Assembly (NCBI RefSeq): GCF_004421105.1
Contig: NZ_CP038033.1
Location: 62,001 to 126,000, forward strand
Reading direction: 5' to 3'
Source: Nitrosococcus wardiae
Lineage (GTDB): Bacteria; Pseudomonadota; Gammaproteobacteria; Nitrosococcales; Nitrosococcaceae
Length of the DNA: 64,000 bases
The translations under genes and the position numbers were made by a program. The notes beneath the pieces are model-generated. The model made no database searches. It was not told the origin of the DNA and was given only the letters and a program-made list of their open reading frames with translations. This document shows, piece by piece, positions 1 through 64,000 of the stretch. Numbering within the stretch: position 1 is the first letter of the stretch; each line of letters starts with the position of its first letter.

Positions 1-604
1 ATATGACGTGAAATCTCATGAAGCCGTGAATTCGGGCAATTCCCCGACCATCGATTCCTCCATCACCGGTTCTACCCGTAACTTCAACCTGCACGAATCC
101 AGACTCTCTCAGTAGCCGCTGAGTAAGCCGCTCAAAGGCATCGGGGGCGATCTCTTTTGTAAGCAGATGATAAAGTTCTTCATGCCACGAGTCGCTGTCA
201 ACGCTGTCAATATTACTTAACTCAATCGATTCGCTTCGATTAGTCTTTCGGGCTTTTTGTCGAGATACTTTTTTGTCTGCCTCGCGTACCGTTTTCACCA
301 CATCTTTAGGGTTTACCTTTCGCTTTTCGCGGGCAAGCGGTGTCAGGGCCCAGACGCCACGCGTAGAATTTTCCAGGAACCCGAACTTCTTCAGGTAGGT
401 CCGAGCCCAAGCCATTCGATAACCTATCTCTGTCAGGTTGCTTTTCTCTGGATTGTGAGGCACGGAGGCCAGCTCGTCATCGATGTCCTGCATTTCAATG
501 ACGGTCTCGTAGATTTCATCTATTGAACCTGATCCACCGAGCTCGAATAGCGCCTCCAGTAGCGGGTTCATTAGTGAATCGAATGTTGGCATTCGGTCTG
601 ACAT
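1..604 (-). CDS. mrr: Mrr-family restriction endonuclease, N-terminal part (continues off the left edge)
   Basis: Reading the minus strand from an ATG at 604 gives an open frame of about 201 codons that reaches base 1 without a stop. Residues 5-95 resemble the Mrr N-terminal winged-helix domain. From about residue 152 a restriction-endonuclease-like fold begins (AFERLTQRLLRESGF), with GDGGIDG at 180-186, the first acidic motif of the Mrr catalytic domain. The Q/E-x-K part of the active site lies outside the window. Mrr proteins are type IV enzymes that cut modified DNA. The start lies close behind the attC core site at 622, as is usual for an integron cassette gene. The ribosome-binding site is weak. 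A second in-frame ATG lies at residue 5. Confidence 0.85.
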   Translation of the reverse strand, partial: MSDRMPTFDSLMNPLLEALFELGGSGSIDEIYETVIEMQDIDDELASVPHNPEKSNLTEIGYRMAWARTYLKKFGFLENSTRGVWALTPLAREKRKVNPKDVVKTVREADKKVSRQKARKTNRSESIELSNIDSVDSDSWHEELYHLLTKEIAPDAFERLTQRLLRESGFVQVEVTGRTGDGGIDGRGIARIHGFMRFHVI

Positions 605-621
605 TCAGTACACCTTTATTC

Positions 622-714
622 ACCTAACGCTTTGCATCACCGGCAGCAAAAAGCAGAGCGACGAGGTACGAGGAGCGGCGCTTTTTGCTGTCCGAGTGCA
701 TGCGATTGTTAGGC
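622..714 (-). repeat. Integron-type attC site (59-base element)
   Basis: On the minus strand this 93-bp imperfect palindrome begins GCCTAAC, matching the R'' consensus RYYYAAC, and ends GTTAGGT, matching the R' consensus GTTRRRY. Long complementary arms lie between them, for example GCAGCAAAAAGC against GCTTTTTGCTGT. It starts 15 nt after the stop codon of the HEPN-motif gene and ends 12 nt before the mrr start codon. Both genes read the same way, which is the layout of two consecutive gene cassettes. No integron integrase gene is visible in the window, so this may be a solitary array or part of a larger one to the left. Confidence 0.85.
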
Positions 715-730
715 TTATAATGAATCATTG

Positions 731-1942
731 CTACCAATCCATATTTGCAGCTCGATCAAATTCCCAGCTCAAGTGCTCTACAAGCTGTTCCATTTCATCC
801 ACCGACTTCATAGCTGATGCATACGAGCCATCTTTGGCCATAGTCAGTATCAGCGGTAAATCACTTTCGATATACAGCTTAGCTGGTTCTCTTTCTTCCG
901 CCCAAAAGAACAAGATAAACCTTTCAATGAAGGCTATCACGTCTTCTTCATTGAACCCAAGATCACCGTAGAATGAAAAACGACTGGTTCCCTTTTGGTG
1001 CGGTAGTAGCAGCGGAACCGCGCCTGCCCCAGAATGAAAGCTACAAGCTTCACTATTCTTGCCAAACGCTCCATGGGCCATGTAGTTTCTTAACTGCCTT
1101 TTTACTACTACTAATTGGTCGTAGAATTCTTTAGCCGTTCTTTTATTGATATCTATCGCGGCCTTGAATTTGTTAGCCCACTCATTGTCTGCCAAGTCCG
1201 CCACATCTTCGCCAGTAACTGCCCTTCCATTCAAAGTGGCGCAATGAGTGAATACATGCTCAGTCCAGCTAAAAAACGAATCAATTGCTGATAGAGCTAA
1301 CCATTCAGCATTTCTTCTTAGCTCAAAATTTGGCATATGAATTGAAGTATTACCCCCTTCATGCTTGGTGATAATTCGCTCCTCAGCTCGCTCCTTAGCC
1401 TCACGGCTTAGTTCTCTATACCTCTCCAAGAAGTACTGAAGCTTTTCAAACAGGCGCCGATGATGGTTTTTTACATTCAGCTTTGATTCCTTTGCTGCTT
1501 CTTGGGCTAGCCATTCAAAATAAGGTCTTGCTAATTTCACACCCTTGTGGATTCTTTTAACAATCTCCTTTGCTTCGCATTCTTGGCTCTTGGCATCATG
1601 CGCAAACACACCAACACCAAATTTTCTATGCTCAATGAGAAATGCCACGCCATTGAAATCGATTGGCACTGACCATGAGATTTTTTCAAATTGACCGAGA
1701 TTCTTAAAACCGAGCAGTTCTACCAACAAGAAATAACAAAGGTAATACTCTGGCAAAGAACGACCTGTATCCGTTCTTTGGGCGTTGAACAGGAATTTGT
1801 CTTCTGCCTTTGTCTGGTCAGTAATTGGCGCAATAGGAGATATAGCCTTCAACACCTTATCCTTAAGGTCAGCCACATCATTTAGAAATTGGTACGTCTT
1901 TGCCATTGCTGATTTAAAGCCTAACAGAAACTTTCTAGCCAT
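731..1942 (-). CDS. Cassette-borne hypothetical protein with a HEPN-type RNxxxH motif
   Basis: 403 residues, with no family I can name. The central part (about 160-195) is rich in charged helix, and residues 285-290 read RNYMAH, matching the RNxxxH motif of HEPN-superfamily ribonucleases. The surrounding sequence is predicted helical, as that fold would need. HEPN proteins often act in toxin-antitoxin or abortive-infection systems, so an RNA-cutting defence role is a reasonable guess but only a guess. No signal peptide or membrane segment is seen. The gene ends 15 nt before the attC site and so looks like the body of an integron cassette. No attC or attI could be found upstream of its start. 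ATG at 1942 was used; Met13 is an alternative. Confidence 0.6.
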   Translation of the reverse strand: MARKFLLGFKSAMAKTYQFLNDVADLKDKVLKAISPIAPITDQTKAEDKFLFNAQRTDTGRSLPEYYLCYFLLVELLGFKNLGQFEKISWSVPIDFNGVAFLIEHRKFGVGVFAHDAKSQECEAKEIVKRIHKGVKLARPYFEWLAQEAAKESKLNVKNHHRRLFEKLQYFLERYRELSREAKERAEERIITKHEGGNTSIHMPNFELRRNAEWLALSAIDSFFSWTEHVFTHCATLNGRAVTGEDVADLADNEWANKFKAAIDINKRTAKEFYDQLVVVKRQLRNYMAHGAFGKNSEACSFHSGAGAVPLLLPHQKGTSRFSFYGDLGFNEEDVIAFIERFILFFWAEEREPAKLYIESDLPLILTMAKDGSYASAMKSVDEMEQLVEHLSWEFDRAANMDW

Positions 1943-2387
1943 AAGAAGTTGATACTTTACTCAGTATGGCCTTAATTATCCAGCAACAACAACAAGTTAT
2001 ACAGAGAGCCACAATTTCTCTAGGATTGTTATGGATAAGTCAACGCCCTCCAAGAGGCGGGTACTTACTTCCCTCCAATCCCCCACCCATAACCCCTTTC
2101 CGTTTTTCTTTGCTTTTTATCCACAAGAGCAACCCACCAACAAACACCCCGTTTTTAATGTTGCTATCAAGCCAACTTTATAAACATCCCTCTTCCATTA
2201 AGTCATCAGGCATATCCTGGATTAAAATATAATATTTTTTAAATCAGAGTCTTGAAAATATCACGCCCCTTCGATCACCCACTTGGCACGGCACCTGCAA
2301 TTTGTTGGGCAAGCACCGAAAAAACTTTCGGTTCCCAATTTAAAGCTTGATGAATGACTTAACTTTTTATTTAAAGGAGAACACACC
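1943..2387. other. Intergenic region between the cassette gene and the peptide genes
   Basis: 445 bp with no convincing gene on either strand. It has a pyrimidine-rich stretch near 2060-2120 and an AT-rich part near 2220-2245. The only clear signal is the sigma-54 promoter at 2283-2299, listed separately. No second attC or attI site was found here. Confidence 0.6.
2283..2299 (+). promoter_or_regulatory. Sigma-54 (-24/-12) promoter of the double-glycine peptide genes
   Basis: TTGGCACGGCACCTGCA matches the RpoN consensus YTGGCACGrNNNTTGCW with one mismatch (C for the first T of TTGC). The invariant GG (2285-2286) and GC (2297-2298) are exactly 10 nt apart. The predicted start of transcription is near 2310, which leaves a leader of about 78 nt before the first peptide gene. 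No activator binding site was recognised upstream. Confidence 0.75.
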
Positions 2388-2678
2388 ATGAGCACACTCT
2401 TTATCGCCGATCTAGCCGAGAGCAAAACCCTGGACCAGGACGCCATGACTTCCATCCGCGGCGGTATGCGCGCCCTTGAGAGCCGGAAGCTTTACTGGGG
2501 ACCTAGGGGGGACCGCTTCGTTTCCGTCAACCCAGTCCAGTCCATTGACCAGTTCCAGGGCATTAATAATGCGGTAGGCAACAATGTGGCCAACTTCGGG
2601 TTCTCTGATGTGCGCAACACCAACACTCAGAACCAGCATGCTCAGAACAATGTGAATGTGGGTGGGTTTCTTCTCTAA
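2388..2678 (+). CDS. Small peptide precursor with double-glycine leader (copy 1)
   Basis: 96 residues. The first 26 (MSTLFIADLAESKTLDQDAM then TSIRGG) have the form of a bacteriocin-type double-glycine leader: acidic/hydrophobic, LD at 15-16 and GG at 25-26. The 70-residue remainder is Asn- and Gln-rich and contains DQFQGINNAVGNNVANFGF, also found in the next gene. A good Shine-Dalgarno site (AAAGGAGA) lies 8-9 nt before the ATG. Such leaders direct export by peptidase-containing ABC transporters in known bacteriocin and RiPP systems. No transporter or modifying enzyme is in this window, so the exporter must lie elsewhere or the leader serves another purpose. The product is unknown. Confidence 0.8.
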   Translation: MSTLFIADLAESKTLDQDAMTSIRGGMRALESRKLYWGPRGDRFVSVNPVQSIDQFQGINNAVGNNVANFGFSDVRNTNTQNQHAQNNVNVGGFLL

Positions 2679-2702
2679 ACTCAATCCGGCCTAGATGAAC
2701 GA

Positions 2703-2720
2703 GGGGGGCCAAAGCCCCCC
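2703..2720 (+). other. GC-rich hairpin between the two peptide genes
   Basis: Seven-base perfect stem GGGGGGC/GCCCCCC with a CAAA loop. It sits just before the Shine-Dalgarno site of the second peptide gene and has no U-tract, so it is more likely a processing or stability element than a full terminator. It could set the ratio of the two peptides. Confidence 0.6.
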
Positions 2721-2740
2721 GCTTGAAGGAGGAAAGTAAC

Positions 2741-3010
2741 ATGACGTCCATTACCATTGCCGATTTAGCTATAAGTAAAACCCTGGACTCCCGGCAGATG
2801 ACCACCCTGCGGGGTGGAAAGGCCCTCGGGCTTCCCGGCTTGAACTTTGCCAATGTGGCCGTTGATATCGATTTGAACCAGGAGATTAACCAGTTCCAGT
2901 CCCTGAATATCAATGCCGCCAATAACGTGGCTAACTTTGGCTTGTTTGCCCCCAATATCAGCCCGACGCTGAGCCAAGGCGCGCCCGTGACCACCAACCT
3001 CTTTACCTAA
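2741..3010 (+). CDS. Small peptide precursor with double-glycine leader (copy 2)
   Basis: 89 residues from the ATG at 2741, preceded by a strong AAGGAGGA site. A TTG at 2723 lies upstream of that site and is not likely to be used. The 26-residue leader (MTSITIADLAISKTLDSRQM then TTLRGG) is almost collinear with that of copy 1, sharing IADLA-SKTLD---MT--RGG. The 63-residue remainder shares INQFQ-LN---NNVANFG with copy 1 but otherwise differs. The two genes are 62 bp apart and almost certainly one transcript from the sigma-54 promoter. The conserved N/Q-rich segment could be a recognition site, a structural repeat or an assembly motif; its role is not known. Confidence 0.8.
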   Translation: MTSITIADLAISKTLDSRQMTTLRGGKALGLPGLNFANVAVDIDLNQEINQFQSLNINAANNVANFGLFAPNISPTLSQGAPVTTNLFT

Positions 3011-3018
3011 AATACCGC

Positions 3019-3046
3019 CACCGCCCCCTTCACGGGGGCTGCGGTG
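3019..3046 (+). terminator. Terminator-like hairpin after the peptide genes
   Basis: CACCG-CCCCC (3019-3028) pairs with GGGGG (3034-3038) and CGGTG (3042-3046), a strong stem starting 8 nt after the second peptide stop. The following bases are not a U-tract, so termination may be weak or Rho-assisted. Confidence 0.55.
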
Positions 3047-3225
3047 TTGAGGCATCTCCCCTCATCTATATATACTTAGAGCCCAATTGGAATTGTCCGA
3101 CAAGGATAAGCAATGGCTGAACCCTGAGCCCATTACTAATGCATGATTCAAGACCCTTAATATTCCCGGGCTTAGACGCTTTTTAAATGTACAGCGCAAG
3201 ACCTGGCTCCGTTATATTAGGCCAT

Positions 3226-3444
3226 TTATAGCTTTTTCCATTCTTCTTTACTGATTTGTGCCTGCCTCAATATTCTTGCCAGAAGCTCCTTGCCAATATC
3301 CCCTTGGTGTGGATTGGGAATACGGATAGTCACGCTACCTCTGATCATAAACTGATGCCTTCCACCTGAATAAGGACCCTCAAAGCCAAACTGCCGTAGG
3401 TAATAGATTAATTCCCGCCGTTTGATGGGTCCGAAAACAGGCAT
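3226..3444 (-). CDS. hicA: HicA-type mRNA interferase toxin
   Basis: 72 residues, the usual length for HicA. The double-stranded-RNA-binding-like fold is marked by YSGGRHQFMIRG, with the catalytic His at residue 30, then IPNPHQGDIGKELLARIL. HicA cuts mRNA and is held inactive by HicB. The gene overlaps the upstream hicB stop by one base (TAATG), so the pair is translated as a coupled unit in the order hicB-hicA. It is intact. Confidence 0.9.
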   Translation of the reverse strand: MPVFGPIKRRELIYYLRQFGFEGPYSGGRHQFMIRGSVTIRIPNPHQGDIGKELLARILRQAQISKEEWKKL

Positions 3445-3686
3445 TAAACAATTTCTTTTATTGTTAATTCAATTCCATCGATCACTGGCATGTCTAAATT
3501 TTTATGAACCCTAAATAAGATCCACTCTTCCAACACTTCTTCTAGTTGCTCCCGGCACTCTTCCAGTGAAGCGGCATTCGCATAAACTCCTCTGCATGGC
3601 GGAATTTCGCCATAAAATGAGCCATCATCGGAAAGAATCTCATACTGTGCATGGCGCATAGCCGCTTGCATGTATTGCATTAGCAT
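3444..3686 (-). CDS. hicB: HicB-type antitoxin
   Basis: 80 residues from the ATG at 3686. The family-typical N-terminus (QYMQAAMRHAQYEIL) is followed by DDGSFYGEIPPCRGVYANA and the helix LEECREQLEEVLEEWIL, which form the HicB partial RNase-H fold. A TTG at 3690-3692 could be an earlier start, but family alignments and the GGGA site favour 3686. HicB neutralises HicA and usually represses its own promoter. This short form has no separate C-terminal DNA-binding domain. Confidence 0.88.
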   Translation of the reverse strand: MLMQYMQAAMRHAQYEILSDDGSFYGEIPPCRGVYANAASLEECREQLEEVLEEWILFRVHKNLDMPVIDGIELTIKEIV

Positions 3687-3720
3687 TGGCAACTGTTCCC
3701 TATTAAAATATCGCGCTTAT

Positions 3721-3737
3721 TTGGCACCTATATTGCT
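3721..3737 (+). promoter_or_regulatory. Orphan sigma-54-like promoter
   Basis: TTGGCACCTATATTGCT has the RpoN core TGGCAC-N5-TTGCT, with GG (3723-3724) and GC (3735-3736) exactly 10 nt apart. It points right, away from hicBA, into a stretch with no gene. Hairpins at 3779-3798 (GCAGCG/CGCTGC, followed by a pyrimidine run) and 3819-3843 (GTGTGCA/TGCACAC) lie just downstream. It may drive a small RNA, or be left over from a lost gene. Confidence 0.45.
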
Positions 3738-3942
3738 TAGAAGCTGCTGGAAAACCCTTTTGCTAGGATAGGTTGAGTGCAGCGAACCCTATCGCTGCTC
3801 CCCCTTTCCCTTTCGATGGTGTGCATCGCCGTGCTCTGCACACCCTACTCCATAGGGGCAGTTGAGATTTTCTAAAAGGTGCGGAGATAGGGCCGTCCGC
3901 TTTCCGAAACTCTTCAGCGCAGGAATCTTTCATTCTTTTTCC

Positions 3943-4344
3943 TCACCTGTTGACAAACATCTGATTCAGATTGATCTCAAGCTCAGGAAAGGTGGCGACG
4001 GTTAACGTCCCCTTGCCTTCCATAATGTTAGGCTTGCCATAGCCGCCCTTCCCATCCCTTAACCATACCGTCACCAGCTTATCGGTGGGGTGCTCTACTC
4101 GTCAGCCTCATCGCTCTTCGGTAGGCGCACATCAAAGGGAGCTACATAGACGCGGCAGGGTCGATCAAGGAAAAAGTTGGCAACCTCTGTCGGGACAGTT
4201 CCAATAGTATTTCTTGGTGCTTTCGGCTTGGCGCTGGTGCCATGCCATAAGCCACACCGTCAATCAGTTCCCACCGTTTCTCTTTCGGCCATGTGAGATA
4301 ATCCCCGTAGGTGTCCCCCCTTGCCGATCTTTGGCGAGCGTCAT
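3943..4344 (-). pseudogene. Decayed Uma2-family (DUF820) endonuclease gene
   Basis: From an ATG at 4344 with a GGAGG site, the minus strand encodes Uma2-like pieces in different frames: MTLAKD at the start, then YGDYLTWPKEKRWELIDGV, then VANFFLDRPCRVYVAPFDVR followed by a stop. After the stop comes a separate C-terminal piece, DKLVTVWLRDGKGGYGKP through MFVNR and a stop at 3943. At least two frameshifts are needed. The central catalytic part (the VQPDI...VEVLSPST region of intact members) is missing. The locus is 402 bp, against about 560-600 bp for an intact gene. It is clearly non-functional. Confidence 0.8.
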
Positions 4345-4376
4345 CCCGGTTCCTCCTTTTATCCCCTTCCCTCTTG

Positions 4377-6566
4377 CTAATGCTCCTCCAATACCACTCG
4401 CCCAGGCTGACGCTCCTTGCGCCAGTAGAGCATCATTGCAGGCATGGCCACTAACACCAAGACCGCCAAAATCACCCACAAGGGCCAGATCACCGGGCGA
4501 TTCCATTCAGCCCGCAACTGGGCCCGTAGTTGCGGATCAATGCGGCGGTACTTCAAGGTATTGTTCGCCATCAAGTTAGGTTTGACATTGAAATTCCAAG
4601 CATGGAGCAAGTTCACTTGCTTGGGATGATAGCCCCAAACCCAAGGGGCATCCTGGCGGGCAATAGCCACCATTTCCTGGATAATCATCCGACGCTCTAA
4701 ACCGTTTTCCATACTTTTCATCTGCCCAAAAAGGCGATTGAATTCCGGGTTGCTATAGTTGGCTGCGTTCTCGCCCCCATGTTTGGCCTTGCCCTCGGGT
4801 CCATAGAGCAAAAATAAAAAATTCTCTGGATCGGGATAATCCGCGTTCCACCCCCATTGGAAGATCTGGGCATTGCCCTGGCGCATCTTGTCTTGAAAGC
4901 GGTTGTAGTCGGTATCGCGCACCACCAACTGGATATTTAATTTCCGAAATTGCTTCCGCATCCAGCTCAGTAAAGCAGCGCTGTCCGGGCCTCTGCTGGT
5001 GGTATCAAAATGCAACAAGAGGGGTTTGCCGGTCTCGGCGTCCCGGCCATTGGGATAACCGGCTTCAGTCAACAGCCGGCGGGCTGTTTGCAGAGACTTG
5101 CGGCGAAGTTGCCCCTGTTCCCATTCGTATACATAAGGGTTAATCCCCTTTTCGCCGCTTTCATAGCCGAAAATTCCCGGAGGCAAGGGACCTTGGGCGG
5201 CAATCCCACGACCATTGGCAAAGATGGAGATAAATTCCTCGTAGTCGATGGCAATGGAAATGGCCTGGCGCAGCTTACGGGCCCGCTCGCTATACCCTCC
5301 CACCACCGGGTCCAACATATTAAAGCCCACATAATAGGTGGAAGTGCCAATGGCCGTGACCAGCTTGATGCCCTTAGCCTCCATCTCTGCCGTCAAGCTG
5401 AGCTCGCCTCCGCCGGAAATACGCAAAGCTTGATCAAAACTGTCCGAAGCTACTTCGGAAGCATCGTAGTATCCTTGCAAAAATTTATTCCAGTAGGGAA
5501 TGCTTTCCTTCTCCAGACTAAACACCACCCGATCAATGAAAGGCAAGGGTTCGCCCCCATCCGCCAGGAGACCTGCGGTCTCATCCTCGGGCTCCCCCTC
5601 AGTGGGATAAGTTTCCCCATGAAAGTTCGGATTGCGTTCCAGCACCATACGGCGGTTAGGATCATTTTCCGTCAGCATGTAGGGTCCCGTCCCCACAGGG
5701 TACCAATCCAGGTTCAAATTGCGCTCGGCCATGCCCGACTGTGAATAAAACCGATCCGCTTCCCAGGGTACGGGGGCGAAAAAAGGCATGGCCAGCCAAT
5801 AGCGCAATTGGGGGTATTTGCCTTCGATGGTCAATCGATAAGTATAGCGGTCCACGACCTCTACCCCTGCTAGGGGATAGGCACGAAGATCTAGATACCC
5901 ATCCTGGGTACCGGCTTGGGCTGCGGCCAAAGTTTGGGTATATTCTTTCAATCCCGCAATATAGTGGTTCATCAGGCCCAAAATGGGGGAATGGACCTTA
6001 GGGTGAGCCAAACGTTTAATCTGGTAGACATAATCCGCCGCGACCAATTCCCGGGTGCCGGTGCGAGGAAAATCGCCAAGCCTATAAATTCCCTCCAGCT
6101 CCCCCGGAGTTAGGTTATGGTAGAGCAACCGGCCCGCTTCGTCTTTGGCCAATGCCGGATGGGGTTGGTAATAAATTCCCGGTCGGATCCGAATCTCATA
6201 AACGCTATAAGCAACTTCATAGGCGGAGGCCTCCTCGGGGAGAAGATTACCCGCCGCGTCTAAGTAAGTGACCTGGGGCAGGGATTCGGCGGTCAAAGGC
6301 GCTAGGGTATAGGGGCGCAGCAGATAGTGATATTGCAAGGGAGGCTCGTAGATCTGGCCGGTAAAGATCACCTCGTTGGCACTATAGGAACGGGCCGGAT
6401 CTAAGGTCTTGGGACGCAAATTAAAACTTGAATAGGCCACGTTATGGGCACCCTCAGTATGGGGGTAGGGATTATTCCAGATTTCCCCCGTACAAGCCGT
6501 TAGCCACAGAAGGCAGAAGCTTCCTATCCAACGCCGGAGAGCAGAGAGCAAAAAAGCTATTAACAT
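4377..6566 (-). CDS. Family 5 extracellular solute-binding lipoprotein (oligopeptide type)
   Basis: 729 residues. A lipoprotein signal peptide ends in LTAC near residue 25. The long SBP_bac_5 domain fills most of the protein, with the family-typical YNRFQDKMRQGNAQIFQWGW and YPDPENFL. Unusually, the C-terminus adds a membrane segment (WPLWVILAVLVLVAMPAMML) and a short basic tail, so the protein may be held in the inner membrane at its C-end. Relatives bind peptides, nickel or other small solutes for ABC import. No permease or ATPase gene is adjacent, so substrate and partner are unknown. It is larger than typical OppA (about 540 residues). Confidence 0.85.
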   Translation of the reverse strand: MLIAFLLSALRRWIGSFCLLWLTACTGEIWNNPYPHTEGAHNVAYSSFNLRPKTLDPARSYSANEVIFTGQIYEPPLQYHYLLRPYTLAPLTAESLPQVTYLDAAGNLLPEEASAYEVAYSVYEIRIRPGIYYQPHPALAKDEAGRLLYHNLTPGELEGIYRLGDFPRTGTRELVAADYVYQIKRLAHPKVHSPILGLMNHYIAGLKEYTQTLAAAQAGTQDGYLDLRAYPLAGVEVVDRYTYRLTIEGKYPQLRYWLAMPFFAPVPWEADRFYSQSGMAERNLNLDWYPVGTGPYMLTENDPNRRMVLERNPNFHGETYPTEGEPEDETAGLLADGGEPLPFIDRVVFSLEKESIPYWNKFLQGYYDASEVASDSFDQALRISGGGELSLTAEMEAKGIKLVTAIGTSTYYVGFNMLDPVVGGYSERARKLRQAISIAIDYEEFISIFANGRGIAAQGPLPPGIFGYESGEKGINPYVYEWEQGQLRRKSLQTARRLLTEAGYPNGRDAETGKPLLLHFDTTSRGPDSAALLSWMRKQFRKLNIQLVVRDTDYNRFQDKMRQGNAQIFQWGWNADYPDPENFLFLLYGPEGKAKHGGENAANYSNPEFNRLFGQMKSMENGLERRMIIQEMVAIARQDAPWVWGYHPKQVNLLHAWNFNVKPNLMANNTLKYRRIDPQLRAQLRAEWNRPVIWPLWVILAVLVLVAMPAMMLYWRKERQPGRVVLEEH

Positions 6567-6691
6567 GTTTGCAAAACGTTCACTATAAGCTCATTCAGAG
6601 AAAAGTCCCCTTTCTCCCCTTTCGGAAAGGGACAATTTCGGGTAGTTTTACCCGCCAACTTCTGAGAAAAAAAATTTGAGGAGTCATACTT

Positions 6692-7471
6692 ATGGGTTTT
6701 CTAGCAGATAAAAAGGTCCTCGTTGTGGGCGTTGCCAGCCCCCGCTCCATTGCCTGGGGAATCGCCCAAGCCATGAGGCGAGAAGGTGCCGAATTGGCGT
6801 TGACCTACCAAAACGAAAAGCTCCAAGGGCGAATTGAAAAGCTAGCCTCCCAATGTGATACCGACATTACCCTGCCCTGCGATGTCAGCAGCGACGAGCA
6901 AATCGAAGCCCTATTTACCCACCTAGACGATTATTGGGACCATGTGGATATCATTGTCCACTCGGTGGCCTTTGCCCCCCGTGACCAATTGCAAGGGGAT
7001 TACCTCGAAAGCGTCACCCGGGATGGTTTTCGCATCGCTCATGACATCAGCTCTTACAGTTTTGCCGCCCTTGCGAAAGCAGGCCGAACCATGATGCATG
7101 GCCGCAAGGGCGCCCTCCTGACCCTCAGCTATCTCGGGGCGGAACGGACCATTCCTAACTATAATGTCATGGGGGTGGCGAAAGCCAGTCTTGAGGCTAA
7201 TGTGCGCTATATGGCTACCGCCCTGGGGCCAGAGGGAACCCGAGTCAATGCCATCTCCGCTGGCCCCATTAAGACTCTAGCGGCAGCAGGCATTGATAAT
7301 TTCAATAAGTTCCTGACTTATTCCGAGCGCAATACTCCCCTTAGACGCAATGTCACCACGGAAGAAGTGGGCAATGTGGCTGCTTTCCTCTGCTCCGATT
7401 TGGCCTCGGGAATTACGGGTGAAATCGTCTATGTGGATGGAGGCTACCATATTGTCGGCATGGGCGAATAA
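6692..7471 (+). CDS. fabI: Enoyl-[acyl-carrier-protein] reductase (NADH)
   Basis: 259 residues, the usual FabI length. It carries out the last reduction of each type II fatty-acid elongation cycle in the cytoplasm. The cofactor-binding start [13 protein letters not shown], the catalytic pair Tyr147 and Tyr157, and Lys164 (YNVMGVAK) are present. The FabI-type Y-x6-K spacing separates it from ordinary short-chain dehydrogenases. A GAGGAG site lies upstream of the ATG. It stands alone between the divergent binding-protein gene and a symporter gene. Confidence 0.95.
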
Positions 7472-7566
7472 CTGTAAACCGCTATCGGATTGGCCCCGGC
7501 CCTTGGGGCGCCACAACATGTAATTGCCCTTAATTAAGCACAACTTAAAACCAGGTTCTCTAAATT

Positions 7567-8778
7567 ATGTCCCATCGCGCGGCTCTTATACTTCTTGGAT
7601 TGATTATTATTGGCGTGATTGCAGGTGTTCTAGCGGGATGGTATGCCGGCCCCCGCATGGAAGCCCTGGCTTGGCTTGGCACTCTCTTTCTCAATGCCCT
7701 CAAAATGACCATCATCCCCCTGATCCTGTCTGCTGTCATTACCGGTGTCGCTAGTTTGGGGGACGTCCGCAAACTAGGGCGGGTGGGCGCTATTGTCATT
7801 GGTTACTACGCTTGCACTACCGCCATTGCGGTGGCCATTGGCCTCCTGGTGGTCAATATTATCCAGCCCGGTAGTGGTATCGCTATTGGCGATGGCTCGG
7901 TCCCAGCAAGCATTGCTGCCAAGGGAGACACAGGAATTGAGGATATTCTGCTCTCCCTCATCTCCCCCAATCTCATCAACGCTGCTGCCGAAGGGCAACT
8001 CCTCCCTTTGATTGTCTTCGCTATCTTGTTTTCCGCCACACTCACCACATTGGGGGAGAAAGGTCAGCCGGTACTGGCCTTTTTTGAGGGCGTAAATGAA
8101 GCCATGATGAAACTAGTGGTGTGGATCATGTACCTAGCGCCGGTGGGCATCTTCGCCCTGATCTCTGCTCGCCTGGGCCAAAGTGGTGGCGGCGAGGCTT
8201 TTCTAAGGGAGATCAGTGCTGTGGGCTGGCATGTGGTGACGGTGCTTTCCGGGCTGGCCCTGCACTTTGTGGTGCTGCTGCTGCTCTTGTTTTTTATTGC
8301 TGGCCGAGGGTGGGATTACCTGATTAACATGCTCCGCGCCTTACTGACCGCTTTTGGCACTGCTAGTTCCTCCGCTACTCTACCGCTCACCATGGAGTGC
8401 GTGCGGGAAAATGACGTTGACCCCCGGGCTGTTCGCTTTGTGCTGCCCTTAGGTTCGACTATCAATATGGACGGCACCGCCCTCTACGAGGCCGCCGCGG
8501 TAATGTTCATTGCCCAAGCTTATGGAATCCAACTAGGCCTGGAACAACAGGCCCTTATCTTTGTCACGGCCACCTTAGCAGCTATTGGCGCTGCCGGCAT
8601 TCCCGAGGCAGGCTTGGTTACCCTGGTCATCGTGTTGAATGCGGTGGGCCTCCCCCTCGAAGGTATTGGGCTGCTACTTGCCGTCGACTGGTTTCTCGAT
8701 CGTTTCCGCACCTCGGTGAATGTTTGGGGCGATTCTGTGGGAGCAGCCGTGTTAGCCCGTTTCCTACCCAAAGATTAA
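7567..8778 (+). CDS. Dicarboxylate/amino acid:cation symporter (DAACS family)
   Basis: 403 residues, with about eight hydrophobic spans and two re-entrant loops. Family motifs are visible: the serine-rich hairpin FGTASSSATLPLTMECV, then PLGSTINMDGTALYE, the conserved NMDGT in TM7. It would import glutamate, aspartate or C4-dicarboxylates with H+ or Na+; the sequence does not settle which. No good Shine-Dalgarno site precedes the ATG. It converges with ppiD, the two stop codons being one base apart. Confidence 0.9.
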   Translation: MSHRAALILLGLIIIGVIAGVLAGWYAGPRMEALAWLGTLFLNALKMTIIPLILSAVITGVASLGDVRKLGRVGAIVIGYYACTTAIAVAIGLLVVNIIQPGSGIAIGDGSVPASIAAKGDTGIEDILLSLISPNLINAAAEGQLLPLIVFAILFSATLTTLGEKGQPVLAFFEGVNEAMMKLVVWIMYLAPVGIFALISARLGQSGGGEAFLREISAVGWHVVTVLSGLALHFVVLLLLLFFIAGRGWDYLINMLRALLTAFGTASSSATLPLTMECVRENDVDPRAVRFVLPLGSTINMDGTALYEAAAVMFIAQAYGIQLGLEQQALIFVTATLAAIGAAGIPEAGLVTLVIVLNAVGLPLEGIGLLLAVDWFLDRFRTSVNVWGDSVGAAVLARFLPKD

Positions 8779-8779
8779 A

Positions 8780-10693
8780 TTACAGGTTATCCCTATATAT
8801 TTTAATCTCGGCTTCCGCTCTCAACTCATCGATAAAGCCCTGATAGGCCACTTGGCCGTGCATCTGCTCCATTTCTTGGGCCAGGGATTGGCGCGCTTTC
8901 TCATCTAGCTGGTTCAGGTCCCCATCTTTGACCGTATAGAGGCCCACTACCGCATAATCTCCCGCTCCCAAGGGCTGTCCCGCAAAAACAGGGCTCTCCG
9001 ATTGGGGGTGCGGCAACCCATAAGCCATGTTCAGGACTTCCCGAGGAATATCCTCGCTGCGACGGCCATAAAACTTCTTCTCATTCCAAGTCTCTTCCCC
9101 AGCAAAAACAGTTTCCGGAGACTCCCCCTGTTGCAAACGCTCAACCAAGGCGTCTCCCCGTTCTTGAGCCTTGGCTTTGGCCCGCTCTAAGGTCAATGTT
9201 TCCTGTATTTTTTCGCGGGCTTGCTCAAAGGGCTCAATATCCGCCGGGAAATGCTTTTTAACCCGCAACACCACCAGATCATTGGGCCCTAATTCAAGGG
9301 TTCGACTGTTCATCTCTTCCTGCAGCACTTCTTCACTAAAAGCAGCGGTTACCACCTTGGGATTTGCCCCAATCCCGCTGCCCCCCCTTTGCGAGAAAGG
9401 TTTGCTGGTTTTAATGGGGAGCTCAAGGGCCTCTGCGGCAACCTCCAAGGTAAAGGGATTTTCGTAGGTAAGATTATCCAGAATCTCCGCTTGTTCGTAG
9501 AAGTGTTCCTCCGCCAGCTGCTGGCGGTACTTTTGCGCCAGTTCTTCACGGACCTCTTCAAAGGAGGGGGTTTCGCCGCGCTGAATACCGGTCAGTTGGA
9601 TAATATGGTAACCAAATTTGGTCAATACCGGCTCGCTAAGATCGCCCACCTTTTCCAGAGAAAAGACCGCCTCTTCAAAGGCCGGATCCATCACCCCTCG
9701 ACCAAAGAAACCCAGATCCCCTCCCTGTTGGGCTGAACCGGGATCTTCAGAGACTTCCTTGGCCAGCTCCTCAAAAGGTTCACCCTGTTGTAAACGTTTT
9801 AGCGCTTGATCAGCTTTCTCCCGAGCTGCCTGGCGGGCAGCCTCATCTCCTTCCTGGGGAACTTGTATCAATATATGGCTGGCCCGACGCTGCTCCGGCG
9901 CTCCGAATTGATCTTTGGACTCCTCGTAGAGATCACGCAAGGTCTGCTCATCCACCGGGATATCGGCCGTTAAAGATTCAGCAGTAAGGCGCAAATAATC
10001 CACAGTTACCTGCTCTGGGGTGCGGAACTCATCCGGATGATCTTCATAATATTGGCGCAACTCCTCATCGCTGATTTGGATAGCATCCCGGAATTTGGAT
10101 AAAGGCACAATGCTGTAACCGATTTCCCGCTCCTGGTGTCGAAGACGGGCGATATCCTCCATTTCCTGCTGGGTCGCAAATGCCGATAGCTGCAAGGTGG
10201 AGGCTAACTGTTCACTCAGGAGGCTCAAACGCAGACGAGCCTCGTAAGCTGCAGGCGTCAATCCCTGGCTATTTAGCACACTCTCGTAACGCTGAAAATC
10301 AAACTGACCCGTCTCATCTTGAAAGGCTTCATTATTATGAATGACTTTACTGAGCTCCGAGTCACTCATGCCTAACCCAAGCTCATCTGCCGCATCCAAA
10401 ACTAAGCGCTGCTCAATCAACCCGTCTAAAACGCGCTGTTTGGTCGCCGGATCATCCAACATTTTTTCCGAGAAACCTTCCCCCATCAAGAAACGCAATT
10501 GTTGAGTATAGCGCTGAAATGCCGCACGGAACTCACGGGTAGTAATCTCTTCACCGTTCACAGAGGCGGCCAGGGCTTCCCCCCCTTCACGGAAATAGTT
10601 ATTAATACCCCACAGGGCAAAAGGAATGGTAATAAGCCCAACAATTACCCAGGCAAAAATACCTTGGGCACGACTCCGTATGGCTTCCAACAT
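8780..10693 (-). CDS. ppiD: Periplasmic chaperone PpiD (SurA-like N-domain, parvulin domain)
   Basis: 637 residues. A single N-terminal membrane anchor (FAWVIVGLITIPFALWGI, about 14-31) is followed by a SurA_N-type chaperone region and a parvulin domain near 265-365 (RRASHILIQV, GGDLGFFGRGVMDPAFEEA, FGYHIIQL). A second chaperone-like region follows. PpiD is bound to the SecYEG translocon and receives exported proteins on the periplasmic side. It lies downstream of hupB and two tRNA genes but is separated from them by a strong hairpin. Confidence 0.92.
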   Translation of the reverse strand: MLEAIRSRAQGIFAWVIVGLITIPFALWGINNYFREGGEALAASVNGEEITTREFRAAFQRYTQQLRFLMGEGFSEKMLDDPATKQRVLDGLIEQRLVLDAADELGLGMSDSELSKVIHNNEAFQDETGQFDFQRYESVLNSQGLTPAAYEARLRLSLLSEQLASTLQLSAFATQQEMEDIARLRHQEREIGYSIVPLSKFRDAIQISDEELRQYYEDHPDEFRTPEQVTVDYLRLTAESLTADIPVDEQTLRDLYEESKDQFGAPEQRRASHILIQVPQEGDEAARQAAREKADQALKRLQQGEPFEELAKEVSEDPGSAQQGGDLGFFGRGVMDPAFEEAVFSLEKVGDLSEPVLTKFGYHIIQLTGIQRGETPSFEEVREELAQKYRQQLAEEHFYEQAEILDNLTYENPFTLEVAAEALELPIKTSKPFSQRGGSGIGANPKVVTAAFSEEVLQEEMNSRTLELGPNDLVVLRVKKHFPADIEPFEQAREKIQETLTLERAKAKAQERGDALVERLQQGESPETVFAGEETWNEKKFYGRRSEDIPREVLNMAYGLPHPQSESPVFAGQPLGAGDYAVVGLYTVKDGDLNQLDEKARQSLAQEMEQMHGQVAYQGFIDELRAEAEIKIYRDNL

Positions 10694-10734
10694 GGATTTA
10701 GCTACCTCTTCAACAGGGCGACCACTTAAAGGAA

Positions 10735-10780
10735 CAAAAAAGGCGCAATTTACAATCCTGTAAAATGCGCCTTTTTATTT
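10735..10780 (-). terminator. Rho-independent terminator of the hupB-tRNA transcript
   Basis: A near-perfect inverted repeat (AAAGGCGCA-TTTACA against TGTAAA-TTGCGCCTTT on the minus strand) followed by a T-run. It follows the tRNA-Asp gene and precedes ppiD. A-runs on the other side could make it bidirectional. Confidence 0.85.
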
Positions 10781-10795
10781 ATAACTCTTAAAAAA

Positions 10796-10872
10796 TGGCG
10801 GAGTGGACGGGATTCGAACCCGCGACCCCCGGCGTGACAGGCCGGTATTCTAACCAGCTGAACTACCACTCC
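10796..10872 (-). tRNA. tRNA-Asp (GTC)
   Basis: 77 nt including an encoded CCA. The acceptor stem GGAGTGG pairs with CCACTCC, the anticodon is GTC in loop CTGTCAC, and the T-loop is GGTTCGAATCC. It lies 20 bp after tRNA-Val. Confidence 0.97.
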
Positions 10873-10892
10873 TAAAAACTATCTATCCCCCA

Positions 10893-10968
10893 TGGTGGGT
10901 GCTGAGGGGTTCGAACCCCCGACCTTCGCCTTGTAAGGGCGACGCTCTCCCAGCTGAGCTAAGCACCC
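10893..10968 (-). tRNA. tRNA-Val (TAC)
   Basis: 76 nt including an encoded CCA. Acceptor GGGTGCT/AGCACCC, anticodon TAC in loop CTTACAA, T-loop GGTTCGAACCC. It starts 11 bp after hupB and is probably cut from the same transcript. Confidence 0.97.
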
Positions 10969-10979
10969 ACATAAACATC

Positions 10980-11252
10980 TTAGTTTACAGCATCCTTGAG
11001 GGCTTTTCCAGCTTTAAACGAAGGTATCTTCGAAGCTTTGATCTTAATCTCCTCACCCGTCTGTGGGTTGCGCCCCGTCCGGGCGGCACGATCCCGCACG
11101 GAAAAGGTGCCAAAACCTACGATTGTAACCTGGTCACCACGCCTTAGCGCATCGGTAACCGCTTCGATAACAGAATCCACGGCCCGAGCTGCGGCGGCTT
11201 TGGTCAAGTCCCCTGACTCCGCTACCGATTCAATAAGCTCCGATTTATTCAC
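10980..11252 (-). CDS. hupB: DNA-binding protein HU (beta type)
   Basis: 90 residues, standard HU length, with the DNA-clasping arm [15 protein letters not shown] and the family core [20 protein letters not shown] bends and compacts DNA in the nucleoid. It starts with GTG at 11252 behind a GGGGA site. The order hupB, tRNA-Val, tRNA-Asp, terminator, ppiD resembles the lon-hupB-ppiD neighbourhood of many gammaproteobacteria with tRNAs placed between. Confidence 0.95.
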
Positions 11253-11603
11253 TAAGTTATTCCCCTATTTTGCCAATTATTTTAACTTTGAATTTATTCG
11301 ACGGTTAGCTGGCTACAGAAGCTCCTTGGCTAAAACCGGCGCGATTAACTCCAAACCACGCCAGATTCTATACCAATTGGCCAGAAGCCGAGTCAAGCGC
11401 ATCTCCAGCTGTCCCTCCCCCCCGAGGCTGTTTCCACTTCTTATGGGAGTAAAATTATCCATTCCCAGGGAGAGGGGATGAGTCTATATTTATATATAGA
11501 TATTCCATAGCAAACTTAACAGAAATTGTAGGCGTAACTACAATGCGTCATGGACATTTTATCAACCCATTTTCCGTCTTTTCAGGCAGTTAAGGAGAAT
11601 TTT
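11253..11603. other. Divergent intergenic region, hupB to zinc-ribbon gene
   Basis: 351 bp without a gene. An AT-rich small hairpin lies at 11483-11500 (TCTATAT/ATATAGA). A perfect dyad with 7-bp arms, ATTGTAG-N6-CTACAAT, lies at 11525-11544, about 60 bp before the plus-strand start. It could be an operator. The hupB promoter must be here but no strong -35/-10 pair stands out. Confidence 0.5.
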
Positions 11604-12179
11604 ATGGGAAAAGGGGGCTCTTCTAAAGATACCTCTAATATCGCTCACCACAAGGGAACACCAAGTCCTGTAAGGAACAGAAGAGGTCAAAAGGGAACAC
11701 CAGGTCCTGGAGGGAATAGAGGAGATCGGCTGATCGAGGAAAGGATCCATGATCCTTACAAAACCAAGAAAAAATTACCGGAACCTACCATCTGTCCAGA
11801 ATGCCAGGCCCTATTTCAGCAGGGCAGATGGACTTGGGCTGAAATTCCCCCCAACGCTAATCAGGAATTATGCCCTGCCTGTCAACGAATACGGGACCGG
11901 GTTCCCGCCGGGTTCTTAACACTGAGTGGAGCGTTTTTCCAAGAGCATCGGGAGGAAATCATTAACCTTATTCGCAACAAAGAGGAAAGCGAGAAAGCGC
12001 AACACCCCTTAAAGCGGATCATGGATATTGAGGAACAAGAAGGAGAAACCGTAATCACCTTTACGGAAGTCCACCTCCCCAGGGGAATAGGGGAGGCGCT
12101 GAATCGAGCTTATGAAGGTGAAATTGATTATCAGTACGCGGATCAGACCAGTATTCTCCGCGTACGGTGGCACCGCTAG
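11604..12179 (+). CDS. Zinc-ribbon protein of the BCAM0308 type
   Basis: 191 residues from the ATG at 11604, which has an AAGGAG site 8 nt upstream; the earlier ATG at 11550 has none. Two Cys pairs, C64-PE-C67 and C90-PA-C93, form a likely zinc ribbon. The basic N-terminus carries two 13-residue repeats starting KGTP (encoded by a 39-bp tandem repeat, 11652-11729). The C-terminal half is soluble alpha/beta. It resembles proteins named BCAM0308 family in proteobacteria, which are found near stress and redox genes; this assignment is from memory. Function unknown. It converges with the BON-domain gene. Confidence 0.65.
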   Translation: MGKGGSSKDTSNIAHHKGTPSPVRNRRGQKGTPGPGGNRGDRLIEERIHDPYKTKKKLPEPTICPECQALFQQGRWTWAEIPPNANQELCPACQRIRDRVPAGFLTLSGAFFQEHREEIINLIRNKEESEKAQHPLKRIMDIEEQEGETVITFTEVHLPRGIGEALNRAYEGEIDYQYADQTSILRVRWHR

Positions 12180-12197
12180 GGAATACGGGAAATCATA

Positions 12198-12232
12198 GCC
12201 TGCCAAAGCGGCTTTTAGCCACTTTGGCAGGC
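12198..12232. terminator. Strong hairpin between convergent genes
   Basis: Eleven-base perfect stem GCCTGCCAAAG/CTTTGGCAGGC enclosing CGGCTTTTAGCCA. It sits between two convergent stop codons and probably serves both, though neither side has a clear T-run. Confidence 0.6.
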
Positions 12233-12264
12233 GGTGATATTCCAGGCAAATCCTTTTATCCTTT

Positions 12265-13029
12265 TTATTTTCTCACTTCTATCTGGTTAACAACATCTGC
12301 GACCCCCGACAGACACCAGGCATCGGCCTCTGCCATGCCTTTTTCTTCCTCAGTGGCCACCCACCCCGTTAAGGTGATCACGCGATTGCGAATATCTATT
12401 CGAATTTGATCCGCTTCTACTAAGCGATCCTTTTCCAGGATCAAACGGAGGCCATCGACAAGCTCCTCTTCTGTCTCTTCCCGGGCGGGCACTACCTCCA
12501 AGCGATTTTCAACATTTCGACCCCCCCTTAACCACCAGCTCATTGTCCCAATGAGGTACTTATGAGAGGGACTGGGAACATGACCTTCCAAAATCACCGC
12601 GCCCTCTTCCACTGAGATCTGGACCAAGCCGCTCGGTTCACGGTCTGCCTGCTGCCAAGTTTCAAAGTCTACCTTTTTAAACCCTTGTCCTTGTCCAGCG
12701 ACCTCCTTGGCCCGTCCCTGAAGAGTGCAATTACGGAAGGTTGATTCCTCCAGTAACGCTCGACACAGGGTATCCCGCAGAGCACCATCCCCTCGCTGCT
12801 CCGTGGGCCTAACGGTGAGCCGGTCAACAAACGTACTCACACCGGCCAATTGTTGGTTGCGCAAAAGTTGCAGGGCGCATTTTTTGGTGGTGAGATCTTC
12901 CACTTCGCCTGCAAGCATAAGAGTCCCGTTGCGGATGCTTATTTCAATAGGAGAGCGATGGAGATTGATGCGTTCATCGTATTCAAGAATCGCTCTTGCC
13001 TGTTTAATGATGTCATCCTGTATACTCAT
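12265..13029 (-). CDS. Protein with three BON domains
   Basis: 254 residues with no signal peptide or membrane segment. Three BON-like units can be read: about 15-70 (IEISIRNGTLMLAGEVEDLTT), about 120-180 (EEGAVILEGHVPSPSHKYL) and about 190-252 (RIDIRNRVITLTGWVATEEE). BON domains are thought to bind phospholipids or serve as small interaction modules in osmotic and envelope stress proteins. It lies 140 bp downstream of the last ATPase gene on the same strand, with a GGGGA site, and may share that transcript. Confidence 0.8.
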   Translation of the reverse strand: MSIQDDIIKQARAILEYDERINLHRSPIEISIRNGTLMLAGEVEDLTTKKCALQLLRNQQLAGVSTFVDRLTVRPTEQRGDGALRDTLCRALLEESTFRNCTLQGRAKEVAGQGQGFKKVDFETWQQADREPSGLVQISVEEGAVILEGHVPSPSHKYLIGTMSWWLRGGRNVENRLEVVPAREETEEELVDGLRLILEKDRLVEADQIRIDIRNRVITLTGWVATEEEKGMAEADAWCLSGVADVVNQIEVRK

Positions 13030-13169
13030 TTTTTTCCCCTATTTTCAACTAGCCTATGCCTACAAAGTTAGTCCCTTAGCCCAGGTTTTGGGGAATTTTT
13101 GAAGTGAATTGTTTAGCGTGGGTTTCGGTGGATGCGCTATACTTATCCGCCCTACAGCGGCTGAGCGGG

Positions 13170-13784
13170 CTAACCCTGCTTGCCCTGCTCCTGTAACACC
13201 TTAATCTGAAATAAAGCATTACGCTCTTCTTCTTCCAAGGCCGATTGGATGTAGCGAATGGCCGCTTGGTAGCGGGGAATCACATTATATTTGAGTGCGT
13301 TAACGCGTTTCTGGGTTTTGCGCTGTTCAGCCAGCATGCGGCGCAGAGAAGTCTCTGCTTCTCCAAGCCGCGCTAAAACCATGGCCAGTTCCGCCAGCTG
13401 GGCCCGAGTCTCATCCAGACTGGCATCCGTCCAAAGCAGGCTGATGGGCTGCAAGGGCAAACGTTGAACAGTCACCGCCGGATATTCCACCCCTAGGCTA
13501 GAACGGGGAAGGATCTTCACTGACAGGCTGGGATGTATTCCTAAAGCAGCCTGGCGTAACTGACGACTATTCATCCGCATGTGGGTAATGGACAGCCAAT
13601 GGTAAGAATCTTCTAAGGCGGCCCGGGCTTCATGCCGCAATTGGCGGTAGCGGGTTAAATGCTCGTAAACCAACCGGGTCAGCAACTCCCGCTTGCGTTC
13701 CAGCAAGTCATGCCCTTCCTGCAAAAAAGTGACTTGCCGTTTAAGATCGAGCAAAGCGCTCTTGGTCGGAGGCTGGCGCGCCAT
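13170..13784 (-). CDS. atpD: V/A-type ATPase subunit D (central stalk)
   Basis: 204 residues from the ATG at 13784, which overlaps the atpB stop by one base (TGATG). The earlier in-frame ATG at 13832 would lie inside atpB. The N-terminal helix PPTKSALLDLKRQVTFLQEG and the C-terminal helix RTQKRVNALKYNVIPRYQA are typical of subunit D, the antiparallel coiled-coil rotor that turns inside the A3B3 head. It is the last gene of the ATPase operon. Confidence 0.93.
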   Translation of the reverse strand: MARQPPTKSALLDLKRQVTFLQEGHDLLERKRELLTRLVYEHLTRYRQLRHEARAALEDSYHWLSITHMRMNSRQLRQAALGIHPSLSVKILPRSSLGVEYPAVTVQRLPLQPISLLWTDASLDETRAQLAELAMVLARLGEAETSLRRMLAEQRKTQKRVNALKYNVIPRYQAAIRYIQSALEEEERNALFQIKVLQEQGKQG

Positions 13785-15199
13785 CAATCCTCTTCTGCCG
13801 TCGGCGTCTCCTGACCAGAGTCGCCGCCCCATTTATGATATTTTTCAAGATCCGCCTCAGTCACTCGGGTGAGAGCTATCTGGGGAAGTAGGGAAAGCAA
13901 ATCCCAAGCCAAATCCAAGGTCTCAATGATGGACCGTTCCTCCTCTTCCTCTTGCTTGACAAAACGCTGTTCGAATTGGTCAGCAAAATTAAGATACTGC
14001 CGGTCAGCCTCAGAAAGCTCCTCGGCGCCGATAATAGAAGCCAAATTTCTCACTTCTAAAGCCTTGGCATAGACTGCATAGAGCTGGCTGGCGACCCGGG
14101 GATGGTCTTCTCGGGTAAAGTCCTTGCCAATCCCATCCTTCATCAATCGGGACAAGGAAGGAGGGATGGTGACCGGAGGATAGATTCCTTGGTGATAGAG
14201 CTCCCTGGAGAGAACAATTTGCCCTTCCGTAATATAGCCCGTCAGGTCGGGAATCGGATGGGTGATGTCATCTGAGGGCATAGAGACTACCGGCACCATG
14301 GTAATGGAACCGTGTCGGTCCTTAATTCGTCCGGCCCGCTCATAAATCTCGGCAAGATCGGAATAGAGGTACCCGGGGTAGCCCTTACGGGAAGGGACAT
14401 CCCCCTTGGCCGTGGCCACCTCGCGCAGCGCTTCCGCGTAATGAGTCATGTCGGTCATCACCACCAGCACATGCAAGTCCTGCTCAAAGGCCAAATATTC
14501 GGCACAGGTCAGCGCGGTACGGGGCAGGATCAAACGTTTGATGGGAGGATCGTCCGCCAGATTGAGATACATCACCACATTGCCCAGCACGCCGCTGCTC
14601 TCAAACTCCTCTTGGAAGAACCGGGCATCCCCATAGGTGACTCCCATGGCGGCAAAGACCACCACAAAGCGAGTCTCCTCACCCAGCAGTTTGGCCTGAC
14701 GGACAATCTGAGCCGCCAGGCGATTGTGGGGAAGACCCGAGCCAGAGAAGATGGGCAGTTTTTGGCCGCGCACTAGGGAATTGAGACCGTCAATGGTAGA
14801 AATTCCGGTCTGAATAAATTCTTGAGGATAGGCACGGGCAACGGGATTGACGGGGGCACCGTTGACGTTGCGTTTGAGGGAAGCCACGATGGGAGGACGG
14901 TTATCACGGGGGGCCCCCACACCGTCGAAAATACGCCCTAAAACATCTGGTGATAAAGGGATCTCAAAAGGTTCTCCCAAAAACCGGACCCAGGTGCGTT
15001 CTAAATCAAGATCATCGGTGCCCTCAAAGATCTGGATCAGAACCCCATCGTCGGAAGTGAGGATCACTTGCCCGTTGCGACGCCGCCCCAGGTGATCCTT
15101 GATCACCACCCGCTCCCCAAAAGCGCTACCGGATATATCTTGCATAAACAACAATCCCCCCCGAGCCGCAGAGGCGGTACAGTACTCTTTCTCTTTCAT
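13784..15199 (-). CDS. atpB: V/A-type ATPase subunit B (non-catalytic)
   Basis: 471 residues. It shows the hallmark of the non-catalytic subunit: where subunit A has a P-loop, this has GSGLPHN. Other family segments are EFIQTGISTIDGLNSLVRGQ and YPGYLYSDLAEIYERAG. Three copies alternate with subunit A in the cytoplasmic head. The ATG at 15199 overlaps the atpA stop by ATGA. The C-terminus ends in an acidic tail. Confidence 0.95.
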   Translation of the reverse strand: MKEKEYCTASAARGGLLFMQDISGSAFGERVVIKDHLGRRRNGQVILTSDDGVLIQIFEGTDDLDLERTWVRFLGEPFEIPLSPDVLGRIFDGVGAPRDNRPPIVASLKRNVNGAPVNPVARAYPQEFIQTGISTIDGLNSLVRGQKLPIFSGSGLPHNRLAAQIVRQAKLLGEETRFVVVFAAMGVTYGDARFFQEEFESSGVLGNVVMYLNLADDPPIKRLILPRTALTCAEYLAFEQDLHVLVVMTDMTHYAEALREVATAKGDVPSRKGYPGYLYSDLAEIYERAGRIKDRHGSITMVPVVSMPSDDITHPIPDLTGYITEGQIVLSRELYHQGIYPPVTIPPSLSRLMKDGIGKDFTREDHPRVASQLYAVYAKALEVRNLASIIGAEELSEADRQYLNFADQFEQRFVKQEEEEERSIIETLDLAWDLLSLLPQIALTRVTEADLEKYHKWGGDSGQETPTAEED

Positions 15200-16977
15200 T
15201 CTGAATGCTTTCCAGCCTCGCCGTATTCCATGCCGAGTTGCTCGAATTCTTCCCTTATCTGCTTGGCAAAATCCCGCAACTTTTCCACTTGAGTATTGTC
15301 ATAATCGCTCTTACAGCGCTTGGCACGAGCCAGAATAGGAAGTCCTAAAAGTTCCTGTACCGGCACTCCCCGATCCAATAATTCAACGCCCCGATGGTAG
15401 AGCTGGAGCATCAGATCTAAGAGGGCAAACTGTTTCTCCGGAGTACAAAAGCTATCCACGGGGTCCAGGGCACTCTGCTGCAATACACCCTCCTTGATAA
15501 GAGCTGCTCCCTCCAGAACCCAACGCTGGGTACCGGATAAAGCCTCAGGACCGACCAGGTTAACAATGCGGGAAAGTTCTTCCGCTTGGGTAAGCAGGGT
15601 CATGGCCTCAGCGCGCTCTGCCTGCCAACGCTTGTCAATATGCTCAACCCACCAGCGAGCGGCTACCGAGATATCGTCAGAGAAGCTTTCCGTCCAAGAC
15701 ACCGCTGGGTAATGGCGGGCATCTGCCAGATCTTTAGAGAGGGCCCAGAAGGTTCCCACGATTTCTTTGGTGTGGCTAGTCACGGGCTCAGAAAAATCAC
15801 CGCCTGGAGGAGAGACTGCGCCGATAAGGGTCACTGAACCGACTTCTCCCCCCAGGGTCTGGACCCGTCCCGCTCGCTCATAGAAGGCAGCAAGCCGGGA
15901 GGCTAGATAGGCTGGATAACCTTCCTCCACCGGCATCTGTCCGAGGCGCCCGGCCACCTCCCGCAGCGCCTCGGCCCAGCGACTGGTGGAATCTGCCACG
16001 ATAACCACATCGTAGCCCTGGTCCCGATAATATTCGCCCAGGGTCACTCCGACGTAAAGGGAAGCCTCCCGGGCCACTACCGGCATATTCGAAGTATTCG
16101 CCACCAGCAAGGTACGCTCCATCAGCGAGCGACCCGTATGGGGATCAGTCAGCTGGGGAAAGGAATCAAGGACTTCAACCAGTTCATTGCCTCGCTCGCC
16201 ACAGCCCACATAAATCACAATATCGGCATTGGACCAGCGGGCAATCTGCTGTTGGGCAATGGTTTTACCCGCGCCAAAGGGACCGGGTACCGCCGCTTTG
16301 CTCCCCTTAAGCAGGGGGAAAAAGGTATCCAGTATCCGCTGTCCAGTAATCAAGGGCGCTACACTGTATTCCCGTTGCCGATAGGGGCGAAACTTGCGCA
16401 CAGGCCATCGGTGAGAAAGGCTCAAGTCATGGAAGCGGTTATCCCGAGTACGTATACGAGCAATCACCTCGGCCAATGGATAATCCCCCTCACCGACCAG
16501 CTCCAGGAGTTCTCCCGATAGGCCAGGGGGGACCAGGATGCGATGTTCAATGGTTGGGGTTTCAGGCACGGTACCCAGCTGAGCGCCGCCAGAGATCGCC
16601 ATACCGGTAGTTAACTGGGGATTGGGTTGGAAGTGCCAAACCCTTTCTTGGTCCAAGCTTTGGAGTTGGATACCACGGGAGATCCGATCCCCGCTGACCT
16701 CCAAGATACGGTCAAGGGGCCGTTGTATGCCATCGAAAATTTGCCCTAAAAGGCCCGGTCCCAGTTCCACCGAGAGGGGATAACCGAGAGGCTCTACTTC
16801 CTCGCCAGGGCGCACCGATTCGGTTGCCTCATAGACTTGAATAAGGGCCTCCTCACCCTCACGGCCAATGACTTCCCCCACCAGCCCCATTTTTCCAATT
16901 TGCACCTGCTCCCCATTGGGCACCTGGGGGAGGCGCGCTCGAACCAGCGGGCCATTGACTTCCAACAACTTACCCAT
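15196..16977 (-). CDS. atpA: V/A-type ATPase catalytic subunit A
   Basis: 593 residues from the ATG at 16977 (MGKLLEVNGPLVRARLP). The frame is open 32 codons further up, but that part lies in atpE and has no family similarity. The Walker A motif GPFGAGKT is at about 232-239, followed by the V-type insert region and YVGCGERGNELVEV. ATP is hydrolysed or made at the A/B interface. It overlaps atpE by 8 bp and atpB by 4 bp. Confidence 0.95.
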   Translation of the reverse strand: MGKLLEVNGPLVRARLPQVPNGEQVQIGKMGLVGEVIGREGEEALIQVYEATESVRPGEEVEPLGYPLSVELGPGLLGQIFDGIQRPLDRILEVSGDRISRGIQLQSLDQERVWHFQPNPQLTTGMAISGGAQLGTVPETPTIEHRILVPPGLSGELLELVGEGDYPLAEVIARIRTRDNRFHDLSLSHRWPVRKFRPYRQREYSVAPLITGQRILDTFFPLLKGSKAAVPGPFGAGKTIAQQQIARWSNADIVIYVGCGERGNELVEVLDSFPQLTDPHTGRSLMERTLLVANTSNMPVVAREASLYVGVTLGEYYRDQGYDVVIVADSTSRWAEALREVAGRLGQMPVEEGYPAYLASRLAAFYERAGRVQTLGGEVGSVTLIGAVSPPGGDFSEPVTSHTKEIVGTFWALSKDLADARHYPAVSWTESFSDDISVAARWWVEHIDKRWQAERAEAMTLLTQAEELSRIVNLVGPEALSGTQRWVLEGAALIKEGVLQQSALDPVDSFCTPEKQFALLDLMLQLYHRGVELLDRGVPVQELLGLPILARAKRCKSDYDNTQVEKLRDFAKQIREEFEQLGMEYGEAGKHSE

Positions 16978-17623
16978 GATGAAGCACTCTTTCCACCGCA
17001 ACCGCTTGGGCAAAGAGACGCTCAATAATGGCTTGATGAAGTTCCTCTGCCAGCCGATCCAGGCGACCTTCAAAGGTATTATCCACGCGTATGCGGTGGT
17101 CTTTGCTCACCACCTGCACCCCGCCACTGCAACTTAGGGGTTCGGGAGATAACCGGATATGCTTGCCCGGAACCGCCTCTGCCGCAAAAGCTTCCCAAGT
17201 TCCCTCAAGGCATTCCAGATCCTGCTGATTGAGCTCCGCAATAAGCTCTTCCTGCTCGATAGCGTTTGCCCCGGCCGCCAGTAGTCGCTGTAGTACGGGC
17301 AAATATTGTGGCTTCTCCGCGGCAAACGCTGCGAGCTGGTGGCGCAGAGCCTGAACCACGGCTTGCACCAATTCCCAGCGGAGACGATCTAACTTTCCCT
17401 GGAGCTTGAGTTCACTCGCTTGCACCCGCCGCCGATAGACCCGCTCCGCCATTGCTTTGGCCGCCAATATTTCCCGTTCTTCCCGGAGACGCAGACGCTC
17501 ATTGGTCTCTTCGATAATACGCTCTCGGCTCTGCCGCGCCCGGGATAAGTACTCTTCAGCCAAACGCTCGGCACGGGTCAGGAGGGCTGCCTCTAATGCT
17601 TCCACATTGGCCTCAGTGCTCAT
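16970..17623 (-). CDS. atpE: V/A-type ATPase subunit E (peripheral stalk)
   Basis: 217 residues. The long charged helix at about 10-90 and the C-terminal globular part (SCSGGVQVVSKDHRIRVDN, then FEGRLDRL) are typical of subunit E, which pairs with the coiled-coil G/H subunit to form the stator. The closing block (VRVDNTFEGRL type) is the best-conserved part of the family. It overlaps atpF by 4 bp and atpA by 8 bp. Confidence 0.9.
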   Translation of the reverse strand: MSTEANVEALEAALLTRAERLAEEYLSRARQSRERIIEETNERLRLREEREILAAKAMAERVYRRRVQASELKLQGKLDRLRWELVQAVVQALRHQLAAFAAEKPQYLPVLQRLLAAGANAIEQEELIAELNQQDLECLEGTWEAFAAEAVPGKHIRLSPEPLSCSGGVQVVSKDHRIRVDNTFEGRLDRLAEELHQAIIERLFAQAVAVERVLHHG

Positions 17624-18012
17624 TTTTTTTCCTCTAAGGCGCTTTGGCCCAGTACTTTAGTTACTAAATCTTCCACCGCAGGATGGTAATCGCCCGGTGC
17701 CTGCAAAGGGGGCACTTCAGTGATGATGATCCGCGGACTCTCTGCCCGCACCCGGCTGAGCCGTCCAGACTGACCACGGGAAAGTCCTGGCTCTAAGAGG
17801 ACTAATGCTTTTTCTTGACTTTTTTCCAATTCCTCTAGCAGCTTTTCCACATCGTCTTCAGTGGCATTGGGCCAAGTTTCAAAGCCAATTAAAGCAAAGC
17901 CTTCCGTGAGGGCGGGGCTTCCCATCACTATTAGGCGGGTGCCAACTTCCCCCTCCCCCGACGGCTCTAACTTAGGCTCCGTGCTAAACCTCAAAATTTC
18001 CTTCTTAGCCAT
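17620..18012 (-). CDS. atpF: V/A-type ATPase subunit F
   Basis: 130 residues, slightly longer than the usual 100-115 because of an N-terminal charged extension. It has a Rossmann-like core (RLIVMGSPALTEGFALIGFE, then KALVLLEPG and RIIITEVPP) as in other F subunits. F sits with D in the central rotor stalk and regulates activity. It follows atpK with no gap between the atpK stop and its ATG. Confidence 0.85.
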   Translation of the reverse strand: MAKKEILRFSTEPKLEPSGEGEVGTRLIVMGSPALTEGFALIGFETWPNATEDDVEKLLEELEKSQEKALVLLEPGLSRGQSGRLSRVRAESPRIIITEVPPLQAPGDYHPAVEDLVTKVLGQSALEEKK

Positions 18013-18465
18013 TTAGATCTTACCTAGCATGAGGATAGTGACCACCACCCCATAAATCGCTATCCCTTCCGCTAGACCTAGATAAATAAGGGTACGCCCA
18101 AACAATTCCGGTTTCTCGGAGATTGCGGCCAATGCTGAAGCGCCTACCGTCCCCACGGCATAGGCTGCAGCCACGGTAGCCACTGCGGTAGGCAGACCCA
18201 CCGCCAAAAGAGCAAGCCCCATTCCCATGGAAATTTCCGGGGGTGCCGCTGCAGCGCTCTCTACCTCCTGAGCCATGGCATCCCCCATGGCTAGAAACAA
18301 GAGGCCGACTTGGGCAGCCATGAAAGTGAACAAATTCATCCCTATGGCGCCGCCCCACCAGCGCGGCACCACAAGCTCTCGGCTTCGCGGGCGTATGACA
18401 TAAAACACCCCCACTCCCACTAAAACGATGAGACTTAAACTCATCAAAGCAATTAGCCAATACAT
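18013..18465 (-). CDS. atpK: V/A-type ATPase membrane rotor subunit K (proteolipid)
   Basis: 150 residues with four hydrophobic spans. The second hairpin is normal, with the ion-binding Glu in LGLAEGIAIYG and a polar loop ISEKPELFGR. The first hairpin is degenerate and carries no matching carboxylate, so each protomer has one site. When aligned with the Na+-binding subunit of Enterococcus hirae (NtpK), the glutamine at its position 110 is replaced here by Val (AVGTVG), so the canonical Na+ ligand set is incomplete. H+ coupling is therefore more likely, but this is an inference. Confidence 0.88.
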   Translation of the reverse strand: MYWLIALMSLSLIVLVGVGVFYVIRPRSRELVVPRWWGGAIGMNLFTFMAAQVGLLFLAMGDAMAQEVESAAAAPPEISMGMGLALLAVGLPTAVATVAAAYAVGTVGASALAAISEKPELFGRTLIYLGLAEGIAIYGVVVTILMLGKI

Positions 18466-18491
18466 GGTTACTCCCTTTTAAAAATCAGAAA

Positions 18492-20471
18492 CTATTTTGG
18501 AATCGCCAATGTCAGCGGTTGAAATGCCCGGCCGTCACCGCTGAAAAATCGAGAAAATCCCTCGTAATATTCCAAGCGTAACACCTGGATAGCCACGATA
18601 GCCCCCTCCAGAATCAAAATAAAAAGATTGCCCAACACTATCGTGATCCAATGACCTGCGGGCTCCATCGTACGGGCCAAGGCAAATACAGCCAGCGCCA
18701 ACGCCACATGATTCAAGCTAAAGGCCGCTACCCGAAGAAAAGAAAGGGTATTAGCAAAATAGCTCATTAACATCTCCAAACTCTCGATGAGCACCACCAA
18801 TATCCTTCCCATACCGGGGACTTGGACCTGATGCCACTGATATCCCCACAGGGCAAGAAGGGGCAGTAGAATGGCCGTTGCCTCCGCTGACCCGAATAAT
18901 CCCTCCGTCCAGCGGAACGCCCCATAGAGGACACTTAAATATATCAAGCACCCTGCAAATCCCCGCCCGCCTAACAGGGCCTCAGCATAACGCCCCGCTG
19001 CTAAACGGTTGCGAATCCCAATGCCGGTCACCAGCAGAATAAAGCCCACCCCCCAAAAAAGGGCCACCTCAAGCATCCGTTGAGGGTTAGACAAAGGCGC
19101 CATCCAGAGGGGGGGAATAACCGCTTCATACCCAAAAACGCTGCCATATAAAAAGCCAAAGAAACAGGATGAGACCCCTAAGGAGAGTACCAAAGGAGCG
19201 TAACTCCCCAGCCGGTGGCGGTACCCCCAACCGACCGCCAGCAGAGTTGCCCCATGACCCACATCGCCAAACATCATGCCAAACATGGCAATGAAGGTCA
19301 GAGCAAACAGCCAGGAAGGATCTAATTCACCGTAGCGGGGCACACCGTAGTTATGCACCAATTTTGTAAAAGGCTGGAGCCAAGGGGGAGAACGTACCAA
19401 AGAAGGTACTATCAGTTGCTCCTCTAGGGCCGGATCTCGGGTTTCTAGGACAAAAGGCTTCCCAAACCGTTTTTGTAAGGCTTCTTGCAAAAGGCCTATC
19501 TCTTCCGTAGGCACCCAACCTTGAACTGTTGCCAGCCCCCCTCGGCCGCGCAGAGCAAGAGAATCGCCTAACATTGCATAAGGGGCTGCAAGGACAAGCT
19601 TTTGTGCCCCCTCAAGCAACGCCCGCTCATGTTTTTTACACAGGGATTCAGTCTCCCGGGCCAATGCCAGGCGTTCTTCCTGGAGGCGCTGGCGCTGTGC
19701 TCTCAGCCGCTGGCGAACCCTTTGAGGATGATCTTGAAATTCGGGGGGCAGTTGGAGCGGGCGGTAGGCGGCCGCCCGGAGCACGCTTTGGACTTGCCGC
19801 TCATTTCCCTTCACCCCTGCAAGCACCACCAATGCCGTAGCCTCAGAGCCGGCAAAAGGCTTGAGGATATAGCCCGCAATGCCTATGGCTTCCTGGAGCC
19901 TTTTGAGATTACTTTTAGGGATAGCGCCAAGCCGGACATCTAAAAATTGCAGCTCACCCTGCAACAATCCCAAATTCACATCCAGTTGGGCATAGGTATC
20001 CAGGGTCTTGTCCAGTTGGGTGACGGCGCGGATCTCCTCGTCCAACTGGCGCCCCTTTTCCGCTAACTGGGCGCAACGGCGCCACAGCTCCCCTAACCAG
20101 TCATTGAGTGCGGCCAATTCCGACTCGCTAACGAGCTGCATCTTCTCTGGGGGGAGATGGATGTTAACGCCCAGATATTCCCCCACCTTTTGCAGGCGCA
20201 ACCGGGTCCTAGAGAACAACTCCTGATAATTGGCGGCGGGACGCTCTGGCAAACTCTCCCCTTCGGCAGGAAAGGATTCTGGGTTGAACACTCCACTCTC
20301 TGCTAAGACGATGGCAGCGGCCGGAGCCTCTTCCTTGAGCATATAAAGGGTGACCCGCTGCATGGGTAACGGTGTAAACGTAAACATCCCCCAGAGGATC
20401 TCCCAGGCTACCCAAGCCTTTTCTTTGAGCATATGAAGGGTGATCCGCTGCATCGGTAACGGTGTAAGCAT
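18492..20471 (-). CDS. atpI: V/A-type ATPase subunit I (stator membrane subunit, a)
   Basis: 659 residues if started at the ATG at 20471. The soluble N-half is followed by about seven membrane spans from residue 380, with the family block FGFLYGSVFGYE and the essential Arg in SFLRVAAFSLNHVALA. The first 28 residues come from a 90-bp duplication: TPLPMQRITLHMLKE is repeated as TPLPMQRVTLYMLKE. The internal ATG at 20387 also has a copy of the upstream ribosome-binding region (GGGAG), so a 631-residue form is possible and matches normal family length better. Subunit I forms the ion half-channels with ring K. Confidence 0.92.
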   Translation of the reverse strand: MLTPLPMQRITLHMLKEKAWVAWEILWGMFTFTPLPMQRVTLYMLKEEAPAAAIVLAESGVFNPESFPAEGESLPERPAANYQELFSRTRLRLQKVGEYLGVNIHLPPEKMQLVSESELAALNDWLGELWRRCAQLAEKGRQLDEEIRAVTQLDKTLDTYAQLDVNLGLLQGELQFLDVRLGAIPKSNLKRLQEAIGIAGYILKPFAGSEATALVVLAGVKGNERQVQSVLRAAAYRPLQLPPEFQDHPQRVRQRLRAQRQRLQEERLALARETESLCKKHERALLEGAQKLVLAAPYAMLGDSLALRGRGGLATVQGWVPTEEIGLLQEALQKRFGKPFVLETRDPALEEQLIVPSLVRSPPWLQPFTKLVHNYGVPRYGELDPSWLFALTFIAMFGMMFGDVGHGATLLAVGWGYRHRLGSYAPLVLSLGVSSCFFGFLYGSVFGYEAVIPPLWMAPLSNPQRMLEVALFWGVGFILLVTGIGIRNRLAAGRYAEALLGGRGFAGCLIYLSVLYGAFRWTEGLFGSAEATAILLPLLALWGYQWHQVQVPGMGRILVVLIESLEMLMSYFANTLSFLRVAAFSLNHVALALAVFALARTMEPAGHWITIVLGNLFILILEGAIVAIQVLRLEYYEGFSRFFSGDGRAFQPLTLAIPK

Positions 20472-20508
20472 CTGCTAGAGAACCTCCCAGGCTACCGAGC
20501 CATGCCAC
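20335..20508 (-). repeat. 90-bp tandem duplication across the atpC-atpI junction
   Basis: Copy 1 at 20335-20424 and copy 2 at 20425-20508 match closely, with a 6-bp deletion in copy 2 and scattered substitutions. The unit runs from the atpC stop region, through a GGGAG ribosome-binding site and an ATG, to about codon 16 of atpI. The old atpC stop codon is read through in frame inside the extended atpI. Confidence 0.9.
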
Positions 20509-21646
20509 CAGCAAGGGACTGAAAAGTCTTTCCCTCTCTGAAGCTAGCACTGTCATCAGTAAGCCACACGGCCTGACGGATGAGGTGAGGCGCAAGCTGC
20601 AAGGTGCGGCCTTTGATGACCCCATAAAGATGTAATAACTCTTTTTCCCGAAGAAACAGATAGGCTAATGCCCGACCCAGATTGAAACGAGTGCGTTTCA
20701 GAATAAATCGGGCGACTCCCAGTAAGTGTTTTCCCAGCCTGTCCTCCACCTCGGAAGCTGAAATGGCTCCTGCAACCAAAGGTTCTAGGGGAGCCGGCAC
20801 CCGGCGCAGCGCTTCTTCGAAATTTTCTGCACCCACCAGGGCCAGCAAATGTGAGCTGCTTAGATAATAGCCACCAGGACACAGCAGAAAATAAGTCAGA
20901 GGAGAGGCAAGGCGGTAAGCAAACCGGTAGCGCAATAGCCACACCAAGTTGATTTTGTCAATAAGATGGCCGACCAATGGCTGCAGGTAGTAGTGGTCTA
21001 GTTCCTCCTGGATAGCCTTCATCCGCTGATCCAACCCGGCATAGTATTCTCTATCGATAGTGGCCTCGATAAGAAACAGTTCCCGATCTTCCCCATGGTG
21101 GGGCAATTCATAGCGTTCTCCATAGACAGATCGGGCTTGGTGCGCAATACCAGCATAAGGCGTTCTCTCTAAACAACCCAGCATCTCTTGGGCATCCTCA
21201 GCATCCATAAGCGCGTTCAAGGGCAATGCTGTCATGGCACCGATATCTATAAAATCGGCTTGGATCGCCTCCTTAGAACGCCCGGTCAACTTCCCGCGGA
21301 CCACAGCTTTCAGATTACCTATCTCAAAACGGCGTAGCCAATAGCTCACCAGTTCTTGGGCTTCACTGTCCAGGGGGCGAATAAGCCGCTGGGCTTCTAC
21401 CAACAAGGTATCGACCAACCCCTGCTCTAAAGAGCGGTCCTCCATCTCCTCCAGGGAAATCGTTTCTAATCCAGCGGCACGTAGCAAAACCGTGGCATCT
21501 GTGACCGATTGCTCCACCAACTCTTGCAGTTGTCCTGCTGACAGGAGACGCCCGGAGAGGGCCGAGACTAAGGTATTTAAATAAGCGTAGCGGGCAACAG
21601 TGGCTATCGACGGGCTCTTAGGGGCAGTTAAGAGAGAGCGGTACAT
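20492..21646 (-). CDS. atpC: V/A-type ATPase subunit C (AC39 type, rotor-to-ring coupler)
   Basis: 384 residues, of the AC39/ntpC family: all-helical, with ARYAYLNTLVSALSGRLLS at the start and AYRLASPLTYFLLCPGGYYL in the third repeat-like unit. It sits as a funnel between the D/F stalk and the K ring. Its start lies only 3 bp after the upstream stop (21650). The end overlaps the 90-bp duplication described for atpI. Confidence 0.88.
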   Translation of the reverse strand: MYRSLLTAPKSPSIATVARYAYLNTLVSALSGRLLSAGQLQELVEQSVTDATVLLRAAGLETISLEEMEDRSLEQGLVDTLLVEAQRLIRPLDSEAQELVSYWLRRFEIGNLKAVVRGKLTGRSKEAIQADFIDIGAMTALPLNALMDAEDAQEMLGCLERTPYAGIAHQARSVYGERYELPHHGEDRELFLIEATIDREYYAGLDQRMKAIQEELDHYYLQPLVGHLIDKINLVWLLRYRFAYRLASPLTYFLLCPGGYYLSSSHLLALVGAENFEEALRRVPAPLEPLVAGAISASEVEDRLGKHLLGVARFILKRTRFNLGRALAYLFLREKELLHLYGVIKGRTLQLAPHLIRQAVWLTDDSASFREGKTFQSLAGGMAR

Positions 21647-21649
21647 ACC

Positions 21650-21982
21650 CTAAGGATAAGCAGCAGGATCGAGCAGGCTGGCTAGAACTATCTCGCTAGC
21701 TTCGCCCTTGCGCTCCTTGGCCAACGCCTCAAGCTGCCTTTCTCGCTCCTCATAGCGCCGGGTCAATTCACTAATGGTTTGCTCTGCCCGCTTTTCGGCC
21801 CTGGTCACAAAAGATTGCTGAATTTCTGGGATACGGCTGGCAAAGCGCTCTTCCGCCCGACGGGCTTCAGCAAGCGCTTGCTGGATTATCTTATCCCGCT
21901 CCTGGCTGGCTTGATCCACTAATGCCTGGGCGCGCACCTCTGCTTCCAGGAGGCGCTTCAAGGTCTCTTTTGCCCCGTCCAT
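21650..21982 (-). CDS. V/A-type ATPase stator coiled-coil subunit (G/H)
   Basis: 110 residues from the ATG at 21982, which has a GGAGAG site; the frame is open to 22057 but without a good start. Nearly all of it is a charged coiled coil with repeated AEARRAEERF and KRAEQTISELTRRYEE patterns, as in the G or H subunit that pairs with E in the peripheral stalk. It is the first gene of the operon, giving the order G/H-C-I-K-F-E-A-B-D. Confidence 0.82.
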   Translation of the reverse strand: MDGAKETLKRLLEAEVRAQALVDQASQERDKIIQQALAEARRAEERFASRIPEIQQSFVTRAEKRAEQTISELTRRYEERERQLEALAKERKGEASEIVLASLLDPAAYP

Positions 21983-22020
21983 CAACTCTCCTTCAATTTT
22001 TATGTAAGCTCCTATCTCGC

Positions 22021-22716
22021 CTAGGATAAAGAGGGTGAAAGATGCCGTTGGAACCACTCACCAGCTAGCCGCGCCACCTCCTCTAACTTACCAAGCTCTT
22101 CAAAGAGATGGGTAGCCCCAGGAACAATTTCTATACAATACTCTGCCTGTAGCGGTTGGGTAGCCTGCAACGATTGAATGGCTTCCTGATTTAATTTCAC
22201 TACTGGCGCATCATCACCGCCCACGATAAGCAAGGTTGGAGCAGTTACCCGAGGCAATGCCTCTCCAGCCAGATCAGGCCGCCCCCCACGGGAAACCACC
22301 GTCTTTATCAACGTCGGTCGCTCCGCGGCTGCCATTAATGCCGCCGCCGCCCCCGTACTGGCGCCAAACAAGCCAATCCGAAGGTTCTGTAACTCCGGCT
22401 GTTGCTTGACCCAATCCAGAGTGCTAATGAGCCGCTCAGCCAATAAGTCGATGTTAAAACGTAAACGCCCAGTTTGCTGGTCAACCTCTTGCTCCTCGGG
22501 GGTTAGGAGGTCAAACAACAACGTAGCCAACCCGGCCCCATTAAGGGTTTCCGCCACTAAGCGGTTACGGGGACTCAAACGGCTACTCCCACTGCCATGG
22601 GCGAAAATAACAAGCCCCGAAGCTCCCCCTTTAGGGATAGCCAGATCCCCCTCCAAGGAAATTTCGCCTGCTTGTATTTGCATAGGACGGGCTTGAACTG
22701 AGGTTGGATTTCCCAT
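22021..22716 (-). CDS. Alpha/beta hydrolase (dienelactone hydrolase type)
   Basis: 231 residues from the ATG at 22716 behind GGGAGG. The fold is marked by VIFAHGSGSSRLSPRN (oxyanion region), the nucleophile elbow GASTG with Ser, VGGDDAPV (acid) and ATHLFEE (His). Substrate unknown. Genes of this type are often next to, or fused with, a phosphoribosyltransferase like the one just upstream. It ends 38 bp before the stator gene, so it may lead the ATPase transcript. Confidence 0.85.
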   Translation of the reverse strand: MGNPTSVQARPMQIQAGEISLEGDLAIPKGGASGLVIFAHGSGSSRLSPRNRLVAETLNGAGLATLLFDLLTPEEQEVDQQTGRLRFNIDLLAERLISTLDWVKQQPELQNLRIGLFGASTGAAAALMAAAERPTLIKTVVSRGGRPDLAGEALPRVTAPTLLIVGGDDAPVVKLNQEAIQSLQATQPLQAEYCIEIVPGATHLFEELGKLEEVARLAGEWFQRHLSPSLS

Positions 22717-22764
22717 GGGCACCTCCCAATTAATTACAAATTACCATACACACTAGGAACTCAA

Positions 22765-23424
22765 TCACTCCTGCTTCCTCTGCTGCCAAGCACGGGTGAG
22801 CAGATCACGTACTTCCTCATCGCTGGTCTGGGAAAAATCCTCATACCATTTGCCAATAGCAAGAAAAGGCTCGGGAGTAGCAAGACAGATAACTTCATCA
22901 GCTTCAGCTCGGAGGTTTTCCACCGTATCGGCTGGTGCCACCGGCACGCCGATCACAATTCGCCCCGGTTGCCGTTGCCGTAAGGCCAATACCGCTGCCC
23001 GCATGGTGGCTCCCGTAGCCAAACCATCATCAATCAAAATAACGCAGCGATTGCGAACCTCAGGTATCGGCCGATGGCCTCGATAGGCTTGCTCCCGACG
23101 CTCAAGCTCCTTTTTCTCCCGACTTGCCACCCCATCGATAGCACTGTCCGAAATCCTTAAACTTTCCGCAAGATCCTGATTTAAATACGTTATTCCACCG
23201 CTTGCTATGGCGCCCATGGCCAATTCTTCCTGACCGGGCACCCCTAACTTGCGCACGAGCATCAGATCTAGAGGCGCGGCTAGTACCTGCGCAACCTCAA
23301 AAGCCACCGGCAATCCGCCACGAGGCAATGCGAGGATGAGAACATCGGTACGCCCTGCATAGGGCTTAAGGGCATCCGCCAATAATCGTCCTGCTTCGAC
23401 CCGATTTTTAAAAGGTAATTGCAT
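22765..23424 (-). CDS. Type I phosphoribosyltransferase-domain protein
   Basis: 219 residues. The PRPP-binding loop [15 protein letters not shown] and the early [15 protein letters not shown] segment mark the PRTase fold. A basic/acidic helical insert ([16 protein letters not shown]) lies before the PRPP loop, as in the stand-alone family found with dienelactone hydrolases. The nucleobase or other acceptor is unknown. It is 48 bp upstream of the hydrolase gene on the same strand and probably co-transcribed. Confidence 0.82.
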
Positions 23425-23441
23425 AGTGGCACCCTCACTCT

Positions 23442-23597
23442 TTAAGTATCTTAGTGAAAGTTTTGAAGTACTCCTGGAGCGAGCCGGTAGTGTGGAGCCA
23501 AGGGACAGGGAAGTCTCCCCAAACCCTTTTTTCAGGGAGGAAAAACGGGTTTGGGGAACACCACCGGCTCGCTCCTAAAACACCTCATATTTTATTC
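23442..23597. repeat. Dispersed repeat, copy 1
   Basis: Left flank TTAAG-ATCT-AGTGAAAGTTTTGAAGTA (split here by variable bases), inverted arms GGAGCGAGCC (23476-23485) and GGCTCGCTCC (23566-23575), and right flank TAAAACACCTCATAT. The core has a second hairpin, CCCCAAACCC/GGGTTTGGGG (23517-23556). Copy 2 is at 33484-33617; its flanks have the same orientation but its core is reversed. Confidence 0.85.
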
Positions 23598-23696
23598 ATA
23601 GGTACTTAACATCCTTGAATACCGCTTAGTGCTAATACAAATAGCCTTTAATTTAGTCACCTTCAATTTAAAGTATAGAAGCTCCCAGCAGGTAGA

Positions 23697-23922
23697 ATGG
23701 AAATCATCGCTACCCTAGGGAAGGAATCACCGTTGATGCCAAGGCGGGTAAACCTTGGCAACCACTGCCAGCCCCTATGGCACGACTGGGGGGCCGGCTG
23801 GCGGCGTTATTCCTCCTGGAGGGGGGACCAGGACATCGTCACGCCCTTGCCATCCCGCCCACTAGCCACACACAATGGGGCACATCCTACTGCCGTTTCT
23901 AGGATAATAAGCTTATTCCTAG
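23697..23922 (+). other. Structured non-coding stretch upstream of nadE
   Basis: Three hairpins lie in a row: TGCCAAGG/CCTTGGCA (8 bp, 23737-23760), GCCAGC/GGCTGGC type (23767-23802) and a near-palindrome CTAGG-AATAAGCTTATT-CCTAG (23899-23922). No good ribosome-binding site or conserved frame is visible. It does not match a riboswitch I know. It could be a 5' leader of nadE or a decayed mobile element. Confidence 0.35.
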
Positions 23923-23994
23923 GGTTACTTATGGGCAGAGGCGTGGCACAATGGTCCTGCGCTTCGCTCAAATTGCCGGCATATTCAATAAGAC

Positions 23995-26064
23995 ATGAGC
24001 AGAAAAAACACCTTTTTTAACCTTTATTACCACAATTTTATTCGCGCTGCGGTGGCAGTTCCTAAGTTGCAGGTTGCTGATCCCGCATTTAATGCCAAAG
24101 AGACGCAAACTTTGCTGCAGCAAGCCGCCGAGCATAAATGCCTGCTGAGCCTCTTTCCAGAACTAGGACTTTCCGCCTACTCCTGTGATGATCTTTTCCA
24201 GCAACAAGTGTTATTGGATGAATGCCAGCAAGCTCTCGGTCAAATACTCAAACACTCCCAAAAACTCCCTATCATTGGTATCGTGGGCCTGCCGCTGCAA
24301 GTCGATAACTTACTTTTCAACTGTGCCGCAGTGTTTTACCAAGGCCGTCTCTTAGGCGTAGTGCCCAAAACCTATTTACCTAATTACCGGGAATTCAACG
24401 AGTTACGTCAGTTTACCCCCGCTGACTATGCCCTACGGGAGAGCATCCACCTTTGTGGCCAAAAGGATGTGCCCTTCGGTAACCGCCTCCTGTTTCAGGT
24501 TGAAGAACAACCCCTCTTCACCTTCTATATCGAAATCTGCGAAGATTTATGGTCTCCCATTCCACCTTCTTCCTATGCAGCCCTGGCCGGAGCAACCGTG
24601 CTTATCAACCTTTCCGCTTCTAACGTTACTGTGGGAAAAGCCGATTACCGCCGCCTCTTAGTCAATAGTCAATCTAGCCGCTGCCTAGCCGCTTACCTCT
24701 ACACCGCTGCGGGGATTGGCGAATCCACCACAGACTTGGCCTGGGATGGCCATGGGATGATCTATGAGAACGGGACCTGTCTAACCGAAACTCAACGCTT
24801 CCGCTATAGTTCCCAACTGGTCATGGGCGATATCGACTTGGACCGCCTGCAACAGGATCGAATGCGCCAAAACAGCTTTGGCCAAACTCGTTACCGCCAT
24901 AAAGACGGGCTGGCAACCTTCCGGACCATCCGCTTCTCGGCGCCCCTTCCTGGTCAGGAAAAAATCTTGCTCCAACGATTCTATGAACGCTTTCCCTATG
25001 TTCCCAGCGACCCTGTGGGCCGTGATCAGCGCTGCCAAGAGGTTTATGAAATCCAAGTACAGGGATTGGTCAAGCGGCTTCAAGCGACTGGCTTGGATAA
25101 GGTGATCATCGGCATTTCCGGAGGACTTGATTCTACCCAGGCCCTGCTCGTCTGCGCCCACGCCATGGATGTGATGAAGCTACCTCGTACTCAGGTGCTG
25201 GCCTATACCATGCCCGGGTTTGCCACCAGCAAACAAACTTTGCAACAAGCGCGACGGCTTATGGCCGCCATCGGCTGCCAGGCCCATGAAATCGACATTC
25301 GCCCGAGTTGCATACAAATGTTGAAGGATATCGGCCATCCTTATGCCCAGGGCGAGCCCGTCTATGATGTGGCTTTTGAGAATGTGCAGGCCGGGGAACG
25401 AACCAGCCATCTATTCCGGCTCGCTAATCTTCATGGGGCACTCGTGGTAGGCACGGGTGATGCAAGTGAATTAGCATTGGGCTGGTGCACCTATGGAGTT
25501 GGGGATCACATGGCCCATTACCACGTCAATGCCAGCGTACCTAAGACACTTATTCAATATATAGTGGGCTGGCTCGCCAAAAGCCAACAACTAGGAACAG
25601 AGACGAGTAGCATCCTGGAAGAAATACAGGAAACCGAGATAAGTCCGGAACTTATCCCCCACGAGAACAATGAACAGCCTATCCAGTGCTCCGAGGATGT
25701 CATTGGGCCTTATCAACTCCAGGATTTTCATCTTTATTACACCTTGCGCTTCGGTTATACGCCTCCCAAAATCGCCTTCCTTGCCTGGTCTGCTTGGCAC
25801 GACCGGACTCGCGGCACCTGGCCTGATATTCCAAAGGCCCAACGCAATCAATACGAGCTTACCGAGATTAAGCGCTGGCTGGGGGTCTTTCTGGAGCGGT
25901 TCTTCAAGTTCAGCCAATTCAAACGCAGTTGTCTGCCCAATGGACCCAAGGTCGGCTCCGGGGGAGCTTTATCACCCCGGGGCGATTACCGCGCCCCCAG
26001 CGACAGTGAGGCCCGTGCCTGGCTCGCCCAACTTGAGCAAATCCCTAACAATATTGCTGATTAG
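23995..26064 (+). CDS. nadE: Glutamine-dependent NAD+ synthetase
   Basis: 689 residues, the two-domain form. The nitrilase-like glutaminase domain holds Glu (FPELGLSAYS), Lys (VVPKTYLP) and Cys (YIEICEDLW). The synthetase domain holds the P-loop IGISGGLDSTQALLV and the GTGDASELALGW segment. It makes NAD+ from deamido-NAD+ using glutamine nitrogen and ATP in the cytoplasm. It starts at 23995 after a structured leader and stands alone; the next gene is convergent. Confidence 0.95.
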   Translation: MSRKNTFFNLYYHNFIRAAVAVPKLQVADPAFNAKETQTLLQQAAEHKCLLSLFPELGLSAYSCDDLFQQQVLLDECQQALGQILKHSQKLPIIGIVGLPLQVDNLLFNCAAVFYQGRLLGVVPKTYLPNYREFNELRQFTPADYALRESIHLCGQKDVPFGNRLLFQVEEQPLFTFYIEICEDLWSPIPPSSYAALAGATVLINLSASNVTVGKADYRRLLVNSQSSRCLAAYLYTAAGIGESTTDLAWDGHGMIYENGTCLTETQRFRYSSQLVMGDIDLDRLQQDRMRQNSFGQTRYRHKDGLATFRTIRFSAPLPGQEKILLQRFYERFPYVPSDPVGRDQRCQEVYEIQVQGLVKRLQATGLDKVIIGISGGLDSTQALLVCAHAMDVMKLPRTQVLAYTMPGFATSKQTLQQARRLMAAIGCQAHEIDIRPSCIQMLKDIGHPYAQGEPVYDVAFENVQAGERTSHLFRLANLHGALVVGTGDASELALGWCTYGVGDHMAHYHVNASVPKTLIQYIVGWLAKSQQLGTETSSILEEIQETEISPELIPHENNEQPIQCSEDVIGPYQLQDFHLYYTLRFGYTPPKIAFLAWSAWHDRTRGTWPDIPKAQRNQYELTEIKRWLGVFLERFFKFSQFKRSCLPNGPKVGSGGALSPRGDYRAPSDSEARAWLAQLEQIPNNIAD

Positions 26065-26091
26065 GGACTCTTCAAAAGGCTCGCGGCCTTC

Positions 26092-26739
26092 TTATTTCAT
26101 GGCATGCTGGTTGCGTGATGTCAACTTATCAATTAAGCCCTGAATCCCGCCAACCCGGATTTCACGGTAAAAGGTGGCCCGATAGTTGGTCACCAAGCTG
26201 ACTCCTTCTACCTGCACATCCTCCACCTTCCAATTTTTTTCCTGGTTAAGGTAAAGGTTTAAAGCGATATTGATGGGAGGACCCCCATTTTCGCTCTCCA
26301 CCTGCACCTTGACGCTGACCCGGGTAGCCTCCGGGGGAAGGTTCACCGGTAGCACTTTGATCCGTTCTTTGAGGAAGCTTCGGATATCCTCCGTACTATA
26401 CTTGTGTAGGGCCGTGACATAGGTTCGCACCAGCAATTGGCGAAACTGGGTTACAAAATCGAGCTGTTGCTCTTTTGTTGCCTGACGCCAGTGCTTGCCT
26501 AACACCCGGCGTGACATTCGCCCAAAGTCAAAATGCGGCACAATGAGTTCATTGGCAAGGTGGTAAAAATATTCTGGGTTATCCGCAGGGCTCACTTGCT
26601 GATCCTTTAATGCTGCAAGAACCCGTTGCGAAGTCTCCAACACAATGTCTCGTGGCGAAAGAAGGGCCGCCTGGGCTGCCATCCCTAATGGCATGAGGGC
26701 CCACACCATGATCCCTAGAGCCAAAAACCGTTTAGCCAT
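26092..26739 (-). CDS. MlaC/Ttg2D-family periplasmic phospholipid-binding protein
   Basis: 215 residues from the ATG at 26739, which gives a clear signal peptide (MAKRFLALGIMVWALMPLGM then AAQA). The family core follows: FDFGRMSRRVLGKHWRQAT and LLVRTYVTALHKYS, then VKVQVESENGGPPINI. MlaC proteins carry phospholipids between the outer membrane and the MlaFEDB transporter. No other mla genes are near, so this is an orphan copy. The frame extends to 26805 but without a better start. Confidence 0.88.
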   Translation of the reverse strand: MAKRFLALGIMVWALMPLGMAAQAALLSPRDIVLETSQRVLAALKDQQVSPADNPEYFYHLANELIVPHFDFGRMSRRVLGKHWRQATKEQQLDFVTQFRQLLVRTYVTALHKYSTEDIRSFLKERIKVLPVNLPPEATRVSVKVQVESENGGPPINIALNLYLNQEKNWKVEDVQVEGVSLVTNYRATFYREIRVGGIQGLIDKLTSRNQHAMK

Positions 26740-26940
26740 CCGCTGATGACCCCTTTCTCTTCTCTGCTCTAAAAAGTATTGCATGAAACCTTTTATATTC
26801 ATCACTTACACCTTAACCATCGTCCACAACCAGACAGTCTATAACGACTTACCACTAGGAAACGTTAAAGTTGTTTAGGGTAAGTAGGAAGTATAGATAT
26901 TTAAGTAATGTCAGAAATTACCGAAATGGCCATCATAAAA

Positions 26941-26976
26941 ATAAAAAAAAAGGGCGCCAAAACTAAAAAGGCACCC
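26941..26976 (-). terminator. Rho-independent terminator
   Basis: On the minus strand, GGGTGCC (26976-26970) and GGCGCCC (26958-26952) form a 7-bp stem with one G-T pair, followed by a run of nine Ts. It would end the small-RNA candidate, or transcription running on from bioD. Confidence 0.85.
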
Positions 26977-27021
26977 TGATCTAGGAGACTTAGAGGACAA
27001 ATACGAGCTATCAAAACTGCT
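26941..27021 (-). ncRNA. Candidate small RNA with its own promoter and terminator
   Basis: A transcript from about 27021 to the T-run near 26941 would be about 80 nt. It begins a few bases after an extended -10 promoter and ends in a strong hairpin (GGGTGCC/GGCGCCC) with nine Ts. No frame with a ribosome-binding site fits inside. It matches no small RNA I can name. Confidence 0.5.
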
Positions 27022-27027
27022 GTTAAA

Positions 27028-27056
27028 ATTATAGCAGGATTCATGCCATTTATCAG
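27028..27056 (-). promoter_or_regulatory. Extended -10 promoter for the small-RNA candidate
   Basis: TGCTATAAT gives a perfect -10 (27028-27033 on the minus strand) with the TGn extension. A moderate -35 (CTGATA, 27051-27056) lies 17 bp upstream. Confidence 0.6.
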
Positions 27057-27199
27057 GGAAATGGTGAAAATCCACTGGAAGGTTTTTTGTAACCCAATAA
27101 CCCTCTGTTCTATGAGGGGATTTTAACTTAAAGTTTCTAGAAGCTCTCATTCCCCTTAAGGCTTATGGCCATGGCCCGTTAAAGATATGACGTGGCAAA

Positions 27200-27937
27200 T
27201 CACCCATTTTTGTTGCTTTGCCCCAACAGGGCCTTATCTGCACTCCCTTGGGCCGCAACAAGGCATTGCTCTAGGTCAAAAAAAGAAGCCACCCTCTCAG
27301 GTGCCGGTCTTGAAAGATAGGGCACCGTTCCCAACAGAGGAGCCGGCAAGCGTTCACGCAGGGTTTCTATATTCTCCTCTTCCCAGGCAAACTTAGTGGC
27401 CTCAATCCTATTGGCAATCCACCCCCCAAAAGGCAAACCCGTTCGGCTGATGGCCTCGGCGGTTAGTAAGGCGTGGTTAAGACATCCAAGGCGTAAACCC
27501 ACCACCAACACCACCGGCAAATCGAGCAAAACAGCCATATCAGCCATGGTGTGTTTGCTATTGATAGGCACCGCCCAGCCGCCTATCCCTTCCACCACCA
27601 CCTTATCCGCAAGGGTGGACAGGGAATCAAAAGCGGCTTTTATGACGGTGGGCTGAATCTCAATACCCGCCGTTGCCGCTGCAATATGAGGGGCAATAGG
27701 CGGCGCTAGAGGGTAAGGATTCACCTGCTGGTAATCCAGAGAAAAGCTGGCACATTGACTAAGCAATAAGGCATCTTCATTGCGCAGCCCTGCTGCTGTC
27801 CGCTGGCAACCACTGGCGACCGGCTTCATGGCCGCCACACGGTAACCTGCCCGCTGCAAGCAGACCATTAAACCCAAACTGCAGCAGGTCTTACCTACCT
27901 CCGTATCCGTGCCGGTAACGAACAGTCCTGTCCCCAT
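27200..27937 (-). CDS. bioD: Dethiobiotin synthetase
   Basis: 245 residues from the ATG at 27937 (MGTGLFVTGTDTEVGKT). The frame is open further up, but that part is inside bioC and lacks similarity. The P-loop TGTDTEVGKT and the substrate segment KPVASGC fit BioD, which closes the ureido ring of dethiobiotin using ATP and CO2. It is the last gene of bioB-F-H-C-D. A GAAGG site precedes the start. Confidence 0.93.
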   Translation of the reverse strand: MGTGLFVTGTDTEVGKTCCSLGLMVCLQRAGYRVAAMKPVASGCQRTAAGLRNEDALLLSQCASFSLDYQQVNPYPLAPPIAPHIAAATAGIEIQPTVIKAAFDSLSTLADKVVVEGIGGWAVPINSKHTMADMAVLLDLPVVLVVGLRLGCLNHALLTAEAISRTGLPFGGWIANRIEATKFAWEEENIETLRERLPAPLLGTVPYLSRPAPERVASFFDLEQCLVAAQGSADKALLGQSNKNG

Positions 27938-27950
27938 GGCGGAAAAACCT

Positions 27951-28880
27951 TCAGGACCGGTTTCCAATAGATTTGGAACGGCCTTTGAGGGCATGGAGGG
28001 GAATTTGTACGGCACCGTCCGCAGTGCGTTGCTGCAAGGCTTGTTGTACGCCCCAGGCATGGCCATAGACTACCTCGAAACTTGCCGGCAAGCGCCCTCC
28101 CTCACGAAAGGCCTCGTAACCTTGCACCATCTTTTGCTGCCTATTCTTACCCATCAATCCCGCTTGTCGTCCTGACCCCACCGTTTGCGCCCCTAACAGT
28201 TTAAGGTCGCGCATCAACCCATAGACGTCGGGATAGGTGAAAGTGTAACGTTCGACATCCATCACCGGCTCCGCAAGACCTGCCCGGACTAACCCATCGC
28301 CGATGTCATGCATATCCATAAAAGGATTCACATGCCGGTAAGCATCGGCGTGGGACCATGCTGTCCGCAATTCTTTCAAGGTATCGGGCCCTAAGGTGGT
28401 GAAGGTGAGCAATCCTCCGGGCTTTAAAATTCGCCGAAATTCGGTGAATACAGAGTCCAGCGCCGAGCACCATTGCAAGGTCAAGTTGGAGAAAATCAGA
28501 TCCACACTTTGATTGGCGAAGGGCAAACATTCCGTATCGCCACAGACAAAATGGCAATGGCGGCGAGGCCACACCGCTTCCAATACCCGCTCTAGCACTC
28601 TGCCTTTCACCCGCCGCCGGGCTTCATGGAGCATCTCTGATGCCAAATCCAATGCGATAACTTGCGCCTTCCCATAGCGGCGTAGAAGGTCTCCTGTCTG
28701 AAGCCCTGTCCCCGCCCCCACGTCCACCACTACGGCAGGGGATAGCTTGACTAACTCTAAACGCTCCAGTAGCTGCTCCCCCACCAGGCGTTGTAATAGC
28801 GCCACCTGGTCATAGTGGGCGGCAGCCCGGTTAAAGGCTTTGCTCACCTGTCGCTTATCAATACCGTATTCCAGATTCAA
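27951..28880 (-). CDS. bioC: Malonyl-ACP O-methyltransferase
   Basis: About 309 residues from a TTG at 28880, chosen because a GGGGGAAG site lies 7 nt before it and homology starts there (EYGIDKRQVSKAFNRAAAHYD). The frame is open to 29024, inside bioH. The SAM-binding motif VVVDVGAGTGLQTGDLL is followed by DLIFSNLTLQWC. BioC methylates malonyl-ACP so that fatty-acid synthesis can build the pimelate arm of biotin; BioH later removes the methyl group. Confidence 0.9.
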   Translation of the reverse strand: MNLEYGIDKRQVSKAFNRAAAHYDQVALLQRLVGEQLLERLELVKLSPAVVVDVGAGTGLQTGDLLRRYGKAQVIALDLASEMLHEARRRVKGRVLERVLEAVWPRRHCHFVCGDTECLPFANQSVDLIFSNLTLQWCSALDSVFTEFRRILKPGGLLTFTTLGPDTLKELRTAWSHADAYRHVNPFMDMHDIGDGLVRAGLAEPVMDVERYTFTYPDVYGLMRDLKLLGAQTVGSGRQAGLMGKNRQQKMVQGYEAFREGGRLPASFEVVYGHAWGVQQALQQRTADGAVQIPLHALKGRSKSIGNRS

Positions 28881-28903
28881 GAATTCACTTCCCCCAGCAA
28901 AGT

Positions 28904-29671
28904 CTAGATTTCCAAAAAAGGCCGAACAATGTCCCAAAAAGCTTGGTGATGGGAAAGGAATGGAGCATGCCCCGCCCCCGGAATAATACTCACTTGAGCC
29001 TGGGGCAAATGAGCAGACAGCCAATCGCCGACTTTGGCCGGGACCAAAGTGTCACGTTGCCCCAGCACTACCAAAGTTGGACAACAAACCGTCGCTAAGT
29101 TTACCCGGAGATCGCTGTCTTTAAGCAAAGCCAAACCAGCCGCTAACCCCTCCCTGCCTGAGCGATGAGCAGGAGTGAGTTGCGCCAAAAGGGCCTGAGC
29201 AACTGCTTTTGCTTGTTCAGCACCTCGAGTCTGTAACCCAACAAAGCGCTTCAGGGTTCCCGCTAAATCAGCCTGCAGCGCCTCCGCAAAAGCCATTAAT
29301 ACCTCCGGAGCAACGGCCCAAGGCCAATCAGGTGCGGTCACAAACCGGGGAGTGCTGGCCACCAACACCAGCTTTTTCACTTGCAGGGGATAGCTGAGGG
29401 CCACTTGCAAAGCCACTAAACCGCCAAGAGACCACCCCATCCAAAAGGCCTGGGGTGGCGCCACCTTCATTACCGCTTCTGCCACGGCAGCTAACTCCCT
29501 CCCTGGGGGCAGGGGATCGCTCCGACCATGGCCGGGCAAATCCACCAGAGTCACCCGGAAGTGGGCCGCCAAGCGTTCGGCAAGGGGGGACCACACTTCA
29601 TTGTGAAACCCCCACCCATGGAGCAATACCAGATCAGGGCCTGCGCCCTGCTGCTCTACATACAGCCTCAT
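28904..29671 (-). CDS. bioH: Pimeloyl-ACP methyl ester esterase
   Basis: 255 residues, alpha/beta hydrolase fold. [12 protein letters not shown] supplies the oxyanion hole, [11 protein letters not shown] the nucleophilic Ser, GQRDTLV the acid and GAGHAPFL the His. It releases pimeloyl-ACP from its methyl ester. It overlaps the bioF stop by 4 bp and is followed after 23 bp by bioC. Confidence 0.93.
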
Positions 29672-30825
29672 AAGGCCTCGGCCAAGGCCTCAAGTAGACG
29701 CTCCACCTGGGTCTCAGAATGGGCGGCAGTCAAGGTGATTCGCAGCCGTGCGCTTCCTGCCGGCACCGTAGGCGGACGAATGGCGGTAATCAACATCCCT
29801 CGCGCGAGCAGGCTTTCACTCAACTTAAGCGCTGCCGCTGAGTCCCCCACTAAAAGGGGTTGGATAGGGGTCTGGGAATCCATCAATTGAAGTCCCAACT
29901 GGGCTGCACCTTGGCGGAATTGGGCAATCAAATGGGCTAATTTCTCCCGGCGCCAGGATTCGGCTTCGGCTAACCGAAGGCTGGCCAAGGTAGCCGCCGC
30001 CACTGCCGGGGGCGGGGCAGTGGTATAGATATAGGTCCGGGCCTGCTGGATCAAGGTTTCAATAAGGGTTTCCTCACCGGCGACGAAAGCCCCGAAGGTG
30101 CCCAAAGCCTTGCCCAAAGTCCCCACTAAGACGGGCACCTGAGCCATTCCCAATTCCCAATGGGCCAAACTCCCGCGCCCTCCTTCACCCAAGACCCCTA
30201 GGCCGTGGGCATCATCCACCAGCAGCCAAGCATCGAAACGGCGAGCGACTGTGGCCAATTCCGGCAAGGGGGCCAGATCCCCATCCATGCTAAAGACACC
30301 ATCGGTCACCACCAGCTTGCGCCGGGCTTCACGGGCGGCCAAAGCAGCCTCCAGGGCCTGACAATCCCGGTGCCGATACCGTTTAAAACGGGCCCCCGCA
30401 AGCAACCCCCCATCCAGCAGAGAAGCATGGTTAAGACGGTCCTCAAAAACCGCATCCTGGTGCCCCAGCAAAGCGCTAATGACGCCAAGATTGGCCAAAT
30501 ACCCGCTAGAAAACAACAACGCCCGGGGCCGTCCCACAAACTCCGCCAAGGCTTCCTCTAATTGATGATGGGCACGGCTATGGCCCGTCACCAGGTGAGC
30601 AGCCCCGCTACCAACGCCGTATTCCTGGACTCCCTGCATAAAGGCAACTCGAATCTTAGGGTGATTGGCCAGGCCCAAATAGTCGTTACTGCAAAAGGTC
30701 CAAACCCGGCGGCCATCCACTTGGCTCTCCGGCCCCTGAGGACCTTCCAGTACCCGCCGATAGCGGTAAAGAGATTGGGCCTGACGCTGCTCCAGATCCA
30801 GCGCCAGGGCAGCCTTTAAATCCAT
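29668..30825 (-). CDS. bioF: 8-amino-7-oxononanoate synthase
   Basis: 385 residues from the ATG at 30825, next to GGAGG; the frame is open to 30906 inside bioB. The PLP-binding Lys is in [15 protein letters not shown], with [16 protein letters not shown] before it and [11 protein letters not shown] at the N-terminus. It joins L-alanine and pimeloyl-ACP. The operon carries no bioA, so the next aminotransferase must be encoded elsewhere. Confidence 0.94.
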
Positions 30826-30833
30826 CCTCCGTT

Positions 30834-31871
30834 TCAGACAGAGGCAGAGGGCATGTTGTCTGCATTGGAGACGGTAGCGGGGGTCTGCTCCTCGGAGGGC
30901 AGACACTTAAGCCCCAAGCGCGCGAACAATTGCTGATCATGATCCGTGGTTGGATTGGGGGTAGTGAGCAATTTTTCACCATAGAAAATGGAATTCGCCC
31001 CGGCGAGAAAACATAAGGCCTGCAATTCATCGCTCATTGCTTCTCTGCCCGCCGAGAGACGCACAAAGGAACCGGGCATCAGCAGCCGAGCGCAAGCCAC
31101 GGTACGCACAAACTCAAAAGGGTCTAGCGCAGGGGCTCCTGCCAAGGGGGTTCCCTCAACCTGAACCAACATATTGATAGGGACACTCTCCGGATGGCGT
31201 GGCAAGTTAGCTAGGTTAGTTAGCAAACCAGCCCGATGGTCACGGTCCTCACCCATCCCCACAATACCGCCACTACAAACATGAATGCCCGCTTCCCGCA
31301 CCCGGGCCAAGGTATCCAGTCGATCCTGGTAAGTGCGAGTGGAAATGATTTCTCCGTAAAATTCTGGCGAAGTGTCCAAGTTGTGGTTGTAATAGTCCAA
31401 TCCAGCGGCCTTGAGCCGTTCCGCTTGACCGGGGCCTAACATACCCAGGGTCACGCAGGTCTCCAGCCCCAGTGCCTTCACCGCTGCAATCATCTCGGCC
31501 ACAGGTGCCAACTCACGGTCTTTGAGGCTACGCCAAGCCGCCCCCATGCAGAAGCGACTCGCCCCCCGAGCTTTGGCATTCCGCGCTGTCGCCAAGACCT
31601 CATCCAGAGGTAACAGGGGTTCGGCTTTCACCGGAGTACTGTAGCGGGCACTTTGGGGACAATAGGCACAATCCTCGGGACATCCCCCCGTTTTAATGCT
31701 TAGCAGAGTGCTTACCTGGACTTGATTAGGATCAAAATGCTGGCGGTGGACCGTCTGGGCCTGATGGATAAGATCCACAAACGGCTGTGCCAACAATGCC
31801 CTCACCTCTTCTGCGGACCAATCATGGCGCAGGCCATCACATATTTCAGTTGAAGGAAGAAAACAGGTCAT
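30834..31871 (-). CDS. bioB: Biotin synthase
   Basis: 345 residues, radical SAM enzyme. The cluster-binding motif [13 protein letters not shown] (C-x3-C-x2-C) and the ligand region [14 protein letters not shown], together with [10 protein letters not shown], are intact. It inserts sulfur into dethiobiotin. It is the first gene of the operon, divergent from comF with 51 bp between them. No BirA-type operator was recognised in that gap. Confidence 0.95.
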
Positions 31872-31922
31872 AATTACTCATTATACTCATCAAGCTGCTA
31901 CCGGATTCTTTATGGAGAAGCC

Positions 31923-32636
31923 ATGACTGTCAACCGAGCCCCAACCTGGCTGGAAGCTTTTTGGAGAAGGTTATACCCTCCATTATGCGCTTTATGCGGA
32001 GCACCGGGTGCCGCTGGACTAGACCTTTGTGTCCGCTGCCAGGCTGATTTACCGCTTCTCGGCAGCGCCTGCTTGTGCTGTGCGCGCCCCCTCTCCATTC
32101 CCGGAATTTGCGGCACCTGTCAACACCAAGCGCCTCCTCAAGACCGGACCCTCAGCGCTTTCGGTTATGCGCCCCCCCTCGATCATTTAATCCTGCAGCT
32201 AAAATTCCATGGCAAATTACATCTCGCCCAGCTGCTAGGCACATTGACCGCCGAGCACCTGGAACAGCGGGCTCATTCCCTGCCAGAGTGTATCATTCCC
32301 GTCCCCTTACACCCTACCCGATTGCGGGAACGGGGTTTCAACCAGGCATTGGAACTGGCGCAACCCATTGCCGCCCGGTTGCAAATCCCTATCCACTATC
32401 AGGGGATCTACCGGCAACGGAACACGACTAGCCAGTCAGAATTGCCCCGTCAGGAACGCAAACGCAATATGCGCGGTGCCTTTGCCCTTCAGGGTCCTCT
32501 AACCGCCCGCCATGTGGCGATTATGGATGATGTCTTCACTACCGGGCATACCGTAGGGGAAATGACCAAAGTCTTGCGCCGGGCCGGCGTACAAATAATT
32601 GAAGTTTGGACCTGTGCCCGAGCCCTGCCCTTTTAA
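31923..32636 (+). CDS. comF: ComF-family phosphoribosyltransferase-like protein
   Basis: 237 residues. The N-terminus has Cys pairs that look like zinc binding (CALCGAPG, LCVRCQ, CLCCARP, CGTCQH), followed by a PRTase domain with VAIMDDVFTTGHTVGEM near the end. ComF/GntX proteins help in DNA uptake or DNA use as carbon in other bacteria. It converges with the nuclease gene, and the two stops overlap by 4 bp. Confidence 0.88.
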   Translation: MTVNRAPTWLEAFWRRLYPPLCALCGAPGAAGLDLCVRCQADLPLLGSACLCCARPLSIPGICGTCQHQAPPQDRTLSAFGYAPPLDHLILQLKFHGKLHLAQLLGTLTAEHLEQRAHSLPECIIPVPLHPTRLRERGFNQALELAQPIAARLQIPIHYQGIYRQRNTTSQSELPRQERKRNMRGAFALQGPLTARHVAIMDDVFTTGHTVGEMTKVLRRAGVQIIEVWTCARALPF

Positions 32637-33481
32637 AGCGGTTTGAGCCCACTGGGGTGGCGAACCAGAATCGAATAATTGCTCCGGCGACGGGAAACCC
32701 ACCCCCGAACCTCAATCTGCTTTCCCAAATAACGCTCAAGCTTCCCAAAAAGGCCCAATTGCTCTTGGGGAATACGCACCGCCACCTGCGGGCCAAAGGT
32801 TAGGCGCACATATTTGCGTCCCGGACGAATCGCCACGGGAACCCCTTGATAGCGCTGCCAACCCCGCCGATAGTTGCCCGCGGGGATCTCCAGGATCGGC
32901 TGGGGCGCATAGTCTGGCATCTTCCAAAGCCCTCGTTTAGCCATTTCGGCACCCTCCTGGGCTTGTACCAATGAATCATCATACTTGAGATTGGGAGGAA
33001 TAAGGCTAACCACCGCCAATCCTTCCTCTACCAGACGGAGGTTTAGGTGCTCCCCCTCCACCGTAAAAACATGGGCTAGGAGTCGATCATAGTGATCCCG
33101 CCGCTCTTTATCGAATTGGAGCTGTACCTTGTGGCCTTCAATGTGTTGCCGCAACCAATCCCGCGCCGAACTAGCCCCCGCCTCCTCTGGCCGATAACGA
33201 CCCTCGATCTCGGGAGCATTAATCCCTAATAGCCGGACTCGCAACCCTTCCTTGAGAAGGAGGGTATCGCCATCATATACCCGCTGGACGTAGTAATAAG
33301 GGGTTTGGAGCTTGAGTTTTATCTCCTGGGCACCCGGCTGGGGACGGTCGCTATAGTGGGTATGGCCTTCCCCATCGACCCAACGAAACACGGTCGCTGC
33401 TGAGGGGGCAACAAGGAGAAAAGCCAACCACAGCAGCAATAAGAGCCTTCCAGTCACGGCAAAACGCCCAAATACTCTCAT
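32633..33481 (-). CDS. Exported staphylococcal-nuclease-like protein with DUF4124 domain
   Basis: 282 residues from the ATG at 33481. A signal peptide (about 1-29) is followed by a DUF4124-like segment (VFRWVDGEGHTHYSDRPQPG, 31-50) and an SNase domain (VQRVYDGDTLLLKEGLRVRL, INAPEIEG, DKERRDHYDRLLAHVF). The catalytic Asp/Arg/Glu set appears present. The C-terminal part (about 200-282) is an extra region of unknown fold. It would act outside the inner membrane on DNA or RNA. Upstream sequence is the dispersed repeat, so the frame open to 33610 is not real coding sequence. Confidence 0.85.
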   Translation of the reverse strand: MRVFGRFAVTGRLLLLLWLAFLLVAPSAATVFRWVDGEGHTHYSDRPQPGAQEIKLKLQTPYYYVQRVYDGDTLLLKEGLRVRLLGINAPEIEGRYRPEEAGASSARDWLRQHIEGHKVQLQFDKERRDHYDRLLAHVFTVEGEHLNLRLVEEGLAVVSLIPPNLKYDDSLVQAQEGAEMAKRGLWKMPDYAPQPILEIPAGNYRRGWQRYQGVPVAIRPGRKYVRLTFGPQVAVRIPQEQLGLFGKLERYLGKQIEVRGWVSRRRSNYSILVRHPSGLKPL

Positions 33482-33483
33482 TT

Positions 33484-33617
33484 TTAAGGATCTCAGTGAA
33501 AGTTTTGAAGTATTCCTGGAGCGAGCCGGTGGCGTTCCGCAAACCCGTTTTTCCTCCCTAAAAAAAGGTTGGATGCGCGCCCTTCCTGGCTCGCTCCTAA
33601 AACACCTCATATCTTAC
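33484..33617. repeat. Dispersed repeat, copy 2 (core inverted relative to copy 1)
   Basis: Arms GGAGCGAGCC (33518-33527) and GGCTCGCTCC (33588-33597), and flanks matching copy 1 at 23442-23597 in the same orientation. The core (AAACCCGTTTTTCCTCCCT) is the reverse complement of the copy 1 core. It begins 2 bp upstream of the nuclease start and may supply its promoter region. Confidence 0.85.
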
Positions 33618-33637
33618 TTCAAGGGTCAGACAACCAT

Positions 33638-34498
33638 CTACGCCGCCAAGTAATGGAGGGCAATCCCCACGAATATGGTGGCCCCAAAGGCGTTATTATT
33701 GAGGAAGGCTCGAAAGCATTGCGCCGGCTCCCGATCCCGGATCAAATATTGCTGATAGCCAGCGAACCCTGCCGCCACTAACAGCCCTAGGTAATAATAC
33801 CCGCTTAACCCTTCCCAATATCCCACCCAGAATAGGATCAGCAACAACATCCCTTGCAGGATGGCTGTAATCAAGCGATCTTCGTTGCCAAACAAGACGG
33901 CCGTGGATTTGACGCCGATGAGCAAATCATCTTCTCGATCCACCATGGCATAGAAAGTATCATACACCGTCGCCCAGAGCACCGTAGCCACAAATAGCAG
34001 CCATGCTACCGCAGACACCGTTCCCGTCTGGGCGGCAAAAGCCATGGGCACGGCCCAGCCAAAAGCAGCGCCCAGGTAAATCTGGGGCCAATGGGTATAA
34101 CGCTTCATGAAAGGATAGGTGGCAGCCAGAAAGGCGCCGGCAAAAGAGAGCCCGATGGTCAGAGGATTAAGTAACAACACTAACCCAAAAGCCACTAGAC
34201 ATAACCCAACAAATAGGATCAGCGCCTCTCGAGGATGGACTCGGCCCGTGGCCAAGGGACGATTGAGGGTGCGTTTGACATGGGGATCGAAATCACGATC
34301 AGCAAAATCATTGATCACACATCCCGCAGAGCGCATGATCACGACGCCCAGGACAAACACCCCCAATACCTTAGTATCAGGCTGACCGGCGCTGGCAATC
34401 CATAGGGCCCAGAGGGTTGGCCATAACAATAAAAAGATACCCACTGGACGATCCAACCGCATCAATTTAGCGTATATTGCAAGTCGTTGTCTTGTCAT
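33638..34498 (-). CDS. ubiA: 4-hydroxybenzoate polyprenyltransferase
   Basis: 286 residues with about eight membrane spans. The two Asp-rich motifs are present: NDFADRDFD and [13 protein letters not shown], which bind the Mg-prenyl diphosphate. It attaches the isoprenoid tail to 4-hydroxybenzoate in ubiquinone synthesis in the inner membrane. No ubiC is next to it in this window. Confidence 0.93.
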
Positions 34499-34544
34499 AG
34501 AAAATAATTAAAGAAACAAGGGATACTAGCCCTAAACTGCTCGT

Positions 34545-36683
34545 TTACACTTCCCCATAATGGCTCTCTTCCCCTAGCCAGCGGCGAATTAAAGCTTCCG
34601 CTTGGGCAGGATATTGCCGTTGGAAGCGATCTGCCACTTGCCCTACCCGCACTAACAGATCCTGGTCCCGCAGGAGATCAGCGACCCGATACTGGGGAAG
34701 GCCCGTTTGGCGAGTCCCCAACACCTCACCCGGACCTCGAAGCTCAAGGTCACGGCGTGCGATCTCAAAGCCATCATTCGTGGCCCGCAAACACGCCAGC
34801 CGGGCCCGACTCAACTCGGACAATGGCCCATGGTACAACAATACGCAATAACTATCCGCCGCACCGCGACCGACCCGTCCCCGCAATTGATGCAACTGGG
34901 AGAGCCCTAAACGTTCGGCATTTTCAATAATCATCAGACTAGCATTGGGGACATCAACGCCCACCTCAATAACTGTGGTGGCGACCAAAAGGTGAATAGC
35001 TCCGGACTTGAAAGCGGCCATGGTACTTTCCTTGTCCTGGGGCTTCATCCGGCCGTGGATAAGTCCGATGCGCAATTCAGGCAATACTTCGGCCAGCTCC
35101 GCTGCGGTTTTTTCTGCTGCCTGAGCCTGCAAGCTATCGGATTCTTCAATCAGCGTACACACCCAATAGGCCTGCCTCCCTGCTTGACAGGCCCGGTGTA
35201 CTTTGGCCACCACCTCTGTTCGGCGGCGATGGGAGACGGCTGCTGTGGCGACTGGGATACGTCCAGGAGGCAACTGGTCAATCACCGAAGTGTCCAGATC
35301 GGCATAGGCCGTCATGGCTAAAGTCCGCGGGATGGGCGTAGCGGTCATAATCAATTGATGGGGGCAACAGTTGCCATGACGGCCTTTTTCCCGGAGTGCT
35401 AGTCGCTGCTCAACGCCAAAACGGTGTTGCTCATCGACCACCACTAACCCCAAATGATAAAAGTTAACTCCTTCCTGAAACAGCGCATGGGTTCCCACTG
35501 CCACCTGCGCCTCCCCGCTTCTGAGCCGTTCCAAACTTTCCCGCCGTCCCTTTGCAGTCCCTTTAGCGGCTAGCCATTCCACACTAATCCCAAAAGGGGA
35601 AAACCAGTATTGTAAAACCCGTAGATGCTGTTCTGCCAACAGCTCGGTAGGCGCCATCAACGCCGCTTGGTGACCGGCCTCAACCGCCTGCAAAATCGCC
35701 AAGGCGGCCACCACCGTCTTGCCGGAACCTACGTCCCCCTGAAGGAGGCGCTGCATAGGCGAGTCCCGGGCCATATCCTCTAGGATTTCTTGGACGACTC
35801 GCTCCTGAGCCGCCGTCAACGGAAAGGAGAGCGCCGCCAAAAAACGCTTTTGCAATTGCCCTTCACTGGCTAACGACGGTGCCTGCAGTTGGGTGGCCCG
35901 TAAACGCAATTGCCGTAGGCTCAAATGGTGCGCCAGCAATTCTTCAAAGGCTAGGCGCTGCTGGATAGGATGCTTCCCCTCAGCCAGCACACCTAAGGGG
36001 GCATCCGGTGGCGGTTGGTGAAGATAGACAATCGCTTGGCTTAAAGTCGGTAAACCGCTCTCTTCTAGGAACGTCGGCGGCAAGTGATCAATGATTCCCT
36101 CCTCACCAAGCTCCTTGAGCACCCCTTGGATCAGGTCCCTGAGGAAGGATTGACGCAACCCTTCAGTGGTGGGGTAAATGGGGGTAAGGTGGGCCTCAAT
36201 TGCTTCCGCTTCCTCCCCCAGGAGACGACGATAGTCAGGGTGGACCATTTCCAGGCTCCGGGCTCCCTGCCGTACTTCACCAAAGCAACGTAATCGGATT
36301 GCTGGCGTCAAGGAATTTTGCTGCCAGGTTGAGAAATGGAAAAAGCGTAGGAAAATCTCCCCAGTGCCATCACTGACAGCGCAAACCAGAGAACGACGAC
36401 GACCCTGGCGGATCTCGCTCAACTGAATTTCGCCCTCAATCAAGGCTTCCCTACCTATTTGCAGGGTCCCTATGGGCACTAATTGAGTTCGATCCTGATA
36501 GCGCTGGGGGAGGTGAAAGAGCAAGTCTTGGACCTTGCAGAGGCCCAATCTTGCAAGCCGCCTAGCCAAGTTGGGCCCTACGCCCTTGAGCGCAGTGACT
36601 GGAGTGCTCAAGGTAATAGGTTTTGGGTCACCCTCCTCCTGAGTAAAAGAGGGTTTCTCAGTCGCCAAGATGGACAATGGCAT
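34545..36683 (-). CDS. recG: ATP-dependent DNA helicase RecG
   Basis: 712 residues from the ATG at 36683; the frame is open to 36725. The wedge domain ([30 protein letters not shown]) is followed by helicase motifs: [11 protein letters not shown] (Walker A), [11 protein letters not shown] (DExH), TATPIPRTL and GRVGRG. RecG remodels stalled forks and Holliday junctions. It overlaps the ridA end by 26 bp, so it is probably co-transcribed with ridA and spoT. Confidence 0.94.
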
Positions 36684-37044
36684 CCATTTCCACCGCAGCC
36701 CCCCGAGGGAGAGCCGCCACCCCAATAACCGCGCGGGCAGGATAAGGAGGCTGAAAATAATCGGTCATGGTGGCATTGACAAGGGGGAAATGGGTCAAAT
36801 CGGTAAGATAAATATTTAGCTTTACTACCTGGGCTAGGCTGCCCCCCGCTGCCTCAGCGACCACCTTGAGGTTCTCAAAAACTTGTCGAATTTGAGCCTC
36901 CATCTCCCCTTCCACCAACACCATGGTCTTGGGTTCAAGGGGTATTTGTCCAGAAAGGTAGACCACATCCCCTACTTTTACAGCCTGGGAATAGGTGCCA
37001 ATGGCAAGGGGGGCATTATCGGTTTGGATCACTTCGCGGGGCAT
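36658..37044 (-). CDS. ridA: 2-iminobutanoate/2-iminopropanoate deaminase (RidA)
   Basis: 128 residues, the usual size. Signature [21 protein letters not shown] (shown here as its parts [10 protein letters not shown] and [12 protein letters not shown]), with the conserved Arg that binds the imine acid. It hydrolyses reactive enamine/imine products of PLP enzymes. It lies between spoT and recG. Confidence 0.93.
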
Positions 37045-37080
37045 GGTGGCTCCTTCAAGTGTTCAAGTGTTATTGCTTAT

Positions 37081-39234
37081 TTAATGCTTGCTGCGAACAA
37101 TGCGCAGCACCATATCGAGAGCTCGGATACGCCGCATTAGGCGCGCCAGTTGATAACGACTCCGGACTTCGAGGGTAAACAGGATGCTACAGATAGCACC
37201 GTCCCGATCATTGACACTGACATTATCAATGTTGGTATCCGTATCAGAGATGGCAGCAGCCACGGTGGCCAGCACCCCACGGCGATTTTCCACATCCACC
37301 CGAACCTCCACTGGAAATTCGGCCTGCACCTCATCGGCCCATTCCACCTCTGTCCAGCGCTCGGGACGCCGCCGGAATTCTGCCAGATTTTTACATCGCT
37401 CAGTATGAATGACGACACCCCGCCCTGCAGTGACAAAACCACGGATAGGATCACCGGGAATCGGACGGCAACATTTGGCAAAAGTCACCACCATTCCCTC
37501 AGTACCCTTAATCTTCAATGGCCGGTAAGTAGGATCGGCTCCTGATTTTTTTTCCCCCTCTTTTTCTTCCAGAGCCGGCACTAAACGCCGGGCAACGAGT
37601 AAAGCAGGGCGATTGCCAAGTCCGATCGCTTCCAAGAGTTGGTCAACGCTTTCTAATTCAAATTCCTTGAGGAGAAATTGGAGACGATCCGGGGGAATAT
37701 CATCCAAGGTCAAGGAATAACTCAGAAGGTGTTTATTCAGCAAGCGCCGCCCTAACTGGATCGACTCTTCCCGTTTTAGGTTTTTAAGATAATGCCGGAT
37801 ATTCGCTCGCGCTTTGCCTGTCACCACAAAGTTGAGCCAGGAAGGGTTGGGTCGGGCCGTAGGAGCAGTAATGATTTCTACGTTTTGCCCATTCTCTAGG
37901 GGAGTAGATAAAGGGGCCAGACGCCGGTCAATCTTGGCTGCCACACAGTGATTGCCCACATCTGTGTGCACGGCATAGGCAAAATCCACCGCCGTCGCTC
38001 CCCGAGCTAAAATCATAATCTTGCCCTTGGGGGTAAAAACATACACTTCATCCGGGAACAGATCGACTTTGACATTTTCCAGAAATTCCAGGGAATCGCC
38101 GGCATCTTGCTGTATCTCCAGCAAGCCTTTGAGCCACTCCCGGGCTCGCCGTTGAGCACTCCCGCTGACTCGCCCGCTCCCGGATTTATATAACCAATGA
38201 GCCGCAATCCCGGCCTCCGCCACTCGGTCCATATCATGAGTCCGGATCTGGACTTCAATCGGCACTCCATAGGGACCAAACAAAACAGTATGTAGGGACT
38301 GATAGCCATTGGCCTTGGGAATAGCGATATAGTCCTTAAATTTACCAGGAACAGGCTTGTAAAGGTTGTGAACTATTCCCAATGCACGGTAACAAGTATC
38401 CGCCGAATCCACCACGATCCGAAAGGCATAAAGATCCATCACCTCGGAGAGGGAGCGGTGTTTGTCCTGCATCTTGACATAAAGGCTATAAAGGCTCTTC
38501 TCCCGTCCTTCAACAATGCCTTCGAGTCCCTCTTGCGCGAGCCGCTGGGCAATACTATCCTGAATACCCCTGACGATTTCTTTGCGGTTACCCCGAGCCC
38601 GCTTGACAGCGGCTTCCAAAACCCGATGGCGAAGGGGATAGAGGGCTTGAAATCCTAAACCTTGCAACTCCGTACGGATGCTATTCATGCCTAGGCGATT
38701 CGCAATAGGCGCATAGATCTCCAAGGTTTCGTGAGCGATACGCCGCTGTTTTTCCCGGGCGACATAGCGTAAAGTGCGCATATTGTGCAGGCGATCCGCC
38801 AGTTTGAGCAAAATGACGCGGATATCCCGGGTCATAGCCAGCAACATCTTACGTAGATTTTCCGCTTGGGCATGTTCCCGGGAGGTCACATTAATCTGGG
38901 CGAGCTTGCTCACACCATCCACCAGCTCCGCGACCTCCTCACTAAAATATTGAGATAGCTCGGCCTTGGAAACACCCGTATCTTCTAAGACGTCATGGAG
39001 CAAGGCGGCCATAATGCACTGATGATCCATGTGCATTTCCGCCATAATGGCCGCTACCGCCAGGGGATGAGTAATGTAGGGTTCACCAGAGCGACGTTTC
39101 TGTTCTCCATGAGCAGCAGCAGCAAAATGGTAAGCGCGCCGAATATCGCTTTGAAACTCCGGCTCAAGATAGCTTGCTACGGCCACGCAGAGGCTATCAA
39201 TACCCCCCGGCAAAACCTCCCCATCGTGGGGCAT
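37081..39234 (-). CDS. spoT: Bifunctional (p)ppGpp synthetase/hydrolase
   Basis: 717 residues. The HD hydrolase domain is intact (ALLHDVLEDT, His80-Asp81), followed by the synthetase domain (YRALGIVHNLYKPVPGKFKDY and YQSLHT), TGS (VYVFTPKGKIMIL), a zinc-finger-like CCRPIPGDPI region and an ACT domain. It sets the alarmone level in response to starvation. Its place in gmk-rpoZ-spoT is the classic gammaproteobacterial order. Confidence 0.95.
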   Translation of the reverse strand: MPHDGEVLPGGIDSLCVAVASYLEPEFQSDIRRAYHFAAAAHGEQKRRSGEPYITHPLAVAAIMAEMHMDHQCIMAALLHDVLEDTGVSKAELSQYFSEEVAELVDGVSKLAQINVTSREHAQAENLRKMLLAMTRDIRVILLKLADRLHNMRTLRYVAREKQRRIAHETLEIYAPIANRLGMNSIRTELQGLGFQALYPLRHRVLEAAVKRARGNRKEIVRGIQDSIAQRLAQEGLEGIVEGREKSLYSLYVKMQDKHRSLSEVMDLYAFRIVVDSADTCYRALGIVHNLYKPVPGKFKDYIAIPKANGYQSLHTVLFGPYGVPIEVQIRTHDMDRVAEAGIAAHWLYKSGSGRVSGSAQRRAREWLKGLLEIQQDAGDSLEFLENVKVDLFPDEVYVFTPKGKIMILARGATAVDFAYAVHTDVGNHCVAAKIDRRLAPLSTPLENGQNVEIITAPTARPNPSWLNFVVTGKARANIRHYLKNLKREESIQLGRRLLNKHLLSYSLTLDDIPPDRLQFLLKEFELESVDQLLEAIGLGNRPALLVARRLVPALEEKEGEKKSGADPTYRPLKIKGTEGMVVTFAKCCRPIPGDPIRGFVTAGRGVVIHTERCKNLAEFRRRPERWTEVEWADEVQAEFPVEVRVDVENRRGVLATVAAAISDTDTNIDNVSVNDRDGAICSILFTLEVRSRYQLARLMRRIRALDMVLRIVRSKH

Positions 39235-39278
39235 AAACCCCCTGAGAGAGGACTTAATAGCGGTTTGGGGTTGAGTAT

Positions 39279-39539
39279 TCAGGATTCCTCCCGAACTTCA
39301 CCTTCACTGACCACCGATTCTTCAGCATGCTCACGGCCACTCACCGAATCCATCACGCCAACGTTAATTTTACCCTCTGCAATCTCACGCAGGGCCATTA
39401 CGGTGGGCTTATCATTGTCCCAAGCCAAGGTAGGCTCCGCACCCAGGGCTAATTGCCGGGCTCGCTTCGCTGCAGCCAGGACTAATAGGAAACGATTATT
39501 AATATTCCCAATACAATCTTCAACCGTCAAGCGTGCCAT
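39279..39539 (-). CDS. rpoZ: RNA polymerase omega subunit
   Basis: 86 residues. [20 protein letters not shown] and [15 protein letters not shown] are the standard omega sequence, with a longer acidic tail. It helps assemble RNA polymerase by binding beta' and is one site of ppGpp binding. It lies 44 bp before spoT. Confidence 0.96.
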
Positions 39540-39619
39540 AATCTCGCCTCTATCCTCTGTTACTGTAAATTAAGACCAAACAAAAAGCGGTTTTACTCCC
39601 AGAATATCATGCCCAATGG

Positions 39620-40234
39620 TTACCCTAATAATTCATTTAGCAAGGGCGTTAACTGCTCCTCTTGCCGGAGACGCAACAAACGCCGACCTCGAATAATGGC
39701 CATCAGATCTTCGAGTGCCGTCTCAAACACATCATTGACCACTAGATAGTCAAATTCATTATAGTGAGAAATCTCTGTCCGGGCGGCCCGCATCCGTCGA
39801 GCAATCACGGTTTCCCCATCTTGTCCCCGCAGGCGCAGTCGATGCTCTAGAGTCTCCCGGGAAGGGGGGAGAATAAAGATGCTGACACAATCGGGAAAGC
39901 ATGCTTGTACTTGGCGTCTCCCCTGCCAATCGATCTCCAGGATAACATCCATACCCTGCTCAAGAAGCCCGGTCACCTTCTCCCAAGCCGTACCATAACG
40001 GTGATCAAACACCTGGGCATGCTCCAAAAAGGCACCCGCCTGCTGCATGGTCTCAAAGGTGGCGTCATCAATGAAATAATAATCCACCCCATCCCGCTCC
40101 CCTGGGCGGGGCGGACGGGTCGTATGGGAGACTGAAAGGCAAACGCCCGCCATAGAATCCACCAGCGCTTTGACCAGGCTGGTTTTCCCAGCGCCGGAAG
40201 GGGCCGCAACAACGAATAGGCTACCAGGCATCAT
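39620..40234 (-). CDS. gmk: Guanylate kinase
   Basis: 204 residues. P-loop APSGAGKTSLV, then SHTTRPPRPGERDGVDYYF (GMP binding) and ILEIDWQGRRQV. It phosphorylates GMP to GDP. In many bacteria yicC lies directly upstream; here the 12-kb restriction island (40335-52326) stands between them. Confidence 0.96.
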   Translation of the reverse strand: MMPGSLFVVAAPSGAGKTSLVKALVDSMAGVCLSVSHTTRPPRPGERDGVDYYFIDDATFETMQQAGAFLEHAQVFDHRYGTAWEKVTGLLEQGMDVILEIDWQGRRQVQACFPDCVSIFILPPSRETLEHRLRLRGQDGETVIARRMRAARTEISHYNEFDYLVVNDVFETALEDLMAIIRGRRLLRLRQEEQLTPLLNELLG

Positions 40235-40334
40235 TAATTATTTTTAGCGGAATACTGAAAACCCACATTATCTTAATTATCTTATTCTTTTTTATTTTCT
40301 ACCATCCCGCATCCGAACACCGAGTGTCGACCTT

Positions 40335-43300
40335 CTACCCCAGCAAATGCCTTAGGCTCTGTTGCAGAGATGATTTGAACGCCGGATCGCTGGCCAACAA
40401 GCGGTACAAATCCAGATCCATTTTCCGGCGCTCGAGCATGACTTCCTCGAAGATCTTCTCGAAGGCCAAGGTGCGGTTGTCCGCGTCCTGATTGTGCTTG
40501 TATTTGGCTTCAAAGTCCGGGTGGGCCTGGATGCTCTTGATGATACTGAGGAACTTCACCCGCTGTTCTTCCGGCGTGGCTTCCCACCCATGAAACCAGC
40601 GTTCGTTAAAGCTTTGGATAATCTCATCAAGCGGATCCTGTTCTTCGCTACCTCCGTGAACGCCCCGAGGATTGGGATTGGTGGGGTCAACTTCCGTCTC
40701 GGACTCATCCAGCCCAATGGCCTGATTCAGCTTGACCCGTTCCAGGCCATAGGAAGACAGATCGACGGAGTCCAGCAGGACATTGATTTCATCGGCATCC
40801 TTGCTTTTAACCACCAGCTTGGGAATCAGGAACTTCAGAAACCAGAACAGCTTCTCCCAGGCGACCACTTCATAGGGCATGATGGACGCCATCTGGCCAT
40901 AAATCTTCACGAATTGCTTGGCCTTGATTTTGAAGTCCGCCTTGTCCTCGTCCTCCAGGCCCAATTCCTGGTTGAAACGCGCCGCGGCGGTATCCATCAG
41001 GGGGCTCAATTGCTGGGCATCGGCGTTGTCAAAGTACAAGCCGACAAACGCTTCCACCTCGTGCCATTCGTAGACCCCCACCTCCCCCAAGGCATCCTTG
41101 AGTTCGTGCAGCACATTGACATCCGTTGCCTGTGACAGGCTGGTGGCGGTGTAGAAGGGATCAAAGGCGGCCTTGATGTCCTCCACCGTGTTGAAGAAAT
41201 CCAGCACGAACAGGTCTTCCGTCTTCTTACTCCACTGGGGAGCCGCCCGGTTGAGGCGGGACAGGGCCTGCACGGCCAGGACCCCTTGCAGTTTTTTATC
41301 CACATACATGGCGGTCAGCTTGGGCTGATCGAAGCCGGTGAGGTACTTGTTGGCCACCACCAGCAGGCGGTACTCGTCCTTATCGAACCTCTCCCGGGTG
41401 TCCGCTTCAGGAAAGCCATTCATCTCGGCCTCGGTGTATTCAATGCCGTCTACTTCTTTAGCGCCGGAGAAAGCCACCAGCGCCTTGAAAGGGCTGCCCC
41501 GGTCCCGAAGGATGCGCCCAATCGCCTGGTGATAGCGGATGGCGGTTTCGATATTCTGGGTAACCACCATACCCTTGGCCCTGCCCCTAAGCTTTTTGGC
41601 ATTCACCACCTGGGGGATAAAGTGCTCCAAAATGATCTCGGCCTTGGCGTTGATGGTCTGGGGATTGCGCTCCACATAGGCCCGCAGCTTCTTCTGGGCC
41701 TTGGCGGTATCGAACAGGGGATTGTCCTCGATGGATTTTTGGATCTCGTAATAGCTTTGGTAGGTGGTGTAGTTGGCCAGCACATCGAGAATAAAGCCCT
41801 CCTCGATGGCCTGCTTCATGGAGTAGAGATGAAACGGCTTGAAGCTGCCGTCGGGCTGTTTTTGGCCGAATTTCTCCAGGGTACTGTTCTTGGGGGTGGC
41901 GGTAAACGCAAAGTAGGAGGCATTGCCCCGCATCTTGCGCGAGCGCATGGCGTTCAGAATCTTGTCCTGAGGGTCGCTCTGATCGTCTTCGTCATCGGCA
42001 TCCCTGCCCATGGCCTGATTCATCTTGCCGTGGGCACTGCCATCCTGGGAGCCGTGGGCCTCATCAATGATGACGGCGAAGCGCTTGTCGCTCATGTCCT
42101 CGATGCCATCAATGATAAACGGGAATTTCTGGAGGGTGGTGATAATGATCTTCTTGCCCTGCTCCAGGGCCTGTTTAAGGTCCGAGGAGCGGAGGGCCGG
42201 GGCGATGATGTTCTTCACCTCCGAGAACGCGCGGATGTTCTCCCGCAACTGCTTGTCCAGCAAGCGCCGGTCGGTGACCACAATCACCGAATCGAACAGG
42301 GGCGCGTCCAATCCCTTGGCTCCCCGGACATCGACGGACAGCGGGTAGGTCTCGATTAGTTGGTAGGCAGCCCAGGTGATGGAGTGGGATTTCCCGGAAC
42401 CGGCGGAATGCTGGATCAGGTAAGTCTGCCCCACCCCCTGTTCGCTGGCGTGGGCCACCAACTTGCGGACTACATCCAACTGGTGATAGCGGGGAAAAAA
42501 CAGGGTGCGCTTGGCCAGGGAGGTTTTGCTGCTGCCGTCGAGGCGCACAAAATGCTGGATGATGTTGGCGATGCTCTCCTTGCTGAACACCTCCTGCCAC
42601 AGATAGGCGCTTTTATGGCCGCCGGGATTGGGCGGATTGCCGGCGCCGAAGTGATGCCCCTTATTGAAGGGCAAAAAGAAAGTGCTTTTCCCGGCCAGCT
42701 TGGTGGTCATATACACTTCGTCAGTATCCACCGCCATATGCACCAGACAGCGCCCGAATTGCAGCAAGGGCTGGGTGATGTCCCGCTCCAAGCGATATTG
42801 CCTCTGGCCGTGGTAGCAGGCGGTTTGGCCCGTCCAGGGGTTTTTCAGCTCCAGGGTGGCGAAGGGCAGGCCGTTGATGAACAACACCAGGTCGATTTCT
42901 TCCAGCGTACGGGTCAGGGAATAGCGCACCTGACGGGTGCTGCTGAAGAGGTTGGCGTTAAAATTCTCTTTGACCTTATCCGAGCTGCTGGCCAGGGGCG
43001 GAGGGTACAGCAGGTGGAAATGGGCGTCATCAATGCTCAGGCCCCGTTTGAGCAGGTGCAGCAGCCCGTGCTTTTTCACCAGCCGATCGAATCGCTCCAG
43101 GATCTTGCTCCGCCAGTCAGGGTGGTGCTTTTTGAGCTTGTCCAGTTCCTCAGCCTGGGCGCTCTCCAGAAACTGCCAGAAGAATCGGGTATCCACCCCA
43201 TAGCGGGCATTGAAATCCGCAGCCTGCCCCAACTTGTAACCCTGGTTCGGGCTGAAGGGCACTTCCCTTATCCCCTCCCTGATGGCCTTTTGTTCTTCCA

Positions 43301-43367
43301 GACAGGTGCCGGTCAGATATTTCTCGATGGCAGCCTCTAGGGCCTGTTCATTGGTTTGGCTGACCAC
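40335..43367 (-). CDS. hsdR: Type I restriction enzyme subunit R
   Basis: About 1010 residues. A GTG at 43367 has a GAAGGG site at good spacing; a TTG just before it is an alternative. The nuclease domain is at about 158-176 (EIDLVLFINGLP, then ATLELKNP), a PD-(D/E)xK site. Two RecA-like helicase domains follow, with HSAGSGKSHSI, IIDEAHGSQ and FTATPK, and a C-terminal helical domain that binds HsdM. It translocates and cuts DNA that lacks methylation. It stands 5 kb from hsdS because the DUF262 module lies between. Confidence 0.95.
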   Translation of the reverse strand: MVSQTNEQALEAAIEKYLTGTCLEEQKAIREGIREVPFSPNQGYKLGQAADFNARYGVDTRFFWQFLESAQAEELDKLKKHHPDWRSKILERFDRLVKKHGLLHLLKRGLSIDDAHFHLLYPPPLASSSDKVKENFNANLFSSTRQVRYSLTRTLEEIDLVLFINGLPFATLELKNPWTGQTACYHGQRQYRLERDITQPLLQFGRCLVHMAVDTDEVYMTTKLAGKSTFFLPFNKGHHFGAGNPPNPGGHKSAYLWQEVFSKESIANIIQHFVRLDGSSKTSLAKRTLFFPRYHQLDVVRKLVAHASEQGVGQTYLIQHSAGSGKSHSITWAAYQLIETYPLSVDVRGAKGLDAPLFDSVIVVTDRRLLDKQLRENIRAFSEVKNIIAPALRSSDLKQALEQGKKIIITTLQKFPFIIDGIEDMSDKRFAVIIDEAHGSQDGSAHGKMNQAMGRDADDEDDQSDPQDKILNAMRSRKMRGNASYFAFTATPKNSTLEKFGQKQPDGSFKPFHLYSMKQAIEEGFILDVLANYTTYQSYYEIQKSIEDNPLFDTAKAQKKLRAYVERNPQTINAKAEIILEHFIPQVVNAKKLRGRAKGMVVTQNIETAIRYHQAIGRILRDRGSPFKALVAFSGAKEVDGIEYTEAEMNGFPEADTRERFDKDEYRLLVVANKYLTGFDQPKLTAMYVDKKLQGVLAVQALSRLNRAAPQWSKKTEDLFVLDFFNTVEDIKAAFDPFYTATSLSQATDVNVLHELKDALGEVGVYEWHEVEAFVGLYFDNADAQQLSPLMDTAAARFNQELGLEDEDKADFKIKAKQFVKIYGQMASIMPYEVVAWEKLFWFLKFLIPKLVVKSKDADEINVLLDSVDLSSYGLERVKLNQAIGLDESETEVDPTNPNPRGVHGGSEEQDPLDEIIQSFNERWFHGWEATPEEQRVKFLSIIKSIQAHPDFEAKYKHNQDADNRTLAFEKIFEEVMLERRKMDLDLYRLLASDPAFKSSLQQSLRHLLG

Positions 43368-43370
43368 CAA

Positions 43371-45329
43371 TTACCCTTCACCTATAGAGCGATAATGTGA
43401 GCTGAGCAACTCAATCATTTCATCTTCGTGCCGTTTGATAAGTTCCGACAACCATTCATCATCCCCTTTTAACTCAAATATTCGCTTGAGCTTAAGTGAG
43501 TCATAGACCCCTTTACTTTCAAAGTCGGCCTTTTTGACGTTAACCGGCTTGTTGCTGTAAGACGAGTTCTGTCCCGGATTCAGCAAGACAAGATTACCAA
43601 AGCCATCCAGATAGTTTCTCTCCATCTGTTTGCCATACTTTTCATTTTGGGGATGAACATGCTCGATCGAGTTTCGAGAGGCGATGTGGTATTTGCGCAT
43701 CTTTTCATCAGCGCTTTTATCCGCATGTTTCCACAGCAGGTATTCTAGCTTCTGAAACCAATAGTGCTCATAACCTGTTCCCTTTGGCTTTCGAAGGCAT
43801 TTACATATGCCATTTATTGATTGTAATTCGGGCAGTTCACCAGCCAAAAGCATGAAACTGGCCTCTTTTTGGGTGGTGTCAGCCAGGGTTCGGGATAATG
43901 GGTTATCAATGCTTTCAAGGGTATCAAGTACCTCGGATTCGGTTGTGGGAACATCGTTGAGCAATCGTCCCAGGAAAGGCGTCAACCAATACTGTGCGCT
44001 ACGCTCGCCCGTGAAGTAACGTACACTCTGTAGTTGCACCAGCGCTGAAGGCTGCTCTTTCTGACGACGATTTAAATATCCTTTCCCATCGTTGCTAGGA
44101 TAAACCTCGGTCAGATGAAGTTGCTCTTTCTCTTCGTCGTCTCGCTCAATCCATTTCATCACCCAGCGGTCGAATTGATAACGCACCTGCCAGAGACACT
44201 CAATGAATGCCTTTACCTCTTCCTCGCCGGCCTGCTTTAGTTCCTTGAAACTTTCTATCAGGCGGTCGCTGTGCAGACGCACCTCGATATCCGGTTTACC
44301 GGAAAAATTTCGGTAGATGCGGTAAGCGTGCATCAACAGCAGCGGAAAACCGATGATCGAACGGCAATACACAGTCTCCTCATCCAACTCCGGTTTGTCA
44401 TTGCCGTTGCCGCCACTATTTTGCCCTGACGGTTCGTGTATTTGTTCTGCCAGCTTACTGATGGAAAGCACTCCCCGGTTATCATCCCCCTCCGGAGAAT
44501 ATTCCGCAGGGAGCTGGAAGCGCCCAGGATCGTACTGTTTCAAATCATCGGGCTGAATGTTCGCCCAATCGGTTCCCTTGAACAGCTGCCGGACATTACG
44601 CTCGAAGTAATTTTCCATGTGCTCGCAAGCCTGCCAGATCGCCTCATAGCGTGGTTTGTCGGTCTTAACCTGCTTGAGCAGCAGCGATTTGAGGATGTCG
44701 GACTGTTCCAGCTGTATGCCCCGAGTATTCATGGTGGCAAACAGGCGGTTGAGATCCATGCCACCCGGCATGATGTTATTGACCCATTGCACTTTGTTGT
44801 CAATGTAGTCTGCTATCTTTTCCCCATGCTGGCGGCTGTCCAGTTGGTCTAGTCGCTGCTGCAGTGCCTTTAATGCGCCATGCAGGCGGGTCAGATAGGG
44901 ATTATGCTCCACCGCTTCATTGCCGGGGGATGGGTAATCTTCCAGCTTGGCCCAATGACCAAGCAACGTCTGAACCTGATGGCGTATGGAAAAGGTCAGC
45001 CTCGGCTTTTTATCGTGGATCGCCAACTGCGTCAGTGGGATTTCTTTTTTCCGGGATCGAAATGCTATGGCCATCAACATCAGTGTCGTCATGCGCTGCT
45101 GGCCATCAATGAGCTCGTAGCTGCCCTCCTGGAGTCGCGCGGTCAATACGGTGCCGATGTAATAATTCGGCTCGCCGGTTTTCTGGGCCTGCGCAATGTC
45201 GTCGAACAGTTTGAGCACATCCTCATCAGGCCACACATAGGGCCGCTGATAGCTGGGAATCACGAAAGCGATGTTGCCTTTTCGGATATCAGCCGGCGTC
45301 TGCACCTGGCTCAGCACGCGATCATGCAT
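43371..45329 (-). CDS. DUF262/DUF1524 protein, GmrSD-like (ParB-type NTPase plus HNH nuclease)
   Basis: 652 residues. The N-terminal DUF262 domain has FVIPSYQRPYVW (about 22-33), ELIDGQQRMTT (about 72-82) and FATMNTRGIQLEQSDILK. The C-terminus has the DUF1524 His-Asn-His signature NSIEHVHPQN...GNLVLLNPGQNSSYSN (parts quoted). This is the architecture of GmrSD-type type IV restriction enzymes and of SspE, which act on modified phage DNA. Here it sits inside a type I operon, so its trigger may differ. The ATG at 45329 has GGAGG and overlaps the next upstream gene by 8 bp. Confidence 0.88.
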   Translation of the reverse strand: MHDRVLSQVQTPADIRKGNIAFVIPSYQRPYVWPDEDVLKLFDDIAQAQKTGEPNYYIGTVLTARLQEGSYELIDGQQRMTTLMLMAIAFRSRKKEIPLTQLAIHDKKPRLTFSIRHQVQTLLGHWAKLEDYPSPGNEAVEHNPYLTRLHGALKALQQRLDQLDSRQHGEKIADYIDNKVQWVNNIMPGGMDLNRLFATMNTRGIQLEQSDILKSLLLKQVKTDKPRYEAIWQACEHMENYFERNVRQLFKGTDWANIQPDDLKQYDPGRFQLPAEYSPEGDDNRGVLSISKLAEQIHEPSGQNSGGNGNDKPELDEETVYCRSIIGFPLLLMHAYRIYRNFSGKPDIEVRLHSDRLIESFKELKQAGEEEVKAFIECLWQVRYQFDRWVMKWIERDDEEKEQLHLTEVYPSNDGKGYLNRRQKEQPSALVQLQSVRYFTGERSAQYWLTPFLGRLLNDVPTTESEVLDTLESIDNPLSRTLADTTQKEASFMLLAGELPELQSINGICKCLRKPKGTGYEHYWFQKLEYLLWKHADKSADEKMRKYHIASRNSIEHVHPQNEKYGKQMERNYLDGFGNLVLLNPGQNSSYSNKPVNVKKADFESKGVYDSLKLKRIFELKGDDEWLSELIKRHEDEMIELLSSHYRSIGEG

Positions 45330-46743
45330 TTGAAACCTCCTGCCCCTTGCACCGACGTTTAATCGCTTTCTGAAGGGCTAAATCATAGTCTTTAGCCAAT
45401 TGCTCCTCGGACAGATCCAATCCAAGATAAGCTTTTACCGCCAGCACGAAACGTTTTTTTACTCCGTTATCCTGTGGCTCCAAATTCTCGGGACTCACCT
45501 TAACCTCGAACCGACGCAAGCGAGCCATGCATTGCTCCTGGGTATAGTTCATCAAAATCCAGTCGAACACCGGATTATCGCGCACGAAAGCGGCAACGGA
45601 ACTTTCGCGCACTGCCTTTTGATTGCTGACCCGGGGGGAATAGACCACACGAAATAGCCTTAAGGCGGCCTCAAAGAATCGTTCCAGCCCGAAGTGACTG
45701 GCATAAAGCAGCAGCGTGCTGTCATATAGCTTCTTGAGATAGCTGCAACCGTCCAACGTCTCGATAAGGTTGCGGTAGAAATCGTGAAATGTCCCAAGGT
45801 TAGGCTCGGTTCGGTCGGTGAGAAGCCGTTGTCGAAGTCGCTCGAAGTATTCTAGGTAATGAATGGTATTGATGCCCGCGTTAAGCGGCTGCCGCATGGC
45901 ATAACCGGTGGCATGGGATGTCTGTAATACTTTCCCAGCTTCGGTGCGGGTCACTGAGGTGCACTGGTAAGCAACGTCGGTGATCTCTTCGCCGGTTCGC
46001 TCGGCCAGTTCGGCCACCACCACTTCACGCACCTGTTGGGGCTGCCGGTGCGAAGGCAAGGGATTGAAGTCTAGTGCATTCCAGCACCGGGCTTTTAGCA
46101 CGATGTCCACCAGCGGATTGAGGTCCCCCAATGCCTCCCACATCCGGGCGTAATCGTCCTGGCGGTTGCGCGGCGTGGCCCGCAGGTGATGGGCTTTGAT
46201 GATATCCGGACCGCTCAGGCGTACCCCGCCGGTATTCTGGGTTTCGAAAAAGCGGTAGGCATCATCTTCACTGCGAGTGACCACCAGGGTGATGTTGATG
46301 CGCGTCAGATCGATGGCATGATAAACGGCCTGATGCTCCTCCTGACGCAACAACCTCAGATTCTCCCGGATCTGCTGCTGGCTGAGGGGAGAGTCATACT
46401 CCAAATCGGGATAACTGCCCAGCTTTTTAATACATGCCAACAGCGCCATGGTAGTCAGCCGCTGCTGGCCATCAATAATATTTAGCCTATGGCCACGCTC
46501 CTGTTGATGCAAAATGATGCTGCCCAGATAGAACAGATGATTTTGTTTTCTAGCTTTGTCATCTTCCTTGAAATAACAACACAAATCCTTCCGCAACCGA
46601 TACACCTGCTCTTTACCCCAGCGGTAAGGCCGCTGGTATTCCGGCAGGTGCAGTTGGCCTTCTATCATGGAATCATCGCTGGCTTTTATGGGACGACCGG
46701 CAAACAACTCGGCAAGCGTACAGCTGGCGACAACAACCGTCAT
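45322..46743 (-). CDS. DUF262 protein without nuclease domain
   Basis: 473 residues. DUF262 motifs: HLPEYQRPYRWGKEQ (about 32-46), LNIIDGQQRLTT (about 87-98) and FFETQNTGGVRLSGPDIIK. The C-terminal half is helical and has no HNH or other nuclease motif I can see. The DUF262 fold binds and hydrolyses nucleotides in GmrS-type proteins. The overlap with the 652-residue gene and the similarity of the two N-halves suggest a two-part complex, with this one as NTPase-only partner or sensor. Confidence 0.8.
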   Translation of the reverse strand: MTVVVASCTLAELFAGRPIKASDDSMIEGQLHLPEYQRPYRWGKEQVYRLRKDLCCYFKEDDKARKQNHLFYLGSIILHQQERGHRLNIIDGQQRLTTMALLACIKKLGSYPDLEYDSPLSQQQIRENLRLLRQEEHQAVYHAIDLTRINITLVVTRSEDDAYRFFETQNTGGVRLSGPDIIKAHHLRATPRNRQDDYARMWEALGDLNPLVDIVLKARCWNALDFNPLPSHRQPQQVREVVVAELAERTGEEITDVAYQCTSVTRTEAGKVLQTSHATGYAMRQPLNAGINTIHYLEYFERLRQRLLTDRTEPNLGTFHDFYRNLIETLDGCSYLKKLYDSTLLLYASHFGLERFFEAALRLFRVVYSPRVSNQKAVRESSVAAFVRDNPVFDWILMNYTQEQCMARLRRFEVKVSPENLEPQDNGVKKRFVLAVKAYLGLDLSEEQLAKDYDLALQKAIKRRCKGQEVSNA

Positions 46744-46826
46744 GCCACCACCTTGACGTTACCGGTACTGACATGACTGGCGTGAAAGACAGGCCTTAGT
46801 GGCTGTTCACAGACTTGGCTGACCAT
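46740..46826 (-). CDS. 28-residue mini-ORF coupled to the DUF262 gene
   Basis: ATG at 46826 with an AAGGG site, encoding MVSQVCEQPLRPVF followed by HASHVSTGNVKVVA. Its stop overlaps the DUF262 start (ATGA), so it could be a leader peptide for translational coupling. The rest of the 308-bp gap (46827-47051) has short direct repeats (CAAATGA) but no other gene. No homologue is known to me. Confidence 0.4.
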   Translation of the reverse strand: MVSQVCEQPLRPVFHASHVSTGNVKVVA

Positions 46827-47051
46827 GGTTAACCCTTTTTGTTTATGGTTTTTTGTGTTGGCCTGACAGGGCCTGGAATCAACAATCCATCAAGAAAATT
46901 CCCAGTCCTACCAGTTTATTTCAGGAGCATGCCTACCATGCCTACGATCAAATGAGAACATGGTTCTGACATATTGAATTTACGTGATTTTTATCAGGAT
47001 CTACCGCTTTGGGCAGGTTCGGAGTCAAATGACCGTCAAATGAAGCTGACC

Positions 47052-48521
47052 TCAGGCCCAATAGGGCACATAGCGATAGACCTTGCGGTTCGCCTTTGGA
47101 TCGTAAAGACGGATAAGGCCGGCATCGATCGTTTGCTTGATGATGCGGCTAGCCATGGCGCTGTTCCCCTCATCAATGCGGAAACGCTCTCTAAGCGATG
47201 TATTGTTCATCGGCTCCCGGTTGACGTACTTGAGGCAACAGTGCTGATAGCAGGCTCGGATACGGTCTTCCATATCCATATCCTTGTATTCCTTGTGGGC
47301 AAAGAGGACCACCCGGGTATGCTGTTCTGTCTGCTCAAAGATCGGCGCAGGCAATTGATAGACCTCAATCTGGGCGACAACTTTGTCTATCCCACTACCC
47401 CGCTCCTCACAAATACCGATCCGGCGCATAAAGGACGCCAGGGCTTCGTTGCGGCTGCGAGGCGGGCTATCCAAGAAGCGCCGGGTATCCACCAGCGGCA
47501 CGCCGGGATTGGTGATTTCCAGACGGCTGTCGAACAACTCAATCATCGGTCCGGTGCCGGTGAGGTTGAAATCCTGGTGAATAATGGCGTTAGCCACCAG
47601 CTCCCGCAGGGCCAGTTCCGGGTATATGGGCACTTCTTCCCGGAATGCCTTACCGATCTCCTCATTGGCCGGCAGCAGGGTTTTCAGGTAGTCAATCAGG
47701 CCCTCAAAGCCCACCGCGTAGCCTTTAGCGCCGGTCAGCTCCCGGACGGTTTGTAGCTTGTTGTTGCCTTTGTAGAGGATCAAGCGCACCGCCTTGCGGG
47801 CTAGGGTCTGGAAGTCCTGCAAGCGCTTGGCGAACAGTACGGCACCCAGATGGGTAATATGCCAGTGTCCGCTGTCGCTGCGTTGGATCAGCTGATCCGC
47901 TTCCAGCGCGGCGAGAATACTGTCACGCCCCTCGGGCAGAGGTTGGTCCGTCAGGTCAAAATACGCCGGGTAGTCCAGCAGCTTGAGCACTTTGTCGGCT
48001 TCAAGGTTTTCCGCCGCATGCTGTCGCTCAAAGGGCACCCGGTCGAATACCCGCCAAAGTCCCCGCTCCTTTTCAGGGAACTCGCGGAGTTTCTTCTTGT
48101 AGGAGCCGACCCGAATATACTCCGTGCCATCAAATTGGACTGGCGTATGGCTGGCCGCTTGGATCTCGAGAATCACCACCGGTTGTTCATTGGCTGCACT
48201 AAACTCGAAAAAACGGAAATGAATCTTGGGGACCGTCTTCTGCAACAACCAGCTTTCCAATTCCTGCTGTTTATGCCGGGCTTTGGAGGGCTTAAAGCGC
48301 GTGCCGACAACCTCATGGCCCTCATCTTCCACACCCCACACCAAATAGGCGGACTGCTTGCCCAGTAGTGCCGATGAGTTGGCCAGGGCGGAGATGTATT
48401 CGCCAATCCTAGGCGGGTCGTCATTATCCCGCTTGAACTCCACCCATTCGGTTTCCTTAGGCAGGCTGCACAGCTCCCTCAGCAGGGATTGCAGGCGGGC
48501 CGGGTCACGCCCGACCGTCAT
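47052..48521 (-). CDS. AlbA_2-domain protein with GHKL-type ATPase region
   Basis: 489 residues. The N-terminal AlbA_2 (Schlafen-like) domain is marked by ETEWVEFKRDND and YISALANSSALLG. A HATPase_c_4-like region follows (ALRELVANAIIHQDF, then ERGSGIDKVV), and the end has a winged-helix look. Such proteins are common passengers of type I restriction operons and are often called transcriptional regulators or putative helicases; neither role is proven. The start overlaps the hsdS stop by one base (TGATG), so it is tightly coupled. Confidence 0.85.
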   Translation of the reverse strand: MTVGRDPARLQSLLRELCSLPKETEWVEFKRDNDDPPRIGEYISALANSSALLGKQSAYLVWGVEDEGHEVVGTRFKPSKARHKQQELESWLLQKTVPKIHFRFFEFSAANEQPVVILEIQAASHTPVQFDGTEYIRVGSYKKKLREFPEKERGLWRVFDRVPFERQHAAENLEADKVLKLLDYPAYFDLTDQPLPEGRDSILAALEADQLIQRSDSGHWHITHLGAVLFAKRLQDFQTLARKAVRLILYKGNNKLQTVRELTGAKGYAVGFEGLIDYLKTLLPANEEIGKAFREEVPIYPELALRELVANAIIHQDFNLTGTGPMIELFDSRLEITNPGVPLVDTRRFLDSPPRSRNEALASFMRRIGICEERGSGIDKVVAQIEVYQLPAPIFEQTEQHTRVVLFAHKEYKDMDMEDRIRACYQHCCLKYVNREPMNNTSLRERFRIDEGNSAMASRIIKQTIDAGLIRLYDPKANRKVYRYVPYWA

Positions 48522-49846
48522 CAGGCGACCTCCTCTTCCCTTGTTTCCTTGCAGGCTGGTTCTTCCACGCCGGGCACCTTGATCTTGCCGGTGACGGCGC
48601 TGTTGATGAGGATGGCTTTGTATTCCTTGAGTTCGGCGATTTGTTGTTGCAGCAGGGTGATGCCTTTGTCCAGTTTGGCGGATTCGGTTTCGATGTGGCT
48701 TACAATAGCAATTTGTTCTTCTTTTGGAGGGACAGCTACCTTTATATCCCCAAAATTTTCCGTATAAAGGCGCATAAAGCCAGAAGATCCGGTACCTAAC
48801 CCTTTTGAGTTAAGCCGAAACTGCGTACCAAGTAGTGGCAGCTTGAACAACCGAAGGAAAAACTCCGGATGTGCTTTCGCGTCTATTTCAAATACTGCGT
48901 AATCAGGACTAACCAAACCATGCTTCGCAACCAATCCAAAAATACCGATGGCAGCTCGCATTCTATTCATTACCATTTGACCAGGGCGAACTATCTTATA
49001 ATCCACCAAGTTTTCATCTGATATGAACTTATCGGAAACTTCATCATGAGGAATAAGACCTTGCTCCATCCTCAAGGAGAACAAAACCTCTTTCCCAGTT
49101 TTCGTCCGCTCATTTACTTCTTTGAAAAGATATTTGAGCTTCATTGCACCCCAATGGGCCGGAATCTCACCAATCCACTCCACCCCGGAGTCCCGCATGG
49201 GCGCATCCGAGTTGAGGCCACGGGTGACAGCATTCTGGATCAGGATCTGCTTGCGCTCTTTGAGGAGGGCGATTTGCCGTTCCTTGATGCTGGCTGCCTG
49301 GTCAATCTGGGCGGTTTTGCGGTCGAGGAAAGTGGCAATGGCGGTTTGTTCAGCCATAGACGGCATAAGAAAAGGGATTTCTTTCATACGCGTCTTGGAC
49401 AAGTCCCATTGACCGATCCGAACACCGTCAGAAGCACTTGCGAAAAAAGAAATATAGAGTTTGCTTCGAATTGCAAGGTGGAAGAAACGTGGATTCACAT
49501 GTCTTAGAAAGCTGAATACATAGTAGGCAGGACTGACTATACCAATATGCTCTGATACACCATAAGAACCTTGCCATGCCTTCATTTTATTTATTCCAAA
49601 TTGACCTTCTTCGACTAATTTGTAGTTACTGAGGTCGTCTGGAATAAAGTTGTGATTCTCATCTTTATTTTCCTTATTCCTCAGGATTACACCTTGTTCC
49701 CGAGTGATGGATAACAATGGCAACTCTGGACAGTTTTTGATAGAGACCGGCTTCAATATAGAACCTAATGTAACTACATCCCAATGCGCCGGCACTTCGC
49801 CAATCCATTCCATCCCGGAGTCTTTATAAGCCTGATACTTGGGCAT
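48521..49846 (-). CDS. hsdS: Type I restriction enzyme specificity subunit S
   Basis: 441 residues from the ATG at 49846, 13 bp after hsdM. Two target-recognition domains are set out by the repeated blocks MEWIGEVPAHW / VEWIGEIPAHW and EQTAIATFLDRKTAQID / EQIAIVSHIETESAKLD. These repeats space the two halves of the DNA target. The recognition domains are more AT-rich than the conserved parts, as is usual in variable specificity genes. Intact. Confidence 0.94.
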   Translation of the reverse strand: MPKYQAYKDSGMEWIGEVPAHWDVVTLGSILKPVSIKNCPELPLLSITREQGVILRNKENKDENHNFIPDDLSNYKLVEEGQFGINKMKAWQGSYGVSEHIGIVSPAYYVFSFLRHVNPRFFHLAIRSKLYISFFASASDGVRIGQWDLSKTRMKEIPFLMPSMAEQTAIATFLDRKTAQIDQAASIKERQIALLKERKQILIQNAVTRGLNSDAPMRDSGVEWIGEIPAHWGAMKLKYLFKEVNERTKTGKEVLFSLRMEQGLIPHDEVSDKFISDENLVDYKIVRPGQMVMNRMRAAIGIFGLVAKHGLVSPDYAVFEIDAKAHPEFFLRLFKLPLLGTQFRLNSKGLGTGSSGFMRLYTENFGDIKVAVPPKEEQIAIVSHIETESAKLDKGITLLQQQIAELKEYKAILINSAVTGKIKVPGVEEPACKETREEEVA

Positions 49847-49859
49847 GGCGTTTAGCAAC

Positions 49860-52259
49860 TCACTCACCCTCCACCCCCGAAACCTCTTCCACATCAACGC
49901 CCAGAATCTCGGCAATCAACCCCTCGGCCTGTTGCTCCAGAGCGATAATCTCCCGAGCCACTTCTTCCATACTCCGTAGGGGCTGGTGGCGGTAGAAATA
50001 TTTATTAAAGCTAATCTCGTAACCGATTTTCACCGAATCCATATTGATCCAAGCCTCAGGTACGTGGGGTTTAACTTCGGCTTTGAAGTACTGGTGAATA
50101 TCATTCTTCAGGGGGATGGTTTCGCTATCGCGCAGCTCCGAACTGCTTTCATAGGTGAGGTATTCGCCGGGCTTTTCGGTTGCGTAGTAGCCAAAATCGG
50201 CTAGCTCGCTTTCCTCGCAGCCCAGCCGTTGCAGCAAAGTCCGTAGTTGATCCTGGCTGAACTTCTCCACCTTCTTGATGACTTTCTCAGCGTTTTCGTC
50301 ATACCCGCTAACGGCGCTGAGCAACTGGTTCTTATCGCTGACTCCCAGTTTGACGCCGGTTTCCTTGGCCAGGGCCTTCAGCGCCTTGTCTACTCGCGTT
50401 TTGAAGCGGTTAAAATCGTTGAACTCGTCGGTGCCGATAGCTGCCATCAAATGCTTGGCTGTCTGCACTAGGGTGCGGTGCTTCCGCCAGGTCTCCAAGT
50501 TCAGCAGTTTCTTGCGCTGCTTGGCGTTAAGGTTCAGCGCCTGTTCTTCGCACCAGGCGAGAATGGCCTTTTCGTGCTCGGCCAGGGCGCCTTTTTCATA
50601 AACCCTGTCCCCCCATTGTGCATAGATCCAGGCCATGGGCTCCCCCAGGGCCTTGTCGAAGCGCAGGGTTTCGATGCGTTCGGTACTGAATTGGGCCTTG
50701 CGCCGGTCCGGGCGCTCGATGGTGACCTTGTGGTAGCCGAAATCACCATTGTCGAACACCTGGGCGGCGATGCCTTCGGCCCCCGCCGGGCGGTCGATGC
50801 TGGCCAGCTCCAGATAGGTTTGAGTGATTTCGCGGATATGCTCCGGGGCAAACTCGCAGTTCTTGTTGCCCAGGTTCTTGCGCAACTTGCGGTAGAGCTG
50901 GCTGGCGTCGATCAACTGCACCTTGCCCTGGCGGTGCGGCGGCTTGTGGTTGCTGAGCAGCCAAATATAGGTGGTGATGCCGGTATTGTAGAACAGGTTG
51001 TTGGGCAACTGGATGATGGCTTCCAGCAAATCGTTCTCGATGATATGGCGGCGGATGCTGCTCTCGCCGCTGCCGGCGTCGCCGGTGAACAGGCTGGAGC
51101 CGTTGTGGACCGAGGCAATGCGGGAGCCCAGGCCTCCTGCCTGGGGGGCTTTCATCTTGCTAATCATATCCATCAGGAACAGCAACTGACCGTCGCTGGA
51201 GCGGGGAGCGGCATCGACGGTCTCCACATGGCCCCAATAATCCTTGAGCTGCACCTTGAAGCGGGGGTCGATGACCTCGCCGCCGTCCTTGATATATTTC
51301 TGCTCGCCGGCCCAGCTCTTGCCGTAGGGGGGATTGGAGAGCATGAAGTCGAACCGGTTGCCGGCGAATTCGTCCGTGGACAAAGTGGAACCCACCCGGA
51401 TGTTGGCCGGGTCGTTGCCCTTGATCATCATGTCGGACTTGCAGATGGCGTAGGTCTCGTCGTTGATCTCCTTGCCGTAGAGATACACATCGCCGCTGGC
51501 GCGGATGGCGCCCTCTTCGTCCTTGATGAAGTTTTGGGACTCGGTGAGCATGCCGCCGCTGCCGCAGGCCGGGTCGTAGATGGTCATCACCGGCGGCAGC
51601 TTGTCCTTGACCGGATCGAAAACCAGGTGAGTCATCAGCTCAATCACCTCGCGGGGGGTGAAGTGCTCCCCGGCCTCTTCGTTGTTCTCTTCGTTGAACC
51701 TGCGGATCAGCTCCTCGAACACATAGCCCATCCCCAGGTTGCTGAGGGCGGGCAGGCGGTTGCCCTCCGGGTCTTGGACTTCCTCGTGGGTGAGGTTGAT
51801 GTAAGGGGAAGTAAACTTCTCCAGCACATCCAGCAGCACGTCCTTGGCCGCCATATGGCGCACCTGGGCCTTGAGGTTGAACTTGCCGATGATCTCCTTG
51901 ACGTTGCCGCTGTAACCGCTGAGGTACTCTTCCACATTGGCCAGCAAAATCTGCTGGTTGTTGGTGGCGGTTTGGTAGAGCTGTTTCAGGGTCCATTTAC
52001 TGGCGTTGTAGAACACATAGCCCGAGGCCGCCTGCAAGGCGCTGTCCTCCAACTCGGTCAGTTTCATGTCGTTGCGCTGGAACCGGACTTCCTCCAGCAC
52101 GGCGGCTTTGGTGGGTTCAAGCAGGGCATCCAGGCGGCGCAAAACCACCATGGGCAGGATCACATCGCGGTACTTGCCCCGAACATAGACATCGCGCAGA
52201 CAATCGTCGGCAATGGACCAGATAAAGGACACCAGCTTGTTATGGAATGCGTGGTTCAT
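49860..52259 (-). CDS. hsdM: Type I restriction enzyme methylase subunit M
   Basis: 799 residues. An HsdM N-terminal helical domain is followed by the methylase core: DPACGSGG (229-236, SAM binding) and NPPYG (309-313, catalytic, N6-adenine). The C-terminal third is longer than in many HsdM proteins and ends in an acidic tail. With HsdS it methylates adenine in the target; with HsdR it restricts. It is the first gene of the island and its upstream region is the TTAAGGG repeat. Confidence 0.95.
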   Translation of the reverse strand: MNHAFHNKLVSFIWSIADDCLRDVYVRGKYRDVILPMVVLRRLDALLEPTKAAVLEEVRFQRNDMKLTELEDSALQAASGYVFYNASKWTLKQLYQTATNNQQILLANVEEYLSGYSGNVKEIIGKFNLKAQVRHMAAKDVLLDVLEKFTSPYINLTHEEVQDPEGNRLPALSNLGMGYVFEELIRRFNEENNEEAGEHFTPREVIELMTHLVFDPVKDKLPPVMTIYDPACGSGGMLTESQNFIKDEEGAIRASGDVYLYGKEINDETYAICKSDMMIKGNDPANIRVGSTLSTDEFAGNRFDFMLSNPPYGKSWAGEQKYIKDGGEVIDPRFKVQLKDYWGHVETVDAAPRSSDGQLLFLMDMISKMKAPQAGGLGSRIASVHNGSSLFTGDAGSGESSIRRHIIENDLLEAIIQLPNNLFYNTGITTYIWLLSNHKPPHRQGKVQLIDASQLYRKLRKNLGNKNCEFAPEHIREITQTYLELASIDRPAGAEGIAAQVFDNGDFGYHKVTIERPDRRKAQFSTERIETLRFDKALGEPMAWIYAQWGDRVYEKGALAEHEKAILAWCEEQALNLNAKQRKKLLNLETWRKHRTLVQTAKHLMAAIGTDEFNDFNRFKTRVDKALKALAKETGVKLGVSDKNQLLSAVSGYDENAEKVIKKVEKFSQDQLRTLLQRLGCEESELADFGYYATEKPGEYLTYESSSELRDSETIPLKNDIHQYFKAEVKPHVPEAWINMDSVKIGYEISFNKYFYRHQPLRSMEEVAREIIALEQQAEGLIAEILGVDVEEVSGVEGE

Positions 52260-52267
52260 TGAAAGCT

Positions 52268-52324
52268 TTAAGGGTTAAGGGTTAAGGGTTAAGGGATTAA
52301 ATTTTTGTTTTCCTTAACCCTTAA
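52268..52324. repeat. Tandem TTAAGGG heptamer with inverted copy at the island edge
   Basis: Four exact copies of TTAAGGG run from 52268 to 52295. After an AT-rich spacer, CCTTAACCCTTAA (52312-52324) is the inverted partner. Together they can fold into a long hairpin. It lies between yicC and hsdM, 8 bp from the hsdM start. Confidence 0.9.
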
Positions 52325-52347
52325 CACTAAGCGGAAGCGGGGGGAAA

Positions 52348-53214
52348 TTATTCGATGTTTTGAACTTGCTCCCGGACTTGTTCGATGAGCACTTTAAGCT
52401 CCACCGCATCTTGGCTAATGGCCACATCCACGGACTTGGCGGCCAAGGTATTGGCCTCTCGATTCAGCTCCTGCATTAAAAAATCCAAACGCCGGCCCAC
52501 GGGTTCCTTACGCTGAAACACTTGCCGGACTTCAGCCATATGGGCTTGCAGCCGATCCAGTTCCTCCGTGATATCGCTTCTTTGGGCAAAAAGTACTAAC
52601 TCTTGCTCCAGCCGCCCAGGCTCCAGTTCTGTTTGAACTGTCTCCAATCGAGCGTGCAAGCGTTCTCGAAAACGGCTCATGGCTTGGGGCAACTGGGCGC
52701 GGACCCGCTCCACAATTGCCTCAATTTCGCCACAGCGCTGGGTCATAAATACGACTAAACGGGCCCCCTCCGCAGCCCGAGTCGCTAACATCTCATTTAA
52801 AGCGTCCTCCAAGGCCGATAAGGCCTCCGTTTTCAGCCGTTCCACATCAAGCGCTGGGCTCTTCAGCACTCCTGGCCAACGCAGCACTTCCAAGCTATTG
52901 AGGGGAGCTGGGTGAGGGGCAAGGGCATCGATCTCTTCACAGAGGTGGACTAATTGGCGGGTTAATTGCTCATCAAGAGAAAACTTTACCGCTGCCGCTG
53001 AAGGAGAAAAATAACGCAAAGCGCAATCTACTTTTCCCCGCCTAAGCCGATTGCTGACTAATGCCCGGACCTGAGATTCAATAAAACGCAATTCCTCGGG
53101 TAAACGCACCGAAATATCCAAATAACGGTGGTTAACCGAGCGAAGTTCCCAAGTGAAAGTCCCCGCATCCCCCTCTCTCCCTTGACGCGCAAACGCTGTC
53201 ATGCTGTAAATCAC
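52348..53214 (-). CDS. yicC: YicC-family endoribonuclease
   Basis: 288 residues, starting with GTG at 53214 (MIYSMTAFARQ). The N-terminal block and the C-terminal block LDFLMQELNREANTLAAKS are strongly conserved in the family. YicC proteins are RNases that take part in small-RNA turnover and stationary-phase survival. It is followed on the same strand by the defence island, not by gmk. Confidence 0.92.
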   Translation of the reverse strand: MIYSMTAFARQGREGDAGTFTWELRSVNHRYLDISVRLPEELRFIESQVRALVSNRLRRGKVDCALRYFSPSAAAVKFSLDEQLTRQLVHLCEEIDALAPHPAPLNSLEVLRWPGVLKSPALDVERLKTEALSALEDALNEMLATRAAEGARLVVFMTQRCGEIEAIVERVRAQLPQAMSRFRERLHARLETVQTELEPGRLEQELVLFAQRSDITEELDRLQAHMAEVRQVFQRKEPVGRRLDFLMQELNREANTLAAKSVDVAISQDAVELKVLIEQVREQVQNIE

Positions 53215-53294
53215 AGACTATCTCCAAGCGCAATTTCATAAAATTCCCTTATAGTAACTTGAAGAGGGAGGTAGAACCAGCAGAACCAGATGGT

Positions 53295-55685
53295 TTACAA
53301 GGGCCATTTCCAGTTGCGGATTTCCGGCTTGTCAGTACCATACTCGTGGGCATAGTTGCGGCATTCAATTTGCTTGTCGCGCAGCGCCTCCTTGGCATGA
53401 GCGCCCGCCACCTGGAGTGCCGGAATGCGGTTGATGACATCGATAGCCAGGCTAAAGCGGTCGACCTCGTTCTCAATCGCCAGTTCCAAGGGGGTGTTAA
53501 TGTTGCCCTTCTCCTTATAGCCGCGAACGTGCAGATTACGATGGTTGGTGCGCCGGTAGGCCAAGCGATGGATAAGCCAAGGATAGCCATGAAAGTTGAA
53601 GATAATGGGTTTGTCCACGGTAAACAGGCTATCGAAATCCCGATCCGAAAGCCCATGAGGGTGCTCACTGGCAGAGGTAAGAGTATAGAGGTCCACCACG
53701 TTGAGAAAGCGGATCTTGAGGTTCTGGAAGTGCTCACGCAGCAGCGCCGTCGCCGCCAGGGCTTCCTGGGTTGCCATATCACCGCACCCGACCATCACCA
53801 CGTCAGGCTCTGTTCCCTGGTCATTGCTGGCCCAGTCCCAAATACCGATGCCCTTAGTACAGTGCTTAATGGCCGCATCCATATCCAGGTACTGCAAATG
53901 CTTTTGCTTATCCGCCACGATTACATTGACATCGTTGCTGCTCTTGAGGCAATGGTCGGCCACACTGAGCAGGGTGTTGACATCGGGCGGCAGGTAGATG
54001 CGGGTCACAGTGGGACTTTTGTTCACCACCACATCAAGGAAACCGGGATCCTGGTGGGTAAAGCCGTTGTGATCCTGTCGCCAAACGGTTGAAGTGATAA
54101 GGAAATTGAGGGAGGGAATCGGCGCTCGCCAGGGGATATCCTCGGAGATGTCCAGCCATTTGGCATGCTGGTTGAACATGGAATCGATCACATGGACAAA
54201 GGCCTCGTAGGTGGCGAAAAAGCCATGGCGACCCGTGAGGAGATATCCCTCTAACCAGCCCTCCAGGGTATGCTCGGAGAGCATCTCCATCACCCGCCCG
54301 TCGGGGGCAAGCTCCCCGCCATCGGCATCCTCTGGTAGATAATCCGCAAGCCACGTCTTTTTGCTGGCTTCATAAACGGCGTTCAGCTTATTGGAAGTCG
54401 TCTCGTCAGGGCCGAATAACCGGAAATTATCAGGGTTTCTGCTCATGGTATCGCGCAGAAACTTACCAAGAGGTGGGGTGTTTTCAACCTCAATCTGGCC
54501 TGGCTTCGGCACCTGGACCCCGTAGTCGCGAAAGTTAGGCAGGCGCAGCGCTTTACGCAGCAGGCCACCATTGGCATGGGGGTTGGCGCTCATACGCCGG
54601 TGTCCCGCCGGGGCCAGTGCCTTCAGCACGGGGATGAGCTTGCCGTTGGCATCAAAATGCTTTTCCGGTTGGTAGCTGCGCATCCATTCCTCCAGCATTT
54701 TTAAATGCGCCGGATTGTCGCGCATGCCAGACAAAGGCACCTGGTGGGAGCGCCAGTAACCTTCCATCTTATGCCCGTCCACCTCCTTAGGGCCAGTCCA
54801 GCCCTTGGGGCTATGGAGTACGATCATGGGCCAACGGGGCCGGCTTGGAATGCCAGTGCGGCGTGCTTCATCCTGAACCCTTTGGATCTCTGCCACACAT
54901 TGCTCTAGGGTCGCCGCCATCGCCTGATGCATAAGCTCCGGATCATCTCCCTCCACAAAATAGGGGATCCAGCCGTAGCCCTTGAATAAGTTATCCAATT
55001 CCTCATGGGAAATGCGTGCAAGGAGGGTCGGATTGTTAATTTTGTAGCCGTTTAAATGGAGGACAGGCAAAACGGCACCATCCCGTATCGGATTGAGGAA
55101 TTTATTGGAGTGCCAGGCAGTGGCTAGCGCCCCCGTTTCAGCTTCTCCATCGCCTACTACCGCAGCCACGATGAGATCCGGGTTATCGAAGGCAGCACCA
55201 AAGGCATGGGAGAGGCTGTAGCCAAGCTCACCACCCTCATGGATGGAACCAGGGGTCTCCGGAGTACAGTGACTACCGATACCGCCGGGAAAGGAAAATT
55301 CCTTGAAGAAGCGACGCATCCCCTCTTCATCCTCTCCTTTATTGGGGTAGACCTCTCCATAGACTCCCTCCAAATAGACAGGTGCCAATACGCCGGGGGC
55401 GCCATGGCCCGGCCCAGCGATGAAGATCATATTCAGCTCCTGCTTCTTGATGAGCCGATTCAAATGAATATAGATAAAGCTGAGCCCAGGGCTTGTCCCC
55501 CAATGGCCGAGGAGGCGCTGTTTGATATGCTCCGGCTTAAGAGGCTCTCGCAATAAGGGGTTATCCTGGAGGTAAATCATGCCGACGGCAAGATAGTTGC
55601 ACGCCTGCCAATAAGCATGGATCTTTCTTAGCTCTTCCTCTGATAAGGGACCCCGCTGCGCCTCCGATTTTACTGTTGCAGACAT
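53295..55685 (-). CDS. xfp: Phosphoketolase (xylulose-5-phosphate/fructose-6-phosphate)
   Basis: 796 residues, full length. The thiamine-diphosphate motif [16 protein letters not shown] and the family segments [15 protein letters not shown] and [12 protein letters not shown] are present. It splits xylulose-5-P or fructose-6-P into acetyl-phosphate and a triose or tetrose phosphate. In an autotroph this could draw acetyl units straight from sugar phosphates. No acetate kinase gene is adjacent. Confidence 0.94.
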
Positions 55686-55823
55686 ATTGACTTCATCCTC
55701 CCATGGTATTTAAGCGTTTTACCTATTTTCATTATGGGTCCAGGTCTACCCATTTTGAAGGCGCTTTGAGAGCAAATCCGTTTGCAGCTGGTTTTAATGA
55801 GGGTGTTAGCGAGACATTCGGGC

Positions 55824-56519
55824 TTAACGGGCTGTCACCAGGAAATAATGAGGCTTTCCTTCATGGAAAAGCTCAATAGACCCGGAATAAGAGCGTACTT
55901 CACCGGGATCGAGAACAGCTTCATCGGGAGTCAACATCATATTCGTAATCTCTGCTGATCCAATCTGAATACCCGCATGGTCGAAAAGGAGGATTTTTAC
56001 TTCAGGACGTATCACCGACAAGGTATCATTTTGCAGTACTACCCGGTACTCGGTGGTTATTTCTCCCTGAGCCTTGATCAGGGTAAAAATAATATTCCGT
56101 AGGTATTTGTAAGTAATAGAGATGGCCTCGTCGTACTCTAAAGGCACTAAACGCGGCAGCCGCCCTTGAACCAAGGTCTTCATCTCACCCTGCAGCTTTT
56201 CTAATGCTGCGGTTGTCGCCGTTAGCTGCCGTGACTGCTTATAAAATTCTGCTGAAATCTGATCATTTTCCGCAGACAATTTGGAGGTGTAGAGCCACAT
56301 GATAAGAATTATTAATGAGAATAAAAAAATGAGGCTACCAAGAGCGATCTTAAGCAACTTAATTTTTAGCTCGCTTCGACGCCGTCTTTGCGAGCGGCTC
56401 ACATAGGGTTGAGCGAACTGAGAGCGAAGCTCTGTAGCAGGTCTGTCCCCCTCCGGTCTTGGTCGAATCTTCCCCTCAATAGACGATAAGGAATTTTGTC
56501 GCATTTCACTATTATCCAT
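55824..56519 (-). CDS. Hypothetical membrane-anchored protein
   Basis: 231 residues. A basic, cytoplasmic N-terminus (about 1-52) leads to one membrane span (ALGSLIFLFSLIILIMWLY, about 57-75). A short coiled-coil part and a beta-rich periplasmic domain follow, with LSVIRPEVKILLFDHAG and DPGEVRSYSGSI. The latter resembles FxLYD-like or DUF3426-like domains that describe 'additional' secondary-structure proteins. No family could be named with confidence. The start is 4 bp from an inverted-repeat element and has no Shine-Dalgarno site; Met6 is an alternative. Confidence 0.65.
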   Translation of the reverse strand: MDNSEMRQNSLSSIEGKIRPRPEGDRPATELRSQFAQPYVSRSQRRRRSELKIKLLKIALGSLIFLFSLIILIMWLYTSKLSAENDQISAEFYKQSRQLTATTAALEKLQGEMKTLVQGRLPRLVPLEYDEAISITYKYLRNIIFTLIKAQGEITTEYRVVLQNDTLSVIRPEVKILLFDHAGIQIGSAEITNMMLTPDEAVLDPGEVRSYSGSIELFHEGKPHYFLVTAR

Positions 56520-56523
56520 TCTT

Positions 56524-56615
56524 ATACCAATTTCATGTCATTTTGCATTGTATAAGTTCAGTTTAAACAATCACTTGAAGCCTTAATAGATTGCACTCTT
56601 TGATTAAATTGGTAT
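56524..56615. repeat. MITE-like element with ATACCAATTT termini
   Basis: Perfect 10-bp terminal inverted repeats ATACCAATTT (56524-56533) and AAATTGGTAT (56606-56615) enclose 72 bp with no coding capacity. Ends of this type are common in small non-autonomous elements of gammaproteobacteria. Confidence 0.6.
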
Positions 56616-56649
56616 TATCCCGACGACTTACGGCGCTAATAAAATCCAA

Positions 56650-56677
56650 TGCTTGGGATCCATTGCTTGGGATCCAT
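56650..56677. repeat. 14-bp tandem repeat
   Basis: TGCTTGGGATCCAT occurs twice without a gap. The rest of 56678-56898 is very AT-rich with no gene; it presumably holds the promoter of the next gene. Confidence 0.8.
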
Positions 56678-56898
56678 TGACGGTGAAAATCTAAACTAAG
56701 CCTTTCATGCAACCTTCCAAATTACATACCAACATAAAAAAATAGTTACATTTTCGACACTTATGTCTACCTTAAATGAGTAGGCATCAGGATTTTTTAC
56801 ACTTTATTCTTATTTTATCAATGCAATATATATTTTTATTATTATCTTCATGTATTTAGAAAAAATAATTAAATGTTTATTTTTTTTACATTATAAGA

Positions 56899-58386
56899 AT
56901 GAACCCCATGCTAGAGGCAGCCAAACAAAAACATAAGCTCTCCAAAAAAGAGTATAAAAAGGTGCTCCCCTTTTTACGCACCCGCTTATTGCTGATACAA
57001 CAGATGCTAACCAAAGCAGATTTTCCGGTCATTATTCTGATTTCGGGCGTTGATGGGAGTGGCAAGGGAGCAATTATCAATCGGCTTAACAAGTGGATGG
57101 ACCCCCATTACATTCAAACCCATGCTTTTGGCCCCCCCTCGGATGAAGAGCGAGAGCGTCCTCCCCATTGGCGCTATTGGCTTGCATTACCCCCCGACGG
57201 ACACATGGGTATCTTCGCCGGTTCCTGGTATAGCGATCCTCTCTCCCGTTATATGGAAGGACTGATGGATTTCAAGCAGATAGAGAAAGCGCTGGCCCGC
57301 ATTCACAAACTAGAAGAAGAACTCATTAAGGATGGTGCCTTAATTCTCAAATACTGGCTGCACCTTAGCAAAACCCAGCAACGTCAGCATTTCAAGGATC
57401 TCATGAAAAACCCTAAAACCCGCTGGCGGGTCACCAAGCGCGATCTGAAGCACCTTAAACTTTATGATAGGTTTTGCGCTATTGCAGAGCATACCCTAAA
57501 GGCAACCCATACGACCGAATCGCCCTGGCTAATCGTGAATGGGAGCAATCGATATTACCGGGATCTTAAAATTGGCAACGACCTCTATCACCGCATTACC
57601 TCTCATCTAGAAACGCGCATTTCAGCTACTGCCCCTCCCCCACCACCTCTGATAAAACCCCATTCCGCCAGAGAGACGGACCGACTGGGTGGGCTCGACC
57701 TGACCCAGTCTCTCTCAAAAAAAAGCTACAAAACTCAACGCAAGCACTACCAAGAGCGACTAAGCCAGCTAGCACGGCAGGCTAATAAAAACAAAGTCTC
57801 TACTCTCTTAGTATTTGAAGGCTGGGATGCCGCTGGCAAAGGGGGAGCCATTCGGCGCATCACTCAAGCCCTAGATGCCCGGCAATACCGCGTTATTCCT
57901 TTTGCCGCTCCCATGGATGAAGAAAAAGCCCACCATTATCTTTGGCGTTTTTGGCGCCACCTTCCGCGGGCCGGTCGAATCACCATTTATGATCGTAGCT
58001 GGTACGGGCGGGTGCTGGTGGAGCGCATCGAAGGCTTGGCCACCCATGCAGAATGGAGGCGCGCCTATGGGGAGATTAACGATTTTGAGGAAGAGCTCAC
58101 AGATCACGGGATTTTGGTTATCAAATATTGGCTGCATATTAGTCAAGAGGAACAACTACGCCGTTTCAAAGAACGGGAGAAAACCCCTTATAAACAATTC
58201 AAAATTACCGAGGAAGATTACCGCAATCGGGAAAAATGGGAAGAATACCAGGCGGCCGCCAACGAGATGATTGCGCGCACCCATACCCCCTATGCCCCCT
58301 GGTATTTAATCGAAGGCAATGACAAGCGCTTTACCCGGATTAAGGTCTTAAAAATCTTCTGTGAGCGGCTAGCTAATGCCCTTTAG
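56899..58386 (+). CDS. pap: Polyphosphate:AMP phosphotransferase (two-domain PPK2)
   Basis: 495 residues with two PPK2 domains. Domain 1 has Walker A GVDGSGKG (about 50-57) but its second motif reads FAGSWYSDP, lacking the Asp of the usual DRSWY. Domain 2 has GWDAAGKGG (about 310) and an intact YDRSWYGRVLVERIEG, so it is likely the catalytic half. Class II enzymes make ADP from AMP and polyphosphate. No Shine-Dalgarno site precedes the ATG. It converges with mtnC, overlapping by 4 bp. Confidence 0.9.
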   Translation: MNPMLEAAKQKHKLSKKEYKKVLPFLRTRLLLIQQMLTKADFPVIILISGVDGSGKGAIINRLNKWMDPHYIQTHAFGPPSDEERERPPHWRYWLALPPDGHMGIFAGSWYSDPLSRYMEGLMDFKQIEKALARIHKLEEELIKDGALILKYWLHLSKTQQRQHFKDLMKNPKTRWRVTKRDLKHLKLYDRFCAIAEHTLKATHTTESPWLIVNGSNRYYRDLKIGNDLYHRITSHLETRISATAPPPPPLIKPHSARETDRLGGLDLTQSLSKKSYKTQRKHYQERLSQLARQANKNKVSTLLVFEGWDAAGKGGAIRRITQALDARQYRVIPFAAPMDEEKAHHYLWRFWRHLPRAGRITIYDRSWYGRVLVERIEGLATHAEWRRAYGEINDFEEELTDHGILVIKYWLHISQEEQLRRFKEREKTPYKQFKITEEDYRNREKWEEYQAAANEMIARTHTPYAPWYLIEGNDKRFTRIKVLKIFCERLANAL

Positions 58387-59060
58387 GCGGCAAGAGAGTC
58401 AAAATCACGCACCTGGAGGTGGGATGCCGTGGGATTGAGTTCTCCCTCCCGAATCAGCCATACGGTTTGCATTCCTACCTTAGCTGCCGCATCTAATTCT
58501 TCCTCCACATCAGAAAGAAAAAGAATTTCTTCAGGCCGAAAACCGATGATTTCAGCAATACGCCGATAAGAATCGGGTGCTCGCTTCGAGCCAGTGCGGG
58601 TATCAAAATAGCCATCAAAAAGGGGTGTCAAGTCGCCCCCAGGGGTATGGGCGAATAATAACCTCTGAGCCTCAACGGAGCCAGAGGAGAAAACATAAAG
58701 CTTAAGACCCGCCTCATGCCAAGCACGCAAATTGCGCTCCACATCCGGGTAAAGGTGACTGGTAAAATCACCCTGCTGATAACCTGCCTCCCATAACAAT
58801 CCTTGCAGGGATTTCAGCGCTGACACCTTGGCATCGGCATCGATCCAAGCCAATAACTGGCGAATAATCCCTTTTTTATTCAAAGGCTTATCTGGCGTCT
58901 CCGCCTGCACTTCCTTAAGCAAAGGCGCCACCTGGGGATCTTCTGCATGTTGCTTCACAAAGTCTTCCATCCGTTCCCGCGCATAGGGGAAAAGCACGTC
59001 CTTCACGAAAGACAGGGAGGTGGTCGTCCCCTCAATATCCGTAACAATCGCCCGGATCAT
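58383..59060 (-). CDS. mtnC: Enolase-phosphatase E1 (acireductone synthase)
   Basis: 225 residues, HAD fold. The nucleophile motif DIEGTTTSLSF and the later LFLSDVEEELDAA are intact. It turns diketo-methylthiopentyl phosphate into acireductone. It is the last gene of mtnB-mtnD-mtnC, with 3 bp between it and mtnD. Confidence 0.94.
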   Translation of the reverse strand: MIRAIVTDIEGTTTSLSFVKDVLFPYARERMEDFVKQHAEDPQVAPLLKEVQAETPDKPLNKKGIIRQLLAWIDADAKVSALKSLQGLLWEAGYQQGDFTSHLYPDVERNLRAWHEAGLKLYVFSSGSVEAQRLLFAHTPGGDLTPLFDGYFDTRTGSKRAPDSYRRIAEIIGFRPEEILFLSDVEEELDAAAKVGMQTVWLIREGELNPTASHLQVRDFDSLAA

Positions 59061-59063
59061 GGC

Positions 59064-59606
59064 TTATTGACTCAAGCGGGGAAATCGATCCGCAATGTCG
59101 TCACCGGTAAAATCGGCAACCCACCCTTCTGGTGTGGTAAAGAGGCGGATACATTTCAAATTTGGATTTTCCCCCATATCAAACCAGTGGGGTAGGCCTG
59201 CAGGCACGCTAATAAAATCCCCCTGCTCACATAGCAAGGCGTATACTTTACCCTGAGTATGAAGATAAAACTGTCCCCGACCCTCCACAAAAAAGCGCAC
59301 CTCAAAATCGCTATGGGTATGTTCACTCAGGAATTTTTCCCGAAGTGCCTGCTTTTCTGGATGATCAGGCTTAACGCTAATCACATCCACTGACTTAAAA
59401 CCATACTCCCGACACAGCCGGTCTACGGAAGTTTGATAGGCCGCCAGGATTTCCTCCTGGGAAGCCCCCGGGGCCAAAGACTGGGGTGTCTCCCACCGTT
59501 GGAAACACACCCCGATCCCGTCCATGAATTTAGCAATCTCTTCAACTCCCCCATAGCTCTCAACCTGGGTGGAGTCATTTTCATGGTAAATTTTCAATAG
59601 GCTCAT
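59064..59606 (-). CDS. mtnD: Acireductone dioxygenase
   Basis: 180 residues, cupin fold. The metal site EHTHSDFEVRFFVEG (His, His, Glu) and a later His (GLPHWFDMG) are present. Depending on the metal (Fe or Ni), it gives the methionine keto-acid precursor or an off-pathway product. It overlaps mtnB by 4 bp. Confidence 0.94.
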   Translation of the reverse strand: MSLLKIYHENDSTQVESYGGVEEIAKFMDGIGVCFQRWETPQSLAPGASQEEILAAYQTSVDRLCREYGFKSVDVISVKPDHPEKQALREKFLSEHTHSDFEVRFFVEGRGQFYLHTQGKVYALLCEQGDFISVPAGLPHWFDMGENPNLKCIRLFTTPEGWVADFTGDDIADRFPRLSQ

Positions 59607-60229
59607 GGGCTTTGTAACCTCCGTCTGAGCACCTCACACTCAAACAAAAATTCTAAGGCCTCCACGTGGCGGCAGGCTTCCTCTACACTACGCCCCCAAG
59701 TATACAAGCCATGTCCTGCAATAAGATACCCAGGGCTGTCTGGATTTTGCCCCAAATAATCATCCACCGCAGCCGCTAAGCGGCCCATATCTTGGTCGTT
59801 AGGGAAAATAGGAACCCGCACGGTCGCCTGATGGGTCTTTATCCCGGGGAAAGCTTTCAATACCTCGTAATCGCTCAATATCAACTCACCCGATAGCATA
59901 CGGGACAATACAGTGGAGTAAACCGAATGGGTATGGAAAATGGCATTGACTTCAGGAACACGCCGGTATAAGGCGGCATGGAGCAGGGTCTCGGCGGAGG
60001 GATGCTTGCCGGTCGTTAAGGGATCACCTTGCAAATTCGCAAGCAGCATCCCCTCAGGGCTCAATTGACCCTTATGCCAACCGGACACGGTGATGACCAT
60101 GCCGTTGGAATCAATGCGGGCGGAAAAATTGCCGCTGGTGGCAGGAACCCAACCGCGCTCAAAAAAGAAACGGCCAACTCTTACCAATTGCGCCATAGCT
60201 TGTTGGCAAAGAGCATTCTTTTCATCCAA
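59603..60229 (-). CDS. mtnB: Methylthioribulose-1-phosphate dehydratase
   Basis: 208 residues from a TTG at 60229, preceded at about 10 nt by GAGGA; an ATG at 60196 (MAQLVRVGRF) is another possible start. Class II aldolase fold: GWVPATSGNFSARI, zinc ligands in FHTHSVYS and AGHGLYTWG. First of the three methionine-salvage genes seen here; mtnA and mtnN/mtnP are not in the window. Confidence 0.92.
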   Translation of the reverse strand: MDEKNALCQQAMAQLVRVGRFFFERGWVPATSGNFSARIDSNGMVITVSGWHKGQLSPEGMLLANLQGDPLTTGKHPSAETLLHAALYRRVPEVNAIFHTHSVYSTVLSRMLSGELILSDYEVLKAFPGIKTHQATVRVPIFPNDQDMGRLAAAVDDYLGQNPDSPGYLIAGHGLYTWGRSVEEACRHVEALEFLFECEVLRRRLQSP

Positions 60230-60362
60230 ATGTCACGAATCCTCTATAACAGGAATATTTTGCTCTATACAGGGCTGATGCCCGATCGCTGGCGCCGCCA
60301 CGACTAGGGGTACTGGTCTCCCCCTTCTAAACGGGAGAAGGTCACTGACAGCTCATAGCCCC

Positions 60363-60725
60363 CTACCCACCCTGCTCGATGCTGGCGGTGGATTCCTGCG
60401 GAGTTTTCTGCCTCCAAGATTGAGGTATTTTTCTACCACAGAATCCTTCTTCTGGGTAAAGGGGGGAAAGATCTAATGATAAAGTAATGACTTGCCACTC
60501 TTCTAAGAGTTTCCCATACACCTTATCGCTTTCCGCTTCATCTTGCACTTCTGGGTGTTCCGTCAACAATTGCAAGTGATGAACAATTGCCCGGGCGGTT
60601 TGGGAACAGGGATGGGTCATAAAGCGAGTCATGAGATAACAGACCGTAGCTTCTAATCCATAAAAAGCAACCTGCGGGCTGGTGCTCTTTTTTAATGGTA
60701 TTTCATTAGATATTGAGTTAGGCAT
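60363..60725 (-). CDS. Hypothetical protein behind a Fur-box promoter
   Basis: 120 residues from the ATG at 60725, which has an AAGGAG site 6 nt upstream; the frame is open to 60872 without a good start. Residues 20-75 are helical (GLEATVCYLMTRFMTHPCSQ and IVHHLQLLTEHPEVQDEAES), and the tail is polar. No metal-binding motif or membrane segment is visible. I do not recognise the family. The promoter carries a Fur box, so it should be made when iron is short. Confidence 0.65.
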   Translation of the reverse strand: MPNSISNEIPLKKSTSPQVAFYGLEATVCYLMTRFMTHPCSQTARAIVHHLQLLTEHPEVQDEAESDKVYGKLLEEWQVITLSLDLSPLYPEEGFCGRKIPQSWRQKTPQESTASIEQGG

Positions 60726-60813
60726 CTTGGCTCTCCTTAGACGCTGCCTCGGCTTTTGTTTAATTAGGGACAGTATCGTATATATAACATTTCTAGTTAG
60801 GCGCTTGTTAGGC

Positions 60814-60857
60814 GCTTGGGGCGAGCGTGACCGGACACGGACACGCTGACCCCAAGC
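60814..60857 (-). other. Leader hairpin in the Fur-controlled transcript
   Basis: GCTTGGGG (60814-60821) pairs with CCCCAAGC (60850-60857) and inner bases pair partly (CGAGCGTG with CACGCTG). It lies in the approximately 165-nt 5' leader of the 120-residue gene. The GTTAGGC motif occurs twice just beside it, but no attC-type structure is formed. Confidence 0.5.
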
Positions 60858-60896
60858 CCGATGAAGTTCCATCTAAATAGGGACCGCTATAGTGCA

Positions 60897-60915
60897 AATG
60901 ATAATAATTATCATT
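60897..60915 (-). promoter_or_regulatory. Fur box overlapping a minus-strand promoter
   Basis: AATGATAATAATTATCATT is a perfect 9-1-9 palindrome and contains the exact 7-1-7 Fur consensus TGATAATNATTATCA. On the minus strand a TTGACT (60925-60930) lies 17 bp upstream of a weak -10 (TAATTA) inside the palindrome. Fur bound here would block that promoter. It is also 154 bp upstream of rph on the other strand, whose control by iron is less likely. Confidence 0.85.
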
Positions 60916-61068
60916 AATAAATCAAGTCAAGCACTATCCTGCGCTGTTTTTCTTCCTTCCCTCCCTCATGGAGACCTAAAAGTTATAATATAGATTCTTG
61001 AACCTCTCATGACTCTTAGAAGAAGTTATGATGATAGGGGTTTTTAAAATCCGGAAAGGAAATCAACC

Positions 61069-61788
61069 ATGAGACCAAGCGGCCGCGCTCCAGACGAACT
61101 ACGCCCTATCCGCCTTACCCGCCACTACACCAAATATGCCGAAGGCTCGGTATTGGTGGAATTTGGCGATACTCGAGTTATCTGTAATGCTTCGGTTGAA
61201 GAACGAGTTCCCCGCTTTCTAAAAGGCAAAGGACAAGGTTGGGTGACTGCTGAATATGGAATGCTCCCCCGTTCTACCAATATCCGAATGGGGCGGGAAG
61301 CCGCTCAGGGACGGCAAGGAGGACGCACCATGGAGATTCAGCGCCTTATTGGCCGCTCTTTACGGGCGGTAGTCGATCTGACTGCCTTGGGGGAAGTCAC
61401 TGTGGCTATCGATTGTGATGTCATCCAGGCTGATGGGGGCACCCGTACCTCTGCCATCACAGGAGCCTACGTGGCCTTGGTAGACGCAGTTGGCAGCCTG
61501 CTTAAAAAAAGAGTCATTGCCCATAGTCCTATTCACGGCCAAGTGGCTTCAGTATCAGTCGGTATTTACGAAGGGAGGCCTGTGCTAGATTTAGATTATA
61601 TAGAAGATTCCACAGCGGAAACCGACATGAATGTGATCATGAATGAGGCCGGGGGATTTATTGAAATCCAAGGAACTGCCGAGGGCCATGCTTTCCGAAT
61701 GAACGAACTGCAAGCCATGCTCGATTTAGCGAAAACCGGAATTGGCACTTTACTTGCCAAACAGACAGAAGCCCTTGCCAAGAGTTAG
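61069..61788 (+). CDS. rph: Ribonuclease PH
   Basis: 239 residues, standard length. [14 protein letters not shown], the phosphate-binding RSLRAVVDL and the [18 protein letters not shown] block are intact. It trims tRNA 3' ends by phosphorolysis. The frame is full length, unlike the frameshifted form in some laboratory E. coli strains. rdgB follows 4 bp later. Confidence 0.96.
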
Positions 61789-61792
61789 AATC

Positions 61793-62395
61793 ATGGCCCC
61801 GCTACAAATTATCTTGGCAAGCAATAATCCCGGCAAATTGCGGGAAATGGGCGAAATTTTAAGTAAGCTTAGCATGGAGGTCATTTCCCAGTCTGCATTC
61901 AAAGTGCCTGAGGTGGCAGAAACAGGTCTTAGCTTTGTGGAGAATGCCCTCATTAAGGCCCGCAATGCCGCCCGTCATACGGGGCTTGCTGCCATTGCCG
62001 ATGATTCCGGCCTTGAGGTGGATGCCCTAGATGGCCAGCCGGGAATCCACTCAGCCCGCTATGCAGGTCCAAACGCCACCGATCGGGAAAACCTGGAAAA
62101 ACTGTTAGAAAACCTCAAGGAGGTAGCTAAAAATCAGCTTAACGTCCGTTATCAATGTGTCATCGTCTATATGCGACATTGGCAAGATCCTACTCCACGG
62201 ATCTGCCAAGGAACTTGGGAAGGACAGATCATTTCCCCCCCCCAGGGCAGTGGCGGGTTTGGTTATGATCCTATCTTCTACCTGCCTGAGCGTCACTGTA
62301 CCGCAGCAGAGCTGCCACCAGCAGAAAAAAATCGCCTCAGCCACCGCGGCAAAGCCTTAAGGGCTCTGCTAGATGCCCTCCGCCAAGAAGCTTAA
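61793..62395 (+). CDS. rdgB: dITP/XTP pyrophosphatase (HAM1 family)
   Basis: 200 residues from the ATG at 61793; the frame is open back to 61742 inside rph. SNNPGKLREM, then LSFVENALIKARNAA and ADDSGLEVDAL are the family motifs. It removes non-canonical purine triphosphates from the nucleotide pool. The order rph-rdgB-hemW is typical of gammaproteobacteria. Confidence 0.95.
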   Translation: MAPLQIILASNNPGKLREMGEILSKLSMEVISQSAFKVPEVAETGLSFVENALIKARNAARHTGLAAIADDSGLEVDALDGQPGIHSARYAGPNATDRENLEKLLENLKEVAKNQLNVRYQCVIVYMRHWQDPTPRICQGTWEGQIISPPQGSGGFGYDPIFYLPERHCTAAELPPAEKNRLSHRGKALRALLDALRQEA

Positions 62396-62433
62396 AGGTT
62401 CCCTTCTTTACTGCCCAGGCAAAATATTCACCC

Positions 62434-63591
62434 ATGTTCCAATTCCATGCTTTACCCCCGCTTGCCCTGTATATCCATCTCCCCTGGTGCGTTCGAAAGT
62501 GCCCCTATTGCGATTTCAACTCCCACCCCTTGCCGGAGGAATTCCCGGAAACCGCTTATATCGATGCCCTAATCCGAGATTTGGAACAAGACCTGCCGCG
62601 GATCTGGGGCCGACGCATCCACAGCATCTTTATGGGAGGGGGAACCCCGAGTCTTTTTTCTCCAGAAAGCTTAGATCGGCTGCTCTCAGCTTTACGCGCT
62701 CGCCTACCTTGGGCACCTCAGGTGGAAATTACCCTGGAGGCTAATCCGGGAACCGTAGAACAAGGTCGCTTCACTGAATTTCGTTGCCTCGGCATCAACC
62801 GTCTCTCCCTCGGCATCCAGAGCTTTAACAATGAGGCACTTAAACGTCTGGGGCGAATCCACTCCTCCCAAGAGGCCTACCAAGCCATAGCAACAGCCCA
62901 TAGGGCGGGGTTTGATAATATTAACTTGGACCTCATGTTTGGTCTCCCCGGGCAAACAGAAACCCAAGCCCTGGCTGATATCACCACAGCCATTAACTTT
63001 GCCCCTAGCCATATTTCCCACTATCAGCTCACTATTGAGCCCCATACTTATTTTTATCGCTATCCCCCCCCCCTGCCTTCAGAGGAGGCTATCGATACCT
63101 GGCAAGAAGCCTGCCAAGCCCAGTTAACCCAGGGAGGTTATGGCCGCTATGAAGTATCCGCCTTTGCTAAAAAAGGTCGGCAATGTCAACATAACCTCAC
63201 CTATTGGCGTTTTGGGGATTATCTTGGGATAGGTGCTGGCGCCCATGAAAAAATCTCCGATGCCATGGAAAACCGCATCACTCGAATCTGGAAAATTAAA
63301 CATCCTTCAGCCTATCTTGCCAAAGCAGGCACACCGGAGGGCATTGGCGGGGAAACAATTCTCTCTCCCCGAGAGGCAGCCTTTGAATTTATGCTAAATG
63401 CCTTGCGCTTGACTGAGGGGGTTCCCAGCCGTCTGTTTCAGGAGCGGGTGGGTCTTCCCATTAGTGTGGTGGAAAAAGCCTTACACCAGGCAGAGGTCTT
63501 GGAATGGATTGAGTGGGATTTCCAACAGATTCGTCCCACGGAGAAAGGATTATCTTTGCTTAATGAATTACTGCAGCTATTTTTACCGTAA
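62434..63591 (+). CDS. hemW: Radical SAM heme chaperone HemW
   Basis: 385 residues. The 4Fe-4S site is LPWCVRKCPYCDF (Cys19, 23, 26), with GGGTPSLFSPESL after it. The HemW-specific C-terminal domain is present. It hands heme to respiratory proteins and is often mis-named as an oxygen-independent coproporphyrinogen oxidase; it lacks the extra N-terminal Cys of true HemN. It converges with the regulator gene, overlapping by 9 bp. Confidence 0.93.
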   Translation: MFQFHALPPLALYIHLPWCVRKCPYCDFNSHPLPEEFPETAYIDALIRDLEQDLPRIWGRRIHSIFMGGGTPSLFSPESLDRLLSALRARLPWAPQVEITLEANPGTVEQGRFTEFRCLGINRLSLGIQSFNNEALKRLGRIHSSQEAYQAIATAHRAGFDNINLDLMFGLPGQTETQALADITTAINFAPSHISHYQLTIEPHTYFYRYPPPLPSEEAIDTWQEACQAQLTQGGYGRYEVSAFAKKGRQCQHNLTYWRFGDYLGIGAGAHEKISDAMENRITRIWKIKHPSAYLAKAGTPEGIGGETILSPREAAFEFMLNALRLTEGVPSRLFQERVGLPISVVEKALHQAEVLEWIEWDFQQIRPTEKGLSLLNELLQLFLP

Positions 63592-64000
63592 GACGGGTTC
63601 TTTGTTCGTGTCTTCTAAAAAATGAGCCAAATGGATTAGATCGGCTAAATTTTTGGCCTCCAGTTTTTCCATCACCCGAGCGCGGTGAATTTCAACAGTT
63701 TTAGTGCTAATTCCGAGTTCTACAGCAACCACCTTGTTAGGTTTACCTTTCACAATAAGATTCATTACTTGGCGCTCGCGAGAGGTCAGGTGGGCCACCC
63801 GATGGGCAATTTCCTCCTGCTTTTGCTTGGTTTCACGCCTTTTTCGATCCAGTTCAATACTTCTCTCAATACGCTCTAACAGGATTTGGTTGTCAAAGGG
63901 TTTCATATGTAAACCGTTCATTTCAGGCATGCGGACATCAAGCACCAAACAACCTGATTGGCTAGGGTCTAATTTCTTCAGAAACTCCCCTGCCGAAGGG
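63583..64000 (-). CDS. FixJ/NarL-like response regulator with shortened receiver domain (runs off right edge)
   Basis: The frame is open to base 64000 without a start in view. It reads PSAGEFLKKLDPSQSGCLVL then DVRMPEMNGL, the phospho-Asp region of a FixJ-type receiver. It then jumps straight to KPFDNQILLERI, the end of the same receiver. In full-length relatives about 40 residues stand between, including the switch Thr/Ser and beta-4 to beta-5. The C-terminal LuxR-type HTH is intact (LTSRERQVMNLIVKGKPN, then STKTVEIHRARVMEKL). The junction is near 63904-63912. The frame is kept, so it may be a natural constitutive or degenerate form. Confidence 0.8.
   Translation of the reverse strand, partial: PSAGEFLKKLDPSQSGCLVLDVRMPEMNGLHMKPFDNQILLERIERSIELDRKRRETKQKQEEIAHRVAHLTSRERQVMNLIVKGKPNKVVAVELGISTKTVEIHRARVMEKLEAKNLADLIHLAHFLEDTNKEPVLR

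Follow-up and report, generated by a model that had tools for sequence, protein, structure and literature searches.

A sigma-54-preceded family of double-glycine leader peptides co-occurs with a HetC-like C39 exporter operon that is broken in Nitrosococcus wardiae

Two short neighbouring genes of Nitrosococcus wardiae (genome of 4.02 Mb, one contig) raise the question of whether they encode secreted peptides and, if so, which promoter switches them and which exporter serves them. The genes lie in a stretch of 64,000 nucleotides (genome positions 62,001-126,000), referred to below as the window; coordinates are those of the window unless genome positions are named. The type A gene (2388-2678, plus strand) encodes 96 amino acids, with a leader of 26 residues (2388-2465) and a core of 70 residues. 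The type B gene (2741-3010, plus strand) encodes 89 amino acids counted from its ATG, with a leader of 26 residues (2741-2818) and a core of 63. Their Shine-Dalgarno sequences are AAGGAG and AAGGAGG, respectively. Both ORFs agree with the original prediction, made from the sequence of this locus, of two neighbouring genes for double-glycine (GG) leader peptides. We consider it likely (a probability of about 0.8) that A and B are precursors of small peptides secreted through a PCAT type I system of their own and switched by sigma-54.

Both leaders have the predicted length and terminate in RGG; a hand count gave 16 identical positions out of 26, so that the wording "nearly identical" was too strong. 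The motif shared by the two cores is present as well, though its spacing had been given wrongly by one position and the correct form is QFQ-N2-N-N4-NNVANFG. Short precursors with a conserved leader that terminates in GG are what is expected of GG-leader PCAT substrates.

The near-consensus sigma-54 promoter proposed for the pair was found as described. The sequence TTGGCACGGCACCTGCA at 2283-2299 (plus strand) has the exact GG-N10-GC spacing of a -24/-12 element together with consensus flanks, and transcription would be expected to start near 2309-2311. The pattern TTGGCAYN5CTGCA occurred at four sites in the entire 4.02 Mb genome, each some 100 bp ahead of a unit belonging to the same peptide family, and had no match in the reversed-genome control; the remaining copies in N. 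wardiae bear slight variants of the pattern. Among 80 related loci (described below) we found 77 GG ORFs with a sigma-54 promoter 70-120 nt upstream, and such ORFs were absent from each of five sets of Markov-shuffled loci. Since all four genome sites were linked to the family and neither the control nor the shuffles produced a match, the combination of peptide pair and promoter is not due to chance. TGGCA and TGC were kept in all 77 promoters of the relatives, most of these letters having already been demanded by the scan pattern.

At a distance of 124 bp upstream of the promoter we observed the dyad TGTTGCTATCAAGCCAACT (2159-2177, plus strand), with one mismatch to TGTTG-N9-CAACA, as a predicted binding site of a sigma-54 activator. 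With up to two mismatches, the dyad was present upstream of 53 of the 54 betaproteobacterial type A promoters (98%), 23 of 23 promoters of a second peptide type, W, where its position was more variable, and 11 of 13 Nitrosococcus-type promoters, compared to 8-12% expected under a Markov null (8% for type A). At type A promoters its position was mostly about -125 and/or -160 relative to the promoter start.

The transcribed region carries several potential RNA hairpins. The 5'-terminal one, ACCGAAAAAACTTTCGGT (2315-2332, plus strand), was kept in nearly all paralogues, with the stem altered on both sides in two of them (GCCGGA/TCCGGT); most of the inspected betaproteobacterial type A leaders start with a 5' hairpin of other sequence (GAGCA..TGCTC). 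The role of the 5' hairpin may lie in stability or translation. A search of the leader region against Rfam gave no match. The GC hairpin expected between A and B was located at 2703-2720 (plus strand; GGGGGGC CAAA GCCCCCC) and lacks a T tract. A GC-rich stem of differing sequence was found at a similar position in all seven tandem units examined, while after two single A copies the stem is terminator-like, with a T-rich tail; between A and B the hairpin is a possible ratio-setting element. A further GC-rich hairpin after gene B (3011-3048, plus strand; -24.5 kcal/mol for the fold of 3011-3060), with similar stems following other B copies, probably marks where the transcript ends. Next to the peptide pair on its downstream side, and convergent to it, lie genes of a HicA toxin and a HicB-like (UPF0150) antitoxin (3226-3692, minus strand), partly conserved in the sister species. 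A 403-residue protein encoded at 731-1942 on the minus strand had no Pfam match.

The search for paralogues with type A revealed about 11 family copies in the N. wardiae genome, along with more distant GG precursors, and a roughly equal copy number in a sister species (G001, chromosome of 4,079,427 bp); neither peptides nor exporter were found in two other congeners. The units are either A-B pairs or single A genes. Among the homologues the GG site and the core motif were conserved, and the type A leader residues D8, L9, L15, D16, M20, R24 and G25 were kept within the family. One type A copy of the sister species (position 2,069,102) has an intact ORF whose promoter region is gone. The suggestion of a closed two-peptide system did not hold, as several of the copies are single A genes and most relatives have type A without the type B of N. 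wardiae. Sequence searches in Pfam, NCBIfam, PHROGs and PDB returned no family for the peptides, and neither a family model nor, in a search of the open-licence literature, a published account came to light; the family is apparently undescribed in Beta- and Gammaproteobacteria.

Some other GG precursors were observed as well. A relative of type W (WLWGWIVPY..NQYFADQIQIVNQNQV) is located near genome position 1,365,450, with a counterpart at 3,601,677 in the sister species; type W is the second peptide family flanking the exporter in Burkholderiaceae, and its likeness to the peptide at 1,365,453 was judged by eye. Another precursor (MANIVIKDLPES..GGGTRFR; genome 50,994-50,794, complement) is conserved in both species and resembles one beside a PP2C gene in genome G232; the pattern used detected no sigma-54 site for it. 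A tandem pair with unrelated cores (genome 3,815,305-3,815,709, minus strand) has a weak -24/-12-like site upstream, and one of its two cores is Gly/Ala-rich and bacteriocin-like.

Which exporter could serve these peptides? C39 domains were found in two places of the N. wardiae genome. The original prediction had no transporter in view, and the window indeed lacks a C39 transporter; the genome-wide check located the nearest one at genome 36-39 kb, in an operon that lies outside the window, about 25 kb upstream. The operon (genome 28-40.4 kb) comprises FHA-sigma-54 activator, OMF, FHA, HlyD, PpiC, PCAT and a second sigma-54 activator. The PCAT exporter of 1016 amino acids contains two cNMP domains, a C39 peptidase and the ABC membrane and ATPase domains (Pfam), a HetC-like order with catalytic Cys, His and Asp; the residues C313, H386 and D402 were invariant among the three exporters compared. 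RiPP maturases (radical SAM, LanM, YcaO, ATP-grasp) were absent from the exporter-operon genes.

PP2C, kinase and caspase-like genes are situated near the operon. The cluster that accompanies the exporter comprises a caspase-domain Sel1 protein, a Ser/Thr kinase, a vWA-FHA protein, PP2C and an autotransporter beta-domain protein. The caspase-like gene also adjoins the exporter in genome G199 and in a Halioglobus genome, which suggests a phospho-signalling module.

The exporter alignment, used as a query, retrieved 274 relatives, of which 80 were analysed; a scan of genome contigs with an alignment of Nitrosococcus peptides only gave no match. The exporter recurs with about 70% identity in many Beta- and Gammaproteobacteria, with hosts mostly in Paraburkholderia, Caballeronia, Cupriavidus, Noviherbaspirillum and Aromatoleum and some in gammaproteobacteria. 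Close homologues were also present on plasmid records (PLSDB), and the relatives on cyanobacterial plasmids that align over the full length had about 31-35% identity.

The gene content of the loci was determined by tblastn, as longest-ORF calls under-count genes in high-GC loci. The 66 loci with full flanks all carried PCAT and a sigma-54 activator, and PpiC was present in 65, HlyD and OMF in 59 each, FHA and PP2C in 58 each. A sigma-54-preceded GG peptide was found in 50 of these 66 loci, mostly at one of two fixed positions beside the operon, type A some 0.6 kb ahead of the OMF gene and type W beyond the PP2C gene; in the other 16 the patterns used detected no GG ORF linked to a promoter. 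In the Nitrosococcus-type genomes the peptides lie apart from the exporter, by 25-34 kb or more.

Co-occurrence was assessed in an evenly sampled set of 369 genomes of the class and in one small order. In the class, three genomes had both exporter and peptide and 366 had neither (Fisher p = 1.2e-7). Sequences of positive genomes are included in the later models A3 (exporter; from G199 and G232) and A4 (peptide; a single sequence, from G232), but for two of the three positive genomes the peptide was first detected with a model that contained neither of these two. In the order, both were present in one of five genomes, already counted among the three, and neither in the other four. These sequence statistics establish the peptide family, its predicted promoter and dyad, its linkage to the exporter and the co-occurrence of the two. 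Of the initial proposal of RpoN-controlled secretory GG-leader peptides, then, the promoter, the conserved GG site and core and a co-occurring C39 exporter have stood, and the two-peptide system has not.

The mechanism that we propose is as follows. The promoter would be controlled by a sigma-54 activator, most likely the one encoded last in the operon. Bound to the TGTTG-N9-CAACA dyad or dyads, some 125-160 bp further upstream, this activator would fire the -24/-12 promoter. The transcript would start with the short hairpin and carry both precursors. Where the operon is intact, the exporter would cut after GG with its C39 domain, and the cut peptide would leave via HlyD and the outer-membrane factor, PpiC probably helping. 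The FHA proteins and the PP2C phosphatase beside the operon suggest a phosphorylation input. Outside the cell the core would most likely self-associate at the surface or in the matrix, or else act as a signal. Here we infer the cleavage, the export, the identity of the activator and a ligand of the cNMP domain.

For N. wardiae itself the state of the operon has to be considered. All operon genes are intact in the sister species, and the operon is syntenic in G199 and G232. In N. wardiae the lesions comprise two frameshifts and a separate stop in the exporter gene, two frameshifts in the FHA gene of the operon, and premature stops in hlyD and ppiC. Broken genes made up 4 of 7 in the operon compared to 3 of 52 among the other genes compared (p = 0.002), and those three sit in the operon's own neighbourhood. 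Two N. wardiae peptides have GG replaced (RGE and RGD), while their counterparts in the sister species retain it; of the further copies, one carries a stop and one is truncated. With the operon broken and GG lost from two peptides, the secretion system looks to be decaying in this species. Thus, the cognate C39 exporter is intact in the sister species and the relatives and broken in N. wardiae, where it probably does not export the window copies; the window loci are probably residual. That the N. wardiae peptides are dead, decaying relics with no present function has, in our estimate, nearly an even chance. The window pair is still intact, with promoter, dyad and Shine-Dalgarno sequences all present, and the core dN/dS is low overall, both of which speak against complete loss of function. 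Assembly errors could account for a part of the lesions, although the nonsense substitutions do not look like such errors.

For the family as a whole, the properties of the cores bear on what the exported peptides would do. Asn and Gln make up 21% of the cores compared to a background of 6%; the cores are nearly uncharged, almost free of Cys, and hold Q-x-Q and GNN motifs. The dN/dS of the cores was 0.16 for type A and 0.14 for type B compared to 0.22-0.27 for the leaders, i.e. purifying selection is stronger on cores than on leaders. Since AlphaFold2 gave the core no fold (pLDDT 52, with a leader helix at residues 6-24 at low confidence), the argument for self-assembly is one of composition. 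We put self-association of the conserved, uncharged Asn/Gln-rich core at the cell surface or in the matrix slightly below even odds.

Somewhat lower still we place the more specific explanation that the peptides are subunits of a surface matrix or functional amyloid, with a PCAT in place of the curli or Fap route for their export. The composition and motifs of the cores, their strong conservation and the lack of a predicted stable monomer fold are in line with it, but the low pLDDT fits disorder as well. Curli and Fap share with this system secreted N/Q-rich subunits, a likeness of composition only; here, however, the linked exporter is a PCAT rather than CsgG or FapF, tandem repeats of the curlin or FapC type were not demonstrated, and a separate Fap-like cluster exists in the genome. 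This cluster, at genome 1,039,554-1,043,203 (minus strand), contains the second C39 domain, a stand-alone peptidase with a signal-like N-terminus, as well as a coiled-coil and beta-barrel protein and three small secreted proteins that share an L(T/S)xxxMDxVTAG-like motif; we take it to be Fap-like, its coiled-coil and beta-barrel protein presumably resembling FapF. A distinct class of PCAT-exported functional amyloids, an as yet unnamed secretion system distributed over Beta- and Gammaproteobacteria in which a ligand-gated cNMP-domain PCAT under sigma-54 and FHA/PP2C phospho-control secretes conserved Asn/Gln-rich surface-fibre peptides, appears doubtful to us.

It is unlikely that the peptides act as extracellular signals (pheromones) on some receptor, in the manner of the peptide whose export by HetC has been proposed. 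The exporter architecture, the sigma-54 control and the constrained cores would agree with such a role, but cores of 63-70 residues are long for a signal, the copies are many and no receptor gene is linked to the peptide genes. HetC of Nostoc likewise combines an N-terminal cNMP-type domain, a C39 domain with catalytic residues and an ABC exporter; its cNMP domain binds ppGpp, and a signalling peptide has been suggested as the cargo of the protein (PMC10986499). The system described here differs from HetC in having two cNMP stretches and a defined peptide family, and in its operon, which includes HlyD, OMF, PpiC, FHA and sigma-54 activator genes.

The bacteriocin option of the original prediction, a class II microcin or two-peptide bacteriocin with A and B jointly secreted to kill related bacteria, is the least probable, for although the GG leader, C39 ABC exporter, HlyD adaptor and outer-membrane channel form the layout of microcin export, tandem A-B units exist and one W-type peptide has a weak sub-threshold match to the lactococcin G-beta model, we found no neighbour or immunity gene shared within 3 kb of non-orthologous units and therefore no candidate immunity gene, an obligate pair is contradicted by the single A copies and the relatives without B, many similar copies occur per genome, and the conserved N/Q-rich core, the sigma-54 control and the cNMP sensor on the exporter all differ from that system. 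Constrained cores without an immunity gene argue against a diversifying two-peptide bacteriocin and fit surface-assembling or signal peptides.

Likeness to other known systems was partial. The exporter and HlyD match TIGR03796, TIGR03797 and TIGR03794 of NHLP/Nif11 export below cut-off, as PpiC does the peptide-maturation model TIGR04500, but the precursors lack an NHLP or Nif11 leader domain (no match in Pfam or NCBIfam). The leader with GG has a weak sub-threshold match to TIGR04149, the GG leader domain of radical SAM-modified RiPPs; the score is, however, under the 25-bit cut-off and the exporter operon has no radical SAM enzyme. The published Azoarcus C39 system is a different one, and one paper on the Burkholderia island of the bug symbiosis and another on secretion in P. 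fungorum do not describe the peptide and exporter system. We rate the N/Q-rich family with its operon as a variant of a kind already known, PCAT-exported GG peptides.

The analysis ties a so far orphan peptide family, predicted to be secreted, to an exporter operon that is conserved and occurs in many environmental Burkholderiaceae and some nitrifiers, and supplies the family with a predicted promoter, activator site and processing site. The substrates of a widespread HetC-like exporter and its presumed gating by a ligand would become testable in genetically tractable strains, for example of Paraburkholderia xenovorans or Cupriavidus necator. N. wardiae appears to show a secretion system caught in decay, with the exporter broken, the substrates still remaining and their GG sites starting to go.

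What the first reader, a model, noticed from the sequence alone, without database searches (positions are those of the whole stretch)
40335..52326. Type I restriction operon with an AlbA_2/GHKL protein and a DUF262 pair embedded between hsdS and hsdR, placed between yicC and gmk
The M and S genes are split from R by 5 kb holding an AlbA_2 ATPase-like protein, a mini-ORF and two DUF262 genes. All are on one strand with overlapping or closely spaced starts, so they look like one transcriptional unit. It would combine restriction of unmethylated DNA (type I) with GmrSD-like restriction of modified DNA, covering both phage strategies. The site is a core gene boundary (yicC/gmk), a likely hot spot for defence exchange.
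Basis: partly seen in the sequence, partly recalled or inferred. Interest (0 to 1): 0.75.

Follow-up and report, generated by a model that had tools for sequence, protein, structure and literature searches.

The report
Swappable defence cassette inside restriction operon
A bacterial DNA-restriction operon carries a second phage-defence pair and a Schlafen-like protein, predicted to cut RNA, between its recognition and cutting genes; a sister species has a different cassette in the same slot, and the Schlafen gene travels with its own matching DNA-binding site.

Summary
In detail: yicC–hsdM–hsdS–AlbA_2/GHKL–DUF262–DUF262/HNH–hsdR–gmk, all on the minus strand. The type I plus DUF262-pair part is already known: it is the TgvAB arrangement of Vibrio cholerae (PMC11411939, 2024).

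What is new here: (1) The sister species G001 has the same hsdM and hsdR (97%) at the same yicC–gmk site, but other hsdS recognition domains and a different AlbA_2 gene with no DUF262 pair. Homology stops at 48545 and resumes at 43366. (2) The mini-ORF is a probable relic of the hsdR 5' end, marking where the pair was inserted. (3) The AlbA_2 protein is Schlafen–GHKL–winged-helix, with both catalytic Glu invariant; its family sits in type I, type III and Hma/BREX-like operons across phyla. (4) The gene carries an 11-bp direct-repeat element (TTGAY-N6-TTGAY) just after its stop codon: 70/90 members downstream, 4/88 upstream. The base before TTGAY coevolves with winged-helix residue 454 (purine = Lys 12/12, pyrimidine 0/57; 9/9 independent changes), so the protein probably binds this element.

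Best reading: layered restriction with a self-operator-bearing Schlafen nuclease/regulator in a cargo slot. RNase activity, DNA binding and regulation are untested.

The parts
52348..53214 (-). yicC (flank)
   Evidence: Pfam YicC-like_N/C
49860..52259 (-). hsdM, type I methyltransferase
   Evidence: Pfam N6_Mtase, HsdM_N; DPACGSG and NPPY motifs intact; 97% identical to sister species
48521..49915 (-). hsdS, specificity subunit; recognition domains differ from the sister species
   Evidence: Pfam Methylase_S, PADLOC Specificity_I E=8.7e-142; 46% identity to L109 with conserved blocks only
43367..48544 (-). exchangeable cargo slot between the hsdS 3' end and the hsdR start (replaced in sister species)
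   Evidence: blastn homology to L109 stops at 48545 and resumes at 43366
47052..48521 (-). Schlafen (AlbA_2)-GHKL ATPase-winged-helix protein, 489 aa
   Evidence: Pfam; E23/E28 invariant and D66 present; model resembles SLFN11/13/14 and the SAMD9 tRNase domain, HK ATPase, wHTH
47024..47039 (-). 11-bp direct-repeat pair TTGACGGTCATTTGAC, candidate binding site of the Schlafen protein
   Evidence: covariation with wHTH residue 454
46947..46951 (-). single half-site (TTTGATCG), 88 bp from the first pair
46878..46893 (-). second direct-repeat pair TTGATGGATTGTTGAT, resembling the type of relatives L029/L030/L104
46740..46826 (-). mini-ORF MVSQVCEQPLRP..., probable relic of the hsdR 5' end (MVSQTNEQAL); ATGA overlap with the DUF262A gene
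45322..46743 (-). DUF262A (TgvA-like): GmrSD_N + DUF7834
   Evidence: YQRP, DGQQR, F..xN motifs
43371..45329 (-). DUF262B (TgvB-like): GmrSD_N + GmrSD_C (DUF1524, His-Me nuclease)
   Evidence: YQRP, DGQQR, FATMN, EHVHP, GNL motifs
40335..43370 (-). hsdR, start TTG/GTG directly after the DUF262B stop
   Evidence: Pfam HSDR_N, SWI2_SNF2; TIGR00348 hit is below its cut-off; GSGKS, DEAH, ELK motifs
39620..40234 (-). gmk (flank)
   Evidence: Pfam Guanylate_kin

Best explanation
This is a layered restriction locus built on a conserved type I (hsdM-hsdS-hsdR) backbone. The slot between hsdS and hsdR holds cargo that is exchanged as a block. The present cargo has two parts. (i) A TgvAB-like pair, expected to cut phage DNA with modified cytosines. 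(ii) A Schlafen-GHKL-winged-helix protein, which probably binds 11-bp direct repeats placed just 3' of its own gene, in front of the next genes; by this it probably regulates itself and/or the downstream nuclease genes. Its Schlafen domain probably acts as an RNase, a second line of defence when restriction fails. Shown computationally: gene content, cassette swap against the sister species, relic of hsdR, recurrence, the repeat element, coevolution of element and winged helix. Inferred: RNase activity, DNA binding in vivo, what the ATPase senses, the direction of regulation, modification dependence of the DUF262 pair.
For: Domains and motifs. Precedent for type I + TgvAB with measured anti-phage activity: PMC11411939. 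Cassette swap: sister G001 has hsdM 96.6%, hsdR 96.7%, hsdS 46%, a different AlbA_2 (28.5%) and no DUF262 pair; homology borders 48545/43366. Marinobacter L027 has M-S-Slfn(85%)-R without the pair; E. coli pLAO4 has M-S-other gene-TgvA-TgvB-R with hsdM 74% and hsdR 75%. Relic: hsdR start-like ATGGTCAGCCAA upstream of DUF262A (expected 0.02 per window; 0-3 of 2000 gap shuffles reach the score for three hsdR queries and 11 of 2000 for the fourth). Schlafen: two catalytic Glu invariant in 30/30, Asp66 D in 22 and N in 8; E23/E28/D66 spacing 5 and 38 equals SLFN13 E205/E210/D248; Foldseek finds SLFN14/13/11; SAMD9 tRNase domain Z 9.1, SLFN14 Z 8.5. A 2026 survey names Schlafen-minimal HK-wHTH proteins as backup effectors of BREX-type systems. 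Element: 70/90 downstream vs 4/88 upstream, only spacing 6 enriched; period 11 in 54 loci, other periods at most 1; present in 21/21 loci where hsdR follows. Coevolution: residue 454 Lys in 12/12 purine and 0/57 pyrimidine sites, 9 independent changes all matched, p=0.0039, on a tree built without the wHTH. New loci: 18/30 downstream, 0/30 upstream; the one A site has K454, the one pure G site has R454.
Against: The element also follows the gene in 16/21 cases where the next gene is convergent, so a simple operator for downstream nuclease genes does not explain all loci. D66 is Asn in 8/30 family members. The holdout coevolution test is small, has R instead of K in one purine site and one locus (L162) with mixed T and G pairs. 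No sigma-70 promoter or terminator was found in the gap by consensus scan. In the window the second pair is mixed (C then G) and 146 bp from the first, so the element there is partly degenerate.
Confidence: 0.65

Rival explanations
1. The Schlafen-like protein is only a transcriptional autoregulator (a C-protein analogue) that delays hsdR and DUF262 expression; its AlbA_2 domain binds nucleic acid but does not cut.
For: Coevolution of winged helix and repeat element; element in front of hsdR in 21/21 cases; D66N in 8/30.
Against: Both catalytic Glu are invariant in 30 diverse members with SLFN13 spacing; nearest folds of residues 2-162 include the SAMD9 tRNase domain and SLFN14; solo genes with no downstream sense gene keep the element.
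Confidence: 0.3
2. Ordinary defence-island clustering: three independent systems sharing a locus with no functional link; the order is accidental.
For: The family also occurs alone or in other systems; DUF262 pairs occur outside type I loci, as in PMC11411939 and in this genome at 3.85 Mb.
Against: Block exchange exactly between hsdS and hsdR with hsdM/hsdR constant; the same slot used in unrelated type I backbones (L032, L034); of 79 loci classified, 37 have at least two hsd genes next to the Schlafen gene.
Confidence: 0.2
3. The repeat element is a recombination or attachment site that moves the Schlafen gene, not a regulatory site.
For: It sits a short, rather constant distance after the stop codon in many contexts, and the window and L162 carry two sequence types that could be scars.
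Against: No recombinase is linked; the binding-site-like covariation with the gene's own winged helix and the ~11-bp phasing of pair distances fit a protein-binding site.
Confidence: 0.1

Closest known systems
TgvAB in the type I RM operon of V. cholerae VPI-2 (PMC11411939)
   Same: hsdM-hsdS-DUF262-DUF262/DUF1524-hsdR order; same domains and motifs; found in several genera
   Different: No Schlafen gene or repeat element is described there; the window has an extra cargo gene, and the DUF262 proteins were not compared with VC1766/VC1767 by sequence
Schlafen-minimal histidine kinase-wHTH backup RNases of BREX/BREX-related systems (PMC12839542)
   Same: Same three-domain architecture, embedded in a DNA-modification defence operon
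   Different: Here in type I (and type III) operons; self-encoded 11-bp repeat element and its coevolution with the wHTH are not mentioned in the passages read
PrrC anticodon nuclease in the EcoprrI type I locus (PMC3710099, PMC12707154)
   Same: Candidate translation-blocking RNase with an ATPase, encoded inside a type I operon as second line of defence
   Different: PrrC is HEPN + ABC ATPase; this is Schlafen + GHKL + winged helix; trigger unknown
DarTG2 between hsdS and hsdR with the RptR repressor in EPEC (PMC12255303)
   Same: Foreign defence cargo in the same hsdS-hsdR slot, with a repeat-binding regulator of the operon
   Different: RptR is a separate 9-kDa repressor at the operon start; here the candidate regulator is fused to the candidate effector and sits in the middle
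TrlG of Photorhabdus (PMC7554251)
   Same: AlbA_2 + HATPase_c_4 architecture, dominant growth-arrest effect
   Different: Not in a type I operon in Photorhabdus; homology to the present subfamily not tested

Membership tests
Type I restriction-modification | hsdM, hsdS, hsdR with intact catalytic motifs | tested here: met
   (DPACGSG, NPPY; GSGKS, DEAH, ELK); the NCBIfam models for hsdM and hsdR hit below their cut-offs
TgvAB / two-protein GmrSD | DUF262 in both proteins, DUF1524 in B | tested here: met
   GmrSD_N in both, GmrSD_C in B
TgvAB / two-protein GmrSD | QR, DGQQR, FxxxN motifs and His-Me H..N..N/H | tested here: met
   YQRP, DGQQR in both, FETQN / FATMN, EHVHP, GNL
TgvAB / two-protein GmrSD | between hsdS and hsdR of a type I operon | tested here: met
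   with an extra gene in front
TgvAB / two-protein GmrSD | sequence orthology to VC1767/VC1766 | not tested
   V. cholerae pathogenicity-island sequence was not fetched
TgvAB / two-protein GmrSD | restriction of modified-cytosine DNA | not testable with these tools
   needs phage assays
Schlafen (SLFN) RNase | AlbA_2/Schlafen fold | tested here: met
   Pfam SLFN_AlbA_2 E=3.6e-19; Foldseek SLFN14/13/11 E 2e-5 to 1e-4; VIA Z 8.5-9.1
Schlafen (SLFN) RNase | E, E, D catalytic triad | tested here: met
   E23, E28, D66 in the window protein with SLFN13 spacing 5/38; across 30 members E23 and E28 invariant, position 66 D 22 / N 8
Schlafen (SLFN) RNase | RNA cleavage | not testable with these tools
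   needs biochemistry
PrrC/RloC anticodon nucleases | HEPN RNase domain with ABC ATPase | tested here: not met
   Pfam shows SLFN_AlbA_2 and HATPase_c_4 only; works-like claim only
BREX/BREX-related Schlafen-mHK-wHTH effectors | Schlafen + minimal histidine kinase + wHTH architecture | tested here: met
   Schlafen 2-162, HK ATPase 241-411, wHTH 413-489; membership of the same clade not tested

The most novel reading that the evidence does not exclude
A widespread Schlafen-GHKL-winged-helix family carries its own cognate 11-bp direct-repeat binding site immediately 3' of its gene, so effector and operator move together as one module that plugs into type I, type III and BREX/Hma-like operons across phyla and puts the downstream restriction genes under the control of a candidate RNase sensor.
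Probability: 0.55. Interest if true: 0.78.

Novelty: new variant of a known kind. Interest (0 to 1): 0.62.

Why it matters
Schlafen proteins are antiviral factors in mammals, and prokaryotic ones have recently been proposed as abortive-infection RNases, but what controls them is open. A DNA site that coevolves with the protein and lies in front of the restriction subunit gives a direct, testable link between a candidate RNase and the expression of the nucleases it backs up. The sister-species comparison also catches exchange of cargo between hsdS and hsdR, which may explain how embedded defence genes spread.

Tried and rejected
RNA element: Rfam gave only one chance-level hit, on the other strand and inside the DUF262A gene; the near-11-bp phasing of pair distances and the covariation with a DNA-binding domain argue for DNA, not RNA. 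Sigma-70 promoter/terminator in the gap: none by consensus scan. Reading the mini-ORF as a functional small gene: rejected as first choice because it matches the hsdR start. Upstream operator: 4/88, three of them Psychrobacter loci where the gene overlaps hsdS and the element sits before it. The alternative AlbA_2 family of the sister species: 11-bp repeats of other sequence in L130-L132 and imperfect ones in L109/L129, absent in the more distant members, so not general. Repeats in remote viral-contig relatives: absent in most. DUF262A in 369 class genomes at E<=1e-25 gave only 2 genomes besides the own one, so the close TgvA type is rare. The organism's name was not determined.

Full report
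Observation. The AlbA_2 gene overlaps hsdS by one base and the two DUF262 genes overlap by 8 bp; the only gap is 308 bp between the AlbA_2 gene and the first DUF262 gene. Catalytic motifs of HsdM, HsdR and both DUF262 proteins are intact.

Known part. A type I operon interrupted by a DUF262 / DUF262-DUF1524 pair is the TgvAB arrangement of V. cholerae VPI-2, which restricts Tevenvirinae with modified cytosines; the five-gene order was found in 79 of 41,142 genomes (PMC11411939). An E. coli plasmid, pLAO4, has hsdM 74%, hsdR 75% and both DUF262 proteins 49% identical to the window, with an unrelated 187-aa gene in the place of AlbA_2.

Cassette swap. In the same-genus species G001 (yicC 93%, gmk 95%) the yicC-gmk interval holds the same operon, hsdM 96.6% and hsdR 96.7%, but hsdS shares only conserved blocks (46%), and between hsdS and hsdR there is a single, different AlbA_2/HATPase_c_4 gene (28.5%) and no DUF262 pair. 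DNA homology ends at 48545 and resumes at 43366, four bases into hsdR. Marinobacter L027 has the closest Schlafen gene (85%) in M-S-Slfn-R without the pair. The mini-ORF begins ATGGTCAGCCAA...GAACAG.CACTA-AGGCC, like the hsdR start of L030, L109 and the window itself; 0-3 of 2000 shuffles of the gap reach the alignment score for three hsdR queries and 11 of 2000 for the fourth. The simplest reading is that the DUF262 pair entered an M-S-Slfn-R operon at the hsdR start and left a short copy behind.

The site. In 38 relatives yicC and gmk lie within 200 bp in 10, 0.8-1.3 kb apart in 7, 3.9-27 kb apart in 13 (14 with the own genome), far apart in G002 and G003, and on different contigs or without yicC in the rest. 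G022 has in this interval another type I operon with a YhcG nuclease, a DUF262 gene, an AAA/DUF3696 gene and a close Schlafen homologue; G019 has a TOTE-type primase-helicase gene; the proteins sampled from two other species (G015, G023) are transport, chemotaxis or cyclic-di-GMP type. It is an insertion hot spot, not specific to defence.

The AlbA_2 protein. Pfam gives SLFN_AlbA_2 and HATPase_c_4. In 30 members from many phyla E23, E28 and K30 are invariant, position 66 is D in 22 and N in 8. The spacing E23-E28-D66 (5, 38) equals that of E205-E210-D248 of rat SLFN13, where E205A and E210A abolish cleavage (PMC5862951). The AlphaFold model (mean pLDDT 86) matches the uncharacterised bacterial protein 3lmm, then SLFN14, SLFN13 and SLFN11; by VIA-align, residues 2-162 match the SAMD9 tRNase domain (Z 9.1, 144 residues, 4.0 A) and SLFN14 (Z 8.5), 241-411 histidine-kinase ATPase domains (Z about 9.5), 413-489 winged helices (Z 9.4). 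These Z values are moderate; sequence and fold together make the assignment. A 2026 survey describes Schlafen-minimal histidine kinase-wHTH proteins as backup suicidal effectors in BREX and related systems (PMC12839542).

Recurrence. A scan of named genomes gave 577 relatives; of 79 of the best 80 loci classified by neighbours, 37 have two or more hsd genes beside the Schlafen gene, 9 one, 5 Hma/BREX-like genes, 28 other or unassigned; two of the unassigned have type III-like neighbours. The exact six-gene order occurs in Pseudoalteromonas L032 and Paraglaciecola L034, which resemble each other (hsdM and hsdR 87%) but share only 28-33% of hsdM/hsdR with the window; L031, L073, L088, L089 and L117 combine the Schlafen gene and DUF262 gene(s) in other orders.

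The element. Just after the Schlafen stop codon lie tandem TTGAY repeats with an exact 11-bp period: 70 of 90 loci within 300 bp downstream, 4 of 88 upstream, 0-2 in shuffles, and only spacing 6 is enriched. Exact 8-mers repeated at period 11 occur in 54 loci downstream and 3 upstream; no other period exceeds 1 downstream. Often two pairs occur; of 37 first-to-second distances most are 87-90 bp, with others at 66, 77-78, 99 and 110-111 bp and a few at 97, 101 and 104 bp, which suggests helical phasing. The element is present in 21/21 loci where hsdR follows, 2/2 where a DUF262 gene follows, 7/11 where hsdS/hsdM follows and 16/21 where the next gene is convergent. In the window the pairs are 47024-47039 and 46878-46893 with a half-site at 46947-46951.

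Coevolution. The base before TTGAY agrees within a pair in 98 of 115 cases (about 34% expected). Over all columns of the protein it is most informative about positions 479, 454 and 481, all in the winged helix; six of the top seven columns are there. Residue 454, at the start of the predicted recognition helix 454-466, is Lys in 12/12 proteins with a purine and 0/57 with a pyrimidine; the next best column of the protein reaches phi 0.54. On a tree built from residues 1-410 only, the purine state changes 9 times and Lys454 changes with it 9 of 9 times (sign test p=0.0039); T versus C follows a basic residue at 479 in about 6.4 of 9 pairs, 0.1 against. The column was picked from the same data; the check on new loci is small: 18/30 have the element downstream, 0/30 upstream; the one locus with A has K454, the one with only G sites has R454, one (L162) mixes T and G pairs, no pyrimidine-only locus has K454.

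Mechanism. I commit to this model: the Schlafen protein binds the repeats beyond its own gene and controls itself and/or the genes behind, while its Schlafen domain is a conditional RNase, comparable in role to PrrC in EcoprrI. The DUF262 pair cuts modified phage DNA, type I cuts unmodified DNA. Binding is strongly suggested by covariation; RNase activity and regulation are inference. The open problem is the element after solo genes with convergent neighbours.

Noticed in passing
own genome G000:C1:3853188-3856456 (L005:10054-13456): A second DUF262 pair not linked to type I genes, next to transposase-like genes; the second gene is split over two overlapping frames, so probably broken. G002 has a related pair.
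   Followed up: partly
window 52260-52330: AAGGGTTAAGG...CCTTAACCCTTAACCCTTAACCC, an inverted/tandem repeat between yicC and hsdM, partly kept in the sister species (L109).
   Followed up: no
L018 (Providencia rettgeri plasmid) and L117 (G022): Nearly identical Schlafen genes and downstream regions in a Providencia NDM plasmid and in a relative of this genome's order: recent transfer; next to the plasmid copy hsdR is truncated.
   Followed up: partly
L027:9934-10307: The Schlafen-hsdR spacer of Marinobacter carries both TTGAY-type repeats and TTAGACATTTC repeats like those after the other Schlafen subfamily (L109, L129, L130): possible scar of an earlier cargo.
   Followed up: partly
L109:1302-2426: In the sister species an HTH-ImmA/IrrE (Peptidase_M78) gene lies between yicC and hsdM on the opposite strand.
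   Followed up: no
centre of the element, e.g. L085, L059: A weakly conserved box aaatCAnnnngTTa lies between the two repeat pairs; function unknown.
   Followed up: partly
L022:9420-9983: The E. coli plasmid operon carries a 187-aa gene without Pfam match in the slot between hsdS and the DUF262 pair (VIIENKLDD...: possibly PD-(D/E)xK).
   Followed up: no
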